Of a stretch of 33,332 bases of DNA, positions 1-33,332 are shown in pieces. The DNA comes from Methanothrix sp. (lineage in GTDB: Archaea > Halobacteriota > Methanosarcinia > Methanotrichales > Methanotrichaceae): contig JAPKXZ010000055.1 in NCBI GenBank assembly GCA_026394555.1, positions 1-33,332 on the forward strand, given 5' to 3'. The notes under the pieces were generated by a model. The model did not search any database. It had not been told where the DNA came from and was given only the letters and a program-made list of their open reading frames with translations. The first letter of the stretch is position 1, and each line of letters starts with the position of its first letter. The translations under genes and the position numbers were made by a program.

Positions 1-88
1 TCTCATGAGATTAGCAGGGTGCATCCTGATCAATATTAATGAGGAGTGGATAACGGGTAATAAGTATTTATCGATGGACGAAGAGTGA
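1..88 (+). pseudogene. 3' end of an IS256 (mutator)-family transposase, cut by the window edge
   Basis: Reading from base 2, 28 codons run to a TGA at 86-88. The peptide contains RLAGCILININEEWITGNKY, which resembles the conserved C-terminal segment of IS256/mutator-type transposases (the usual form is close to ...ILMEISEEWxTGxxYL). The 5' part lies outside the window, so it may be an intact gene or a fragment. No terminal inverted repeat is obvious in the 30 bases after the stop. Family assignment rests on this short motif. Confidence 0.6.
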
Positions 89-117
89 TAGTAGTGGGAT
101 ACAGGGCATCTAGGAAA

Positions 118-564
118 TTACAGCAATTTCGGCACACTGTCTTTGTAATTCACGTCTTCTCGGTATAATATAAGTTTTTCTAGGTCAAAATTCTCTAACT
201 TGGTGCTTTTCGAAATCCCTTTAAACCTTGATTTCTTTATCTCTATGACTAATAGGTTGTTATGGTCGTCGTTTCTTACGTGTATTATTATGTCTGGGTA
301 TACTGTAGTGGCTTCAGTATCATCAGATCTTATTTTCACTTGAGTTAATTTTTTTAAATTAAGCTTTTTGATTTTGTCATGCCTTCGATTATATTCACAA
401 TCAACATCCCAACCTTTAAATTGATCGCCCAAATAGACTGCAAGTCGATGTGAAATTGATCTTTCATTTGCATCGTTGCTCAACAAAAAAAGATCGTTTT
501 TAATTAACTCATCCAAAGAACTTCTCACTCTAGATTTGATATCTGATAATTCTAGACCGTTCAT
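118..564 (-). CDS. PD-(D/E)XK nuclease-like hypothetical protein
   Basis: A 148-residue protein. YPDIIIHV (P90-D91) followed by LLVIEIKK (E108, K110) forms a credible PD-(D/E)XK core: D, about 16 residues, then E-x-K on a hydrophobic strand. The N-terminal part has NERSISHRLAVYLG and DVDCEYNR, a pattern I associate with a family of small uncharacterised nuclease-fold proteins often found in accessory regions. The start is supported by GGGAG about 7 bases upstream of the ATG. The gene is AT-rich compared with tyrS next door and lies beside an IS256 relic, which suggests transfer. A defence or repair role is a guess; substrate unknown. Confidence 0.6.
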   Translation of the reverse strand: MNGLELSDIKSRVRSSLDELIKNDLFLLSNDANERSISHRLAVYLGDQFKGWDVDCEYNRRHDKIKKLNLKKLTQVKIRSDDTEATTVYPDIIIHVRNDDHNNLLVIEIKKSRFKGISKSTKLENFDLEKLILYREDVNYKDSVPKLL

Positions 565-610
565 AATTCTTCTCCCAGAAAAAATAGATCAAATTATGAT
601 AATAAATAAT

Positions 611-1567
611 TTACCCCATCTTCTCCCTCACCGGCGCCAGTATCTCGTTCATGCACTCTGCGCAGGCCTTCTTGAGATCCATGGGATGCATCGCACCGGA
701 GACAAAATCAGCCTCCAAAGCCTCGTAATTCTGATAAGAAACATCTCCGCCGAACTTGGCCGGTCTCTTGATGGTCATCCCTGCCTCAATCCTGGGGAAG
801 ACATGGTACTTGCATATGGCCAGCACGGGATTGTTCTCCACCACTTTAGCCGGACAAAAGGCGCTCTTGATCTTCTTCTCCACTTCCTCAGCCGGCTCGT
901 CCACAGCGATGTTGTTTCCCTTGGAGGAGGACATCTTCTCTCCATTCAGGCCGGCGATGAGAGGCGTGTGCATGCACACCGGGGCTGGAAGCCCCAGGCG
1001 GGGAAGCTCCTCACGAGCCAGCATGTGAATCTTCCTCTGATCAATGCCGCCCACTGCCAAATCGATTTTGAGGTCGGCGATGTCGATGGCTTGCATGAGC
1101 GGGTAGATCATCTGCGAGACCATGGGGTTCTCCGCACTTCTGCTCACCTCGTCCATGCTCCTCTTGGCTCGGTTGAGCGTGGTGTTCCTGGCTATCTGCA
1201 GTATCTTGAGCATGTAGTCCGGCTTGAGCTGATAGTCTGTGCCGTAGACAAACTCCGTCCTCTCCGGATCCAGGCCCAGGGCCATGAAGCAGTCCCGGTT
1301 GTAGTCGGCAATCTTTCGCACCTCTTCCAGGGTGCCCTTCTCGTTGAGGAAGGCATGCAGATCGGCCAGCAGGACCACAACGTCAAAGCCCGCCTTTTGC
1401 AGGTCCAGGAGCTTATTGACCGTGAGCATGTGGCCCAGATGCACCTTACCGCTCGTCTCGTAGCCCACGTAAGCGCGCGGCCTGCGACTCTGCTCCAAAA
1501 GGCCCTTGAGTTCGTCTACCGTCACGATCTCTTCAGTATTCCTCATCACCAGCTCAAGCTTATCCAA
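611..1567 (-). CDS. tyrS: Tyrosyl-tRNA synthetase (archaeal type)
   Basis: Class I aminoacyl-tRNA synthetase that charges tRNA-Tyr in the cytoplasm. The HIGH signature is HLGH and the KMSKS signature is KMSSSKGN; the segment AVGGIDQRKIHMLARE is typical of TyrRS, and the protein ends with the archaeal GAMHPMDLKKA region. The longest frame begins at 1627, but homology with archaeal TyrRS (MDxFExIxRNTxEI in Methanocaldococcus) starts at LDKLELVMRNTEEIV. This favours a TTG start at 1567, preceded by a GGTGGTGA ribosome-binding sequence, giving 318 residues; an ATG at 1546 is a less likely alternative. The long plus-strand frame over this gene is antisense shadow. Product certain, start probable. 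Confidence 0.93.
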   Translation of the reverse strand: MDKLELVMRNTEEIVTVDELKGLLEQSRRPRAYVGYETSGKVHLGHMLTVNKLLDLQKAGFDVVVLLADLHAFLNEKGTLEEVRKIADYNRDCFMALGLDPERTEFVYGTDYQLKPDYMLKILQIARNTTLNRAKRSMDEVSRSAENPMVSQMIYPLMQAIDIADLKIDLAVGGIDQRKIHMLAREELPRLGLPAPVCMHTPLIAGLNGEKMSSSKGNNIAVDEPAEEVEKKIKSAFCPAKVVENNPVLAICKYHVFPRIEAGMTIKRPAKFGGDVSYQNYEALEADFVSGAMHPMDLKKACAECMNEILAPVREKMG

Positions 1568-1665
1568 TGCACATTCACCACCCTCACAGAGGAATGGGGA
1601 TGTATAATGCTTTTGGTTCATGTTCATAGGAAAACAATTAATACTACCGTTGTTGATGGGCAGCC

Positions 1666-1848
1666 ATGCATAGGCGGAATTTTAGCCTGCCGCGCCCCGG
1701 CTTAAGCCGCGAGAAGAACCTGGTCCTCATACTATTGGCCATCCTGGTCGCCCTGGTTCTCTGGGGAACCTTCTGGTGGCTGATGAGAATAGTGCTCTTT
1801 GTAGTCGTAGTCTACATTATCTATCAGGTGCTCAAGCAATACGTTTAG
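1666..1848 (+). CDS. Small two-helix membrane protein, unknown
   Basis: Sixty residues: a basic N-terminus (MHRRNFSLPRPGLSREK) followed by two strongly hydrophobic segments, about residues 18-35 and 38-56, and a short tail ending KQYV. It is transcribed divergently from tyrS and convergently with mobA. No family is recognised. The hydrophobic pattern and ATG start make it a plausible real gene, but no strong ribosome-binding site is visible, so expression is uncertain. Confidence 0.5.
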   Translation: MHRRNFSLPRPGLSREKNLVLILLAILVALVLWGTFWWLMRIVLFVVVVYIIYQVLKQYV

Positions 1849-1876
1849 AAATTGGTCTCATCCCGGCTCTACCTAC

Positions 1877-2521
1877 CTACCCGAGCCTGTGATCCGGCCA
1901 GAGCGCTCTGGCCTTTTCCAGATCTTCTCTGGTATTCAGATTAAAGAAGGTGAGAAGATCGGGATCCAGTGGGCGCAGCAGATCAACAGAGACACGTCTG
2001 ACGCGTAACTCTTGTAGAGGTGCATGAATTCTGCGCTCCGCTTTTTCCATAGCCCTCTCGCAGGCCAGCAGCATTTTTTTGCGGTGGTAAACGCAGTGAA
2101 GCGGCTCGAAAAAACCATTACTCTGCACGGGAACCGCCGCGTCATAGTCCTCTTCTCCAGCCATCTCGAAGAGCCTCTCGATTACCTGAAGGTTTAAAAA
2201 CGGCAGGTCGCATCCCGTGGCGAAGGCAAAGTTCCCACGGGCGTCCTTCATCCCGGCAGAGAGGCCCGCCACCGGCCCAAATCCCGCCACGCGATCCCAG
2301 GTGAAGGTGACTTTCGGCTCCGCAGGGGCAAAATCCGAGATTATCCCTTCCAGGCGCTCGGCATGAGCCTCATCCCGGGCCACTACTACTATTTCGTCAG
2401 CCGTCCATGAGAGTTTTTCCGCAGTCCAGCAGATGAGCGGCTTTCCCTCAAACTCCAGGAGCGACTTTTCCGCTCCCAGGCGGCGGCCGTTTCCTCCGGC
2501 CAGGATCACTGCGGAGCGCAT
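1877..2521 (-). CDS. mobA: Molybdenum cofactor guanylyltransferase (MobA-like)
   Basis: Transfers GMP from GTP to molybdopterin to make the guanine dinucleotide cofactor (MGD). Methanogens use MGD in formylmethanofuran dehydrogenase and formate dehydrogenase. The N-terminus AVILAGGNGRRLGAEKSLL is the family's nucleotide-binding signature, and FATGCDLPFLN supplies the metal-binding Asp. Length (214) is normal. Its start overlaps the preceding DUF2121-like gene by 16 bases, so it is probably translated as the last gene of the glyA-folD operon. Some family members act on other nucleotides, so strict MobA function is inferred. Confidence 0.85.
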   Translation of the reverse strand: MRSAVILAGGNGRRLGAEKSLLEFEGKPLICWTAEKLSWTADEIVVVARDEAHAERLEGIISDFAPAEPKVTFTWDRVAGFGPVAGLSAGMKDARGNFAFATGCDLPFLNLQVIERLFEMAGEEDYDAAVPVQSNGFFEPLHCVYHRKKMLLACERAMEKAERRIHAPLQELRVRRVSVDLLRPLDPDLLTFFNLNTREDLEKARALWPDHRLG

Positions 2522-3150
2522 AGCCTCCAGCCGCTCTCTTTGCAGTCCTCCTGCAGAGCCTTTAGAAGGGCTGCTTTGGGATCGGACTGCTTGACAATGC
2601 TATGCAGAACGAGGTGCCCACGGCTTACCGATGCCGTACTATCCCCAGCCTTGACCAGGATACTTCTAATGAGAGCCTCGTTTACCCTTCCTCCTACCCG
2701 GCCCACCTCTTCATAGGCCAGCTTCTGAGTGATGCGGTTGCCAAATACTATGCATCCTACGCCATCCCAGGCTCTTATCTTCGCCTCACCGCCTGCGCTT
2801 TTCTCGCCTGCACCTTGCGTGGCGCCGGCATCTTCCCCGCTTGTGATGTCTACCTGCAGGCTGGCTCCTGGTGTGAGGTAAATTCTTCTGCGCCGGGAGA
2901 GCCTGGCCGATATTTCGGTGACCTCTCCCACCAGCAAATCCCCCTGCCTCCAGACCTTCTCCCTGCCGTCAGAGATCTGCAAAGTGGCGCATAGCTCCCT
3001 GGCCCTGTCTGCCAGCTCCTGATCATTTTTGATCTGCCCGGAGTAAAGCTCCTCTTCCAACTTGGGGCAAGAACCCAAAAAAGCGATGGCCCGCCGGTCG
3101 GCTCCAATTACTGCCTCCCGGCTGGCTGCCAGTGCGATGACCAGAGACAT
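2506..3150 (-). CDS. DUF2121-like archaeal protein
   Basis: A 214-residue protein beginning MSLVIALAASREAVIGADRR. This start resembles the archaeal DUF2121 family, whose N-terminus recalls the first strands of Ntn-hydrolase/proteasome subunits (inference). A Gly/Ala/Glu-rich linker around residues 105-125 separates the N-terminal part from a segment with GCIVFGNRITQKLAYEEVG. Function unknown. It lies 38 bases downstream of folD and overlaps mobA, pointing to operon membership with C1/folate and molybdopterin genes. The family name is from memory; the hypothetical status is firm. Confidence 0.65.
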   Translation of the reverse strand: MSLVIALAASREAVIGADRRAIAFLGSCPKLEEELYSGQIKNDQELADRARELCATLQISDGREKVWRQGDLLVGEVTEISARLSRRRRIYLTPGASLQVDITSGEDAGATQGAGEKSAGGEAKIRAWDGVGCIVFGNRITQKLAYEEVGRVGGRVNEALIRSILVKAGDSTASVSRGHLVLHSIVKQSDPKAALLKALQEDCKESGWRLCAPQ

Positions 3151-3188
3151 ATCAATTCCTCTTCATTTATTTTCGCTGCATTTTATGC

Positions 3189-4028
3189 TTACTTGGCCTG
3201 GCTCTCCGTCGCCAAAACCGTCTGGGTAAGCAGCATGGCCACCGTGAGCGGTCCTACCCCGCCCGGAACTGGGGTTATGGCCGAAGCAATATCCTTTACG
3301 GCATCGTAGTCCACATCGCCCACCGTCTTATCTCCTACCCGGTTGATGCCCACATCAAAGACAATGGCCCCTGGCCGGACCATCTCCTTCTTGATCAGGG
3401 CCGGAACACCGGCTGCTACTACCAATATCTCAGCATCTCTGGTGTGCTCGGCCAGATCTTTGGTAAAGACGTGGCAGACCTGCACCGTAGCATTGCGGCT
3501 GAGCAGCATGGCAGCCAGAGGCTTTCCTACTACGTTGCTGTGGCCCACAATCACCGCCTCAGCCCCCTCCAGCTTCTTGCCCAATCGCTCCAGGGCATAG
3601 ATGATGCCCCTCGGTGTGCAGGGCACGAGGCGCTCCGCGCCCAGAAGAAGGGCGCCCATGTTCACAGGATGAAATCCGTCCACATCCTTCTCAGGCATTA
3701 TGCTCATCATGGCCCTCTGCGGGCTCTGGCCTCCGGGCAGCGGCAGTTGCAGGAGAATGCCGTTTATGTCCGGACGGTCGTTCAGCTCCAATATTCTGGC
3801 TATGAGCTCTTCTTCAGAGCTGTTCTCGGGAAGCACCACATTCTCGGATCGAATGCCTACTCTGGTGCAGGCGGAATGTTTGAGCCGAATGTACATCTCT
3901 GAGGCAGGATTTTCACCCACCAGCACCGTGGCCAGGCCCGGCACAATTGCCCTCTCGGCCAGCTTTTTTACCCTTCGGGCCGTCTCGACCTCAACCTCTG
4001 CCGCCAGAGCTTTTCCATCGATTATCAT
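3189..4028 (-). CDS. folD: Bifunctional methylene-tetrahydrofolate dehydrogenase/cyclohydrolase FolD
   Basis: Interconverts methylene-, methenyl- and formyl-tetrahydrofolate. Visible motifs: [15 protein letters not shown] (catalytic-Lys region), [33 protein letters not shown] (dinucleotide-binding loop) and [15 protein letters not shown] near the C-terminus. A start at 4061 is possible, but the conserved N-terminus MIIDGKALA begins at 4028, where ATG overlaps the glyA stop as ATGA; 279 residues is normal. With GlyA next door it would supply folate-bound C1 units for biosynthesis, separate from the methanopterin pathway of methanogenesis, as described for Methanosarcina barkeri. Confidence 0.94.
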
Positions 4029-5272
4029 GCCAGGTCCGGATAGAGCGGGAACTGCCCGCACAGCTCTCTGGCCTGTCTGCGAACGTCGGCTATCGTCTCT
4101 TCGTTCGTAATGTTGCGAATCACAGAGGTGATCATGTCGGCGATCTGCACCATTTGCAACTCTTTCATGCCCCTGGTGGTCATGGCAGGTGTGCCGATGC
4201 GAATGCCGCTGGTGACGAATGGCGTGGCCGGATCAAAGGGTATCATATTCTTGTTCAGGGTTATGCCCGCCCTCTCCAGGGTTTCGTCGGCCACTTTACC
4301 GGTTATGCCTTCTTTGATCAGCTTGACCATCATGAGGTGGTTGTCCGTGCCGCCTGAGACCAGATCAAATTTGTTTTCCAGAAGCCGGTCCGCCAGGACA
4401 CGAGCATTCTTGACCACCTGGAACTGGTACTCCTTGAACTCGGGTGCCAGTGCCTCCTTGAAGGCCACCGCTTTTGCGGCTATGGCATGCATAAAAGGCC
4501 CGCCCTGAGTGCCCGGGAAGACGGATCTATCTACGGCAGCAGCAAGCTCCTCTTTACAAATGATCAAAGCGCCCCTTGGCCCGCGCAGGGTCTTATGAGT
4601 AGTAGTGGTAACGATATCCGAGTAGGGGACGGGTGAGGGATGCGCGCCCACGGCACACAGGCCCGCGATGTGAGCGATGTCGGCCATGACCTTTGCTCCT
4701 ACCTCGTCGGCAATCTCGCGGACGACCTTGAAGTCTATGGTCCGAGGATAGCTGGAGGCGCCCACCACTATGAGCTGAGGCTTGTTCTTTCTGGCAATGG
4801 CCGCCATCTCGGAGTAGTCGAGCATCTCTGTCTCGGGCGAGACGCTGTAAGGCACGATTTTGTACATCTTGCCCGAGAAGTTAACCGGGCTGCCGTGCGA
4901 GAGGTGGCCGCCGTGGGCCAGGTTCATGCCCATGATGGTGTCGCCAAGTTTGAGCACGGAAAAGTAAGCGGCCATGTTGGCCTGGGTGCCGCTCACCGGC
5001 TGCACATTGACATGCTCTGCGCCGGCAAAGAGCTTCTTGCAGCGCTCGCGAGCCAGATTCTCTGCCACGTCCACACAAGCCGTGCCGCGGTAGTAGCGTT
5101 TGCCTGGGTAGCCTTCCGCATACTTGTTGGTCATGACGCAGCCCTGGGCTTCCATGACGGCTCTACTTGCGAAGTTCTCAGAGGCGATCAGAATTATGTT
5201 ATTTCGCTGCCGCTCCAGCTCAGCCTGGATCGCGGCTGCGATTTCGGGATCTTCAACGCTTAAAGGCTTCAA
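4025..5272 (-). CDS. glyA: Serine hydroxymethyltransferase
   Basis: PLP enzyme that converts serine and tetrahydropterin to glycine and the methylene-carrier. The PLP-lysine motif is [13 protein letters not shown]. Other family signatures are [47 protein letters not shown] and [10 protein letters not shown]. Length 415 is typical. It is the first gene of a minus-strand operon with folD (4-base overlap), the DUF2121-like gene and mobA. Direct coupling to folD suggests that tetrahydrofolate is the acceptor, although some archaeal enzymes use tetrahydromethanopterin. Confidence 0.96.
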
Positions 5273-5398
5273 TCAAATCACCGGTATATCATATCAGGAT
5301 TGGAGGAGATGCAATGAGGAGAGCAAAATAGATTATGGTGGTAAACTTATTTTGTAGAAACCATAACTCTTTATTAGTTGCAGTTTTAAGGACATGAG

Positions 5399-5851
5399 AT
5401 GCTAAAGCGTGCCAGGATTATTGCCGATTACCAGTTTGGTAGAGGTGCAGGCGAGGCCCTTTTTCTTGATGACACGACCTACAGCCTCTCCAAAACGCGC
5501 CGGCTCAGGTACCTCTACTCGGGAAAGGAGAGGATCGTCACAGTTCGGGCCAGCGATAACCTCTTGACGCTCAGCATGATGGGCGCAAGACGACTGCACG
5601 CCCGGTTCGAAAGCCCTCGTCTACGAGTTGTGGCCTCGGAGGATGCCGCGCCCTTCGTCGCCAAAGGCGGTAACCTCTTCGCCAAGCACGTTTTAAGTGT
5701 GGATGAGGAGATTCGAGCCGGGGAAGAGGTGCTGGTTGTGGACTCTCAGGATCAGCTGCTGGCCACGGGAACAGCCGTGCTCGCGCCAGAGGAGATGCTG
5801 CAAATCAAGCGTGGCATCGCGGTGGCTGCCAGAAAGGCCGCCGAGCACTGA
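5399..5851 (+). CDS. PUA-domain RNA-binding protein
   Basis: A 150-residue protein. The C-terminal half (about 70-145) has the PUA pattern: RLRVVASEDAAPFVAKGGNLFAKHV, then a strand turn with AGEEVLVVD, then LLATGTAVL. The N-terminal half resembles the domain found before PUA in archaeosine tRNA-guanine transglycosylase-related proteins. Such archaeal proteins are thought to bind tRNA or rRNA; no catalytic motif is visible here. The start is supported by AAGGA upstream of the ATG. It faces away from glyA and converges with the nifS-like gene. Exact role unknown. Confidence 0.75.
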   Translation: MLKRARIIADYQFGRGAGEALFLDDTTYSLSKTRRLRYLYSGKERIVTVRASDNLLTLSMMGARRLHARFESPRLRVVASEDAAPFVAKGGNLFAKHVLSVDEEIRAGEEVLVVDSQDQLLATGTAVLAPEEMLQIKRGIAVAARKAAEH

Positions 5852-5871
5852 TCAGACAGCATTCTCCATTA

Positions 5872-7032
5872 TCACTTTCTTCCCAGGGCAGATATGCCTC
5901 TGAACCTCTCCACCGCTTCCGCGATGCATTCGGCCACATAGTCTACCTCTTCCGTTGTGTTCGAGCGGCCCATGGTGATTCTCAGGGAGCCGTGGCACTC
6001 TTCCGGCTGCAGGCCCAAAGAGAGCAGCACGTGGCTGGGCTGCAGTTTGTGCGAGGAGCAGGCGGATCCCGTGGAGACGGCTATGCCTTTGGAGTCGAGG
6101 AAAAGCAGCAGCGATTCGCCTTCCACATATTTGAAGCCGAAATTCAGGCTTCCGGGAAGCCTTCCCTTCATGGTTCCATTGATCCAGGCATCTTTGACCT
6201 TTCCCAGGACCAGCCCCGCCAGCCGGTCCCGCAGCTTTGTCAGCCTCTGCCCCTCCGCGGCCATGCCTTCACAGCACAGCTCTGCCGCTTTGGCCAGGCC
6301 GACGATGCCCGCCACATTCTCCGTTCCTGAGCGCAGGCCTCTTTCGTGCCCGCCGCCCTGGACGATGCTCTCCAGTTTTGTGCCCTTGCGAATGTAGAGT
6401 GCTCCCACGCCCTTGGGCCCGTAGAGCTTGTGGGCGGAAAGAGAGAGCAGATCGACACCAAGGGCGTTTACATCGGTGGGAATCTTGCCCACGCTCTGCA
6501 CGGCATCAGTATGCAGGTAAATGTCCTTCTCCGCGGCCAGTTTGCCGATCTCCTCCAGCGACTGGATGGTTCCTATCTCGTTGTTGGCGTGCATGACCGA
6601 GATGAGAATGGTGTCAGGGCGAATGGCCGCCTCCAGGACAGCCAGGTCCACCAGTCCCTCGCTCGTCACGGGCAGGTAGGTGACGGCAAAGCCCTCCTTT
6701 TCCAGTTTGCGGCAGGTTTCCAGGATGGCAGGATGCTCGACGTTGGTCGTGATAATATGTTTGCCCTTATCCTTATTGCGTCGCGCTATGCCTTTTAGGG
6801 CTAAATTGTCGGACTCTGTGCCCCCCGAAGTGAAGATGATCTCCTCCGGCATCGCCCCCAGGAGTTTTGCCACCTTCTCTCGGGATTCTTCCAGAGCCTC
6901 TTTTGCCTCCAGGCCAAAGCTATGCAGGCTGGAGGCATTGCCGAACTTATCGGAAAGGTAGGGCAGCATGGCCTGCAAGACCTGCGCTGCCACGGGAGTG
7001 GTGGCAGAGTGATCCATGTAAATACGCTTCAT
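5872..7032 (-). CDS. nifS: Cysteine desulfurase (NifS/IscS family)
   Basis: PLP enzyme releasing sulfur from cysteine as an enzyme persulfide for Fe-S cluster and thio-cofactor synthesis. Motifs: N-terminal YMDHSATTPV, FTSGGTESDNLALKG, NVEHPAILET, SVMHANNEIGTIQ, PLP-lysine LSAHKLYGPKGVGALYI and active-site cysteine STGSACSSHK with downstream RITMGR. Length 386 is typical of the NifS group. No IscU/NifU scaffold gene is adjacent. Fe-S-rich proteins are abundant in the window (17-22 kb), which fits a housekeeping sulfur-donor role. The choice of nifS over iscS as a name is by custom. Confidence 0.94.
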   Translation of the reverse strand: MKRIYMDHSATTPVAAQVLQAMLPYLSDKFGNASSLHSFGLEAKEALEESREKVAKLLGAMPEEIIFTSGGTESDNLALKGIARRNKDKGKHIITTNVEHPAILETCRKLEKEGFAVTYLPVTSEGLVDLAVLEAAIRPDTILISVMHANNEIGTIQSLEEIGKLAAEKDIYLHTDAVQSVGKIPTDVNALGVDLLSLSAHKLYGPKGVGALYIRKGTKLESIVQGGGHERGLRSGTENVAGIVGLAKAAELCCEGMAAEGQRLTKLRDRLAGLVLGKVKDAWINGTMKGRLPGSLNFGFKYVEGESLLLFLDSKGIAVSTGSACSSHKLQPSHVLLSLGLQPEECHGSLRITMGRSNTTEEVDYVAECIAEAVERFRGISALGRK

Positions 7033-7115
7033 CGCTGAGAAATATGGGATGCTAGGGTAAATAGATGGCGAACTTGTAAGAAACTATAAGTATGCAGCAA
7101 AAGGACGGGAAAATC

Positions 7116-7364
7116 ATGAATCTGTCCATCCCATTATTTTCAACGCCGCTATTGATTGCCGCGGCGCTCATTGCTCTCGGCTTCATAACCTATCTCTTCT
7201 CGGCCCGGCTTGGTGTGATTCTCCTGGGCGCTGGCAGCGTGATCATGGGCGCGGTGGTCATATTCGATCTGCCCAACGGCATGGGACTGCAAAGCCTGGT
7301 GCTCTTCGGAATGACTGTACTGGTGGGCGGATGGATGATGTATGTGGGAGTGAAGAACGGGTAA
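7116..7364 (+). CDS. Small membrane protein, unknown
   Basis: An 82-residue protein, almost entirely hydrophobic, with about three membrane segments: near the N-terminus, a glycine-rich middle segment, and LVLFGMTVLVGGWMMYVGV at the end. An in-frame ATG at 7092 would add eight polar residues (MQQKDGKI). I prefer 7116 because the protein then starts at the hydrophobic stretch and GGACGGG lies upstream. No family recognised. It is divergent from the nifS-like gene and precedes tRNA-Pro. Confidence 0.5.
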   Translation: MNLSIPLFSTPLLIAAALIALGFITYLFSARLGVILLGAGSVIMGAVVIFDLPNGMGLQSLVLFGMTVLVGGWMMYVGVKNG

Positions 7365-7427
7365 TAGTTCGATAGCAATCAGGCTCAGGGAGGAGGCAAA
7401 GCCATGCCCGCGGGCCATGGGAAATCC

Positions 7428-7433
7428 TTATAT
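7428..7433 (+). promoter_or_regulatory. TATA box of tRNA-Pro
   Basis: TTATAT lies about 31 bases upstream of the first tRNA base, preceded by purine-rich GGAAATCC that could serve as a BRE. The spacing fits archaeal transcription initiation a few bases before the mature 5' end. Confidence 0.5.
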
Positions 7434-7463
7434 GCCACCTCTGCATCCTAGGGTGCGCCATGC

Positions 7464-7536
7464 GGGGCCATAGGGTAGCCTGGTATCCTACAGGACTGGG
7501 GGTCCTGTGACCGGCGTTCAAATCGCCGTGGCCCCA
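7464..7536 (+). tRNA. tRNA-Pro (anticodon GGG)
   Basis: A full cloverleaf can be folded by eye. The acceptor stem GGGGCCA (7464-7470) pairs with TGGCCCC (7529-7535), with discriminator A at 7536. The D-arm is GGGTAGCCTGGTATCC. The anticodon stem CAGGA/TCCTG encloses loop CTGGGGG, placing anticodon GGG at 7498-7500. The T-stem CGGCG/CGCCG encloses TTCAAAT. The 3' CCA is not encoded, so it must be added after transcription. No intron is seen. Confidence 0.93.
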
Positions 7537-7846
7537 TTAAAGTGCTTTTCTGATGCTGATTTAGGATGTATCGCTTTCTTCATTCTTTGGCTACGATATG
7601 GTATCTATAATATATAATCTTTAATTTACAAATTCAAGAAGGGCAGTTAAATCTGAGAGTTTATTGAAATATACGCCGTTCAGCGAAGTGGACCGAATTT
7701 ACATAATTGAATAAACTTTAGTGATTGAATGTATACTATTTAATGTTTCATATTCTGTTATTTTGTCTAATTGTTCTTGCATAAAGTAATTCAATCTACA
7801 TACTATAAGAATAAACTAATCTCATAGCATAACCAATGCAAAATAT
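7537..7846. other. AT-rich intergenic stretch, no gene seen
   Basis: About 310 bases after tRNA-Pro, strongly AT-rich and stop-dense on both strands. I see no RNA gene or clear element end. It marks the start of an accessory island that runs to about 10450, since placement next to a tRNA gene is a common insertion context. No duplicated tRNA 3' end (att site) was spotted. Confidence 0.4.
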
Positions 7847-7987
7847 ATGCAGCACATAACTATAGAAGGAGAAGAATTATCTTTGCTTCGCGGACATGTA
7901 GCGCAGCTCACCCAAAGCATAAGCCAATTTGCACTCAAGCCCGGAGAAGAAGAGACCAAGAAAAAAGGATGGTGGCATTTTTGGTAA
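7847..7987 (+). CDS. 46-residue protein with Trp-rich tail (KKKGWWHFW)
   Basis: ATG to TAA gives 46 residues: an amphipathic, Glu/Leu/Gln-rich N-terminal part (ITIEGEELSLLRGHVAQL) likely to form a helix or coiled coil, a charged linker, and the tail KKKGWWHFW. Similar helix-plus-WW-tail endings occur at the C-terminus of some small HTH/plasmid- or phage-type proteins, so this may be a truncated remnant or a stand-alone peptide. A second, degenerate copy of the tail lies at 8892-8933 beyond the next gene. No family is assigned and no good ribosome-binding site is seen. Confidence 0.4.
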   Translation: MQHITIEGEELSLLRGHVAQLTQSISQFALKPGEEETKKKGWWHFW

Positions 7988-8035
7988 TACACCTTAAATA
8001 GTTGAACCAGTATCCTATTAAAAATTATAGGAGGG

Positions 8036-8809
8036 ATGACAATTAAGCTAAAAACGGTACAATACATTTTATCTGTAATAATAATTGTTGGACTTGTGTC
8101 CGGTTTTAGCATGGGAATGGCCGATAACAATTTTCTTCTAAATCTTTTGGCTGAAATTACTGGACTTTCGCTTGGAATCCTTGTTGCATCGTTAGTTGTA
8201 GATAAATCCGTCAAAGCACTCAATGATGCATCTAGGGAAGAACAGTGGTCCAGAGTTAGAAATTCTACCTATAAGTCAATAATTGATGATTTATGTATAG
8301 TGGCATTTAACATTTATATAAAACTTCCAATTGCTGGTCTTTCATATACCGAGTCTTATGATCCGAGTTATATAAGGACCCACAACGAGCATATCATAGC
8401 AGAACTGCCTAATGAATTTGAAATTTTCTCCAACCTAATCCCTCAAATAATTAGATCTCCTGACCATGAAATAGCCACAGAAGATGGACTCGCTGTTGGA
8501 GAAAAAGAAGTGAATAGAATTTTAAAAACGACGTTTGAAGACATCCAACCTGTGCTTGATGGGATTAGGTATCTAAAAATTCCAAGATTAATACAAAGTT
8601 CCACTGATCAAGAGATTATCGATACCCTGAATCAATTTGAGGGGATTATAGATGGATATTATTATAATATGAGACGATTTAATAGAGAGAATGCCGATAT
8701 ATCAAGAGCAACATTGATTACCAGAAGCATGAAAATTCTCATAGATAAGGAATTGGAACTATATTCGCAAATAAAGGCCAGAACCGACAACACGACAGAT
8801 ACCCAATAA
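8036..8809 (+). CDS. Membrane-anchored hypothetical protein
   Basis: A 257-residue protein with two N-terminal membrane segments (about 8-27 and 33-55) and a long, probably cytoplasmic, helical region rich in Ile, Asp and Glu. No catalytic motif or known family is seen. GGAGGG lies directly against the ATG, an unusually tight spacing, so the real start may be a little downstream or use a non-ATG codon. It is AT-rich and is bracketed by two copies of a KGWW(H/Q)FW coding tail, suggesting that it arrived as an insertion. Confidence 0.55.
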   Translation: MTIKLKTVQYILSVIIIVGLVSGFSMGMADNNFLLNLLAEITGLSLGILVASLVVDKSVKALNDASREEQWSRVRNSTYKSIIDDLCIVAFNIYIKLPIAGLSYTESYDPSYIRTHNEHIIAELPNEFEIFSNLIPQIIRSPDHEIATEDGLAVGEKEVNRILKTTFEDIQPVLDGIRYLKIPRLIQSSTDQEIIDTLNQFEGIIDGYYYNMRRFNRENADISRATLITRSMKILIDKELELYSQIKARTDNTTDTQ

Positions 8810-8933
8810 ATCCCTTAAAGCTCCTGCTGCAATCCCACCAGATACCGGAGAGCAATGCAAAAGAGTAACGCCGACGCTACCACCAAGCCAGGAAGAGGCC
8901 AGTACTAAAGGATGGTGGCAGTTCTGGAAATAG
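8808..8933 (+). pseudogene. C-terminal coding relic ending KGWWQFWK
   Basis: An open frame without a start codon runs from 8808 to TAG at 8931-8933, in a different frame from the preceding gene. Its end, PPSQEEASTKGWWQFWK, matches the tail of the 46-residue protein at 7847 in sequence and layout: acidic linker, then KGWW-x-FW. The two DNA segments (about 7943-7987 and 8892-8933) are also clearly similar. It is best read as a truncated second copy of the same C-terminal domain. Confidence 0.45.
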
Positions 8934-8994
8934 GCGATAGAGTGATACAAAACTTGATATGCTTTAAATCACCTCTAAATTTAGAAGTGAGAAA

Positions 8995-9342
8995 ATGACT
9001 CAAACTAAAAAACCAATTAAGTTTATTTCGAAAGAAAAGGGCGATATCGCTATTGCAGTAAACGGTAAGGAATATTCCATAGATTGCATAACAGGAGAAG
9101 AAATAACTCATCAGGATTATGGCACTGGATCACATGGACCACATTCAATAAGAAATGATATCATTGGCAAATTAAAGATTAGATCATATTTAAGTTCTGA
9201 AGAAATAAAATTACTCAATGAAGCTATTGTATTCCCAGAACTCTTTGAGATAAAAATTAAAGCGTACAAAACATATCATAATTGTACGAAAGGAGCTGTA
9301 CACCGTCCTGGAGATGTCTTTGATTTTTCAGGACATTTTTAG
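8995..9342 (+). CDS. Hypothetical protein, 115 residues
   Basis: Soluble, lysine- and isoleucine-rich protein starting MTQTKKPIKFISKEKG with no membrane segment or recognised domain. The start has GTGAG five bases upstream. The sequence includes YGTGSHGPHSIRNDI and ends HRPGDVFDFSGHF; the several His residues are scattered and do not form a known metal motif. Its AT-rich composition matches the island rather than the housekeeping genes. Function unknown. Confidence 0.5.
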   Translation: MTQTKKPIKFISKEKGDIAIAVNGKEYSIDCITGEEITHQDYGTGSHGPHSIRNDIIGKLKIRSYLSSEEIKLLNEAIVFPELFEIKIKAYKTYHNCTKGAVHRPGDVFDFSGHF

Positions 9343-9390
9343 AAATTAGTTAAATTTAACCTTTAATTAATTTTATCTAATCTTTCTACT

Positions 9391-9489
9391 GAGGATTCCT
9401 ATTAACCTATAATTTTAAGGGAGCACACTATCACGCATATCGTATTTGGCTCGCCTTTATGGCTAAACCAGGGGTTAATAGGAATCCTC
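9391..9489. mobile_element. 99-bp MITE-like element with perfect 17-bp terminal inverted repeats
   Basis: GAGGATTCCTATTAACC (9391-9407) is exactly repeated in inverse orientation as GGTTAATAGGAATCCTC (9473-9489). The element is flanked on both sides by TACT (9387-9390 and 9490-9493), consistent with a 4-bp target-site duplication. The 65-bp interior has no ORF. These features fit a miniature inverted-repeat transposable element moved by a transposase encoded elsewhere; the parent family is not identified. A long regulatory hairpin is the main alternative, but it would not explain the TACT duplication. Confidence 0.65.
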
Positions 9490-9559
9490 TACTTTATATT
9501 GCTCTATATCTATCTCTATCTCAAAGTAATCAATATCAGATAATCGCATAAATTCCAAT

Positions 9560-9707
9560 GCAGTGAAACTGCGGCGGCGCACCCACGCAGCAAGCTGCGG
9601 GGCATCCAAGACGCCGCCGCATGAAAACGGAATTCGGTCGAGCTGAAACAAACCTCAGTTGAATACGTATGGCCTTTATCCCCGCAGCAGAGCTGCTGGG
9701 TATTCAA
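9560..9707 (+). mobile_element. 3' relic of a TnpB-type IS200/IS605-group element with right-end hairpin
   Basis: A short frame (9560-9646) ends with THAASCGASKTPPHENGIRSS then TGA, which looks like the variable C-terminal tail of archaeal TnpB. The segment contains the inverted repeat GCGGCGGCG/CGCCGCCGC (9571-9579, 9612-9620). Just downstream is a compound hairpin: outer stem TTGAATAC/GTATTCAA (9659-9666, 9700-9707) around an imperfect inner CAGCA/TGCTG stem-loop. This is the layout of an IS605 right end, which also makes the 3' part of TnpB guide (omega) RNA. The catalytic part of tnpB is absent. TnpB identity is inferred from layout. Confidence 0.5.
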
Positions 9708-9729
9708 AATAATTAACTAGGAAATAACC

Positions 9730-9831
9730 TTGGCGATATTGGAATATCCAAAAGCCATAGTTGCCGAAAACATCAAGAAGCTGAAGGATAAAGGAGAACT
9801 CAATGCCGTTCATAGTGATGCTGTCTCTTGA
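9730..9831 (+). CDS. Small antitoxin-like fragment upstream of a RelE-like toxin
   Basis: A TTG-initiated frame of 33 residues (LAILEYPKAIVAENIKKLKD...), with AGGAAAT upstream, ends inside the following toxin frame. Position and overlap are typical of a RelB-type antitoxin gene preceding relE, but it is too short for the full family and starts only 22 bases after the IS605-type right end. It is probably the residual 3' end of an antitoxin gene truncated by that element. Confidence 0.35.
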   Translation: MAILEYPKAIVAENIKKLKDKGELNAVHSDAVS

Positions 9832-10039
9832 TGCTCAAAAATACCTTGATAGCTTGGATAAAAAACGCGCCGAGAATGTCAAGAAGCACCTTAAGGAGCT
9901 GGAGAAAGATCCTTTTAAGCCGCGAGCAGCTTGTGATATAGACATTGTGGCCGGTAGCGGTAGACCGCCCATGTACCGATTAAGAATGAGCGAATTTATA
10001 ACCAATGGAGATCTAAGAGGTATCAATGGCAACTGTTGA
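9803..10039 (+). pseudogene. Truncated RelE/ParE-type toxin
   Basis: A 78-residue frame. Residues 1-60 follow the archaeal RelE/ParE pattern: a basic helical segment LDKKRAENVKKHLKELEKDPF, then strands ending RPPMYRLRMSEF. After that, the usual final strands (the region around YRVIYxVxxxxIxVLxIxHR) are replaced by unrelated residues and a stop. GGAG precedes the ATG. The RelE fold needs the missing strands and catalytic residues, so this is likely an inactive remnant. The sequence after the break belongs to another antitoxin-like ORF. Confidence 0.6.
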
Positions 10040-10154
10040 AGTCCAAAAAGAGGATGTACTGGCAGCCTATGCAGATGAGCAATATAGGAAGCTCCAGAGA
10101 GAGAAGGATCAGTACATATCACTTGATGAGTATTGCGCCAAACGCGGCATTTAG
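10026..10154 (+). CDS. 42-residue antitoxin-like protein
   Basis: A small ORF with its own GAGGT upstream of the ATG. It starts MATVEVQKEDVLAAYADEQY and ends YISLDEYCAKRGI. Short charged proteins with an MAT(V/L)xVxKED start and a (S/T)xDEYxxKxG(I/L) end are common as RelB-like antitoxins in methanogens; here the middle is shorter than usual. It overlaps the end of the broken toxin frame by 14 bases, suggesting a recombined toxin-antitoxin locus. Confidence 0.4.
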   Translation: MATVEVQKEDVLAAYADEQYRKLQREKDQYISLDEYCAKRGI

Positions 10155-10196
10155 AAGGCGTATTACTATTTTTATAAATTCACCAAGACACACCTA

Positions 10197-10428
10197 TGTG
10201 TAGTCCCGAAACCTTTGACTTTATATACCCACCAATGGGGCCATGGGAAAGAAGAATAGAGTCGCAAAGCTAACAGATAGGAAGATCAGATATATCATTC
10301 GGGCCAAAAAGAGAGGCGAGAGCACCAAAAGGATCGCGGAGGATATGAAGGTGAGTGCGTCCTCTGTGAAGCGTGTCTGGATGCACTGGACGAAAACCAA
10401 AATGCCCCAAAACATTCGGGACTACACA
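10197..10428 (+). mobile_element. 232-bp mini-element with 13-bp TIRs carrying a transposase HTH domain
   Basis: TGTGTAGTCCCGA (10197-10209) recurs as its exact reverse complement TCGGGACTACACA (10416-10428). Between them lies a 64-codon ORF similar to the N-terminal HTH of ISA0963/IS481-like transposases, with its own TATA box (TTTATATA, about 10220). The TGT...ACA ends fit that family. The last codons of the ORF run through the right TIR. The catalytic domain is missing, so this is a deletion derivative or MITE relying on a full-length relative. No clear target-site duplication was found. Confidence 0.6.
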
Positions 10429-10437
10429 CATAAATAA
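10243..10437 (+). CDS. Stand-alone HTH protein derived from an ISA0963/IS481-like transposase
   Basis: A 64-residue basic protein starting MGKKNRVAKLTDRKIRYII. It continues with a homeodomain-like helix-turn-helix (STKRIAEDMKVSASSVKRVW, about residues 28-47) and ends shortly after, where the right inverted repeat begins. In the full-length family this domain precedes a DDE integrase core. The TATA box about 20 bases upstream suggests a leaderless transcript. If expressed, it could bind element ends and compete with intact transposase. The frame is intact with no stops in the HTH. Confidence 0.55.
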   Translation: MGKKNRVAKLTDRKIRYIIRAKKRGESTKRIAEDMKVSASSVKRVWMHWTKTKMPQNIRDYTHK

Positions 10438-10479
10438 TTCGCCCAAAACATTTTCATACTACTATTATGCAATCACCCT

Positions 10480-11115
10480 GTGATGATAGTTAGCGCTAAA
10501 TTAATCATGGCTTTGTTGGTAAGCTTAATATTGTGGACAAGCTTAATCTTCATCATAGTCAGCTTGCCGGTGACAATGGCCCAGTCGCCAGCGGCCTATG
10601 CCGCCACTTCGCCCTCATATCCAAGAATCCTGGACTTCGATTTTTCGCCCAGAGAATTGATTCTGGATAATGGTTCTCCAAAGATCGTTCTTCAAATTCA
10701 TGTTGCCGATGAAAACGGAGATATAGATTATATAGAGGCGGTCTTTCAGAGCCCCTCGCAAAACCAATCCATAGCAGCCCGCATGAATTCCACGAATCTG
10801 TTTTCGGGAGACGCCAGGAACGGTAATTATACTATTAACATGTCCTTTTCCCAGTCCAGCGAAGAGGGAATTTGGACACTCAAGCAACTGATTGTCTGCG
10901 ATAAGCTGGGAGACTGCAGGAAAATTGATGGCACAATGGCAGAGGCGCTTGGCTTTTCGGCAAAGCTGCTTATCCTTAATAAAACTCAAAGTAGCAGCAT
11001 AGATTCTGACCCAAATGAGCTTCGAGGTTGGGCCAATACAGGCGAAAGGTTCGCTGCTCAGAGGAAGATCATAATCAATAGCGTCTTCAACCGGCCCGCT
11101 ATGTGCTGGCCGTAA
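10480..11115 (+). CDS. Secreted hypothetical protein with beta-sandwich-like domain
   Basis: A 211-residue protein. The N-terminus has a long hydrophobic segment (about residues 5-34) ending PVTMAQSPAAYA, a plausible signal peptide or membrane anchor. Residues 45-150 alternate strands around SPRELILDNGSPKIVLQI and DENGDIDYIEAVF, a pattern typical of Ig-like or fibronectin-like extracellular domains. Several N-x-S/T sites (NQS, NST, NYT, NMS, NKT) could be N-glycosylated, as is common on archaeal surface proteins. Two Cys (CDKLGDC) may form a disulfide. Function unknown. Confidence 0.55.
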   Translation: MMIVSAKLIMALLVSLILWTSLIFIIVSLPVTMAQSPAAYAATSPSYPRILDFDFSPRELILDNGSPKIVLQIHVADENGDIDYIEAVFQSPSQNQSIAARMNSTNLFSGDARNGNYTINMSFSQSSEEGIWTLKQLIVCDKLGDCRKIDGTMAEALGFSAKLLILNKTQSSSIDSDPNELRGWANTGERFAAQRKIIINSVFNRPAMCWP

Positions 11116-11250
11116 TTTTATCTTTTTTCGCAAGATAATAATAATATCGGGCAGTCAAAAGCGAAAAAGAAGATACGATTTATTCTGATTTTTAATAGGG
11201 ATATTCCTTGGCAAATCCGGTAGCTGATCCAATGATATCATCATTTTTCT

Positions 11251-12183
11251 TTATAGGCACTCTTCTTCCATCTCCCAGCCCAGCCGCTCCCGGATGATCA
11301 TATAGCTCATCTCTGGGGGTATGGCTCCAACCTCGGTAGAGATCAGGTCGATGTACTGGTGCGGAGTAACATCAAAGGCCGGATTTCTTACCCTAACGTG
11401 ACTGTACTTGGAAATGTCGGGCAAGACCTCATTTGCTTCGCGCTCCTCGATGGTGACCAGTTCACCAAGGATGGTTCGGGGGCTGAACTTGTAGGTCTCG
11501 GCCGCCACCATGAAGCTGGTCCTGGCCTCATGGGCACATAGCGCGATCTGAGCTGTGCCGATCTTGTTTACCAGAGTTCCATTGGCCGTTATCACGTCTG
11601 CTCCCACTACCACCAGATCTACCTCATTCATGACGCTTCTGACCGCCGAGTCGACAATCAGCTCCGTCTCGATGCCAAGCTTATCCAGCATTCCAATGGT
11701 AGTGATGCCCTGAAATCTGGGTCGTGACTCGGTGGCTATCACCTTGATCTTCTTTCCCGATTTATGGGCTGTACTGATGACGGAGAATGCCGCTAAAGAG
11801 TTGCAATGAGTGAGCACGGTATCTCCATCTCTGATCCTGCGGCTGCCTATTTGGCCGATTCTCTCCAGGGCCTTTTCGGAATTCTCGATGAAGCGATTGG
11901 CGTTAAGAACCACAGCAGAACGAGCCGAAGCCGGGGTCTCGGCCCTGTACTTCATCACCATGCGTATGGCGTTGGAGAGGGAGACCGCCGTGGGCCTGGT
12001 CTTGAGAAGGATGTCGGCGGCCTTTTCCATCTGCAGGTTGAAATCTTCAAGGCTCTCCGTTTGCATAGCCTTAGAGAAGTCGCGCAAAGATGCTGCTGCG
12101 GCCGTGGCAATTCGGCCTGCACCTCGAATCTCCATACTGCTGATCTTTTCAGAAGTTTCCAATACCTTGTCCATCGGTTTCAT
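11251..12183 (-). CDS. Ribose-1,5-bisphosphate isomerase (eIF2B-related family)
   Basis: Converts ribose-1,5-bisphosphate to ribulose-1,5-bisphosphate in the archaeal AMP pathway that feeds type III RuBisCO. The catalytic Cys lies in DTVLTHCNSLAAF, and the acidic residue in VVVGADVITANGTLVNKIGT; both are conserved in the R15P isomerase/eIF2B-alpha superfamily. A frame from 12246 exists, but TATA-like sequence at 12231-12240 and family N-termini favour MKPMDKVLE at 12183 (310 residues). The related initiation-factor subunit is the main alternative, but the full motif set favours the isomerase. AMP phosphorylase and RuBisCO are not in the window. Confidence 0.8.
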   Translation of the reverse strand: MKPMDKVLETSEKISSMEIRGAGRIATAAAASLRDFSKAMQTESLEDFNLQMEKAADILLKTRPTAVSLSNAIRMVMKYRAETPASARSAVVLNANRFIENSEKALERIGQIGSRRIRDGDTVLTHCNSLAAFSVISTAHKSGKKIKVIATESRPRFQGITTIGMLDKLGIETELIVDSAVRSVMNEVDLVVVGADVITANGTLVNKIGTAQIALCAHEARTSFMVAAETYKFSPRTILGELVTIEEREANEVLPDISKYSHVRVRNPAFDVTPHQYIDLISTEVGAIPPEMSYMIIRERLGWEMEEECL

Positions 12184-12294
12184 CCGGTCTTCATTGAACG
12201 GGTTTAGGATAAATCCATTTCCTATCTTCTGATATATTACATACAAAAGTTATTAATAGATTCTATGCATCTATTTACGGGGAGTAGTAAGTTG

Positions 12295-12825
12295 ATGGAA
12301 AAGAACGATCAGGAGTTTTTGCGCGCGCTTCACGAAGAGAAGATAAGAACGCAAAATGAGCGCACACAGCTCGTCACTATGAAGCTGGCCTTTATTACAG
12401 TACTCTTTGGGCTCAGCTCCGTGAATGTAGGAATCGATATCTCTGACATATTCTGGCTTCTCTATTTTGTTCCTCTGGTGGCCATAAGCTACGATCTCTA
12501 TATCATGTCCGCCGACTCTCGGATAAAACGCGTAGGAATCTTTCTGGGCAGAAATCCGATATCTTTAGCCGGCAAGGCGGAAAGGGAATGGGAGCGCTTT
12601 TGCGCCTCTTATCGGGATGGTATGGCACCTTCCGCTAATTTGTTCTTCTCAACCATTGTAACCTTGGGCGCCGCGGCCTTTATCCACTCCCAGGGAGGCT
12701 GGGCAGATAGATTTATGCGGCTGTGGTTTGCCGTCTGGCTGGTCGTCTCCCTAGCGGCCATCATCGTCTTGTGGGTGAGGCATCAGATGCTTATTAAGAA
12801 CATCGGCGACTATAAGCCGTTTTAA
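12295..12825 (+). CDS. Four-helix membrane protein, unknown
   Basis: A 176-residue protein starting MEKNDQEFLRALHEEKIRTQNERTQL (soluble, charged). Two hydrophobic segments follow, around TMKLAFITVLFGLSS and IFWLLYFVPLVAISY, then a polar loop and two more near the C-terminus. An in-frame ATG at 12265 would add ten residues; GGGGAG ten bases before 12295 supports the shorter form. It is divergent from the R15P isomerase gene and probably shares its intergenic control region. No family recognised. Confidence 0.5.
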   Translation: MEKNDQEFLRALHEEKIRTQNERTQLVTMKLAFITVLFGLSSVNVGIDISDIFWLLYFVPLVAISYDLYIMSADSRIKRVGIFLGRNPISLAGKAEREWERFCASYRDGMAPSANLFFSTIVTLGAAAFIHSQGGWADRFMRLWFAVWLVVSLAAIIVLWVRHQMLIKNIGDYKPF

Positions 12826-12978
12826 ATTGAGGGAAAAGCCGGCCAATGAGTTGACGTGTCTTTTTTCGCTTCTTTTTCCAAATCAAGAAACCAAGGAAAC
12901 CTTAATAAAAGCCTATGATCAAGATGGTGAGATACAATTTCCGCAGTCAAATGTCAATCGCTATCGGTGGAGTTTCTA

Positions 12979-13812
12979 ATGACAATAACAGAAAAAGAGA
13001 TCAAGAGAGCTGTAAAAGAAGGTTATGCCCGAATTGCAAAACAGGCTACGTCTTATTATTCGTCCCGAAGTTGCTCTGGCTGTGCCGATATTCCTGAAGA
13101 GATAAGCAAGAGGATGGGCTATTCTGATGAGGAGATCTCGGCCGCTCCCCCCGAATCTAACATGGGACTTGGTTGCGGTAATCCTGTTGCTCTGGCATCC
13201 TTGAAGACGGGAGAGGTCGTTTTAGACATGGGCGCGGGAGCGGGATTCGATTGCTTCCTGGCCTCCTCTCGGGTAGGTGCATCAGGAATGGTCATCGGCG
13301 TGGATATCACCTCGGAAATGGTCGATCGTGCCAGGGCTAACGCCCGCAAAGGCGGATATACCAATATTGATTTTCGGCAAGGGGACCTGGAGAATATGCC
13401 CGTGGCGGACAACTATGTGGATGTAGTCATCTCCAACTGCGTCATCAATCTCATTCCCAACAAGAATATGGTCTTCAGAGAGGCCTTTCGGGTGCTCAAG
13501 CCCGGCGGAAGGCTGGCGGTCTCGGATGTGGTATTGACCAAAGAGCTGCCACAGTTCGTGAAGAGGTCCAGCAAAGCCTACATCGGCTGCCTGGCCGGGG
13601 CTATTATGAAGGACGAATATCTGCAGATCATAAAAAGTGTGGGCTTTTCCGAGATTAATGTGGTGGCCGAGTCGAGCTTTCCCGTAGAATCGCTCCTTTG
13701 TGAGACAGCCGGATCGGCAGTGATTGAGATGCCCAAGATCTCCATAGAGCAGCAGAAAGAAGTGGCCGATTCGGTCTTGAGCATAAAGGTCAATGCCGTC
13801 AAGCCAGAGTAG
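12979..13812 (+). CDS. arsM: Arsenite S-adenosylmethionine methyltransferase (ArsM-like)
   Basis: Methylates trivalent arsenic using SAM. The SAM-binding core reads EVVLDMGAGAGFDCFLAS, then MVIGVDITSEMV and DVVISNCVINLIPNK. Cysteines that bind As(III) in the family are placed as expected: the N-terminal pair SCSGC, GLGCGNP, SNCVINL and IGCLAGA. GGTGGAG lies six bases before the ATG at 12979, which decides against the upstream GTG frame (12967). Length 277 is usual for archaeal ArsM. No arsR or arsenite pump is adjacent. Methanogen homologues may also act on other metalloids. Confidence 0.87.
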   Translation: MTITEKEIKRAVKEGYARIAKQATSYYSSRSCSGCADIPEEISKRMGYSDEEISAAPPESNMGLGCGNPVALASLKTGEVVLDMGAGAGFDCFLASSRVGASGMVIGVDITSEMVDRARANARKGGYTNIDFRQGDLENMPVADNYVDVVISNCVINLIPNKNMVFREAFRVLKPGGRLAVSDVVLTKELPQFVKRSSKAYIGCLAGAIMKDEYLQIIKSVGFSEINVVAESSFPVESLLCETAGSAVIEMPKISIEQQKEVADSVLSIKVNAVKPE

Positions 13813-13880
13813 CCATGCCTGCGGTCTGCTAATAGCTCATAATAGGCTCATAATAGTATGATTACAAGGAGATGATTTCG

Positions 13881-14930
13881 ATGAAGGTAGGTTTACTATT
13901 CTTTCTGGCAATTATCATAGCAGCATCCGCTATGACCTCATGGGCAGAGGGAAGCTGTTCAGTGGGAGGATGCGGTGGAGGCGGAGAATCCTGGACGGAA
14001 TCGGCTCAGGCTTTTATGAACTCGGATGTCCCCCTTGTGGGAGTAACCGGAAATCAGAACGCTAAGTCGAGCAGCTTTAGTTCCGGAAGCTTCCAGGCTG
14101 GCCAGCCGGTAGGCGGAGCCATAAACAAAACCATTAACAGCACAATTCCCGTCTCAACTCCAATCGTTAGTGGGGTGTACGTAGCGCCAGGCAGCAGGGC
14201 AGATCTATTCCCGGCACCTATGATGCTAAAATCCCTGGACGCCATCTCGGAAAAGGATGTGGTGCTGGATGTATCGAATCGCCACTCTCCTGGCCAGGCT
14301 CACATCAGAGGCAGCGTTAACATCCCAGCTAAGAGCTTTTTCTATGAGAATGGAACGCTGCGTAATGTAACAGATCTGGCCGCGATTTTGGGCGGGGCGG
14401 GCATTTCCCAGGAAGATGCGGTGATGGTCTACAGCGACTCCTTTGCCTCGGGAGAGGCAACAGCGGTCCTCTTTATGCTGCGCTACCTGGGGCAGGAGAA
14501 CATAAGAGCCCTGGATGGCGGACTGGACAACTGGATTGCGGCCAGCTTGCCCATGGAGACGAAGGAGAACATGCGCTCGCCAGCAAGCTATGCTACGCGC
14601 CCTAGGGCTGAGCTTTTGGCCGATTATGATTTTGTCAAGTCAGGCCAGGCCCAGATGGTGGATGCCAGGAGCTTCCAGGATTTCGGCAAGGCCAGTATAG
14701 GCAATGCCACCCTCATCAACCCCGAAAATGTGCTGGAAGAGGGCAGGCTGAAGCCGGGTGCAGGGCTAAAGGATACCTTCGCTCGATTGAACGCCAGCCG
14801 GACGGTGGTGGTTTACTCGGATGATATTTATGGGGCTTCTGTGGTGTGGTTTGCTCTGCAGCTCATGGGATTCGATGCCAGGATTTATACCTGGCAGGAC
14901 TGGCAGGCCCATGAGGCCGGTCGGGCCTGA
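13881..14930 (+). CDS. Secreted double-rhodanese-like protein without catalytic cysteines
   Basis: A 349-residue protein with signal peptide MKVGLLFFLAIIIAASAMTSWA, a Cys/Gly-rich start (GSCSVGGCGGGG), a Ser-rich linker, and two rhodanese domains (about 110-225 and 240-345). Domain 1 has VVLDVSNRHSPGQAHIRGSVNIP and VMVYSDS; domain 2 has QMVDARSFQDF and VVVYSDD. In active rhodaneses the residue after VY is the catalytic Cys; here it is Ser in both, so sulfurtransfer by the usual persulfide is unlikely. The start with AAGGAG nine bases upstream is preferred over the ATG at 13872. It probably acts as an extracellular binding or structural protein. Confidence 0.75.
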   Translation: MKVGLLFFLAIIIAASAMTSWAEGSCSVGGCGGGGESWTESAQAFMNSDVPLVGVTGNQNAKSSSFSSGSFQAGQPVGGAINKTINSTIPVSTPIVSGVYVAPGSRADLFPAPMMLKSLDAISEKDVVLDVSNRHSPGQAHIRGSVNIPAKSFFYENGTLRNVTDLAAILGGAGISQEDAVMVYSDSFASGEATAVLFMLRYLGQENIRALDGGLDNWIAASLPMETKENMRSPASYATRPRAELLADYDFVKSGQAQMVDARSFQDFGKASIGNATLINPENVLEEGRLKPGAGLKDTFARLNASRTVVVYSDDIYGASVVWFALQLMGFDARIYTWQDWQAHEAGRA

Positions 14931-14975
14931 GGGTCAGGTGGAGATGGTGGAAGGTTAAGGCGGCTTTTCCAGGGG

Positions 14976-15024
14976 GCTGGATTTTGGTAACGGCGGCATT
15001 TCGTTATTATTAGCTGATAATTAT
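14976..15024 (+). repeat. Dispersed repeat module 1, copy 1
   Basis: The 49-base segment beginning GCTGGATTTTGGTAACG and ending TAGCTGATAATTAT recurs at 32848-32899 with few changes and a 3-base length difference. In both places it is followed by modules 2 and 3 in the same order. Unknown repeat family. Confidence 0.7.
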
Positions 15025-15116
15025 GGGCTACAGCGCCGATCCGCCAGGCTGCGCCCGCCCGCAAGTGCAGGCGGATGTCCGAGCCATAAAGGATCGGCTG
15101 GGAATGGCCTGAAGTT

Positions 15117-15230
15117 ATTGAAAATGGGCGCTGCACTGTTCACGAACTGGCCGCAATTTTTGGCGGGTCCCATTGGTCATCGGTTAAGGAAGATGCAATT
15201 GTAGCAGGACACCGAAAGAGCTTCATCATT
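15117..15230 (+). pseudogene. Rhodanese-domain relic
   Basis: Translated from 15117, the frame gives IENGRCTVHELAAIFGG followed by VKEDAIV. This matches the mid-part of rhodanese domain 1 in the gene just upstream (YENGTLRNVTDLAAILGG...EDAVMVYSD). After EDAIV the frame departs from the family. There is no start codon or upstream domain, so it is a decayed tandem duplicate. Confidence 0.5.
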
Positions 15231-15264
15231 GATTTTTTCACGGCCGTGCCTGAGATTCATGGCA

Positions 15265-15295
15265 TCACGCGAAGGGGCGAAGCCGCGAAGTTCCG
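15265..15295 (+). repeat. Dispersed repeat module 2 (cacgcgaag type), copy 1
   Basis: The 31-base module starts TCACGCGAAGGGGCGAAGCC and ends GCGAAGTTCCG. It recurs at 33172-33202 with a single mismatch. Its internal period resembles the widespread CACGAAGG-type intergenic repeats; a related tract lies at 32928-32950. Confidence 0.7.
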
Positions 15296-15379
15296 ATGAG
15301 AGAAGGACAATTCTTGCCATACCCATTTAACTGATGCCGGATGGGAGCAACTGCAAGCACTCTCGGTTTGGGTGGGCCG

Positions 15380-15430
15380 GCAGGCGTTCGCATCTCCCGA
15401 CCCGGCAGCCCTGTGGGTGGCGATCAGGCG
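15380..15430 (+). repeat. GC-rich dispersed repeat module 3, partial copy A
   Basis: The stretch GCAGGCGTTCGCATCTCCCG followed by ACCCGGCAGCCCTGTGGGTG matches the left half of the GC-rich repeat at 16582-16671 (opposite strand), 31871-31960, 32701-32760 and 33235-33332. The right half (CGCTCGCTCACGGGC) is missing here. Confidence 0.6.
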
Positions 15431-15790
15431 TGCCTGGATCGTAGCGCAGCCTCGTCTTTTTCATGTACTTCCCTCCATGAGTTGATATTGCTTAACTCAT
15501 TGTCCACTCGGAGGGGTTCACTCCATTTCACCGCAAGACCTATAACGTGGTAGTGACCAATACTCATGAACAGCGAGCAGCCTGGTTGGATGATGTCCGG
15601 GCGATAGTTGACGAAAATTTTCCAGGATAAAGCTTGTCGCCATCTTATCAAGTGACTGGTTCAAGTCGATTACGGAGTAGTCGAACATTTGACTTAGGCC
15701 CATAGTCCAGTCTTATTCCGTGACCGTCATTTTCGTCTTGTCCCCATGGCTTTGAAGTAGAACTACCTGCAAGAAAATAGATATACTAGA
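15431..15790. other. No intact gene; possible decayed coding sequence on the minus strand
   Basis: Two overlapping minus-strand frames (15424-15651 and 15518-15703) have protein-like composition (for example MFDYSVIDLNQSLDKMATSF in one, SLFMSIGHYHVIGLAVKW in the other) and could be one gene split by a frameshift. I do not recognise the product. No promoter or RNA structure was seen. Confidence 0.3.
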
Positions 15791-15802
15791 AGGAGATTGG
15801 CA

Positions 15803-15877
15803 ATGAAGGCATCAAGTGGCATATACCGGGCGGCTCGGACGGCCCTAGATATCGAAACCCTGGTCCGCGGCAGATGA
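15803..15877 (+). CDS. Tiny ORF (24 residues) with strong ribosome-binding site
   Basis: AAGGAG lies seven bases before the ATG, one of the best Shine-Dalgarno matches in the window, with a TATA-like AGATATAC upstream. The peptide starts MKASSGIYRAARTALDIETL and ends VRGR. The pattern resembles the beginning of small basic phage- or plasmid-type proteins, so it may be a truncated gene whose continuation was lost. Three short ORFs in a row follow this signal. Confidence 0.35.
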   Translation: MKASSGIYRAARTALDIETLVRGR

Positions 15878-15881
15878 TGAT

Positions 15882-15968
15882 ATGGCTGATAAAAACCGAA
15901 GCCCAGGCAAAAGCAAAAAAGCGATGACAAAAAAGGCAAAGCTAAAAAAGAAGGACGTGAAATCATGA
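15882..15968 (+). CDS. Tiny lysine-rich ORF (28 residues)
   Basis: ATG at 15882, four bases after the previous stop; the peptide is very basic (MADKNRSPGKSKKAMTKKAK and on). Its TGA overlaps the next ATG as ATGA, the coupling seen for genuine co-translated genes. No family recognised; it could be a nucleic-acid-binding peptide or a remnant. Confidence 0.3.
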   Translation: MADKNRSPGKSKKAMTKKAKLKKKDVKS

Positions 15969-16102
15969 GTGAAGCTAGAGATAGAAAAATGAAACGCGAG
16001 CGCAGATTCGAAATGCAAAAGGCCGAAAAAGTCCTGCGAGCGTGCAGGAGCAGGAGAGGCTATGAGCTCTTTCAAGAGCCAGAGAAGAAAAAGCAAAAAT
16101 AG
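15965..16102 (+). CDS. Small Arg/Lys/Glu-rich ORF (45 residues)
   Basis: Starts MSEARDRKMKRERRFEMQKA and ends EPEKKKQK. GAAGGA is placed nine bases before the ATG, which overlaps the preceding stop. The composition predicts one long charged helix. A ten-T run 28 bases beyond the stop could end the transcript, which supports a short transcription unit of three mini-ORFs. Function unknown. Confidence 0.4.
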   Translation: MSEARDRKMKRERRFEMQKAEKVLRACRSRRGYELFQEPEKKKQK

Positions 16103-16129
16103 GAGCGAGAGGGGCAATTTGGGCGGCTC

Positions 16130-16139
16130 TTTTTTTTTT
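16130..16139 (+). terminator. Poly-T archaeal terminator
   Basis: Ten consecutive T after a GC-rich stretch with only a weak stem (GAGC/GCTC). Archaeal RNA polymerase terminates at T-runs without needing a hairpin. It lies just after the mini-ORFs. Confidence 0.5.
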
Positions 16140-16257
16140 GCTGATTACTCTCGCCTCGCATTTGGCAATTTGTATTTGTTTAGCTCGTTAGCTTCGACGT
16201 TAGCATTTGGAGAAGGTCCAGTCCCTTCTGTCCCCATGTTGCCAGGGTCGTCATGAT

Positions 16258-16497
16258 TCACTCATGAATCGAAGTCCCTTTATCATTACGCAGCGTGCCC
16301 AAGATCTTTCTCAAAACGACCTGGGGTCGTAGCGCCCTTTCTGCTCTATTATTGGTCGGCTCTACCCCAGGATGAATGACAATGTTCTTATCTTGATCTT
16401 TTTTGCGATTGTGGCCACGTCTTAGACTTGGTGGAGTATGTGCATTCTCATATTGGGCTAGTCGGGATTCAAGCTCAATGATCATCATATACTCCAA
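16258..16497 (-). pseudogene. IS66-family transposase with large in-frame internal deletion
   Basis: A 79-residue open frame joins two ends of an IS66 transposase. Residues 1-35 carry the N-terminal LESRLAQYENAHTPPSLRRG. Residues 42-79 carry the C-terminal HPGVEPTNNRAERALRPQVV and GTLRNDKGTSIHE. The roughly 300 or more residues between them, including most of the DDE core, are missing, yet the frame is preserved across the junction. Inactive as a transposase. The ends of the original element are not recognisable. Confidence 0.8.
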
Positions 16498-16581
16498 AGG
16501 CTTCCGATCACGTTAGCAGTATCCCCGGCCACCTGCTCAATGGCACAACCGGGCCGGGCTGACCGCCGCGCCCCCGCCCGT

Positions 16582-16671
16582 GCGTGCTCCTGCGCCCGTG
16601 AGCGAGCGGCTGATGCCGGGCACCGGCCCCGCCACCCACAGGGCTGCCGGGCTGGGAGGGCGAGCGCCCGC
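16582..16671 (-). repeat. GC-rich dispersed repeat module 3, copy B (inverted)
   Basis: Read on the minus strand it runs GCGGGCGCTCGCCCTCCC, then AGCCCGGCAGCCCTGTG, then CCGGTGCCCGGCATCAGCCG, then CTCGCTCACGGGCGC. The same order of blocks is found at 31871-31960 and 33235-33332 on the plus strand. The small ORFs predicted across it are compositional artefacts. Confidence 0.75.
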
Positions 16672-16766
16672 AGGCTCAGCATGGTTTGCAGGAAGAACCG
16701 GAACAAAGCAATAAATTGCGACCCTACTGCATTTGTCTCTCTAATGGATAAGGTTTGAATCGAAGG

Positions 16767-17192
16767 TCAATGACAACTGGGCTTCGATCCTGCGGAACCA
16801 CTTGGTATGACTGATGCTGGCGAGCTGGCCGGAGCTGGAGCAGTCTCGGCTCGTGACTTGCCATCGTATCCATTGTTCTTCAGCAGATTCTCAGACCAGT
16901 TATCTCCGGCATATAGTCTGGATTCATATCCTTGCAGTTCTAGAGCATACCACAGCAGAGATGCCTTGATTCCTGAATTTGAATATACTGCTATAGGTTT
17001 GTCTTTGTGCAAGCCCACAAATAGGTCCTTGAGGGCAGCCTCATCCTTGATCTTTCCGCTATCTAGATCTAGGACAGAATTAAATGGAATATTTTGCGAA
17101 CCGGGTATCGATCCGACTAAATATTCCTTAGATGATCTAGCATCCACTACCTGAACATCCTTTCCCTTTACGATCTCACAGCACCCCATACC
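16767..17192 (-). CDS. Rhodanese-like protein, catalytic Cys replaced by Ser
   Basis: A 141-residue protein (start at MGCCEIVKGKDVQ; frames from 17204 or 17258 are possible). The rhodanese fold is clear: VQVVDARSSKEYLVGSIPGS, QNIPFNSVL, PIAVYSNSGIKAS, LLWYALELQGY. The active-site loop has VYSNSG where catalytic members have VYCxxG. The tail is Ala/Pro/Ser-rich and ends KPSCH. It overlaps the 3' end of the QueG-like gene by 17 bases, so the two are probably co-transcribed. It resembles domain 2 of the secreted double-rhodanese protein at 13881 but has no signal peptide. Confidence 0.7.
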   Translation of the reverse strand, partial: GMGCCEIVKGKDVQVVDARSSKEYLVGSIPGSQNIPFNSVLDLDSGKIKDEAALKDLFVGLHKDKPIAVYSNSGIKASLLWYALELQGYESRLYAGDNWSENLLKNNGYDGKSRAETAPAPASSPASVIPSGSAGSKPSCH

Positions 17193-17979
17193 TCTGCACA
17201 TGCTCCCAGGCCCGGTGCTCCGCAGGGAATCGATCCCTTCGAGAGTAGATGGAAGCATCCTCCCGCCCGTACAGTTTTCTGTCCTCTCCCACCGGGCAGA
17301 CTTTGATGCATATCCCGCAGGGCGATATTCCCCGCTGGTTCAGCTCGGCGCTGTGAGCGGTGCAGCTCTTCTTGTCCGTGAGCCCTTGCGGATAGTCCTT
17401 CTCGTCCAATGCCTTTGCCGGGCACATCTTGACGCAGCGCATGCAGCGTGTGCACAGTATTTCATCGAGGAGCGGATCGGCGGGAAGCTCCGCTGCTGTG
17501 AAAACTGAGCCGAAGCGCACGCGGGGGCCAAACTCTCGCGTGAGCAGCATATTGTTTATCCCAAAATTGCCCAGACCCGCCTGGAGGGCAGCGTGTCTGT
17601 GGGAGAAGAAGGCCACCGGGTTTTTTAGCAGGGCCTTGATGCCGAAGTATCCGTCCCGGGGAACGAAGACGGACTGGTGTCCGTTCTCGCTCAAAAAATT
17701 GGCCAGGCGGTAGGTGTACTGGTCCAGCAGGCTGTTTACGGTGTTGTACAGCTCCCGGTAGTAAATGGAGGGTGACGTCTCCAGCACGGGCAGGCTAACG
17801 GGAAGGCCAATGACGATCACCGATTTCGCCTGGGGAAATATGGACTGAGGAAAGAACTCCTCCGGCATCCAGGGCACAAAGGGTGGGTCCTTCCAGCGCT
17901 CTACGCTCGCCACACCCATCAAGGGTATCTCCATCTTCTTGCATCTTTTGTGGACCGCTCTCAATAGATCTTCGCTCAT
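17176..17979 (-). CDS. [4Fe-4S] protein of the epoxyqueuosine-reductase-like (COG1600) family
   Basis: A 267-residue iron-sulfur protein. The N-terminal two-thirds match the QueG-like scaffold (MGVASVERWKD, SVIVIGLPVSLPVL, FFSHRHAALQAGLGNFGINN). The ferredoxin part has ILCTRCMRCVKMCPAKAL and later CGICIKVCPVG, enough for two 4Fe-4S clusters. Methanogens do not make queuosine, so the substrate is probably different. A start at 18024 is excluded by the TATA-like boxes at 18002-18034; ATG 17979 lies about 26 bases from the nearer box (leaderless). It is divergent from the NuoE/F/FrhB operon and precedes a rhodanese-like gene, suggesting a redox/sulfur role. Confidence 0.75.
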   Translation of the reverse strand: MSEDLLRAVHKRCKKMEIPLMGVASVERWKDPPFVPWMPEEFFPQSIFPQAKSVIVIGLPVSLPVLETSPSIYYRELYNTVNSLLDQYTYRLANFLSENGHQSVFVPRDGYFGIKALLKNPVAFFSHRHAALQAGLGNFGINNMLLTREFGPRVRFGSVFTAAELPADPLLDEILCTRCMRCVKMCPAKALDEKDYPQGLTDKKSCTAHSAELNQRGISPCGICIKVCPVGEDRKLYGREDASIYSRRDRFPAEHRAWEHVQRYGVL

Positions 17980-18001
17980 GAGAGATACTTTATTCTTATC
18001 A

Positions 18002-18034
18002 TTATTATATGTTATCGAAGGCAAGCGTTATATA
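18002..18034. promoter_or_regulatory. Divergent promoter region of the redox cluster
   Basis: Contains TTATTATATG (18002-18011), which on the minus strand is a TATA-like box about 26 bases before the QueG-like start at 17979. It also contains palindromic TATATA (18029-18034), placed to serve the plus-strand nuoE-like gene about 50 bases downstream. Both transcription units may be co-regulated from here. Confidence 0.45.
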
Positions 18035-18082
18035 GTTTTTCACGCTTAATGCTGATACAAATGCGAATAACGTGAGGCGAAT

Positions 18083-18553
18083 ATGATCGATGCGGACAGG
18101 GAGAAGCTGGATAATATAATTAAAAAATATGATGGAAAGGAAGGTTTCTTGATCCAGTTGCTCTTAGATTTGCAAAGCGAGCTGCATTGGATCTCCAAAG
18201 AAGCCATCGGGGAGCTTTCCTTGAGGCTTAAGATTCCAGCAAGCCAGATATTCAGGGTGGCGAGCTTCTACAAAGCGATGAATCTCTCGCCCGTAGGCCG
18301 TCACAAGGTATGCGTTTGCATGGGAACCGCCTGCCAGGTGCGGGGTGCTCAACGACTGCTGGATACAACCGAGTCAAAATTGGGCATAAAATCAGGGCAG
18401 ACTACGCCGGACAATAGCTTCACGTTAAATCGGGTCAATTGCCTGGGATGCTGCGCCATCGGCCCGGTAATAGTAGTAGATGACGATTATCACGGTCGAG
18501 TGGACTCCAAGAAGGTAGAAAGAATATTGGGGCTACTTGCATCCGATAGTTAG
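18083..18553 (+). CDS. NuoE/HydC-like [2Fe-2S] subunit
   Basis: A 156-residue thioredoxin-fold [2Fe-2S] protein of the NADH dehydrogenase 24-kDa family. The N-terminal helical part (GKEGFLIQLLLDLQSELHWI) is typical. Cluster ligands lie in VCVCMGTACQVRGAQRLL and NRVNCLGCCAIGPVIVVDD, matching CxxxxC...CxxxC. GTGAGG precedes the ATG. It is the first gene of a three-gene operon with the NuoF-like protein (26 bases downstream) and the FrhB fusion. In bifurcating complexes this subunit pairs with the flavin subunit and supports electron transfer; that is the inferred role here. Confidence 0.88.
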   Translation: MIDADREKLDNIIKKYDGKEGFLIQLLLDLQSELHWISKEAIGELSLRLKIPASQIFRVASFYKAMNLSPVGRHKVCVCMGTACQVRGAQRLLDTTESKLGIKSGQTTPDNSFTLNRVNCLGCCAIGPVIVVDDDYHGRVDSKKVERILGLLASDS

Positions 18554-18579
18554 AACTAGATAAGAATAATGGGGAATAG

Positions 18580-20517
18580 ATGGCAATACTTACATCAATT
18601 CAGGATCTGGAGATCTTGAGAGATGAAATTGAACACAAGAGAGACCCCAGGAGAAAAGAGGTGGCAATCTGCACCGGCACCGGGTGTCTGGGCCTTGGGG
18701 CACGAAAGGTGGTCAGCGCCTTTGAAAGAGAGATTGAGAGAAGAGGTCTGCAAAAAGAGATCAGCATCAAGGAGACGGGATGTCCCGGCTTTTGCGAAAA
18801 AGGAACTCTGGTAGTTGTATATCCAGAGGGAATCTATTACATGGGAGTACAGCCGGATGATGTGCCGGAGATCGTGGAGGAGACCATTCTCAAAGGCGGG
18901 CTGGTGGCGCGCCTTCTTTACACAGATCCTGCCACCGGCCAAAAGGCAATACGAGAAGATGATATCCCATTTTATAATCATCAGATGAGATTTTTAATAA
19001 AAAATAATATACAAATAAATCCAAAAAATATAAACGACTACATCGCTCTGGGCGGTTATGCCGCTCTGACCCGCGCCTTATCGCAGATGACGGCCCTTGG
19101 GGTGATTGAAGAGATTAAAAAGTCGGGCCTCCGAGGGAGAGGCGGAGGCGGATTTCCCACCGGGATAAAATGGGAATCGACGGCGCAAGCTTCCGGCCAG
19201 CCCAAGTACGTGATCGTAAATTGCGATGAAGGAGACCCGGGTGCCTTCATGGATCGCGCTCTCATGGAGGGCAATCCGCACAGCGTTTTGGAGGGGCTGA
19301 TGATTGGAGCCTATGCGGTGGGAGCGCATAGCGGCTACATCTATGTGCGTATGGAGTATCCACTGGCCGTGGAAAATGCCAAATTCGCCCTGCATCAGGC
19401 TCGAGAGCTGGGCCTTCTCGGCGAGAACATACTGGGCAGCGGATTTGATTTCGACGTATCCGTACATAGAGGGGCGGGAGCCTTCGTCTCTGGTGAGTCA
19501 ACCGCTCTCATGAGCGCCCTGGAGGGCAAAGTGGGCGAGCCCCGGCCCAAGTACGTACATACCTCGGAGTGCGGCGTCTGGAATCGACCGAGCGTCCTCA
19601 ACAATGTGGAGACCTGGGCCAATATCCCTCTCATCATCAACCGGGGGGCCGAATGGTTTTCATCCATTGGAACGGAAAAAAGCAAGGGAACCAAGATATT
19701 CTCGCTGGTAGGAAAGGTCAACAATACCGGTCTGGTGGAAGTTCCCATGGGCATGAGCCTGGCCGACATAATTTACAAGATAGGAGGCGGCATCCCTGGC
19801 GGAAAAAAGCTCAAAGGAGTGCAGACCGGAGGGCCTTCGGGCGGAATAATTCCGGCCCGGCATTTGCAGACGCCGGTTGATTTCGACGAGCTTAAAAGCC
19901 TTGGTTCCATGATGGGCTCAGGCAGCATTATTGTCATCGACGAAGATACCTGTGCTGTCGATTTGGCCCGTTACTTTGTGGACTTTCTCTGCGATGAGTC
20001 CTGCGGCAAATGCCTGCCCTGCAGGGAAGGCTTGTTGCGAATGCGAGAGATTCTGGACGGCATAGTTTCCGGCAAAGGGCAGGATGGCGACCTGCAAATT
20101 CTTAAAGAAATAGCCGACCTGATGAGAAAGACGTCGCTGTGTGCATTGGGCCGCACAGCCGTCAATCCGGTTTTAAGCACTATGGCTCACTTTCCCGATG
20201 AATATGCGGCCCATATAATCGAGAAAAGGTGCCCCTCTCTGGCCTGCAAATCTCTTGTTTCGTATTATATCGAGCCAAAGGTCTGTACCGCATGCGGCCT
20301 GTGCCAGAAGAACTGTCCAGAAGGAGCAATCGAGGAAGAGGAGGGCAGCAACTGTGTCATAGATCAATCCCAATGTACTCGATGCGGCATTTGCTTCGAT
20401 GTCTGTTCACCCAAAACCCGCGCCATCAAGAAGGTCTCCCCCCGACTTTCTCCGTATTTTTCTTCTTCTTCCTCTTTGACCCGTTTGGGGAAGGCAAAAA
20501 GAGGTGATAAGGCATGA
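18580..20517 (+). CDS. NuoF/HydB-like flavoprotein, NAD(P)-binding subunit
   Basis: A 645-residue protein with HydB-type architecture. There is an N-terminal thioredoxin-like [2Fe-2S] domain (EVAICTGTGCLGLG, ETGCPGFCEKG). The FMN/NAD core follows: GLRGRGGGGFPTGIKWE, NCDEGDPGAFMDRALME, GAGAFVSGESTALM. The N3-type 4Fe-4S site is SCGKCLPCREG with TSLCALG. Two C-terminal 4Fe-4S ferredoxin motifs are CTACGLCQKNCPEG and CTRCGICFDVCSP. The same layout is found in the bifurcating subunits of HydABC and related complexes. Its TGA overlaps the next ATG (ATGA). It probably oxidises or reduces NAD(P)(H) on FMN; the exact nucleotide is not predictable. Confidence 0.92.
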   Translation: MAILTSIQDLEILRDEIEHKRDPRRKEVAICTGTGCLGLGARKVVSAFEREIERRGLQKEISIKETGCPGFCEKGTLVVVYPEGIYYMGVQPDDVPEIVEETILKGGLVARLLYTDPATGQKAIREDDIPFYNHQMRFLIKNNIQINPKNINDYIALGGYAALTRALSQMTALGVIEEIKKSGLRGRGGGGFPTGIKWESTAQASGQPKYVIVNCDEGDPGAFMDRALMEGNPHSVLEGLMIGAYAVGAHSGYIYVRMEYPLAVENAKFALHQARELGLLGENILGSGFDFDVSVHRGAGAFVSGESTALMSALEGKVGEPRPKYVHTSECGVWNRPSVLNNVETWANIPLIINRGAEWFSSIGTEKSKGTKIFSLVGKVNNTGLVEVPMGMSLADIIYKIGGGIPGGKKLKGVQTGGPSGGIIPARHLQTPVDFDELKSLGSMMGSGSIIVIDEDTCAVDLARYFVDFLCDESCGKCLPCREGLLRMREILDGIVSGKGQDGDLQILKEIADLMRKTSLCALGRTAVNPVLSTMAHFPDEYAAHIIEKRCPSLACKSLVSYYIEPKVCTACGLCQKNCPEGAIEEEEGSNCVIDQSQCTRCGICFDVCSPKTRAIKKVSPRLSPYFSSSSSLTRLGKAKRGDKA

Positions 20518-21983
20518 CCAAGTTGAAGATCAAGATCGACGGTCATGAGATGGAGATGGATGCCAAGGGTGGCTCGGCCACTATTCTGGAGGCGGCTAGG
20601 CTTGCCGGCATCCATATTCCAACGCTATGCCATCATCCTTCTATCAAGCCTTATGGGTCTTGCCGGCTGTGCACTGTGCAAATCGTTAAAAATGGCCGGA
20701 AAAAGTTTGTCACCGCCTGCAACTATCCGGTAGAGGAGGGGCTTGTTGTAATTACCGATTCTGCGGAAGTGGCAGAGATCAGGAAGATGATCCTGGAGCT
20801 TCTCATAGCTCGATGCCCCCAGGAGAAGAGATTGCGGGAGACTGCCGGAGAATATGGGATTTTCAAGCCACGCTTCTTGCAGGAAGATAAAAGTTGCATC
20901 CTTTGCGGACTATGCTACCGGATCTGCGAAGAGCTGGTGGGCGTCTCGGCCATAAATGCTCAAAATCGAGGAGTTTCCAGGGATGTGGATACGCCCTATG
21001 GAGAATTATCGGAAGACTGCATTGCATGCGGGGCCTGTGCCCTGGTCTGTCCCACAAAGTCCATACTGGAAAGAAAAAACATCTACCCGCTGTCCTGTGT
21101 CGATATCAAAGAGATGGAAGAGGAGTTCCTGTGTGGAACGATCGATAATGATTTGGGTGTCAACAGGGAAATGTTTGCCGGCAAGAGCTGCATTGAGGGG
21201 CAAGATGGGGGCATGGTAACCTCAATTCTCCGTCGAGGAATTGAGGCGAAGCTGTTGGATGCGGCGGTGGTTGCCCAAAAAAATAAAAGGTGCGGCGCGA
21301 ATGCAGCTTTGGTTGATGAAACTGAATCAATTTTACAGGCAAAGGGGACAAAATACGTGCGCGTCTCCGTCATCGCTCCGCTCCTGGAGGCCTTAGAGAG
21401 GGGCAAAAGGAGAATTGCCGTTGTCGGCACGCCCTGTCAGATCCGAGCCGTCAGGAAATTACAGAGGCAGGGTTATTTTAACGATGCTGAGATATTTCTC
21501 ATAGGCCTCTTCTGTTTCGAAAGCTTCGATTATGAATCCCTTAAAAGCCGCATGGGAGAGCTTTTCGGCATCGATCTGGATAAAGCCGAAAAGACGCAGA
21601 TTGCCAGAGGAAAATTCATAGTGACAGTAGGCGGCAAAGAGTACTCCTGCCCGGTGCGGGTGCTTAAGAGCCAGGTGAGGGCAGGCTGCCAGTTTTGTGG
21701 TGATCTGGTCAACCGGCTGGCAGATATTTCCATAGGTTCAATTGGAAGCGAGGAAGGATACTCCACGGTGATCGTCAGATCGGAGCGTGGGGCGCGGCTG
21801 TTGGAAGCGACGTCGTTTGACCGAAAAGAGATAAACCGAGATGAGGTCGTCAAGCTGGCTGCAATTAAGAAGAAAAATGCAGATAAAAATTTTGCAGGGA
21901 TCTTGGCAGGGCTGCCGGAACGGCTGGAAGCTGAGAGGAGGGAAAGGGCTCCTGTTTGCAGCAATTTAGAAATATTATCTTGA
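20514..21983 (+). CDS. Fusion: [2Fe-2S] ferredoxin + two [4Fe-4S] sites + FrhB-like F420 oxidoreductase domain
   Basis: A 489-residue protein. Residues 1-80 are a NuoG/HydA-type [2Fe-2S] ferredoxin (C39, C50, C53, C69). Residues 125-180 carry CILCGLCYRICEE and CIACGACALVCPT for two 4Fe-4S clusters. From about 210 to the end is a coenzyme-F420 hydrogenase/dehydrogenase beta-subunit (FrhB) domain, with VVGTPCQIRAVRKL and CQFCGDLVNRLADISIGSIG, the conserved FAD/F420 and cluster signatures. The N-terminal half looks like the electron-entry part of HydA/NuoG, but the H-cluster or complex-I remainder is replaced by FrhB. Inferred role: passing electrons between F420 and the NuoEF-like subunits. Confidence 0.88.
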   Translation: MTKLKIKIDGHEMEMDAKGGSATILEAARLAGIHIPTLCHHPSIKPYGSCRLCTVQIVKNGRKKFVTACNYPVEEGLVVITDSAEVAEIRKMILELLIARCPQEKRLRETAGEYGIFKPRFLQEDKSCILCGLCYRICEELVGVSAINAQNRGVSRDVDTPYGELSEDCIACGACALVCPTKSILERKNIYPLSCVDIKEMEEEFLCGTIDNDLGVNREMFAGKSCIEGQDGGMVTSILRRGIEAKLLDAAVVAQKNKRCGANAALVDETESILQAKGTKYVRVSVIAPLLEALERGKRRIAVVGTPCQIRAVRKLQRQGYFNDAEIFLIGLFCFESFDYESLKSRMGELFGIDLDKAEKTQIARGKFIVTVGGKEYSCPVRVLKSQVRAGCQFCGDLVNRLADISIGSIGSEEGYSTVIVRSERGARLLEATSFDRKEINRDEVVKLAAIKKKNADKNFAGILAGLPERLEAERRERAPVCSNLEILS

Positions 21984-22034
21984 ATCTCATTTCGCTCGAA
22001 AGATCTATACAGGAACAGGCCCAAACCCTGGTTC

Positions 22035-22346
22035 ATGGACTACTCATTCAAGCGAGGTTTCAAGCCCGATCTAGAGCGAATTCAAAAGGCTCTGGAAGAG
22101 GAGTTTCCCACAGAGATCAAGCAAGAGGACGGCAAGCTTCTGCTCAGCTTTGGAGCTCTTAAAAGCATCTGTGTGTCGATCACCGGCAAGAAGCTCACTG
22201 TGACCACTGAGTCGGTAATAGGCGCCAGCGACGAGCAAGCCATGGATACCAACAAGCACTTCCGAAATTTCCTGGAAAAAGCCACAGGCTATAACGCCAA
22301 GCAGAGGCTGCAGATGGCCAAAAAAGAGGTAACCAAAGGAGCCTGA
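22035..22346 (+). CDS. Small archaeal protein (DUF5611-like)
   Basis: A 103-residue protein beginning MDYSFKRGFKPDLERIQKAL. The second half has LTVTTESVIGASDEQAMDTN and a basic C-terminal helix (YNAKQRLQMAKKEV). I associate the start KRGFKPDLE with the archaeal DUF5611 family of unknown function; the name is from memory. It follows the FrhB fusion gene by 51 bases on the same strand and may be the last gene of that transcript, but no functional link is evident. Confidence 0.6.
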   Translation: MDYSFKRGFKPDLERIQKALEEEFPTEIKQEDGKLLLSFGALKSICVSITGKKLTVTTESVIGASDEQAMDTNKHFRNFLEKATGYNAKQRLQMAKKEVTKGA

Positions 22347-22348
22347 TT

Positions 22349-22365
22349 GATGGGCGTAGCCCATC
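22349..22365 (+). terminator. Short hairpin after the redox operon
   Basis: GATGGGC-GTA-GCCCATC is a perfect 7-bp stem with a 3-base loop, two bases past the stop of the preceding gene. No T-run follows, so it may stabilise the mRNA end rather than terminate transcription. Confidence 0.35.
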
Positions 22366-23250
22366 TTGCTGACCAAGGTGACGTAGGCCTCTTTCACCCC
22401 CCTCCAGCTCTGCGATCTATGCGGCTGCCTTTTGTGCCAGCACGTTGAGACTTGGCCCCATCGGACTCCTCTCGCGAATTGATGAATCGGCCGACCATGG
22501 CTGCGGCCACACCAGATTCGGGATGAACTCTTCCGTCTCGCTCAGGGGCGCGTAGCCAACGCCTAAATGAGGTGTCATTGGCTCCCCCGGCCGATGAGGC
22601 TTCCTAATTCCGGAGCTCCCTCTTCCACGCGCTGGCTCGACCTCGAACTGCTAGAGAGAGAGCGAGAGATGGTCTCAGAGATGCCGTCTGCCAGGGTATC
22701 CGGGTGGCCTTTGGCCCATTCTCTCCACGACCTCGAAGGAGGAGGATTGTGCTTATTCAGGGTGATCGTCAACTACCACGGCCTAAAGTCCGTGGCTTGC
22801 GACTACGCAAAAAGTCGTGTCGCTATCGGCTGGTTGACATTTGGGTAGCGAACCCGCAGAGTTTCACTCAACTCAGGCAGCCTGCTTAGCGTGGAGATCT
22901 TGACGCCGTTGTTGCTGAACCTTTCCGTTCACGCTCAGACCATCCTCTTACAAGGATCATGCCACGCAAAGCGATTGATTCACGTTCACCGTCTCTCTGA
23001 AGTAGAACTTCAGTGCCATACCTTCCGTTTAGAAGGCGTGAATCGGTTTCCTGGACGTGCCGGGGAACTAAGATCTAATCATCTTGAAACTATATCAAAT
23101 CGAGCAGCGCGGGACGAAAGTAATCTCGCAAGGGGCTCGATTCATCCGCACCCTGAAGGATGCGGTCTTCTCTGCCCCTTGACCCAAAGAGATAAAGCCA
23201 CAAGATATAATATGATTATTACTTTTCTGAGATAGAAAAATTTTCAGTTA
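22366..23250 (-). other. Gene-poor stretch of transposon debris, IS605-like hairpin at 22776-22795
   Basis: No intact gene. On the minus strand CCACGG-ACTTTAGG-CCGTGG followed by TAGTTGAC is very like right-end hairpins of IS200/IS605 TnpB elements. The sequence just before it (22800-23100, minus) contains stop-interrupted protein-like frames that could be the tail of a decayed tnpB. A second imperfect stem (GCCAACGCCT...AGGTGTCATTGGC, 22549-22582) and a small minus-strand ORF (22417-22578, 53 residues with EFIPNLVWPQPWSADSSI) have no recognised family. Confidence 0.45.
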
Positions 23251-23299
23251 CCGCCCCAGGCATGAATTTATAAGCTTGAAAAACTCAGGGCTTCTTCAT

Positions 23300-24535
23300 A
23301 TGAGTGAAACATCTGCCATTTCCGGTCAAGAGACCATACAGGAGTCCTTCGTAAAGAGGATAAACGCTCTGCAGTCCGACAACAAGAACCTCGCCGAAGA
23401 ACTGGAGACAACCAGGATGGAGAGGGAAGAGGTAAGAGCAAAGCTCTTCGAGTCCCTCATTGCCAACAAAAAATATCTGCGAGAGGTTGAGCGGCTGAAG
23501 AAAGAGAATGTACTCCTCAAGAGGATGCCGCTGTTCCTGGCAACGGTTATGGAGATGGGGTCGGACTATGTCCTGCTCAGGCAACACGGCAATAATCAGG
23601 AGTTCATCACTACCGCTCCACCAGAGCTGATGGGGATAATCCAGACCAATTCTCGTGTGGCCATAAACAACTCTCTCACAATCGTTCGCGTCCTGGACCG
23701 TTCCGTGGATGTCCGGGCCAAAGTAATGGAGCTGATAGAGGCGCCCGATATATCCTACGAACAGGTGGGCGGCCTGGAAAGCCAGATTCAAGAGATCAGG
23801 GAGACAGTGGAACTGCCGCTCACGAATCCTGCTATCTTCAAGGAGATCGGCATAGAGCCGCCCAGAGGCGTACTGCTCTACGGCTTACCGGGAACGGGCA
23901 AGACCATGCTCGCTAAGGCGGTAGCTCACGAATCTAGGGCCACTTTCATCCATATGTCCGGCTCGGAGCTGGTGCACAAGTTCATAGGGGAAGGCGCGCA
24001 GCTCGTTCGCGATATCTTCCAGATGGCGCGCGAGAAGGCCCCCAGCATCATATTCATCGATGAGATCGACGCTGTGGGAAGCATCCGTACTCATGACGGT
24101 ACCACGGGAAGTGCTGAGGTCAACCGCACCATGATGCAGCTTTTGGCGGAGATGGACGGATTTAGGACCAGGGGTGACATCAAGATCATCGCGGCCACGA
24201 ACAGAATCGATATCCTGGATCCGGCGCTGCTGCGGCCTGGTCGCTTTGACAGGATCATTGAGATTCCCATGCCTTCGGCAGTTGGACGGCTCAAGATCCT
24301 GGAGATCCATTCCCAGAAGATGAAGAAGGATGAGGATGTGGATCTGGCGGAGATTGTCAAAGTTACTGACGAAGCGAGCGGTGCCGACCTCAATGCCATT
24401 GTGGTTGAGGCAGGCATGAATGCTCTGCGTAGAGGCGCATCTTCGGTTGCCAAGAGCGATTTCGATGTGGCAATCAGAAAGGTGCTCGGGGATGAGGTTG
24501 AAGGATCAGAAGAAGCCCTGCGGATGTTCTCTTAG
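23300..24535 (+). CDS. Proteasome-activating nucleotidase (PAN)
   Basis: AAA+ unfoldase that feeds proteins to the archaeal 20S proteasome; 411 residues. N-terminal coiled coil (about 15-80), OB-type domain, then the ATPase: Walker A GLPGTGKT, Walker B IIFIDEID, sensor/arginine-finger region IAATNRIDILDPALLRPGRFD. Two details are unusual. Walker A has Leu where PAN usually has Pro (GPPGTGKT). The C-terminus is RMFS, so the HbYX proteasome-docking motif is hydrophobic-Phe-x rather than -Tyr-x. A TTG frame from 23276 exists; TATA-like TTTATAA near 23265 favours a near-leaderless ATG at 23300. A terminator follows. Confidence 0.94.
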   Translation: MSETSAISGQETIQESFVKRINALQSDNKNLAEELETTRMEREEVRAKLFESLIANKKYLREVERLKKENVLLKRMPLFLATVMEMGSDYVLLRQHGNNQEFITTAPPELMGIIQTNSRVAINNSLTIVRVLDRSVDVRAKVMELIEAPDISYEQVGGLESQIQEIRETVELPLTNPAIFKEIGIEPPRGVLLYGLPGTGKTMLAKAVAHESRATFIHMSGSELVHKFIGEGAQLVRDIFQMAREKAPSIIFIDEIDAVGSIRTHDGTTGSAEVNRTMMQLLAEMDGFRTRGDIKIIAATNRIDILDPALLRPGRFDRIIEIPMPSAVGRLKILEIHSQKMKKDEDVDLAEIVKVTDEASGADLNAIVVEAGMNALRRGASSVAKSDFDVAIRKVLGDEVEGSEEALRMFS

Positions 24536-24560
24536 GCGGCAAAAAGCCGCTATTATTTTT
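24536..24560 (+). terminator. Terminator of the PAN gene
   Basis: GCGGC-AAAAA-GCCGC stem-loop immediately after the stop codon, followed by TATTATTTTT. This is a clear hairpin plus T-rich tract. Confidence 0.7.
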
Positions 24561-24644
24561 AGATCTATAGTCTATTTGCAGCTATGCATTATCCCTGTAA
24601 GTCCGGAAATGTTTAAGTACTCATTTTCCTTTTCCTAAGCTCTG

Positions 24645-25568
24645 ATGAATCTTACAGCAATGGCAGGCATGACCGATCCGATTCTTCTGGCAAATTGGAT
24701 TCAACAAGCTGTGGATTCAACGACGGGCAGACATGTTGACCTGGTTTTCATCCAGATTCTGGCAAATACCATCAGCGGCATAGATCTAACATCCATTTTA
24801 TTAAATATATTTTTTATAATAGTAATTGCACTCTTGACTCGCACCGCTGTGCGCATCGTAGACCGCATGCTGGCGAATTATATTCCCACTGTGGTTTCCA
24901 AGGTGCAGATGAAGATGGACGAGACCATGCAGCTCATGATGCGTAGATTGGTTTCCGCCACTATCTACGTTATCGGTCTGATGCTCATCATCTATCAGAT
25001 ACCGCAGCTACGTAGCCTCGTCACAGCCATACTCGCCGGCGCGGGTATCGCGGGTCTCGCCATCGGCTTTGCCGCCAAGGACTCTCTCTCCAACTTCACA
25101 TCCAGCATCTTCCTCGCCGTCTTCCAGCCCTTCCGGGTGGGAGATTCGGTGGACTTTCGGGGAGAATACGGCCAGGTGGAGGACTTGACTCTGAGGCATA
25201 CGGTAATTCGAACCACTGATAATAAGAGAATTATTGTCCCCAATAGCATCATGAGCATGGAGCCGATTATCAACTGGTCCATCAGGGATCCGGAGATAAC
25301 CTGGATGGTGGACTTCGACCTGGAGAAGGCTTCCGACATCGATCGGGCCAGAGAGATAATTATGAAGGTTGCTCAGAGCCATCCCATGGTGCTGAAGGAT
25401 AAGCCGCTAAACGTGCTGCTCATGAACACCAGGTACTCGGAGCTGACGCTGCGCCTCGAGGTTCCTGTCCCCGGAAGGAACGTAGCAAAGGTTATAGGCT
25501 GCGATATTAGAGAGGCCGTCAAAAAGGAGTTCGAGATAGCGGGGATACCACCAGCGCCCACGCCTTGA
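24645..25568 (+). CDS. Small-conductance mechanosensitive channel (MscS family)
   Basis: A 307-residue membrane protein. Hydrophobic segments lie at about 48-68 and 100-120, then the pore helix LVTAILAGAGIAGLAIGFAA, the MscS hallmark of alternating Gly and Ala. The beta domain follows (FRVGDSVDFRGEYGQVEDL, IVPNSIMSMEPIINWS) and an alpha/beta C-terminal domain. It opens under membrane tension to release solutes during hypo-osmotic shock. A TATA-like TTTAAGTA lies about 30 bases upstream of the ATG, suggesting a leaderless mRNA separate from PAN. The C-terminus ends in Pro-rich PPAPTP. Confidence 0.92.
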   Translation: MNLTAMAGMTDPILLANWIQQAVDSTTGRHVDLVFIQILANTISGIDLTSILLNIFFIIVIALLTRTAVRIVDRMLANYIPTVVSKVQMKMDETMQLMMRRLVSATIYVIGLMLIIYQIPQLRSLVTAILAGAGIAGLAIGFAAKDSLSNFTSSIFLAVFQPFRVGDSVDFRGEYGQVEDLTLRHTVIRTTDNKRIIVPNSIMSMEPIINWSIRDPEITWMVDFDLEKASDIDRAREIIMKVAQSHPMVLKDKPLNVLLMNTRYSELTLRLEVPVPGRNVAKVIGCDIREAVKKEFEIAGIPPAPTP

Positions 25569-25874
25569 TTTGGCTTTTTAATAGGTAAATATATTGATAT
25601 TACAGCGAGGCCGAAATAAACCAATGTTTTTACTTCGAGGCTTCGCGCATTCGTGTGATACCGGACCCGGTTGAATCTCATGGCTTTAATTAGGCCTGAC
25701 TGTACTAGCTGGCACTGTTAGCTGGCAATGCTGTCATCGTGGATGGCCGGGCTGTCGATCGATCCGCGCCTGGGGGGCTGGCAGCGGGCCATAGCATCAC
25801 GATAATAATCAATGAGGCATTTTCATAGATGCTGAGCACAAAGATATTTATCGTTCATTGCCAATAGTGAAACT
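25569..25874. other. Intergenic region with promoter for the MazEF-like pair
   Basis: About 300 bases without a convincing gene. There is a GC-rich patch at roughly 25745-25796 inside AT-rich sequence, possibly an eroded dispersed repeat, though it does not align well to the other copies. A TATA-like GATATTTATC lies about 28 bases before the antitoxin ATG, consistent with a leaderless transcript. Confidence 0.4.
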
Positions 25875-26063
25875 ATGGATATTGAGGCTGAGGTCGTGGA
25901 GATGAAGCAAATACTCTTTGACATCTCTAGAAGGATTGATGACGTGCTTGACGAGAGCATGACCGAAGAACTCATGAAGCTATCTGAGGAATCTATTATG
26001 GAACTGTATGAGGATGAACCGGACCTCTATAGCGTCGCAGACTTAAAGGTAAGATACAAATGA
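25875..26063 (+). CDS. Putative antitoxin of a MazF/PemK-type module
   Basis: A 62-residue acidic protein (MDIEAEVVEMKQILFDISRR and on), predicted helical. It lies directly upstream of a PemK/MazF-type toxin and overlaps it by 4 bases (ATGA). The middle, SMTEELMKLSEESIMELYEDE, is strongly negative, as expected for a segment that neutralises a basic toxin. No AbrB-type DNA-binding motif is visible, so it is not a classical MazE. Called by context. Confidence 0.65.
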   Translation: MDIEAEVVEMKQILFDISRRIDDVLDESMTEELMKLSEESIMELYEDEPDLYSVADLKVRYK

Positions 26064-26389
26064 AGGGAAAAATCATCCTGATACCTGTCCCTTACACAGA
26101 TTTGACTGCTGCAAAGCTGCGGCCCGCGCTGGTCATCTTTGAGGGAAGGCGGGATTTGATTGTGGCCGCCATAACAACGACAATGTTCAATGTATTTCCT
26201 GAATGGGATGTTTATATCGGCACGGAAGATCCAGAGTTTTATCAAACTGGCTTGAAGGCAGCATCCGTCCTAAAGCTGACCAAAATCTCAACTGTTCGCA
26301 AAGATCTGGCAGAAGGCGAGATAGGGAAGATCGATGGCGATCTGAGGGACGAAGTCAATCAAAAGATGAAGAGAATTTTCGAGATATGA
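26060..26389 (+). CDS. MazF/PemK-family endoribonuclease toxin
   Basis: A 109-residue protein with the family start GKIILIPVPYTDLTAAKLRPALVI, where the conserved Arg of KLRPALV is present. It continues with VAAITTTM and a helix near LKLTKISTVRKDLAEGEIGKID, which carries the usual (S/T)-x-(L/I)-x-K-x-x-(T/K)-(I/V) pattern. The MazF fold cleaves mRNA at short motifs. It forms an operon with the upstream antitoxin. Length and motifs look intact, so it is probably functional. Confidence 0.82.
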   Translation: MKGKIILIPVPYTDLTAAKLRPALVIFEGRRDLIVAAITTTMFNVFPEWDVYIGTEDPEFYQTGLKAASVLKLTKISTVRKDLAEGEIGKIDGDLRDEVNQKMKRIFEI

Positions 26390-26472
26390 TGAAGCTTAGC
26401 CTCTGACCAGTCATGTGATGAGGCTTATCTCACACCGGAGGAGGAATTGCATCCGGATAATCCATCTAACTT

Positions 26473-27099
26473 CTAGATCCTTCGCCTGTGTGCCGCAAAA
26501 ATTTCCTGAAACTTTTTGATCTCGTCCATCACATTTTCTTTGGCAACGACGCAGGATATGGCACACAGGCCATCTGCTCCCGCACTGACGACCTCGCTGG
26601 CATTGCAATGATTGATGCCGCCAATTGCGATCAAGGGAATATCAACATGGCCTCGAATTTCTTCAATCAGTCTGATACCTGCTGGCTTTCCGGCATCAAG
26701 TTTTGTCGCCGTCTGGAAGATGGGTGAGACTCCCAGATAATCGGCTCCCATGTTTTCCGCCTGCAGGGCTTCGGCTAGATTGTGGACAGTAACGCCGATG
26801 ATCCTCTCCTGCCCTAGCAGTTTGCGGGCGGCGAGACACGGCATATCGGATTGGCCCAGATGGACGCCATCGGCATCAGTGGCAAGGGCAATGTCTACCC
26901 GATCGTTGATGAGAAAGATCGAGTCCGAGTCCCGGCATATCTCTCGCAGCCGCACGGCTTCCTCGTACATTTGCCGGGTTTCTCTGTTCTTGTTTCTGTA
27001 CTGGATAACTTCCACCCCGCATGCTACGGCCTGCAGTACATCGTTCTCATTTCCGGCCCGGCTCAATTTGCTGTCTGTTATGAAGTAGTATCCTTTCAC
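26473..27099 (-). CDS. thiE: Thiamine-phosphate synthase
   Basis: Joins HMP pyrophosphate and thiazole phosphate to make thiamine monophosphate. Motifs: VIQYRNKNRE, FLINDRVDIALATDADGVHLGQ, GVTVHNLAEA, GADYLGVSPIFQTATK, PLIAIGGINHCNA and GADGLCAISCVV, all family-typical along the TIM barrel. 208 residues is normal. It begins with GTG overlapping the thiM stop as GTGA, so it is translationally coupled to thiM. Confidence 0.94.
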   Translation of the reverse strand: MKGYYFITDSKLSRAGNENDVLQAVACGVEVIQYRNKNRETRQMYEEAVRLREICRDSDSIFLINDRVDIALATDADGVHLGQSDMPCLAARKLLGQERIIGVTVHNLAEALQAENMGADYLGVSPIFQTATKLDAGKPAGIRLIEEIRGHVDIPLIAIGGINHCNASEVVSAGADGLCAISCVVAKENVMDEIKKFQEIFAAHRRRI

Positions 27100-27890
27100 A
27101 CTTCGATCCTCTGCATCATCTTTACCGTTTCTGCATCTAGATTGTACACGGCATCAAAAAGCCTTTCTTTGAAGCTGCCCGGCCCCTCTGCCTTTGCGGC
27201 CGCTATTTCGGCGGCTACCTCGTAGCAGACAAGACCGGCCACACAAGCAGCAACGCAGTCTTTTTCCACGGCGGCAAAGGTGCCAATAACTGAAGTGGCC
27301 ATGCATCCCGTGCCCACGATATTTGCCATCATGATGTGACCGTTCCTCACTAATACCATTCTTCTTTCATCGGCCACGATGTCCTCTTTGCCGGTGATAA
27401 CCACGGTGCAGTTCCTTTTTTCAGCCAGGGCTCGCGCGATCTCCTGCAGATTCTTCTCAACAGCCGAGGCATCCACGCCCTTTGTCTGAACGCTCTCCCC
27501 GGCCATGCGAGCGATCTCGGAAGAATTGCCCTTTATGATGCTCACCCTTACTTCATCCAGGATCTCAAAGCATTTCTCATCGCGAAATTTTGTGGCTCCA
27601 GCACCGCAGACATCAAGGACCACAGGTATTCCCTTTTGGTTGGCACTTTTCCCGGCAAGGATCATGGCATCGACAAAATCAGTTGTTAGCGTGCCGATAT
27701 TCAAAACCAGGGCGGAAGCTATGCCTGCCATTTCGGCGACCTCTTCTCTGGCATGAGCCATGACCGGAGAGGCTCCAAATACCTTTACGATATTGGCACA
27801 GTCGTAAATAGTCACCCAGTTCGTCAGGTGGTGTATGAGCGGCTTTTCCTTTCTCACTCTTTCCAGGCAATCTGATGCAATGCTTTTCAC
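27096..27890 (-). CDS. thiM: Hydroxyethylthiazole kinase
   Basis: Phosphorylates 4-methyl-5-hydroxyethylthiazole for thiamine salvage. Motifs: LIHHLTNWVTIYDCAN, GASPVMAHAREEVAEM, ALVLNIGTL, VVLDVCGAGAT, IIKGNSSEIARMAG, VVITGKEDIV, and the phosphate/active-site loop NIVGTGCMATSVIG with Cys-like residues as in the family. The GTG start follows GGAGG by six bases. It is the first gene of thiM-thiE. I looked for a TPP riboswitch in the leader and did not find its conserved CUGAGA/GGGA pattern in a convincing arrangement. Confidence 0.94.
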   Translation of the reverse strand: MKSIASDCLERVRKEKPLIHHLTNWVTIYDCANIVKVFGASPVMAHAREEVAEMAGIASALVLNIGTLTTDFVDAMILAGKSANQKGIPVVLDVCGAGATKFRDEKCFEILDEVRVSIIKGNSSEIARMAGESVQTKGVDASAVEKNLQEIARALAEKRNCTVVITGKEDIVADERRMVLVRNGHIMMANIVGTGCMATSVIGTFAAVEKDCVAACVAGLVCYEVAAEIAAAKAEGPGSFKERLFDAVYNLDAETVKMMQRIEV

Positions 27891-28096
27891 GAGTAGCCTC
27901 CAATTCTTAATCGGATATTAGACTGACCATCAGCAAGTTAAAACATTTTCTGTTTGCATGTGATTCCTGGTTTTGTAGTCAGGCACCTCCTCCCTCAGAT
28001 TCACCTTGCCCCTACCGCTTGCAGCACCCAGAAAGATGTAAATACCTAAACAAGATGCGAGGTAGAGCAGTTCTTGATTCCGAGGTATCAGTATCT

Positions 28097-29110
28097 ATGG
28101 ATTTTTCTTTCAAGGTTAAGGGCTGGATGGAGCTGGAGGGAAGACGGCTTAGCGATAGCGATGCCAGGGCAATTCTCGTGCATAATCCGGCGGCGATCTG
28201 TAGATTTGGCGGCGAGTTCTTTTTAGAATGGAATGGCTGCCAGGCACGCGATCATTTCGGGATCATGCCGGGAGACTGCCCGGCGGGGACGGTGGTCTGC
28301 AGCGGCAAAGAGATGGGAAGAGTGGATCCCAAATATCCGCTCATGGATCTGGATGAGGCCATAAGGATTGCTGTGCAGCTTCGCAGCGATGATGGCGTTG
28401 TGGCTCTCTCGGGGGGCGTGGACTCGGCACTGATCGCCCGGCTGGCCGGCAGAGAGTGTGTTGTGGTGGGAATTGCCGGCTCACATGATCTCCTGCATGC
28501 CGGCCAGGTGGCGAAGGTGTTTGGCCTGACCCTTCATCAGCACTTAATAGATCCGGCATCAATCGAAGAGGCCCTGGCCCAGGTTCTGGCAGTTATTCCT
28601 AAGATTGATCCGGTGAATGCATCCATTGCCACAACGCTATATTTTGTCTGCCAATGGGCAGGGTTGCATGGCGAGACGCGCATCCTGGCCGGGCAGGGAG
28701 CGGATGAGCTCTTTGGGGGATACTCCCGCTATTTACAGACGGAAACCTTAGCAGCGGATCTGGAGAAGGATTTCCTGGCGCTTCCCCTGCAACTGGCTAG
28801 AGATCAGGCCGTGGCCGGGCTGCATGGCGCATGCTTCTCCTTGCCCTACCTGGACTATAGAGTAGTAGTAGCTGCCAGGGCTATAGCTCCGGAAATGCTT
28901 ATACGAGACGGGGTGCGAAAGATACCGCTACGGGAGGTTGCGAAGCGACATATGCCGCCGGATATTGCCCAATATGAAAAGAAGGCCATGCAATATGGCA
29001 GCGGTGTCATGAAGGAGATACAGAGACAGGCCGCCCGCCAGGGTTACAAGAGGTCGCTGCAGGATTATCTGCAGAAAATCTGCAAGAAAGAAGGCATGGA
29101 CATGGGATGA
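28097..29110 (+). CDS. Asparagine-synthase-like ATP-dependent amidotransferase domain protein
   Basis: A protein of about 337 residues (start MDFSFKVKGW preferred; TTG 28019 and ATG 28055 are alternatives). The ATP-pyrophosphatase P-loop is VVALSGGVDSALIARLAG, and GQGADELFGGYSRY and SLPYLDYRVV are typical of asparagine synthetase B C-terminal domains. The N-terminal part keeps a degenerate piece of the glutaminase-like domain (FGGEFFLEWNG, RDHFGIMPGD) but lacks the catalytic N-terminal Cys. Such proteins occur widely in methanogens. It could use ammonia or adenylate a different substrate; true asparagine synthesis is not proven. Confidence 0.8.
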   Translation: MDFSFKVKGWMELEGRRLSDSDARAILVHNPAAICRFGGEFFLEWNGCQARDHFGIMPGDCPAGTVVCSGKEMGRVDPKYPLMDLDEAIRIAVQLRSDDGVVALSGGVDSALIARLAGRECVVVGIAGSHDLLHAGQVAKVFGLTLHQHLIDPASIEEALAQVLAVIPKIDPVNASIATTLYFVCQWAGLHGETRILAGQGADELFGGYSRYLQTETLAADLEKDFLALPLQLARDQAVAGLHGACFSLPYLDYRVVVAARAIAPEMLIRDGVRKIPLREVAKRHMPPDIAQYEKKAMQYGSGVMKEIQRQAARQGYKRSLQDYLQKICKKEGMDMG

Positions 29111-29183
29111 TATGGGATGAAGTGGGATGATACGATCTGGCCTGCCCGAGGACAAGACCCGGCTGCCAGAGGCAAGAAACCCC

Positions 29184-30032
29184 TCAATCGATCACCTCTT
29201 TTAAAATGGAGTAAAATTTGTCCTTTGCCCTTCTCTCTATCCAGGGCTTGTGCCCACAATCCTCCAAGACAATGAACTTGAACTCAAAGCGCTTCAATGT
29301 GGCCTGCAAAGGCTCGCATACGCCCCTGGCTGGATGCGGGTCCCAATCCCCGTGCATGGCAACGACCGGGCAGAGGATTTTTTCGCCAAGCGCTAGCAGC
29401 TCTCCTGTCTGCCTCAAATGCGATGCCTCCTTCCAGACAGATTGATAGATGTCCGCATGACACGACATAGTTGAATAATCCGATTCCGTCGATTTGCATT
29501 CGATAGGATCAAAGGAATCAGTTCTTGAGAAGAGCTCACCCATGCGGGCAAATAGCCTGTTCTTCACACAGCCATCGTTATTTTGGCCATCGCCATCCAG
29601 GATGGCAAAGATGCTTCTCACCTGGCGTCCTTCCTCTTCGCTCAGGCGGGAGAGCCTCGTCTGCATAATTCTCGGAACGTATTTCTCTTGGAAGGGGCCG
29701 CTTCCGATCATCACCAGCCTCTTGATCATAGCCGGATAGCGAGCAGCCAGGATAAAAGAAAGCCAGGCACCCCAGGAATAGCCGATCAATGTGACGGGAA
29801 GATCTGCACACTCTTCCAAAAGGCCTTTCAGCTCCTCGATCTGGCCCTGCAGGGAATGGGCCGTCTGCAGCGGCTCCAAGATGCCCCGGCCGGAGCATAG
29901 CTCTCGTGCCACTTCGGCCATCTCGCTTCCTCCCCCCGGGCCCCCGTGGATGACGGCCACGGAAAAAGGGGAGAGGCCATATATTCTTGGATTAATCACA
30001 GGGACTCGCAAATGCCGGATCAATGCTGGCAA
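29184..30032 (-). CDS. Alpha/beta hydrolase (proline-iminopeptidase/esterase-like)
   Basis: A 282-residue enzyme with oxyanion-hole motif VIHGGPGGGSEMAE, nucleophile elbow TLIGYSWGAWLSF (Ser in G-Y-S-W-G), catalytic Asp region VVAMHGDWDPHP and His in LEDCGHKPW. The HGGPGG start is shared with prolyl aminopeptidases. Substrate is unknown. The listed start is TTG; the conserved fold begins around residue 20 (SPFSVAVIHGG), so a start slightly downstream (GTG) cannot be excluded. It converges with the asparagine-synthase-like gene. Confidence 0.82.
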   Translation of the reverse strand: MPALIRHLRVPVINPRIYGLSPFSVAVIHGGPGGGSEMAEVARELCSGRGILEPLQTAHSLQGQIEELKGLLEECADLPVTLIGYSWGAWLSFILAARYPAMIKRLVMIGSGPFQEKYVPRIMQTRLSRLSEEEGRQVRSIFAILDGDGQNNDGCVKNRLFARMGELFSRTDSFDPIECKSTESDYSTMSCHADIYQSVWKEASHLRQTGELLALGEKILCPVVAMHGDWDPHPARGVCEPLQATLKRFEFKFIVLEDCGHKPWIERRAKDKFYSILKEVID

Positions 30033-30115
30033 ATCTTTAATCTTTTGGCTTTGAGGTTACCAAGCCAAAATAGCCCAAGAAACATAAAAATTGTGAGAAA
30101 TGAAACCAGACTGTT

Positions 30116-30655
30116 TCAGATCATCTTAACTTGGATCGTATTCAGCAGGTTCTCACTCAGATTCATCGGGAATTTTGCTAGAATCTCTACCTTGGTCATT
30201 CCCACGGATATATTGTAATTCTCAATTACTCTGCTGTCCAGCCAATATTTTGCAATAGTTGAATTAGAGACTTTGCCGTCTTTCTCATAGATTTCGGTTA
30301 CTGCAAGGCCTGGTTTGCCATCAATAATCATCTCGAATAAGTCGCCATCCGTTATAGTTCCCAGGGCTTTTTCATAATTCAAGGCAAGGTTTAGGTATCT
30401 GAGATCTGGAGATAGATCTGAGCATTCCCAGACGGTTTCATTGATTACAGCAATTACAGCTTTGGTATCGTTAGTAAATTTTATATCTATTCTTGATGTG
30501 GCGTTCGCCTCATCCCATTGCGATGACACATTGTATTCCATTGTCGTATTCAGGTCAAACGAAACGTTATAAGGCCCAACCGAAGTCTCCTCAGTCTTTG
30601 CCGATGCACCTGCAGCCAGCAAGACCATTAAGATTAAAGCATACAATATCTTCAT
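30116..30655 (-). CDS. Secreted hypothetical protein
   Basis: A 179-residue protein with a signal peptide (MKILYALILMVLLAAGASA) and no further membrane segment. The mature part is rich in Asn, Thr and Ser with many N-x-S/T sites (NVS, NTT, NAT, NDT, NET, NST, NIS), consistent with an N-glycosylated exported protein. AGGAGG six bases upstream decides the start at 30655 over the ATG at 30679. The TATA-like TTTATATAA near 30722-30732 fits a short leader. No family recognised. Confidence 0.6.
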   Translation of the reverse strand: MKILYALILMVLLAAGASAKTEETSVGPYNVSFDLNTTMEYNVSSQWDEANATSRIDIKFTNDTKAVIAVINETVWECSDLSPDLRYLNLALNYEKALGTITDGDLFEMIIDGKPGLAVTEIYEKDGKVSNSTIAKYWLDSRVIENYNISVGMTKVEILAKFPMNLSENLLNTIQVKMI

Positions 30656-30889
30656 ATTAATCCTCCTGTATTTTCTCATGGCAAGAAATTTTGTCCACTA
30701 ATAATAATATACTCTACTGCAATTATATAAAGTTAAGGATTGCTGTCTGTAAGGAGAACGATACACTAATTCTTGTAAGATTCTCGCCATTGCGAGCACT
30801 TCAAGCGACTTAGGATCTGAGGTGCATCGAATGCGGCGCTTTTGCCCTGGCAATGCTTGTTGATATGAAAATGATTCACATTAACCTAT

Positions 30890-31480
30890 GCAGTCGCCGC
30901 CTTTGTCACTGAATACCCAATCTTCTCAAGCGATCTAATCATCGATCGCTCCTTTCTCTTTGATGTTCTTTCATGAACTGCCTCTGCACCAATATCCTGA
31001 TAGGGCTCACCTGTCTTTGAGAACAAAGTAGATATCAATAAGCATACGATGCGCTAAAGCAACAAGAGTCTTCTTTTTTCCCTTCCTTCTGACGAGATTA
31101 TGATAGAAGGCATTGTATGAGGTGTTCTTGGTTTTTGACGCCGCCCATGCAGATTAAGTTAAGGCTCCCTTTAGAAAGGAGTTACCTTTCTGCGTTTTTC
31201 CACTCTTCTTCTTGCCTGCACTTTCGTTATTGCCTGGGCATACGCCCGCCCAAGAGGAAAGATGTGCTTCATCTGGAAACTGAGACATATCAGCTCCAAT
31301 TTCCGCCAATATCGCTGACGCATTAACTTCACTGATCCCTGGAATTGTTTGAATCAGTTTCGATTCTTTCTGAAAAGGGACCATCTTCCTCTCGATCTCC
31401 TCATCGAGTTTTTTTATTTGCTTGAGATCAGTTCCGTGCTTTTAGTCCATTTACGCTTCACTGCGGCTATGAAGACGGTG
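30890..31480 (-). pseudogene. IS110-family transposase, interrupted by stops and frameshifts
   Basis: The intact part (31154-31384) has [40 protein letters not shown] and [10 protein letters not shown], the classic C-terminal (transposase 20) domain of IS110. The frame hits a TAA right after GALT, where the family usually continues with Q and WAASKTKNTY-like residues. After the stop, the same frame reads SAWAASKTKNTSYNAFYHNL and LVALAHRMLIDIYFVL, confirming point-mutation decay; further stops follow. Upstream, the frame continues past 31384 as [13 protein letters not shown] before a break. The N-terminal DEDD RuvC-like half is absent. Confidence 0.8.
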
Positions 31481-31744
31481 TTATCGAGCAGATATCTTGA
31501 ACTTCTGTCGGGCAAGCTGATTGCTCTCCTCTTCGATCTCTTTTTCCAGCTTATCCAGGTCTACCGACTTAGCTTTAATAATTGCATCCTCCAGAAGTGC
31601 CCGCAGGTTGATCTTCTTGAGGACAATCGTATCCTCTCCCAGGTCTTCCGCTACGAATTCATCTCCTTCTTTCAGCTTCATCTTTTGTCGGAGGCAACTT
31701 GGCAGTTGCACTCTGCCTCGTTGATCGATTTTTGCGAGCGGCAT
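31481..31744 (-). CDS. AbrB/MazE-type antitoxin, orphan
   Basis: Residues 1-45 form a SpoVT/AbrB swapped-hairpin DNA-binding domain (MPLAKIDQRGRVQLPSCLRQ, then EGDEFVAEDLGEDTIVLKK). The C-terminal tail is acidic and helical. This architecture is typical of VapB-type antitoxins. The usual PIN toxin is not found downstream; instead the IS110 relic starts at the stop codon, so the toxin may have been lost by that insertion. A GTG at 31753 could add three residues. Confidence 0.7.
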   Translation of the reverse strand: MPLAKIDQRGRVQLPSCLRQKMKLKEGDEFVAEDLGEDTIVLKKINLRALLEDAIIKAKSVDLDKLEKEIEEESNQLARQKFKISAR

Positions 31745-31870
31745 ATTTCTCACTACCCATTTTACCCATTATTTCCATAAATAACTATCTGCTCAAAAGT
31801 TCGCATAGTTGCAGAAAGCATCGTCCTCTTCCGTTTGGCCCAGGATCTCACGAAAACACATCAGGAGCCC

Positions 31871-31960
31871 GCAGGCGCTCGCCTTCCCGGCCCGGCAGCC
31901 CCCTAGGGACGGGCCCGGTGCCCGGCAGCGCCGCTCGCTCACGGGCACGGGGGAACACGC
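31871..31960 (+). repeat. GC-rich dispersed repeat module 3, copy C
   Basis: Runs GCAGGCGCTCGCCTTCCCGG, then CCCGGCAGCC, then GGGCCCGGTGCCCGGCAGCG, then CGCTCGCTCACGGGCACG and AACACGC. It matches copies B (inverted) and E block for block. The region 31754-32051 around it has no gene. Confidence 0.75.
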
Positions 31961-32051
31961 AAGGAATCGGGCATCAGCTAGAATCCAAACGAGAAATCAT
32001 CCTTGCCGATAAATATTAAAAGCTTGGGCATCCTATATTTGATTGAGAAAA

Positions 32052-32258
32052 ATGACAACCATCGCTAGGTTCGTTGAGCAATTGCCTCTTGACATTCAAA
32101 AAGAAGTTCGGAGCTATGCAGAATTCTTGCTGGAGAAAAGATCTAAAAAGATGCAAAAGGTGCCGGCTTTTGACTGGGAAGGTGCCCTGAAGGATATGGG
32201 TGAGCAGTATTCCTCTGTGGAACTCCAACATGAAATTGGAAAGATGCGAGGAGCCTAA
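32052..32258 (+). CDS. Antitoxin (DUF2281-like) of a VapBC-type pair
   Basis: A 68-residue protein. MTTIARFVEQLPLDIQKEVR and SYAEFLLEKRSKK are typical of DUF2281 antitoxins (LPxxxQxEVxxYxEFL), followed by an acidic tail PAFDWEGALKDMGEQYSS. It overlaps the PIN-domain toxin by one base (TAATG). TATA-like GATAAATATTAAAAG about 35 bases upstream indicates a short leader. The TTG at 32043 is not preferred. Confidence 0.78.
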   Translation: MTTIARFVEQLPLDIQKEVRSYAEFLLEKRSKKMQKVPAFDWEGALKDMGEQYSSVELQHEIGKMRGA

Positions 32259-32650
32259 TGTACCTCCTGGACACGAACATATTTTTGGAGATATTGCTGC
32301 AACGAGAGAAGAGCAAGGCCGCCAAGCATCTGTTTATTGCAAATCCCTCCACAGATCTTTTTGTAACGGATTTCTCACTTCATTCCATTGGTGTTTTCCT
32401 TTTCCAGAGGAATAGACATGAAACTTACGTCAGCTTCGTGAAGGACGTAATAATAAAGACCGGAATAACTGTGATCGGGTTAAATCCGGAAGAGGTTCTC
32501 GCTCTGGCAGAAGTCTCGAAAAAGTTCCGTTTGGATTTTGATGATGCCTACCAATATGCCGTCGCACAAAAGTATGGCCTGCAGATAATGAGCTTCGATG
32601 CAGATTTTGACCGCACTGAAAAAGGACGCAAGATACCAGAGTTAAAATAA
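32258..32650 (+). CDS. PIN-domain ribonuclease toxin (VapC-like)
   Basis: A 130-residue PIN protein with MYLLDTNIFLEILLQREKS (first catalytic Asp at position 5), FVTDFSLHSIG, FRLDFDDAYQYAVAQKYG and IMSFDADFDRTEKG, placing the acidic residues that bind metal. VapC toxins cleave tRNA or rRNA. It is coupled to the DUF2281-like antitoxin upstream. Length and active-site residues look intact. GC-rich repeats follow it. Confidence 0.88.
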   Translation: MYLLDTNIFLEILLQREKSKAAKHLFIANPSTDLFVTDFSLHSIGVFLFQRNRHETYVSFVKDVIIKTGITVIGLNPEEVLALAEVSKKFRLDFDDAYQYAVAQKYGLQIMSFDADFDRTEKGRKIPELK

Positions 32651-32700
32651 AAATCTAATCCTGGCGTCATTGTGGACATTTTTGGCCTTGGGTTGGCTAG

Positions 32701-32760
32701 CGGGCGCTCGCCATCCCGAATCGACAGTCCGATGGGTGGCGGCCAGGCGGGCCGGGAGCC
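32701..32760 (+). repeat. GC-rich dispersed repeat module 3, divergent copy D
   Basis: CGGGCGCTCGCCATCCCGAA, then GACAGTCCGATGGGTGGCGG, then CCAGGCGGGCC. It aligns with the left half of the repeat but diverges in the right half. The frames predicted through it are repeat artefacts. Confidence 0.6.
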
Positions 32761-32847
32761 CGGAGGCGGCGATCGTGCGAGGGGGCAGGAGGCCAGGTCG
32801 GGCCTGATCCCAGGAAGAGCCGGGCCGGGGCAAACAGCTTTTCGGGC

Positions 32848-32899
32848 GCTGGATTTTGGTTACGCCGGCATTTCGCTATTACTATTAGCTGATAATTAT
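32848..32899 (+). repeat. Dispersed repeat module 1, copy 2
   Basis: A 52-base near-copy of 14976-15024 (GCTGGATTTTGGTTACGCCG...TAGCTGATAATTAT). It starts the second mosaic block, which continues with modules 2 and 3. Confidence 0.7.
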
Positions 32900-33171
32900 A
32901 ACCTGACAACTAACGATCTCACCACAAAGGCACGAAGGCACAAAGGACGCGCAAAGATATTCGAGACTGTTCTCCTGCTTAGCGATCCTTGCGGGGCGGT
33001 GGGCAGCAGCGCCCGGTTGCCGCTCGATCGTGGCTGCATTGCCCGGCTTCCTGCTGTCGCTCGTGGCCGCCGCCAGTGGGCCGGGCCTGGGCTACGCTAT
33101 CGCTTGGGCTGGCTTGCCCGGCAGGCGATCGTGTCCAGTGGCAGGGGGCCGGGCGGGCCGAAATCACGGGT

Positions 33172-33202
33172 TCACGCGAAGGCGCGAAGCCGCGAAGTTC
33201 CG
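33172..33202 (+). repeat. Dispersed repeat module 2, copy 2
   Basis: TCACGCGAAGGCGCGAAGCC...GCGAAGTTCCG, 30 of 31 bases identical to 15265-15295. A related CACGAAGGCACAAAGG tract lies upstream at 32928-32950. Confidence 0.7.
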
Positions 33203-33234
33203 CTTATCGATTTCCGCCTTGACCGATGACGCAT

Positions 33235-33332
33235 GGGCGCTCGCCCTCCCGGCCTGGCAGTCCCGGAAGTGGCGGGCCCGGTAGCCCGGCAGCAGTCGCT
33301 CGCTCACGGGCGCTGGAGCACGCGGGCGGGCA
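33235..33332 (+). repeat. GC-rich dispersed repeat module 3, copy E (runs into the window end)
   Basis: GGGCGCTCGCCCTCCCGG, CCTGGCAGTCCC, GCGGGCCCGGTAGCCCGGCA, GTCGCTCGCTCACGGGCGCT, GGAGCACGCGGGCGGGCA. It is the fullest match to copy B. It may continue beyond the window. Region 32651-33332 has no supported gene. Confidence 0.7.

Follow-up and report, generated by a model that had tools for sequence, protein, structure and literature searches.

The 232-bp unit at positions 10197-10428 of the window (the whole stretch of 33,332 nucleotides of Methanothrix sp. DNA that was analysed) is an unremarkable remnant of a Methanothrix IS481-like element that has undergone internal deletion. With high confidence, it can be regarded as a dead, internally deleted copy of an ISA0963-type IS. 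The open HTH frame that it carries is most likely incidental, an accident of where the deletion fell, and not a dedicated repressor.

Ends of the unit and full-length relatives

The unit and its features are located as follows:

10197..10428, + strand: internally deleted IS481-like element, identified by blastn against the full-length IS of G013:C58 and by alignment with other copies
10197..10210, + strand: left terminal inverted repeat, perfect over 14 bp, TGTGTAGTCCCGAA
10220..10227, + strand: TATA-like sequence TTTATATA, part of the extended terminal repeat
10243..10437, + strand: 64-aa ORF, consisting of transposase residues 1-57 (HTH), then IRDYT, then flanking DNA
10408..10416, + strand: deletion junction CAAAACATT; relatives carry this sequence at each of the two breakpoints
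10415..10428, - strand: right terminal inverted repeat, perfect over 14 bp, TTCGGGACTACACA (complement of the left one)

According to blastn against G013:C58, the unit consists of positions 1-219 and 1041-1059 of a 1,059-bp IS. The initial annotation had given its coordinates exactly. The perfect inverted repeats described there do enclose the unit, but they comprise 14 bp instead of 13 bp (21 bp at 86%). The tips are not a product of chance, because identical ends delimit ISs of 1,059 bp in the genome of a sister species. The right end of the unit lacks GGACTTTATATAC, which in the full IS forms the inner part of the 32-37-bp repeat. A TATA box had also been proposed. The sequence TTTATATA is indeed there, but it is found at both ends of the full-length IS, within the 32-37-bp imperfect terminal repeats; as a component of these repeats, it is therefore no specific evidence for a promoter. 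An Rfam scan of the region gave a sub-threshold match only.

Searching the 232-bp unit against 60 relatives revealed similar sequences in 25 of 61 genomes, the genome of the window included. G013 contains two complete copies. Bordered by these tips, they are 1,059 bp long and encode a 322-aa transposase; their right tip has one mismatch to the 14-bp tip of the window. The full-length transposase L035 contains an rve/integrase core (PF00665, E 9.9e-8) and matches the IS481 model NF033577 with an E-value of 1.2e-44 and 152.9 bits, which is below the curated equivalog cut-off of NCBI (224 bits). The proposed derivation from an IS481/ISA0963-like element is correct: the genus contains full-length relatives that possess the same tips and a transposase matching the IS481 model. 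An exact target-site duplication of 16 bp flanks one copy (L122, G013:C5), and the more distant relatives L068 and L095 show duplications matching in 15/15 and 14/15 positions. No target-site duplication was found at the relatives L070 (1,040 bp) and L071 (1,032 bp).

The 984-bp copy L051 (G010:C248) was considered as an intact parent and rejected, as it is missing a segment that is present in L035 and includes the third catalytic residue (E). L051 shares with L028 (G010:C178, 677 bp) an in-frame transposase deletion of ~87 bp that removes this residue.

Deletion junction, copy number and insertion site

The join in the window falls within a 7-9-bp repeat (AAACATT, up to CAAAACATT). In relatives, CAAAACATT lies inside the transposase gene in G021:C22 and beside the right end in G010:C248. 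G021:C22, a longer relative cut by a contig end, contains GATGCCCCAAAACATTAAGAAATTTGG inside the transposase gene; the right ends of the IS read AGTCAAAACATTCGGGACTACACA (G010:C248) or AGTCCAAACATTCGGGACTACACA, and the window reads AATGCCCCAAAACATTCGGGACTACACA. In the alignment of the copies, one relative has GCCCCAAAACATTAAG, the right ends have GTC(A/C)AAACATTCGGG, and the window has GCCCCAAAACATTCGGG. Since the repeat is present at both breakpoints, the join can be explained by the deletion of about 0.8 kb at short homologies, for which a repeat of this kind is the usual signature. Origin, structure and junction homology of the unit are evident from these comparisons.

The unit goes back to an ancestral copy of about 1.06 kb, from which ~0.8 kb located between two short direct repeats was removed. 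Replication slippage or repair at short homologies is the probable cause, and of these we infer slippage. The deletion joined the left end, the start of the transposase and the HTH (~220 bp) to the last ~20 bp, and took out the inner half of the right inverted repeat, including its TTTATATA part.

The genome of the window (G000) is a MAG of 2.53 Mb in 75 contigs, which is 96.5% complete. A search of this genome found the junction of the window in single copy. The remaining matches are either fragments or copies with different deletions, namely a 642-bp copy (C39), left-end pieces (C46, C40, C62), a right-end piece (C46) and, likewise on C39, a 31-bp piece in which two ends are fused. Deletion derivatives with other junctions, having lengths of 984, 728, 677, 303, 232 and 81 bp, exist in sister genomes. 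Pattern searches in 50 family genomes and a search of the genus with a 65-bp query detected a comparable junction only in the window and in G021:C104. There, the deletion occurred at the same microhomology, and the HTH frame is also open. The junction of G021:C104 differs in detail (GCTTCCAAACATT), its adjoining right flank is unrelated, and an inverted partial copy stands in place of its left tip. The simplest reading is that the deletion recurred at this microhomology. The mini copy as an amplified family was rejected, the junction being found in only two places across the 50 family genomes, in differing structures. The claim that the unit is "more than a simple MITE" is not supported: its junction is unique, it occurs once, and it is one among many differently deleted copies.

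The unit might have been moved, as 232 bp, by a full-length transposase acting in trans, which would make it a non-autonomous, MITE-like mini-element whose coding content is irrelevant. Both 14-bp tips are intact, G021:C104 has a comparable junction, and a sister species harbours intact-looking full-length copies, with the 16-bp duplication at G013:C5. Nevertheless, mobility of this kind is unlikely: one copy per genome was found, in two genomes and with differing junctions, the right repeat has lost its inner half, and the G021 copy has no left tip and adjoins an inverted duplicate. Moreover, no target-site duplication of 3-26 bp was found around the window copy. Its right flank is conserved up to the element edge in G010 and G007, its left flank is found at other places in several genomes including G001, and an empty-site test found no genome in which both flanks are joined. 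Given the missing duplication and flanks that were never found joined, the original target site was probably rearranged.

A recognisable target-site duplication is also missing at the deleted two-ended copies L002, L028, L051, L119, L124, L126 and L130. In contrast, duplications of 15-16 bp flank the intact L122 as well as L068 and L095, two relatives; the intact-length L070 and L071 have none. Age or flank rearrangement are possible causes of the missing duplications at the deleted copies.

Left-end fragments (L003, L004 and L005, which are the G000 pieces on C46, C40 and C62, as well as L131 and L130) repeatedly break at IS positions ~66-74. This zone, a possible deletion hot spot, adjoins ATAAAGT; this motif forms an inverted repeat with ACTTTAT (positions 22-28) and is also present near the right end. 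L130 (G008:C267) and L131 (G021:C52) represent the 81-bp derivative. Their flanks match although they belong to two species, and they are an old, vertically inherited remnant. The solo end L005:613-684 (G000:C62) is a recombinant between two IS ends; it begins with 30 bp of the right-end type and continues as the left-end type.

Two further observations concern the sequence to the left of the unit. Positions 9600-9716 of the window contain a repeat of about 105-117 bp with the GC-rich, hairpin-like sequence CCCCGCAGCAGAGCTGCTGGG. This is a separate repeat family with roughly eight further copies in G000 and many in sister genomes (>10 in G010). The left flank proper (9802-10158) resembles a small gene pair also present in G001:C15, which by eye is RelE/antitoxin-like and gave no Pfam match. 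Compared to the G001:C15 copy, about 83 bp are absent near 9993-9996; the small ORF 9803-10039 may therefore be truncated.

The open HTH frame

The first ~57 residues of the 64-aa ORF match the N-terminus of the transposases of relatives, as expected from the initial annotation, which had called the ORF an open frame for the transposase HTH. The identity is 61% to one full-length transposase (E 1.4e-19) and about 90% to nearer relatives. Pfam yielded only sub-threshold HTH matches for the ORF (HTH_23, E 4e-4); the HTH identity is settled by the transposases of the relatives. The frame was said to end in the right repeat. In fact, it reads through this repeat as IRDYT and closes in host DNA, at a TAA (10435-10437) beyond the last base of the element (10428). 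Because the frame terminates in host DNA, the tail of the protein is set by the insertion site, and this is not how a carried gene would look.

A function had been proposed for this protein, namely that the element is kept for an HTH-only product which, as a natural repressor, would attach to the ends of full-length relatives and suppress their transposition. The frame is open, the 57 residues retain the HTH region of the transposase, and HTH-only fragments with an open frame exist in two sister species (the window and G021:C104). There is also precedent: HTH-containing or truncated transposase proteins such as InsA of IS1 and Inh of IS50 are inhibitors. A literature search for truncated transposases as inhibitors gave no papers with the terms used.

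Set against this are the absence of a full-length target in G000, the single copy, the halved right repeat and a protein tail that depends on the insertion site. A genus-wide search with the full transposase as query found only pieces of this IS481-like family, and no full-length transposase, in the 96.5%-complete G000. A full-length copy may possibly be missing from the assembly. However, none of the close matches in G000 lies at a repeat-broken contig end, unlike those in G022, G024 and G011, and a hidden multi-copy IS is therefore unlikely. Furthermore, the usual archaeal TATA-to-start spacing exceeds ~20 bp; here the distance from the centre of the TATA-like sequence to the downstream ATG is just ~20 bp, which would be short for an archaeal start at this site.

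The substitution pattern likewise shows no excess of silent changes. With the seven most similar copies as reference, the branch leading to the window has accumulated K6R, V8A, L37V and P39A plus one silent change in 57 codons. This ratio of 4 nonsynonymous to 1 synonymous changes agrees with the absence of constraint (neutral expectation: 76% nonsynonymous), but with five changes, weak purifying selection could easily escape detection. The probability that the frame stays open after 5 neutral changes is 0.80. Under the deletion scenario, the HTH frame would still be open because the deletion fell downstream of it and the time was too short for neutral closure.

Taken together, conservation of the element for a repressor is highly improbable. 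If it were true, archaea would possess a self-limiting control of ISs like that of bacterial ISs; the evidence points in the opposite direction. The same very low probability applies to the idea that HTH-only products, recurring at the same microhomology, serve as short-lived, self-made brakes on transposition where active copies remain. The HTH-only peptide may bind IS ends, a candidate activity that nothing marks as a function. We infer that the unit has none. It is a clean example of an archaeal IS that erodes through short-homology deletions, and it advises caution: a small HTH ORF that is intact and enclosed by inverted repeats is not necessarily a gene.

Comparison with known systems

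The full-length relatives resemble the archaeal ISA0963/ISMac4-like lineage of the IS481 family in their DDE (rve) transposase, which matches the IS481 model at a score under the curated cut-off, in their TG..CA ends, in their length of ~1.06 kb and in the 15-16-bp duplications that flank several of them. The window copy differs in that it has no catalytic domain, a halved right repeat and no target-site duplication. For ISMac4 and ISA0963-1, target-site duplications of 15 bp have been described (PMC10045372). The duplications of 15-16 bp fit the family name ISA0963, which is based on the initial annotation and on the duplication length.

MITEs have been described as internal-deletion derivatives of ISs (PMC3852290). 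Like these, the unit of the window is short, has kept both tips and stems from the internal deletion of a complete IS. In contrast to MITEs, it has not been amplified (one copy with a unique junction) and retains an open fragment of the transposase frame.

As a transposase fragment that would keep DNA binding, the peptide encoded in the window is similar to InsA of IS1 and Inh of IS50. Those proteins are regular products of an intact element, whereas the fragment of the window is the one-off product of a deletion; its stop codon lies in the flank, and the genome yielded no partner element.

Follow-up and report, generated by a model that had tools for sequence, protein, structure and literature searches.

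A predicted F420-linked Bfu enzyme in archaea

The system closest to the locus described here is itself a prediction: F420-Bfu, named in the Methanosaetaceae by Schut et al., who proposed that it forms F420H2 from NADH and reduced ferredoxin (Schut et al. 2022, PMC9304861). In the sections of that survey devoted to it, F420-Bfu is a Type 1 Bfu whose BfuB falls into clade 45, represented by two sequences with only Methanosaetaceae named (PMC9304861). Literature searches found no published report of biochemistry on F420-Bfu. A comparable gene set has been described as the FrhB8 'NuoF-Trx' cluster, which combines genes for an FrhB-family protein, a NuoF homologue and thioredoxins, is found almost exclusively in ANME and, where that study discusses it, is termed neither HydB-like nor Bfu (Chadwick et al. 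2022, PMC9012536). Among enzymes of solved structure, the bifurcating hydrogenases NiFe-HydABCSL (7t2r) and FeFe-HydABC (8a6t) are the relevant comparison; their third site is a hydrogenase, whereas in the locus analysed here it is an FrhB-type F420 domain.

Gene organisation and domain content

The window, a 33,332-nucleotide stretch of Methanothrix sp. DNA (contig JAPKXZ010000055.1), contains three + strand ORFs at positions 18083-21983 with products of 156, 645 and 489 aa. The organism belongs to the Methanotrichaceae, of which we take Methanosaetaceae to be the older name. The features are as follows:

18025..18082, + strand: region separating the trio from a divergent gene, with a TATA-like TTATATAG and, ahead of the ATG, a GTGAGG purine stretch (sequence reading)
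18083..18553, + strand: BfuC, NuoE/HydC-like, 156 aa; thioredoxin-fold [2Fe-2S] subunit (PF01257, Cys conservation, adjoining HydB elsewhere)
18580..20517, + strand: BfuB, HydB/NuoF-like, 645 aa; FMN/NAD(H) subunit with clusters B1-B5 (Pfam, 7t2r_B match)
20514..21983, + strand: BfuA-FrhB fusion, 489 aa (Pfam, PDB sequence matches, conservation, model and fold search)

By its appearance the TATA-like TTATATAG is a candidate promoter element. ORFs and Pfam together bear out the original observation of adjacent genes for a NuoE-like protein, a HydB/NuoF-like protein and a 2Fe-2S/2x4Fe-4S-FrhB fusion, the first two separated by 26 bases and the last two overlapping by 4. BfuC matches 2Fe-2S_thioredx (PF01257, E 7e-48), and its cluster C1 has C79, C84, C120 and C124 as ligands assigned by spacing. 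BfuB combines Complex1_51K, SLBB and NADH_4Fe-4S, preceded by a thioredoxin-like 2Fe-2S domain and followed at the C-terminus by a 4Fe-4S dicluster, and the fusion consists of Fer2_4, a Fer4 dicluster, FrhB_FdhB_N and FrhB_FdhB_C (E 9e-39). The domains by which Schut et al. define the Bfu family, compared here through Pfam counterparts of the InterPro domains used in the paper, are all found: a BfuB with 51K/FMN, SLBB, NADH_4Fe-4S and C-terminal 4Fe-4S domains, and an adjoining thioredoxin-like 2Fe-2S BfuC. The F420-dehydrogenase (FrhB) domain characteristic of the Type 1 F420-Bfu lies inside BfuA according to Pfam, model and fold search.

The locus shares with F420-Bfu the organism family, the three subunits, the F420-dehydrogenase domain in BfuA, the BfuBC core and the proposed reaction (PMC9304861); by this description it is a likely counterpart of the clade 45 sequences. 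The reading as an F420/NAD(H)/ferredoxin bifurcating enzyme is not new, since Schut et al. (2022) had already predicted it as F420-Bfu; the F420/NAD(P)/ferredoxin oxidoreductase proposed from this DNA agrees with that independently published prediction. The FrhB8 'NuoF-Trx' gene set likewise resembles the trio, as a NuoE could be annotated as a thioredoxin, and going by description rather than accession the ANME loci reported below are probably this cluster (PMC9012536). We infer that the trio encodes a soluble F420-Bfu (BfuABC with the FrhB domain on BfuA), and consider this reading, which takes in assembly, substrates, bifurcation and direction, to be quite probable. Its established part comprises the genes, their order, the ligand residues, the domain folds and the tree position.

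The FrhB domain of the fusion

The fusion has the Cys for a [2Fe-2S] cluster (C39, C50, C53, C69) and two [4Fe-4S] clusters (C128-C138, C169-C179), followed from about residue 210 by an FrhB domain with a predicted FAD/F420 site and a [4Fe-4S] cluster of its own (C308, C334, C392, C395). In the FrhB of Frh the cluster is held by Cys104/134/192/195, FAD is contacted by Lys75-Tyr76 and F420 by the turn 163-IGKGK (Mills et al.); read from the alignment, these correspond to C308/C334/C392/C395, K280-Y281 and 363-IARGK of the fusion. Across 19 rows Q230, D231, G232, G233, T279, Y281 and I363 are invariant, and K280 and G366 nearly so. The FrhB-family motifs, namely four cysteines, FAD helix, Lys-Tyr loop and I-x-K/R-G-K turn, are thus all present, and the domain model superposes on FrhB with Z 27-28 and an rmsd of 3.4-3.5 A over 256-261 residues, so that the FAD/F420 site appears to be kept, as had been anticipated. 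The model scores Z 29.5 against the F420-reducing CODH component 8riu_B; the same fold occurs in a chlorophyll reductase (5dqr, Z 25.2), which makes it less specific for F420-Bfu.

The FrhB fold, the FAD site and the additional [4Fe-4S] cluster are common to the fusion, Fsr, FrhB and 8riu_B, and a 2x[4Fe-4S] domain at the N-terminus is a further likeness to Fsr; unlike in these three, the FrhB domain of the fusion comes with a 2Fe-2S domain of HydA type and with BfuBC as its core. Its N-domain is related to the BfuA N-domains of 7t2r and 8a6t, but fold scores are alike (Z ~13-15) for bifurcating A subunits, other FeFe hydrogenases and complex I, and we therefore rejected it as proof of a HydA origin. 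HydA and NuoG have a His-Cys cluster after the 2Fe-2S domain; in the fusion the stretch from this domain to the dicluster spans ~25 residues with one Cys, against ~48 in 8a6t_A, which leaves no room there for such a cluster. The model is weak at residues 122-191 (pLDDT <50), so that the two middle [4Fe-4S] clusters are unmodelled.

BfuB and its iron-sulfur clusters

Among solved structures BfuB comes closest to bifurcating enzymes, with their B subunits 7t2r_B (749 bits, 586 residues aligned without gaps) and 8a6t_B (726 bits) as best matches, compared with 356 bits for the top complex I NuoF chain. In a tree built without biochemically characterised bifurcating enzymes, 24 F420-type BfuB and two HdrA-linked BfuB form one group (SH-aLRT 100), the latter label denoting BLAST similarity to one HdrA-like stretch, which other FAD proteins could share. 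FdsB and the two complex I NuoF included fall outside the group (support 99). The F420-type rows alone need three changes on the tree, and a single origin is still compatible. The placement of BfuB on the bifurcating side, suspected from the start, is upheld by its grouping with cluster-rich BfuB-type proteins and by its nearest solved relatives. Membership of complex I (NuoEF) is ruled out by the extra clusters B3-B5, the tree position and the gene context; no nuo-type genes were found among the neighbours scanned around the trio.

Ligand conservation was assessed in 24 F420-type rows, which omit L047, L048, L050, L051, L053, L057, L058 and L061 (each either partial or from a genome already represented by another row) and loci with HydB partial or missing, e.g. 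L049, L055, L063-L065, L068, L073, L079 and L087. All 24 keep every cysteine of B1, B3, B4 and B5, of the FrhB cluster and of the three clusters in BfuA; C79, C84, C120, C123 and C124 of BfuC and the B2 residues C458, H545, C551 and C556 of BfuB are likewise invariant. At the fifth B2 position Schut et al. report a Cys in the NiFe enzyme and a Thr in FeFe types; of the 1558 sequences in their set, some two thirds have Thr (PMC9304861). The corresponding BfuB position 496 (C476 of NiFe-Bfu) is V in 22 rows, I in one and E in one, with Cys or Thr in none, so that B2 is here without the published five-residue ligand set; this we add to the published description of F420-Bfu. The B2 His is given as absent from non-bifurcating homologues (PMC9304861); among our outgroups it is present, together with C458 and C551, in two of three, and C556 is the only B2 position that separates the groups.

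The missing fifth ligand in 24/24 rows could suggest a non-bifurcating NADH:F420 oxidoreductase, exchanging two electrons along the same chain while the C-terminal BfuB clusters stay idle or dock ferredoxin loosely. The potentials of NADH and F420 are close, and such an activity would be unsurprising since npdG (Fno), which provides F420-NADP exchange, exceeds the cut-off in 34/37 same-family genomes. We regard this as unlikely: the eight Cys of B3/B4 and the four of B5 are invariant in every row and missing from 3/3 NuoF/FdsB outgroups, and clusters of this kind are lacking in the non-bifurcating homologues listed by Schut et al. (PMC9304861). As npdG occurs twice in this genome, the trio cannot be explained by the absence of another F420-pyridine nucleotide enzyme. 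Domain content, bifurcating-type relatives, invariant ligands and gene grouping favour F420-Bfu and support it as a prediction. Speaking against it are V/I/E at position 496, the B2 residues found in two of three outgroups, and the unselective fold scores of the N-domain.

Other potential partners in the genome

A hydrogenase or dehydrogenase encoded elsewhere had been named as a possible true partner. The first we reject: this 96%-complete, 75-contig genome yielded no FeFe hydrogenase match (an absence that is not proof), and the sole NiFe-family match is FpoD-like, in a frame flanked by FpoB and FpoH that looks to us like a fused FpoCD, the Fpo gene names being assigned by our reading. For the second there are candidates: contig C24 encodes a pair of FdhA-like proteins, of 916 and 924 aa, whose N-domains are of NuoG type. 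Over ~100 residues their Fer2 N-domain shares 47% identity with the one in the fusion, and BfuB is the single HydB, no second NuoF/HydB having been found in the 96%-complete genome. BfuBC might accordingly also, or mainly, serve other BfuA-like proteins such as this pair (an Fdh-Bfu sharing the only NuoEF). We think this very improbable, as gene order links HydB to the fusion and the GltA-like and sulfide-dehydrogenase-like FAD proteins next to the C24 pair offer it another pyridine-nucleotide route.

Proposed mechanism of F420-Bfu

The enzyme probably shares electrons between F420, NADH and ferredoxin. F420/F420H2 would exchange hydride with FAD in the FrhB domain, from where single electrons would travel by way of this domain's own [4Fe-4S] and then, within BfuA, both [4Fe-4S] clusters and the [2Fe-2S] cluster to B1 and FMN of BfuB. 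Here the path may fork, one branch serving NAD(H) at the flavin and the other ferredoxin at B3/B4, and in the opposite sense the two branches would merge. The C-terminal 2x[4Fe-4S] domain with B3/B4 would act as the ferredoxin port, with C1 of BfuC and B2 of BfuB as the putative moving gate. The predicted reaction, written for NAD(H) with NADP(H) as an alternative, is NADH + Fd(red) + 2 F420 <-> NAD+ + Fd(ox) + 2 F420H2. Using the redox potentials that Schut et al. list (-280, -500 and -360 mV; PMC9304861), we calculate that the confurcating direction is favourable by only ~12 kJ per 2 F420H2, and the reaction should therefore be reversible. In Methanothrix we consider the direction from NADH and reduced ferredoxin to F420H2 likelier, and the trio may have a role in redox balance; in methane-oxidising ANME-1, which are expected to produce F420H2, the reverse is likelier. 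Should the prediction be right, F420 would be joined to NADH and ferredoxin through an FMN/FeS rather than an FAD bifurcating core, showing how F420H2 may be made or used in acetoclastic methanogens with an Fpo without FpoF and no hydrogenases, and in ANME-1 the enzyme would let F420H2 derived from methane supply NADH and ferredoxin for biosynthesis.

Distribution and genomic neighbourhood

A full-length fusion is present in 17/37 same-family genomes, this one included, which argues that the three-gene arrangement is not due to chance; three more contain pieces: in G017 these are spread over two contig ends, in G020 the piece lies where a contig starts, and in G018 it is internal and C-terminal. 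Of the 17, 14 have the trio grouped on a single contig, which in G001 begins inside NuoE; in the other three the contig ends inside HydB. Beyond the family, a genome contig scan (best 80 of 588 stretches) and a phylum search (E 1e-100, sample of 392 genomes, some loci overlapping those of the scan) located the trio in ANME-1, Methanolliviera and Bathyarchaeota with its gene grouping kept, an addition to the published Methanosaetaceae range. In G104 the fusion stands apart from NuoE/HydB, with HydB on another contig, and in G284 fusion and HydB are on different contigs; both cases speak against F420-Bfu. Compared with the F420-Bfu described by Schut et al. (PMC9304861), both the wider range and V/I/E at the C476 position are differences.

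In some other genomes the neighbouring genes encode enzymes of F420 or ferredoxin metabolism and speak for F420-Bfu: mer is upstream of the trio in two Methanolliviera-type loci, and in a single Bathyarchaeal genome assembly the trio forms part of a CODH/ACS operon in which BfuB and CODH epsilon are one fused protein, which we also add to the published record. An apparent CODH association in ANME-1 (L080/L166) was left uncounted; cdhA is 3.4 kb downstream, but its companions are an epsilon-like protein and a stand-alone FrhB protein.

The Bathyarchaeal fusion would also suit a ferredoxin:F420 oxidoreductase in vivo, with NAD(H) regulatory or minor and F420H2 formed from CODH-derived ferredoxin for an Fpo without FpoF; Methanothrix re-oxidises ferredoxin from acetate and has such an Fpo (PMC12918732). 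That the FMN/NADH domain of BfuB is intact and highly conserved makes this quite unlikely in our view, and simple ferredoxin:F420 exchange could fall to a separate 365-aa FrhB protein of this genome, a kind with FrhB-domain matches in many relatives. Returning to F420-Bfu, a more far-reaching version, which we consider speculative and rather doubtful, would make it a wide archaeal module for CODH-fed low-potential electrons in Wood-Ljungdahl and acetoclastic lineages, physically so in at least one Bathyarchaeon, that with the fusion. The latter would then join CO/acetyl-CoA electrons, NADH and F420 without free ferredoxin, and B2 would be an altered gate of four residues instead of five. Among well-sequenced Methanotrichaceae the fusion occurs in 11 of 22 genomes (two of the 11 as pieces); the trio is thus not needed for acetoclastic life in general, a point against the proposed role, and its uneven occurrence makes comparative physiology possible.

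Gene set and relation to known enzymes

The original prediction described a compact gene trio encoding a NuoE-like protein, a HydB-type NuoF and a ferredoxin-FrhB fusion. Reading of the sequence confirms the three genes, with a 26-base gap between the first two and a 4-base overlap between the last two, and domain searches together with PDB matches bear out the identity of the products:

18083-18553, + strand, BfuC, NuoE-type 2Fe-2S subunit, 156 aa
18580-20517, + strand, BfuB, HydB-type NuoF, 645 aa
20514-21983, + strand, BfuA-FrhB fusion, 489 aa

In the domain searches BfuB carries an additional N-terminal 2Fe-2S and a C-terminal 2x4Fe-4S domain, and the fusion is built from Fer2, a dicluster domain and FrhB_N/FrhB_C. 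BfuB has its nearest PDB chains among the B subunits of bifurcating enzymes, with 749 bits for 7t2r_B and 726 bits for 8a6t_B; the best complex I NuoF scores far lower (356 bits). Residues 8-182 of the fusion are closest to 9mqx_A, from a structure entitled electron-bifurcating tungstopyranopterin aldehyde oxidoreductase, and the remainder is closest to the F420-dependent sulfite reductase and FrhB.

The trio is real, conserved and well formed, and its kind had been predicted in this family before. The available text of Schut et al. (2022, PMC9304861) defines the Bfu family and lists F420-Bfu with two sequences from the Methanosaetaceae; its proposed role is to supply biosynthesis with F420H2 by oxidising NADH and ferredoxin. 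According to the part consulted of Chadwick et al. (2022, PMC9012536), the clustering of FrhB8 with genes for NuoF and thioredoxin is nearly confined to ANME; we infer that this cluster encodes the same complex. Parts of two further papers were also drawn on (PMC12918732, PMC10229431). The literature searched, with most subscription journals outside its coverage, yielded no biochemical test of F420-Bfu, of BfuABC in archaea or of NuoF combined with FrhB. Beyond what we found in print are the occurrence of F420-Bfu in other archaea, an altered B2 site and a CODH fusion in one Bathyarchaeon.

The FrhB domain

In FrhB the cluster is held by Cys104/134/192/195, Lys75-Tyr76 lie near the FAD, and the 163-IGKGK turn lies near F420, as described in the accessible part of Mills et al. 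(2013, PMC3591093). On our reading, C308/C334/C392/C395, K280-Y281 and 363-IARGK are the counterparts in the fusion. An AlphaFold model built from a 19-row alignment has a mean pLDDT of 68.6, with ten-residue means of 67 to 93 between residues 191 and 460 and values under 50 for residues 122-191. It superposes (VIA-align) on 8riu_B (Z 29.5, rmsd 4.1, 304 aligned) and on Frh B subunits (Z 27-28, rmsd 3.4-3.5, 256-261 aligned). Since a chlorophyll reductase shares this fold (Z 25.2 to the model), the fold alone is no proof of F420 use. The N-terminal domain matches bifurcating A subunits at Z 13.8-15.4, and about equally well other FeFe hydrogenases and complex I.

Cluster ligands and an altered B2 site

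All 24 copies compared retain C79, C84, C120, C123 and C124 of BfuC, the cysteines of clusters B1, B3, B4 and B5 of BfuB, and C458, H545, C551 and C556 of its B2 site. The same holds for the fusion, both in its N-terminal part (C39, C50, C53, C69, C128, C131, C134, C138, C169, C172, C175, C179) and in its FrhB set (C308, C334, C392, C395). The exception is BfuB residue 496, the fifth B2 ligand position and equivalent of C476 in NiFe-Bfu, which is V in 22, I in one and E in one of the 24 F420-type proteins; B2 positions were transferred from the residue numbering in the accessible part of PMC9304861 by aligning BfuB without gaps to 7t2r_B (offset 20). The two nearest Hdr-type proteins also have V here, and Cys, Thr or Ser occupies the position in 17/23 Hdr-type and 20/23 other rows. 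The sole explanation we offer is that fewer protein residues hold the B2 cluster. C556 and the B3-B5 cysteines separate F420-type BfuB from the three non-bifurcating outgroups; the B2 histidine, C458 and C551 do not separate the groups here, because each is present in two of the three.

Relationships of BfuB

The BfuB tree comprised 24 F420-type, 23 Hdr-type and 23 other rows besides the outgroups. BfuB stands apart from the complex I type, with all three outgroups outside the BfuB rows (support 99) in a tree made by a quick method, with long outgroup branches and rows that include no characterised bifurcating enzyme. The F420-type rows form one group with two Hdr-type rows, L091 and L094 (SH-aLRT 100); on their own they require three changes on the tree, which still leaves room for a single origin.

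A row is labelled Hdr when its third protein resembles, by BLAST, the HdrA-like part of locus L094, whose two pieces score 419 and 456 bits against HdrA2. Loci so labelled are L094:2704-7836 (Methanophagales), L091:1883-7785 (Dehalococcoidia) and 21 more, these by BLAST only. Their BfuA bears the FAD/ferredoxin half of HdrA, an 'Hdr-Bfu' arrangement absent from the types given in the available text of Schut et al. (PMC9304861). In L094 the N-terminal half of HdrA lies just upstream of NuoE.

Proposed reaction and redox context

At the level of sequence, every cofactor site on the way from F420 to NAD and to ferredoxin is present, the odd B2 excepted. Coupled bifurcation is inferred from the Bfu family as a whole; one archaeal member, Nfn-Bfu, was shown to couple NADPH, NAD+ and ferredoxin (PMC9304861). 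With potentials from the same source, our own arithmetic places the reaction near equilibrium (about 12 kJ per 2 F420H2), and its direction would therefore be set by the cell. We consider F420 reduction the likelier direction in Methanothrix, and for ANME-1 the oxidation of F420H2.

The host had been taken for a methanogen lacking hydrogenases; in its genome, 96% complete, no FeFe hydrogenase was matched, and the sole NiFe-family match is FpoD-like. It contains no NuoF other than BfuB, one other FrhB protein (365 aa) and two npdG (Fno) genes. Another contig (C24, L066:4837-16090) bears a second redox cluster, which has no NuoEF of its own. Around its two FdhA-like proteins with NuoG-type N-domains lie an npdG (Fno), an FmdB/FwdB-like protein, and FAD proteins of GltA-like and sulfide-dehydrogenase-like type.

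Distribution

Counting the window's own genome, 37 genomes of the family were compared; 17 have a full-length fusion and three more have pieces (G017, G018, G020); at >=90% completeness and <=5% contamination the fusion is found in 11/22 (nine full, two in pieces). Matches in 23 other genomes of the class include none (0/23). Among the 17, the trio is contiguous in 14, and in one of these a contig end truncates the start of NuoE; in the remaining three the contig stops inside HydB. In G018 (L065:2391-3832) the piece, residues 309-489, directly abuts the QueG-like gene and the remaining trio is missing, as if lost by deletion or misassembled.

The same gene order was found in other genomes, of Methanotrichaceae, ANME-1, Methanolliviera and Bathyarchaeota types. 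Among the best 80 of 588 stretches in a species-genome scan, at least 19 loci carry the long fusion: eight of Methanothrix/Methanotrichaceae type (counting L073, titled only 'Methanosarcinales' and assigned here through its match to G025), six ANME-1/Methanophagales, two other Methanosarcinales/Methanomicrobia, two Bathyarchaeota and one Methanolliviera. Identity between the window's fusion and that of the Methanothrix locus L070 is 92%. In a profile search at E 1e-100 the fusion turned up in 38 of 392 sampled phylum genomes: 29 in family f10, taken as ANME-1 (members include G137, G209 and G289), five in f1, three in f12, whose genus g47 is taken as Methanolliviera, and one in f37. Twenty stretches from this search hold the whole trio in 17 cases, two being cut by contig ends and one (G104) having the fusion without adjoining HydB. 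In G104, taken as ANME-1, fusion and HydB are unlinked, on different contigs (C46 and C11), and in G284 they are likewise on separate contigs.

Genomic neighbourhood

Genes close to the trio in the window include:

17176-18024, - strand, divergent 4Fe-4S protein, weakly similar to QueG/reductive dehalogenases
13872-14930, + strand, rhodanese-domain protein
16767-17258, - strand, rhodanese-domain protein

The QueG-like protein, DUF5611 and a proteasome ATPase adjoin the trio in the window. Several of the closer Methanothrix genomes share these neighbours, which were not found next to the trio in G004, G026, G031 and G033. The ANME-1 loci L075 and L078 have relatives of the 13872-14930 protein downstream of the trio. 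Adjacent FolD-like and glycine hydroxymethyltransferase genes (3189-5272, - strand) are tetrahydrofolate-type C1 genes in a methanogen.

In G033 npdG is convergent to the trio. Two Methanolliviera-type loci (L158:324-5216, L160:1347-6238) have the order mer, NuoE, HydB, fusion, with mer, for the F420-dependent methylene-H4MPT reductase, 44-60 bases upstream. In Bathyarchaeota SKYB89 (L083:3600-12979) the trio sits inside a CODH/ACS operon ordered cdhA, fusion, NuoE, BfuB with CODH epsilon, cdhC, cdhD; there BfuB is fused to the epsilon domain (PF02552) in an 823 aa frame, open throughout and seen in one MAG only.
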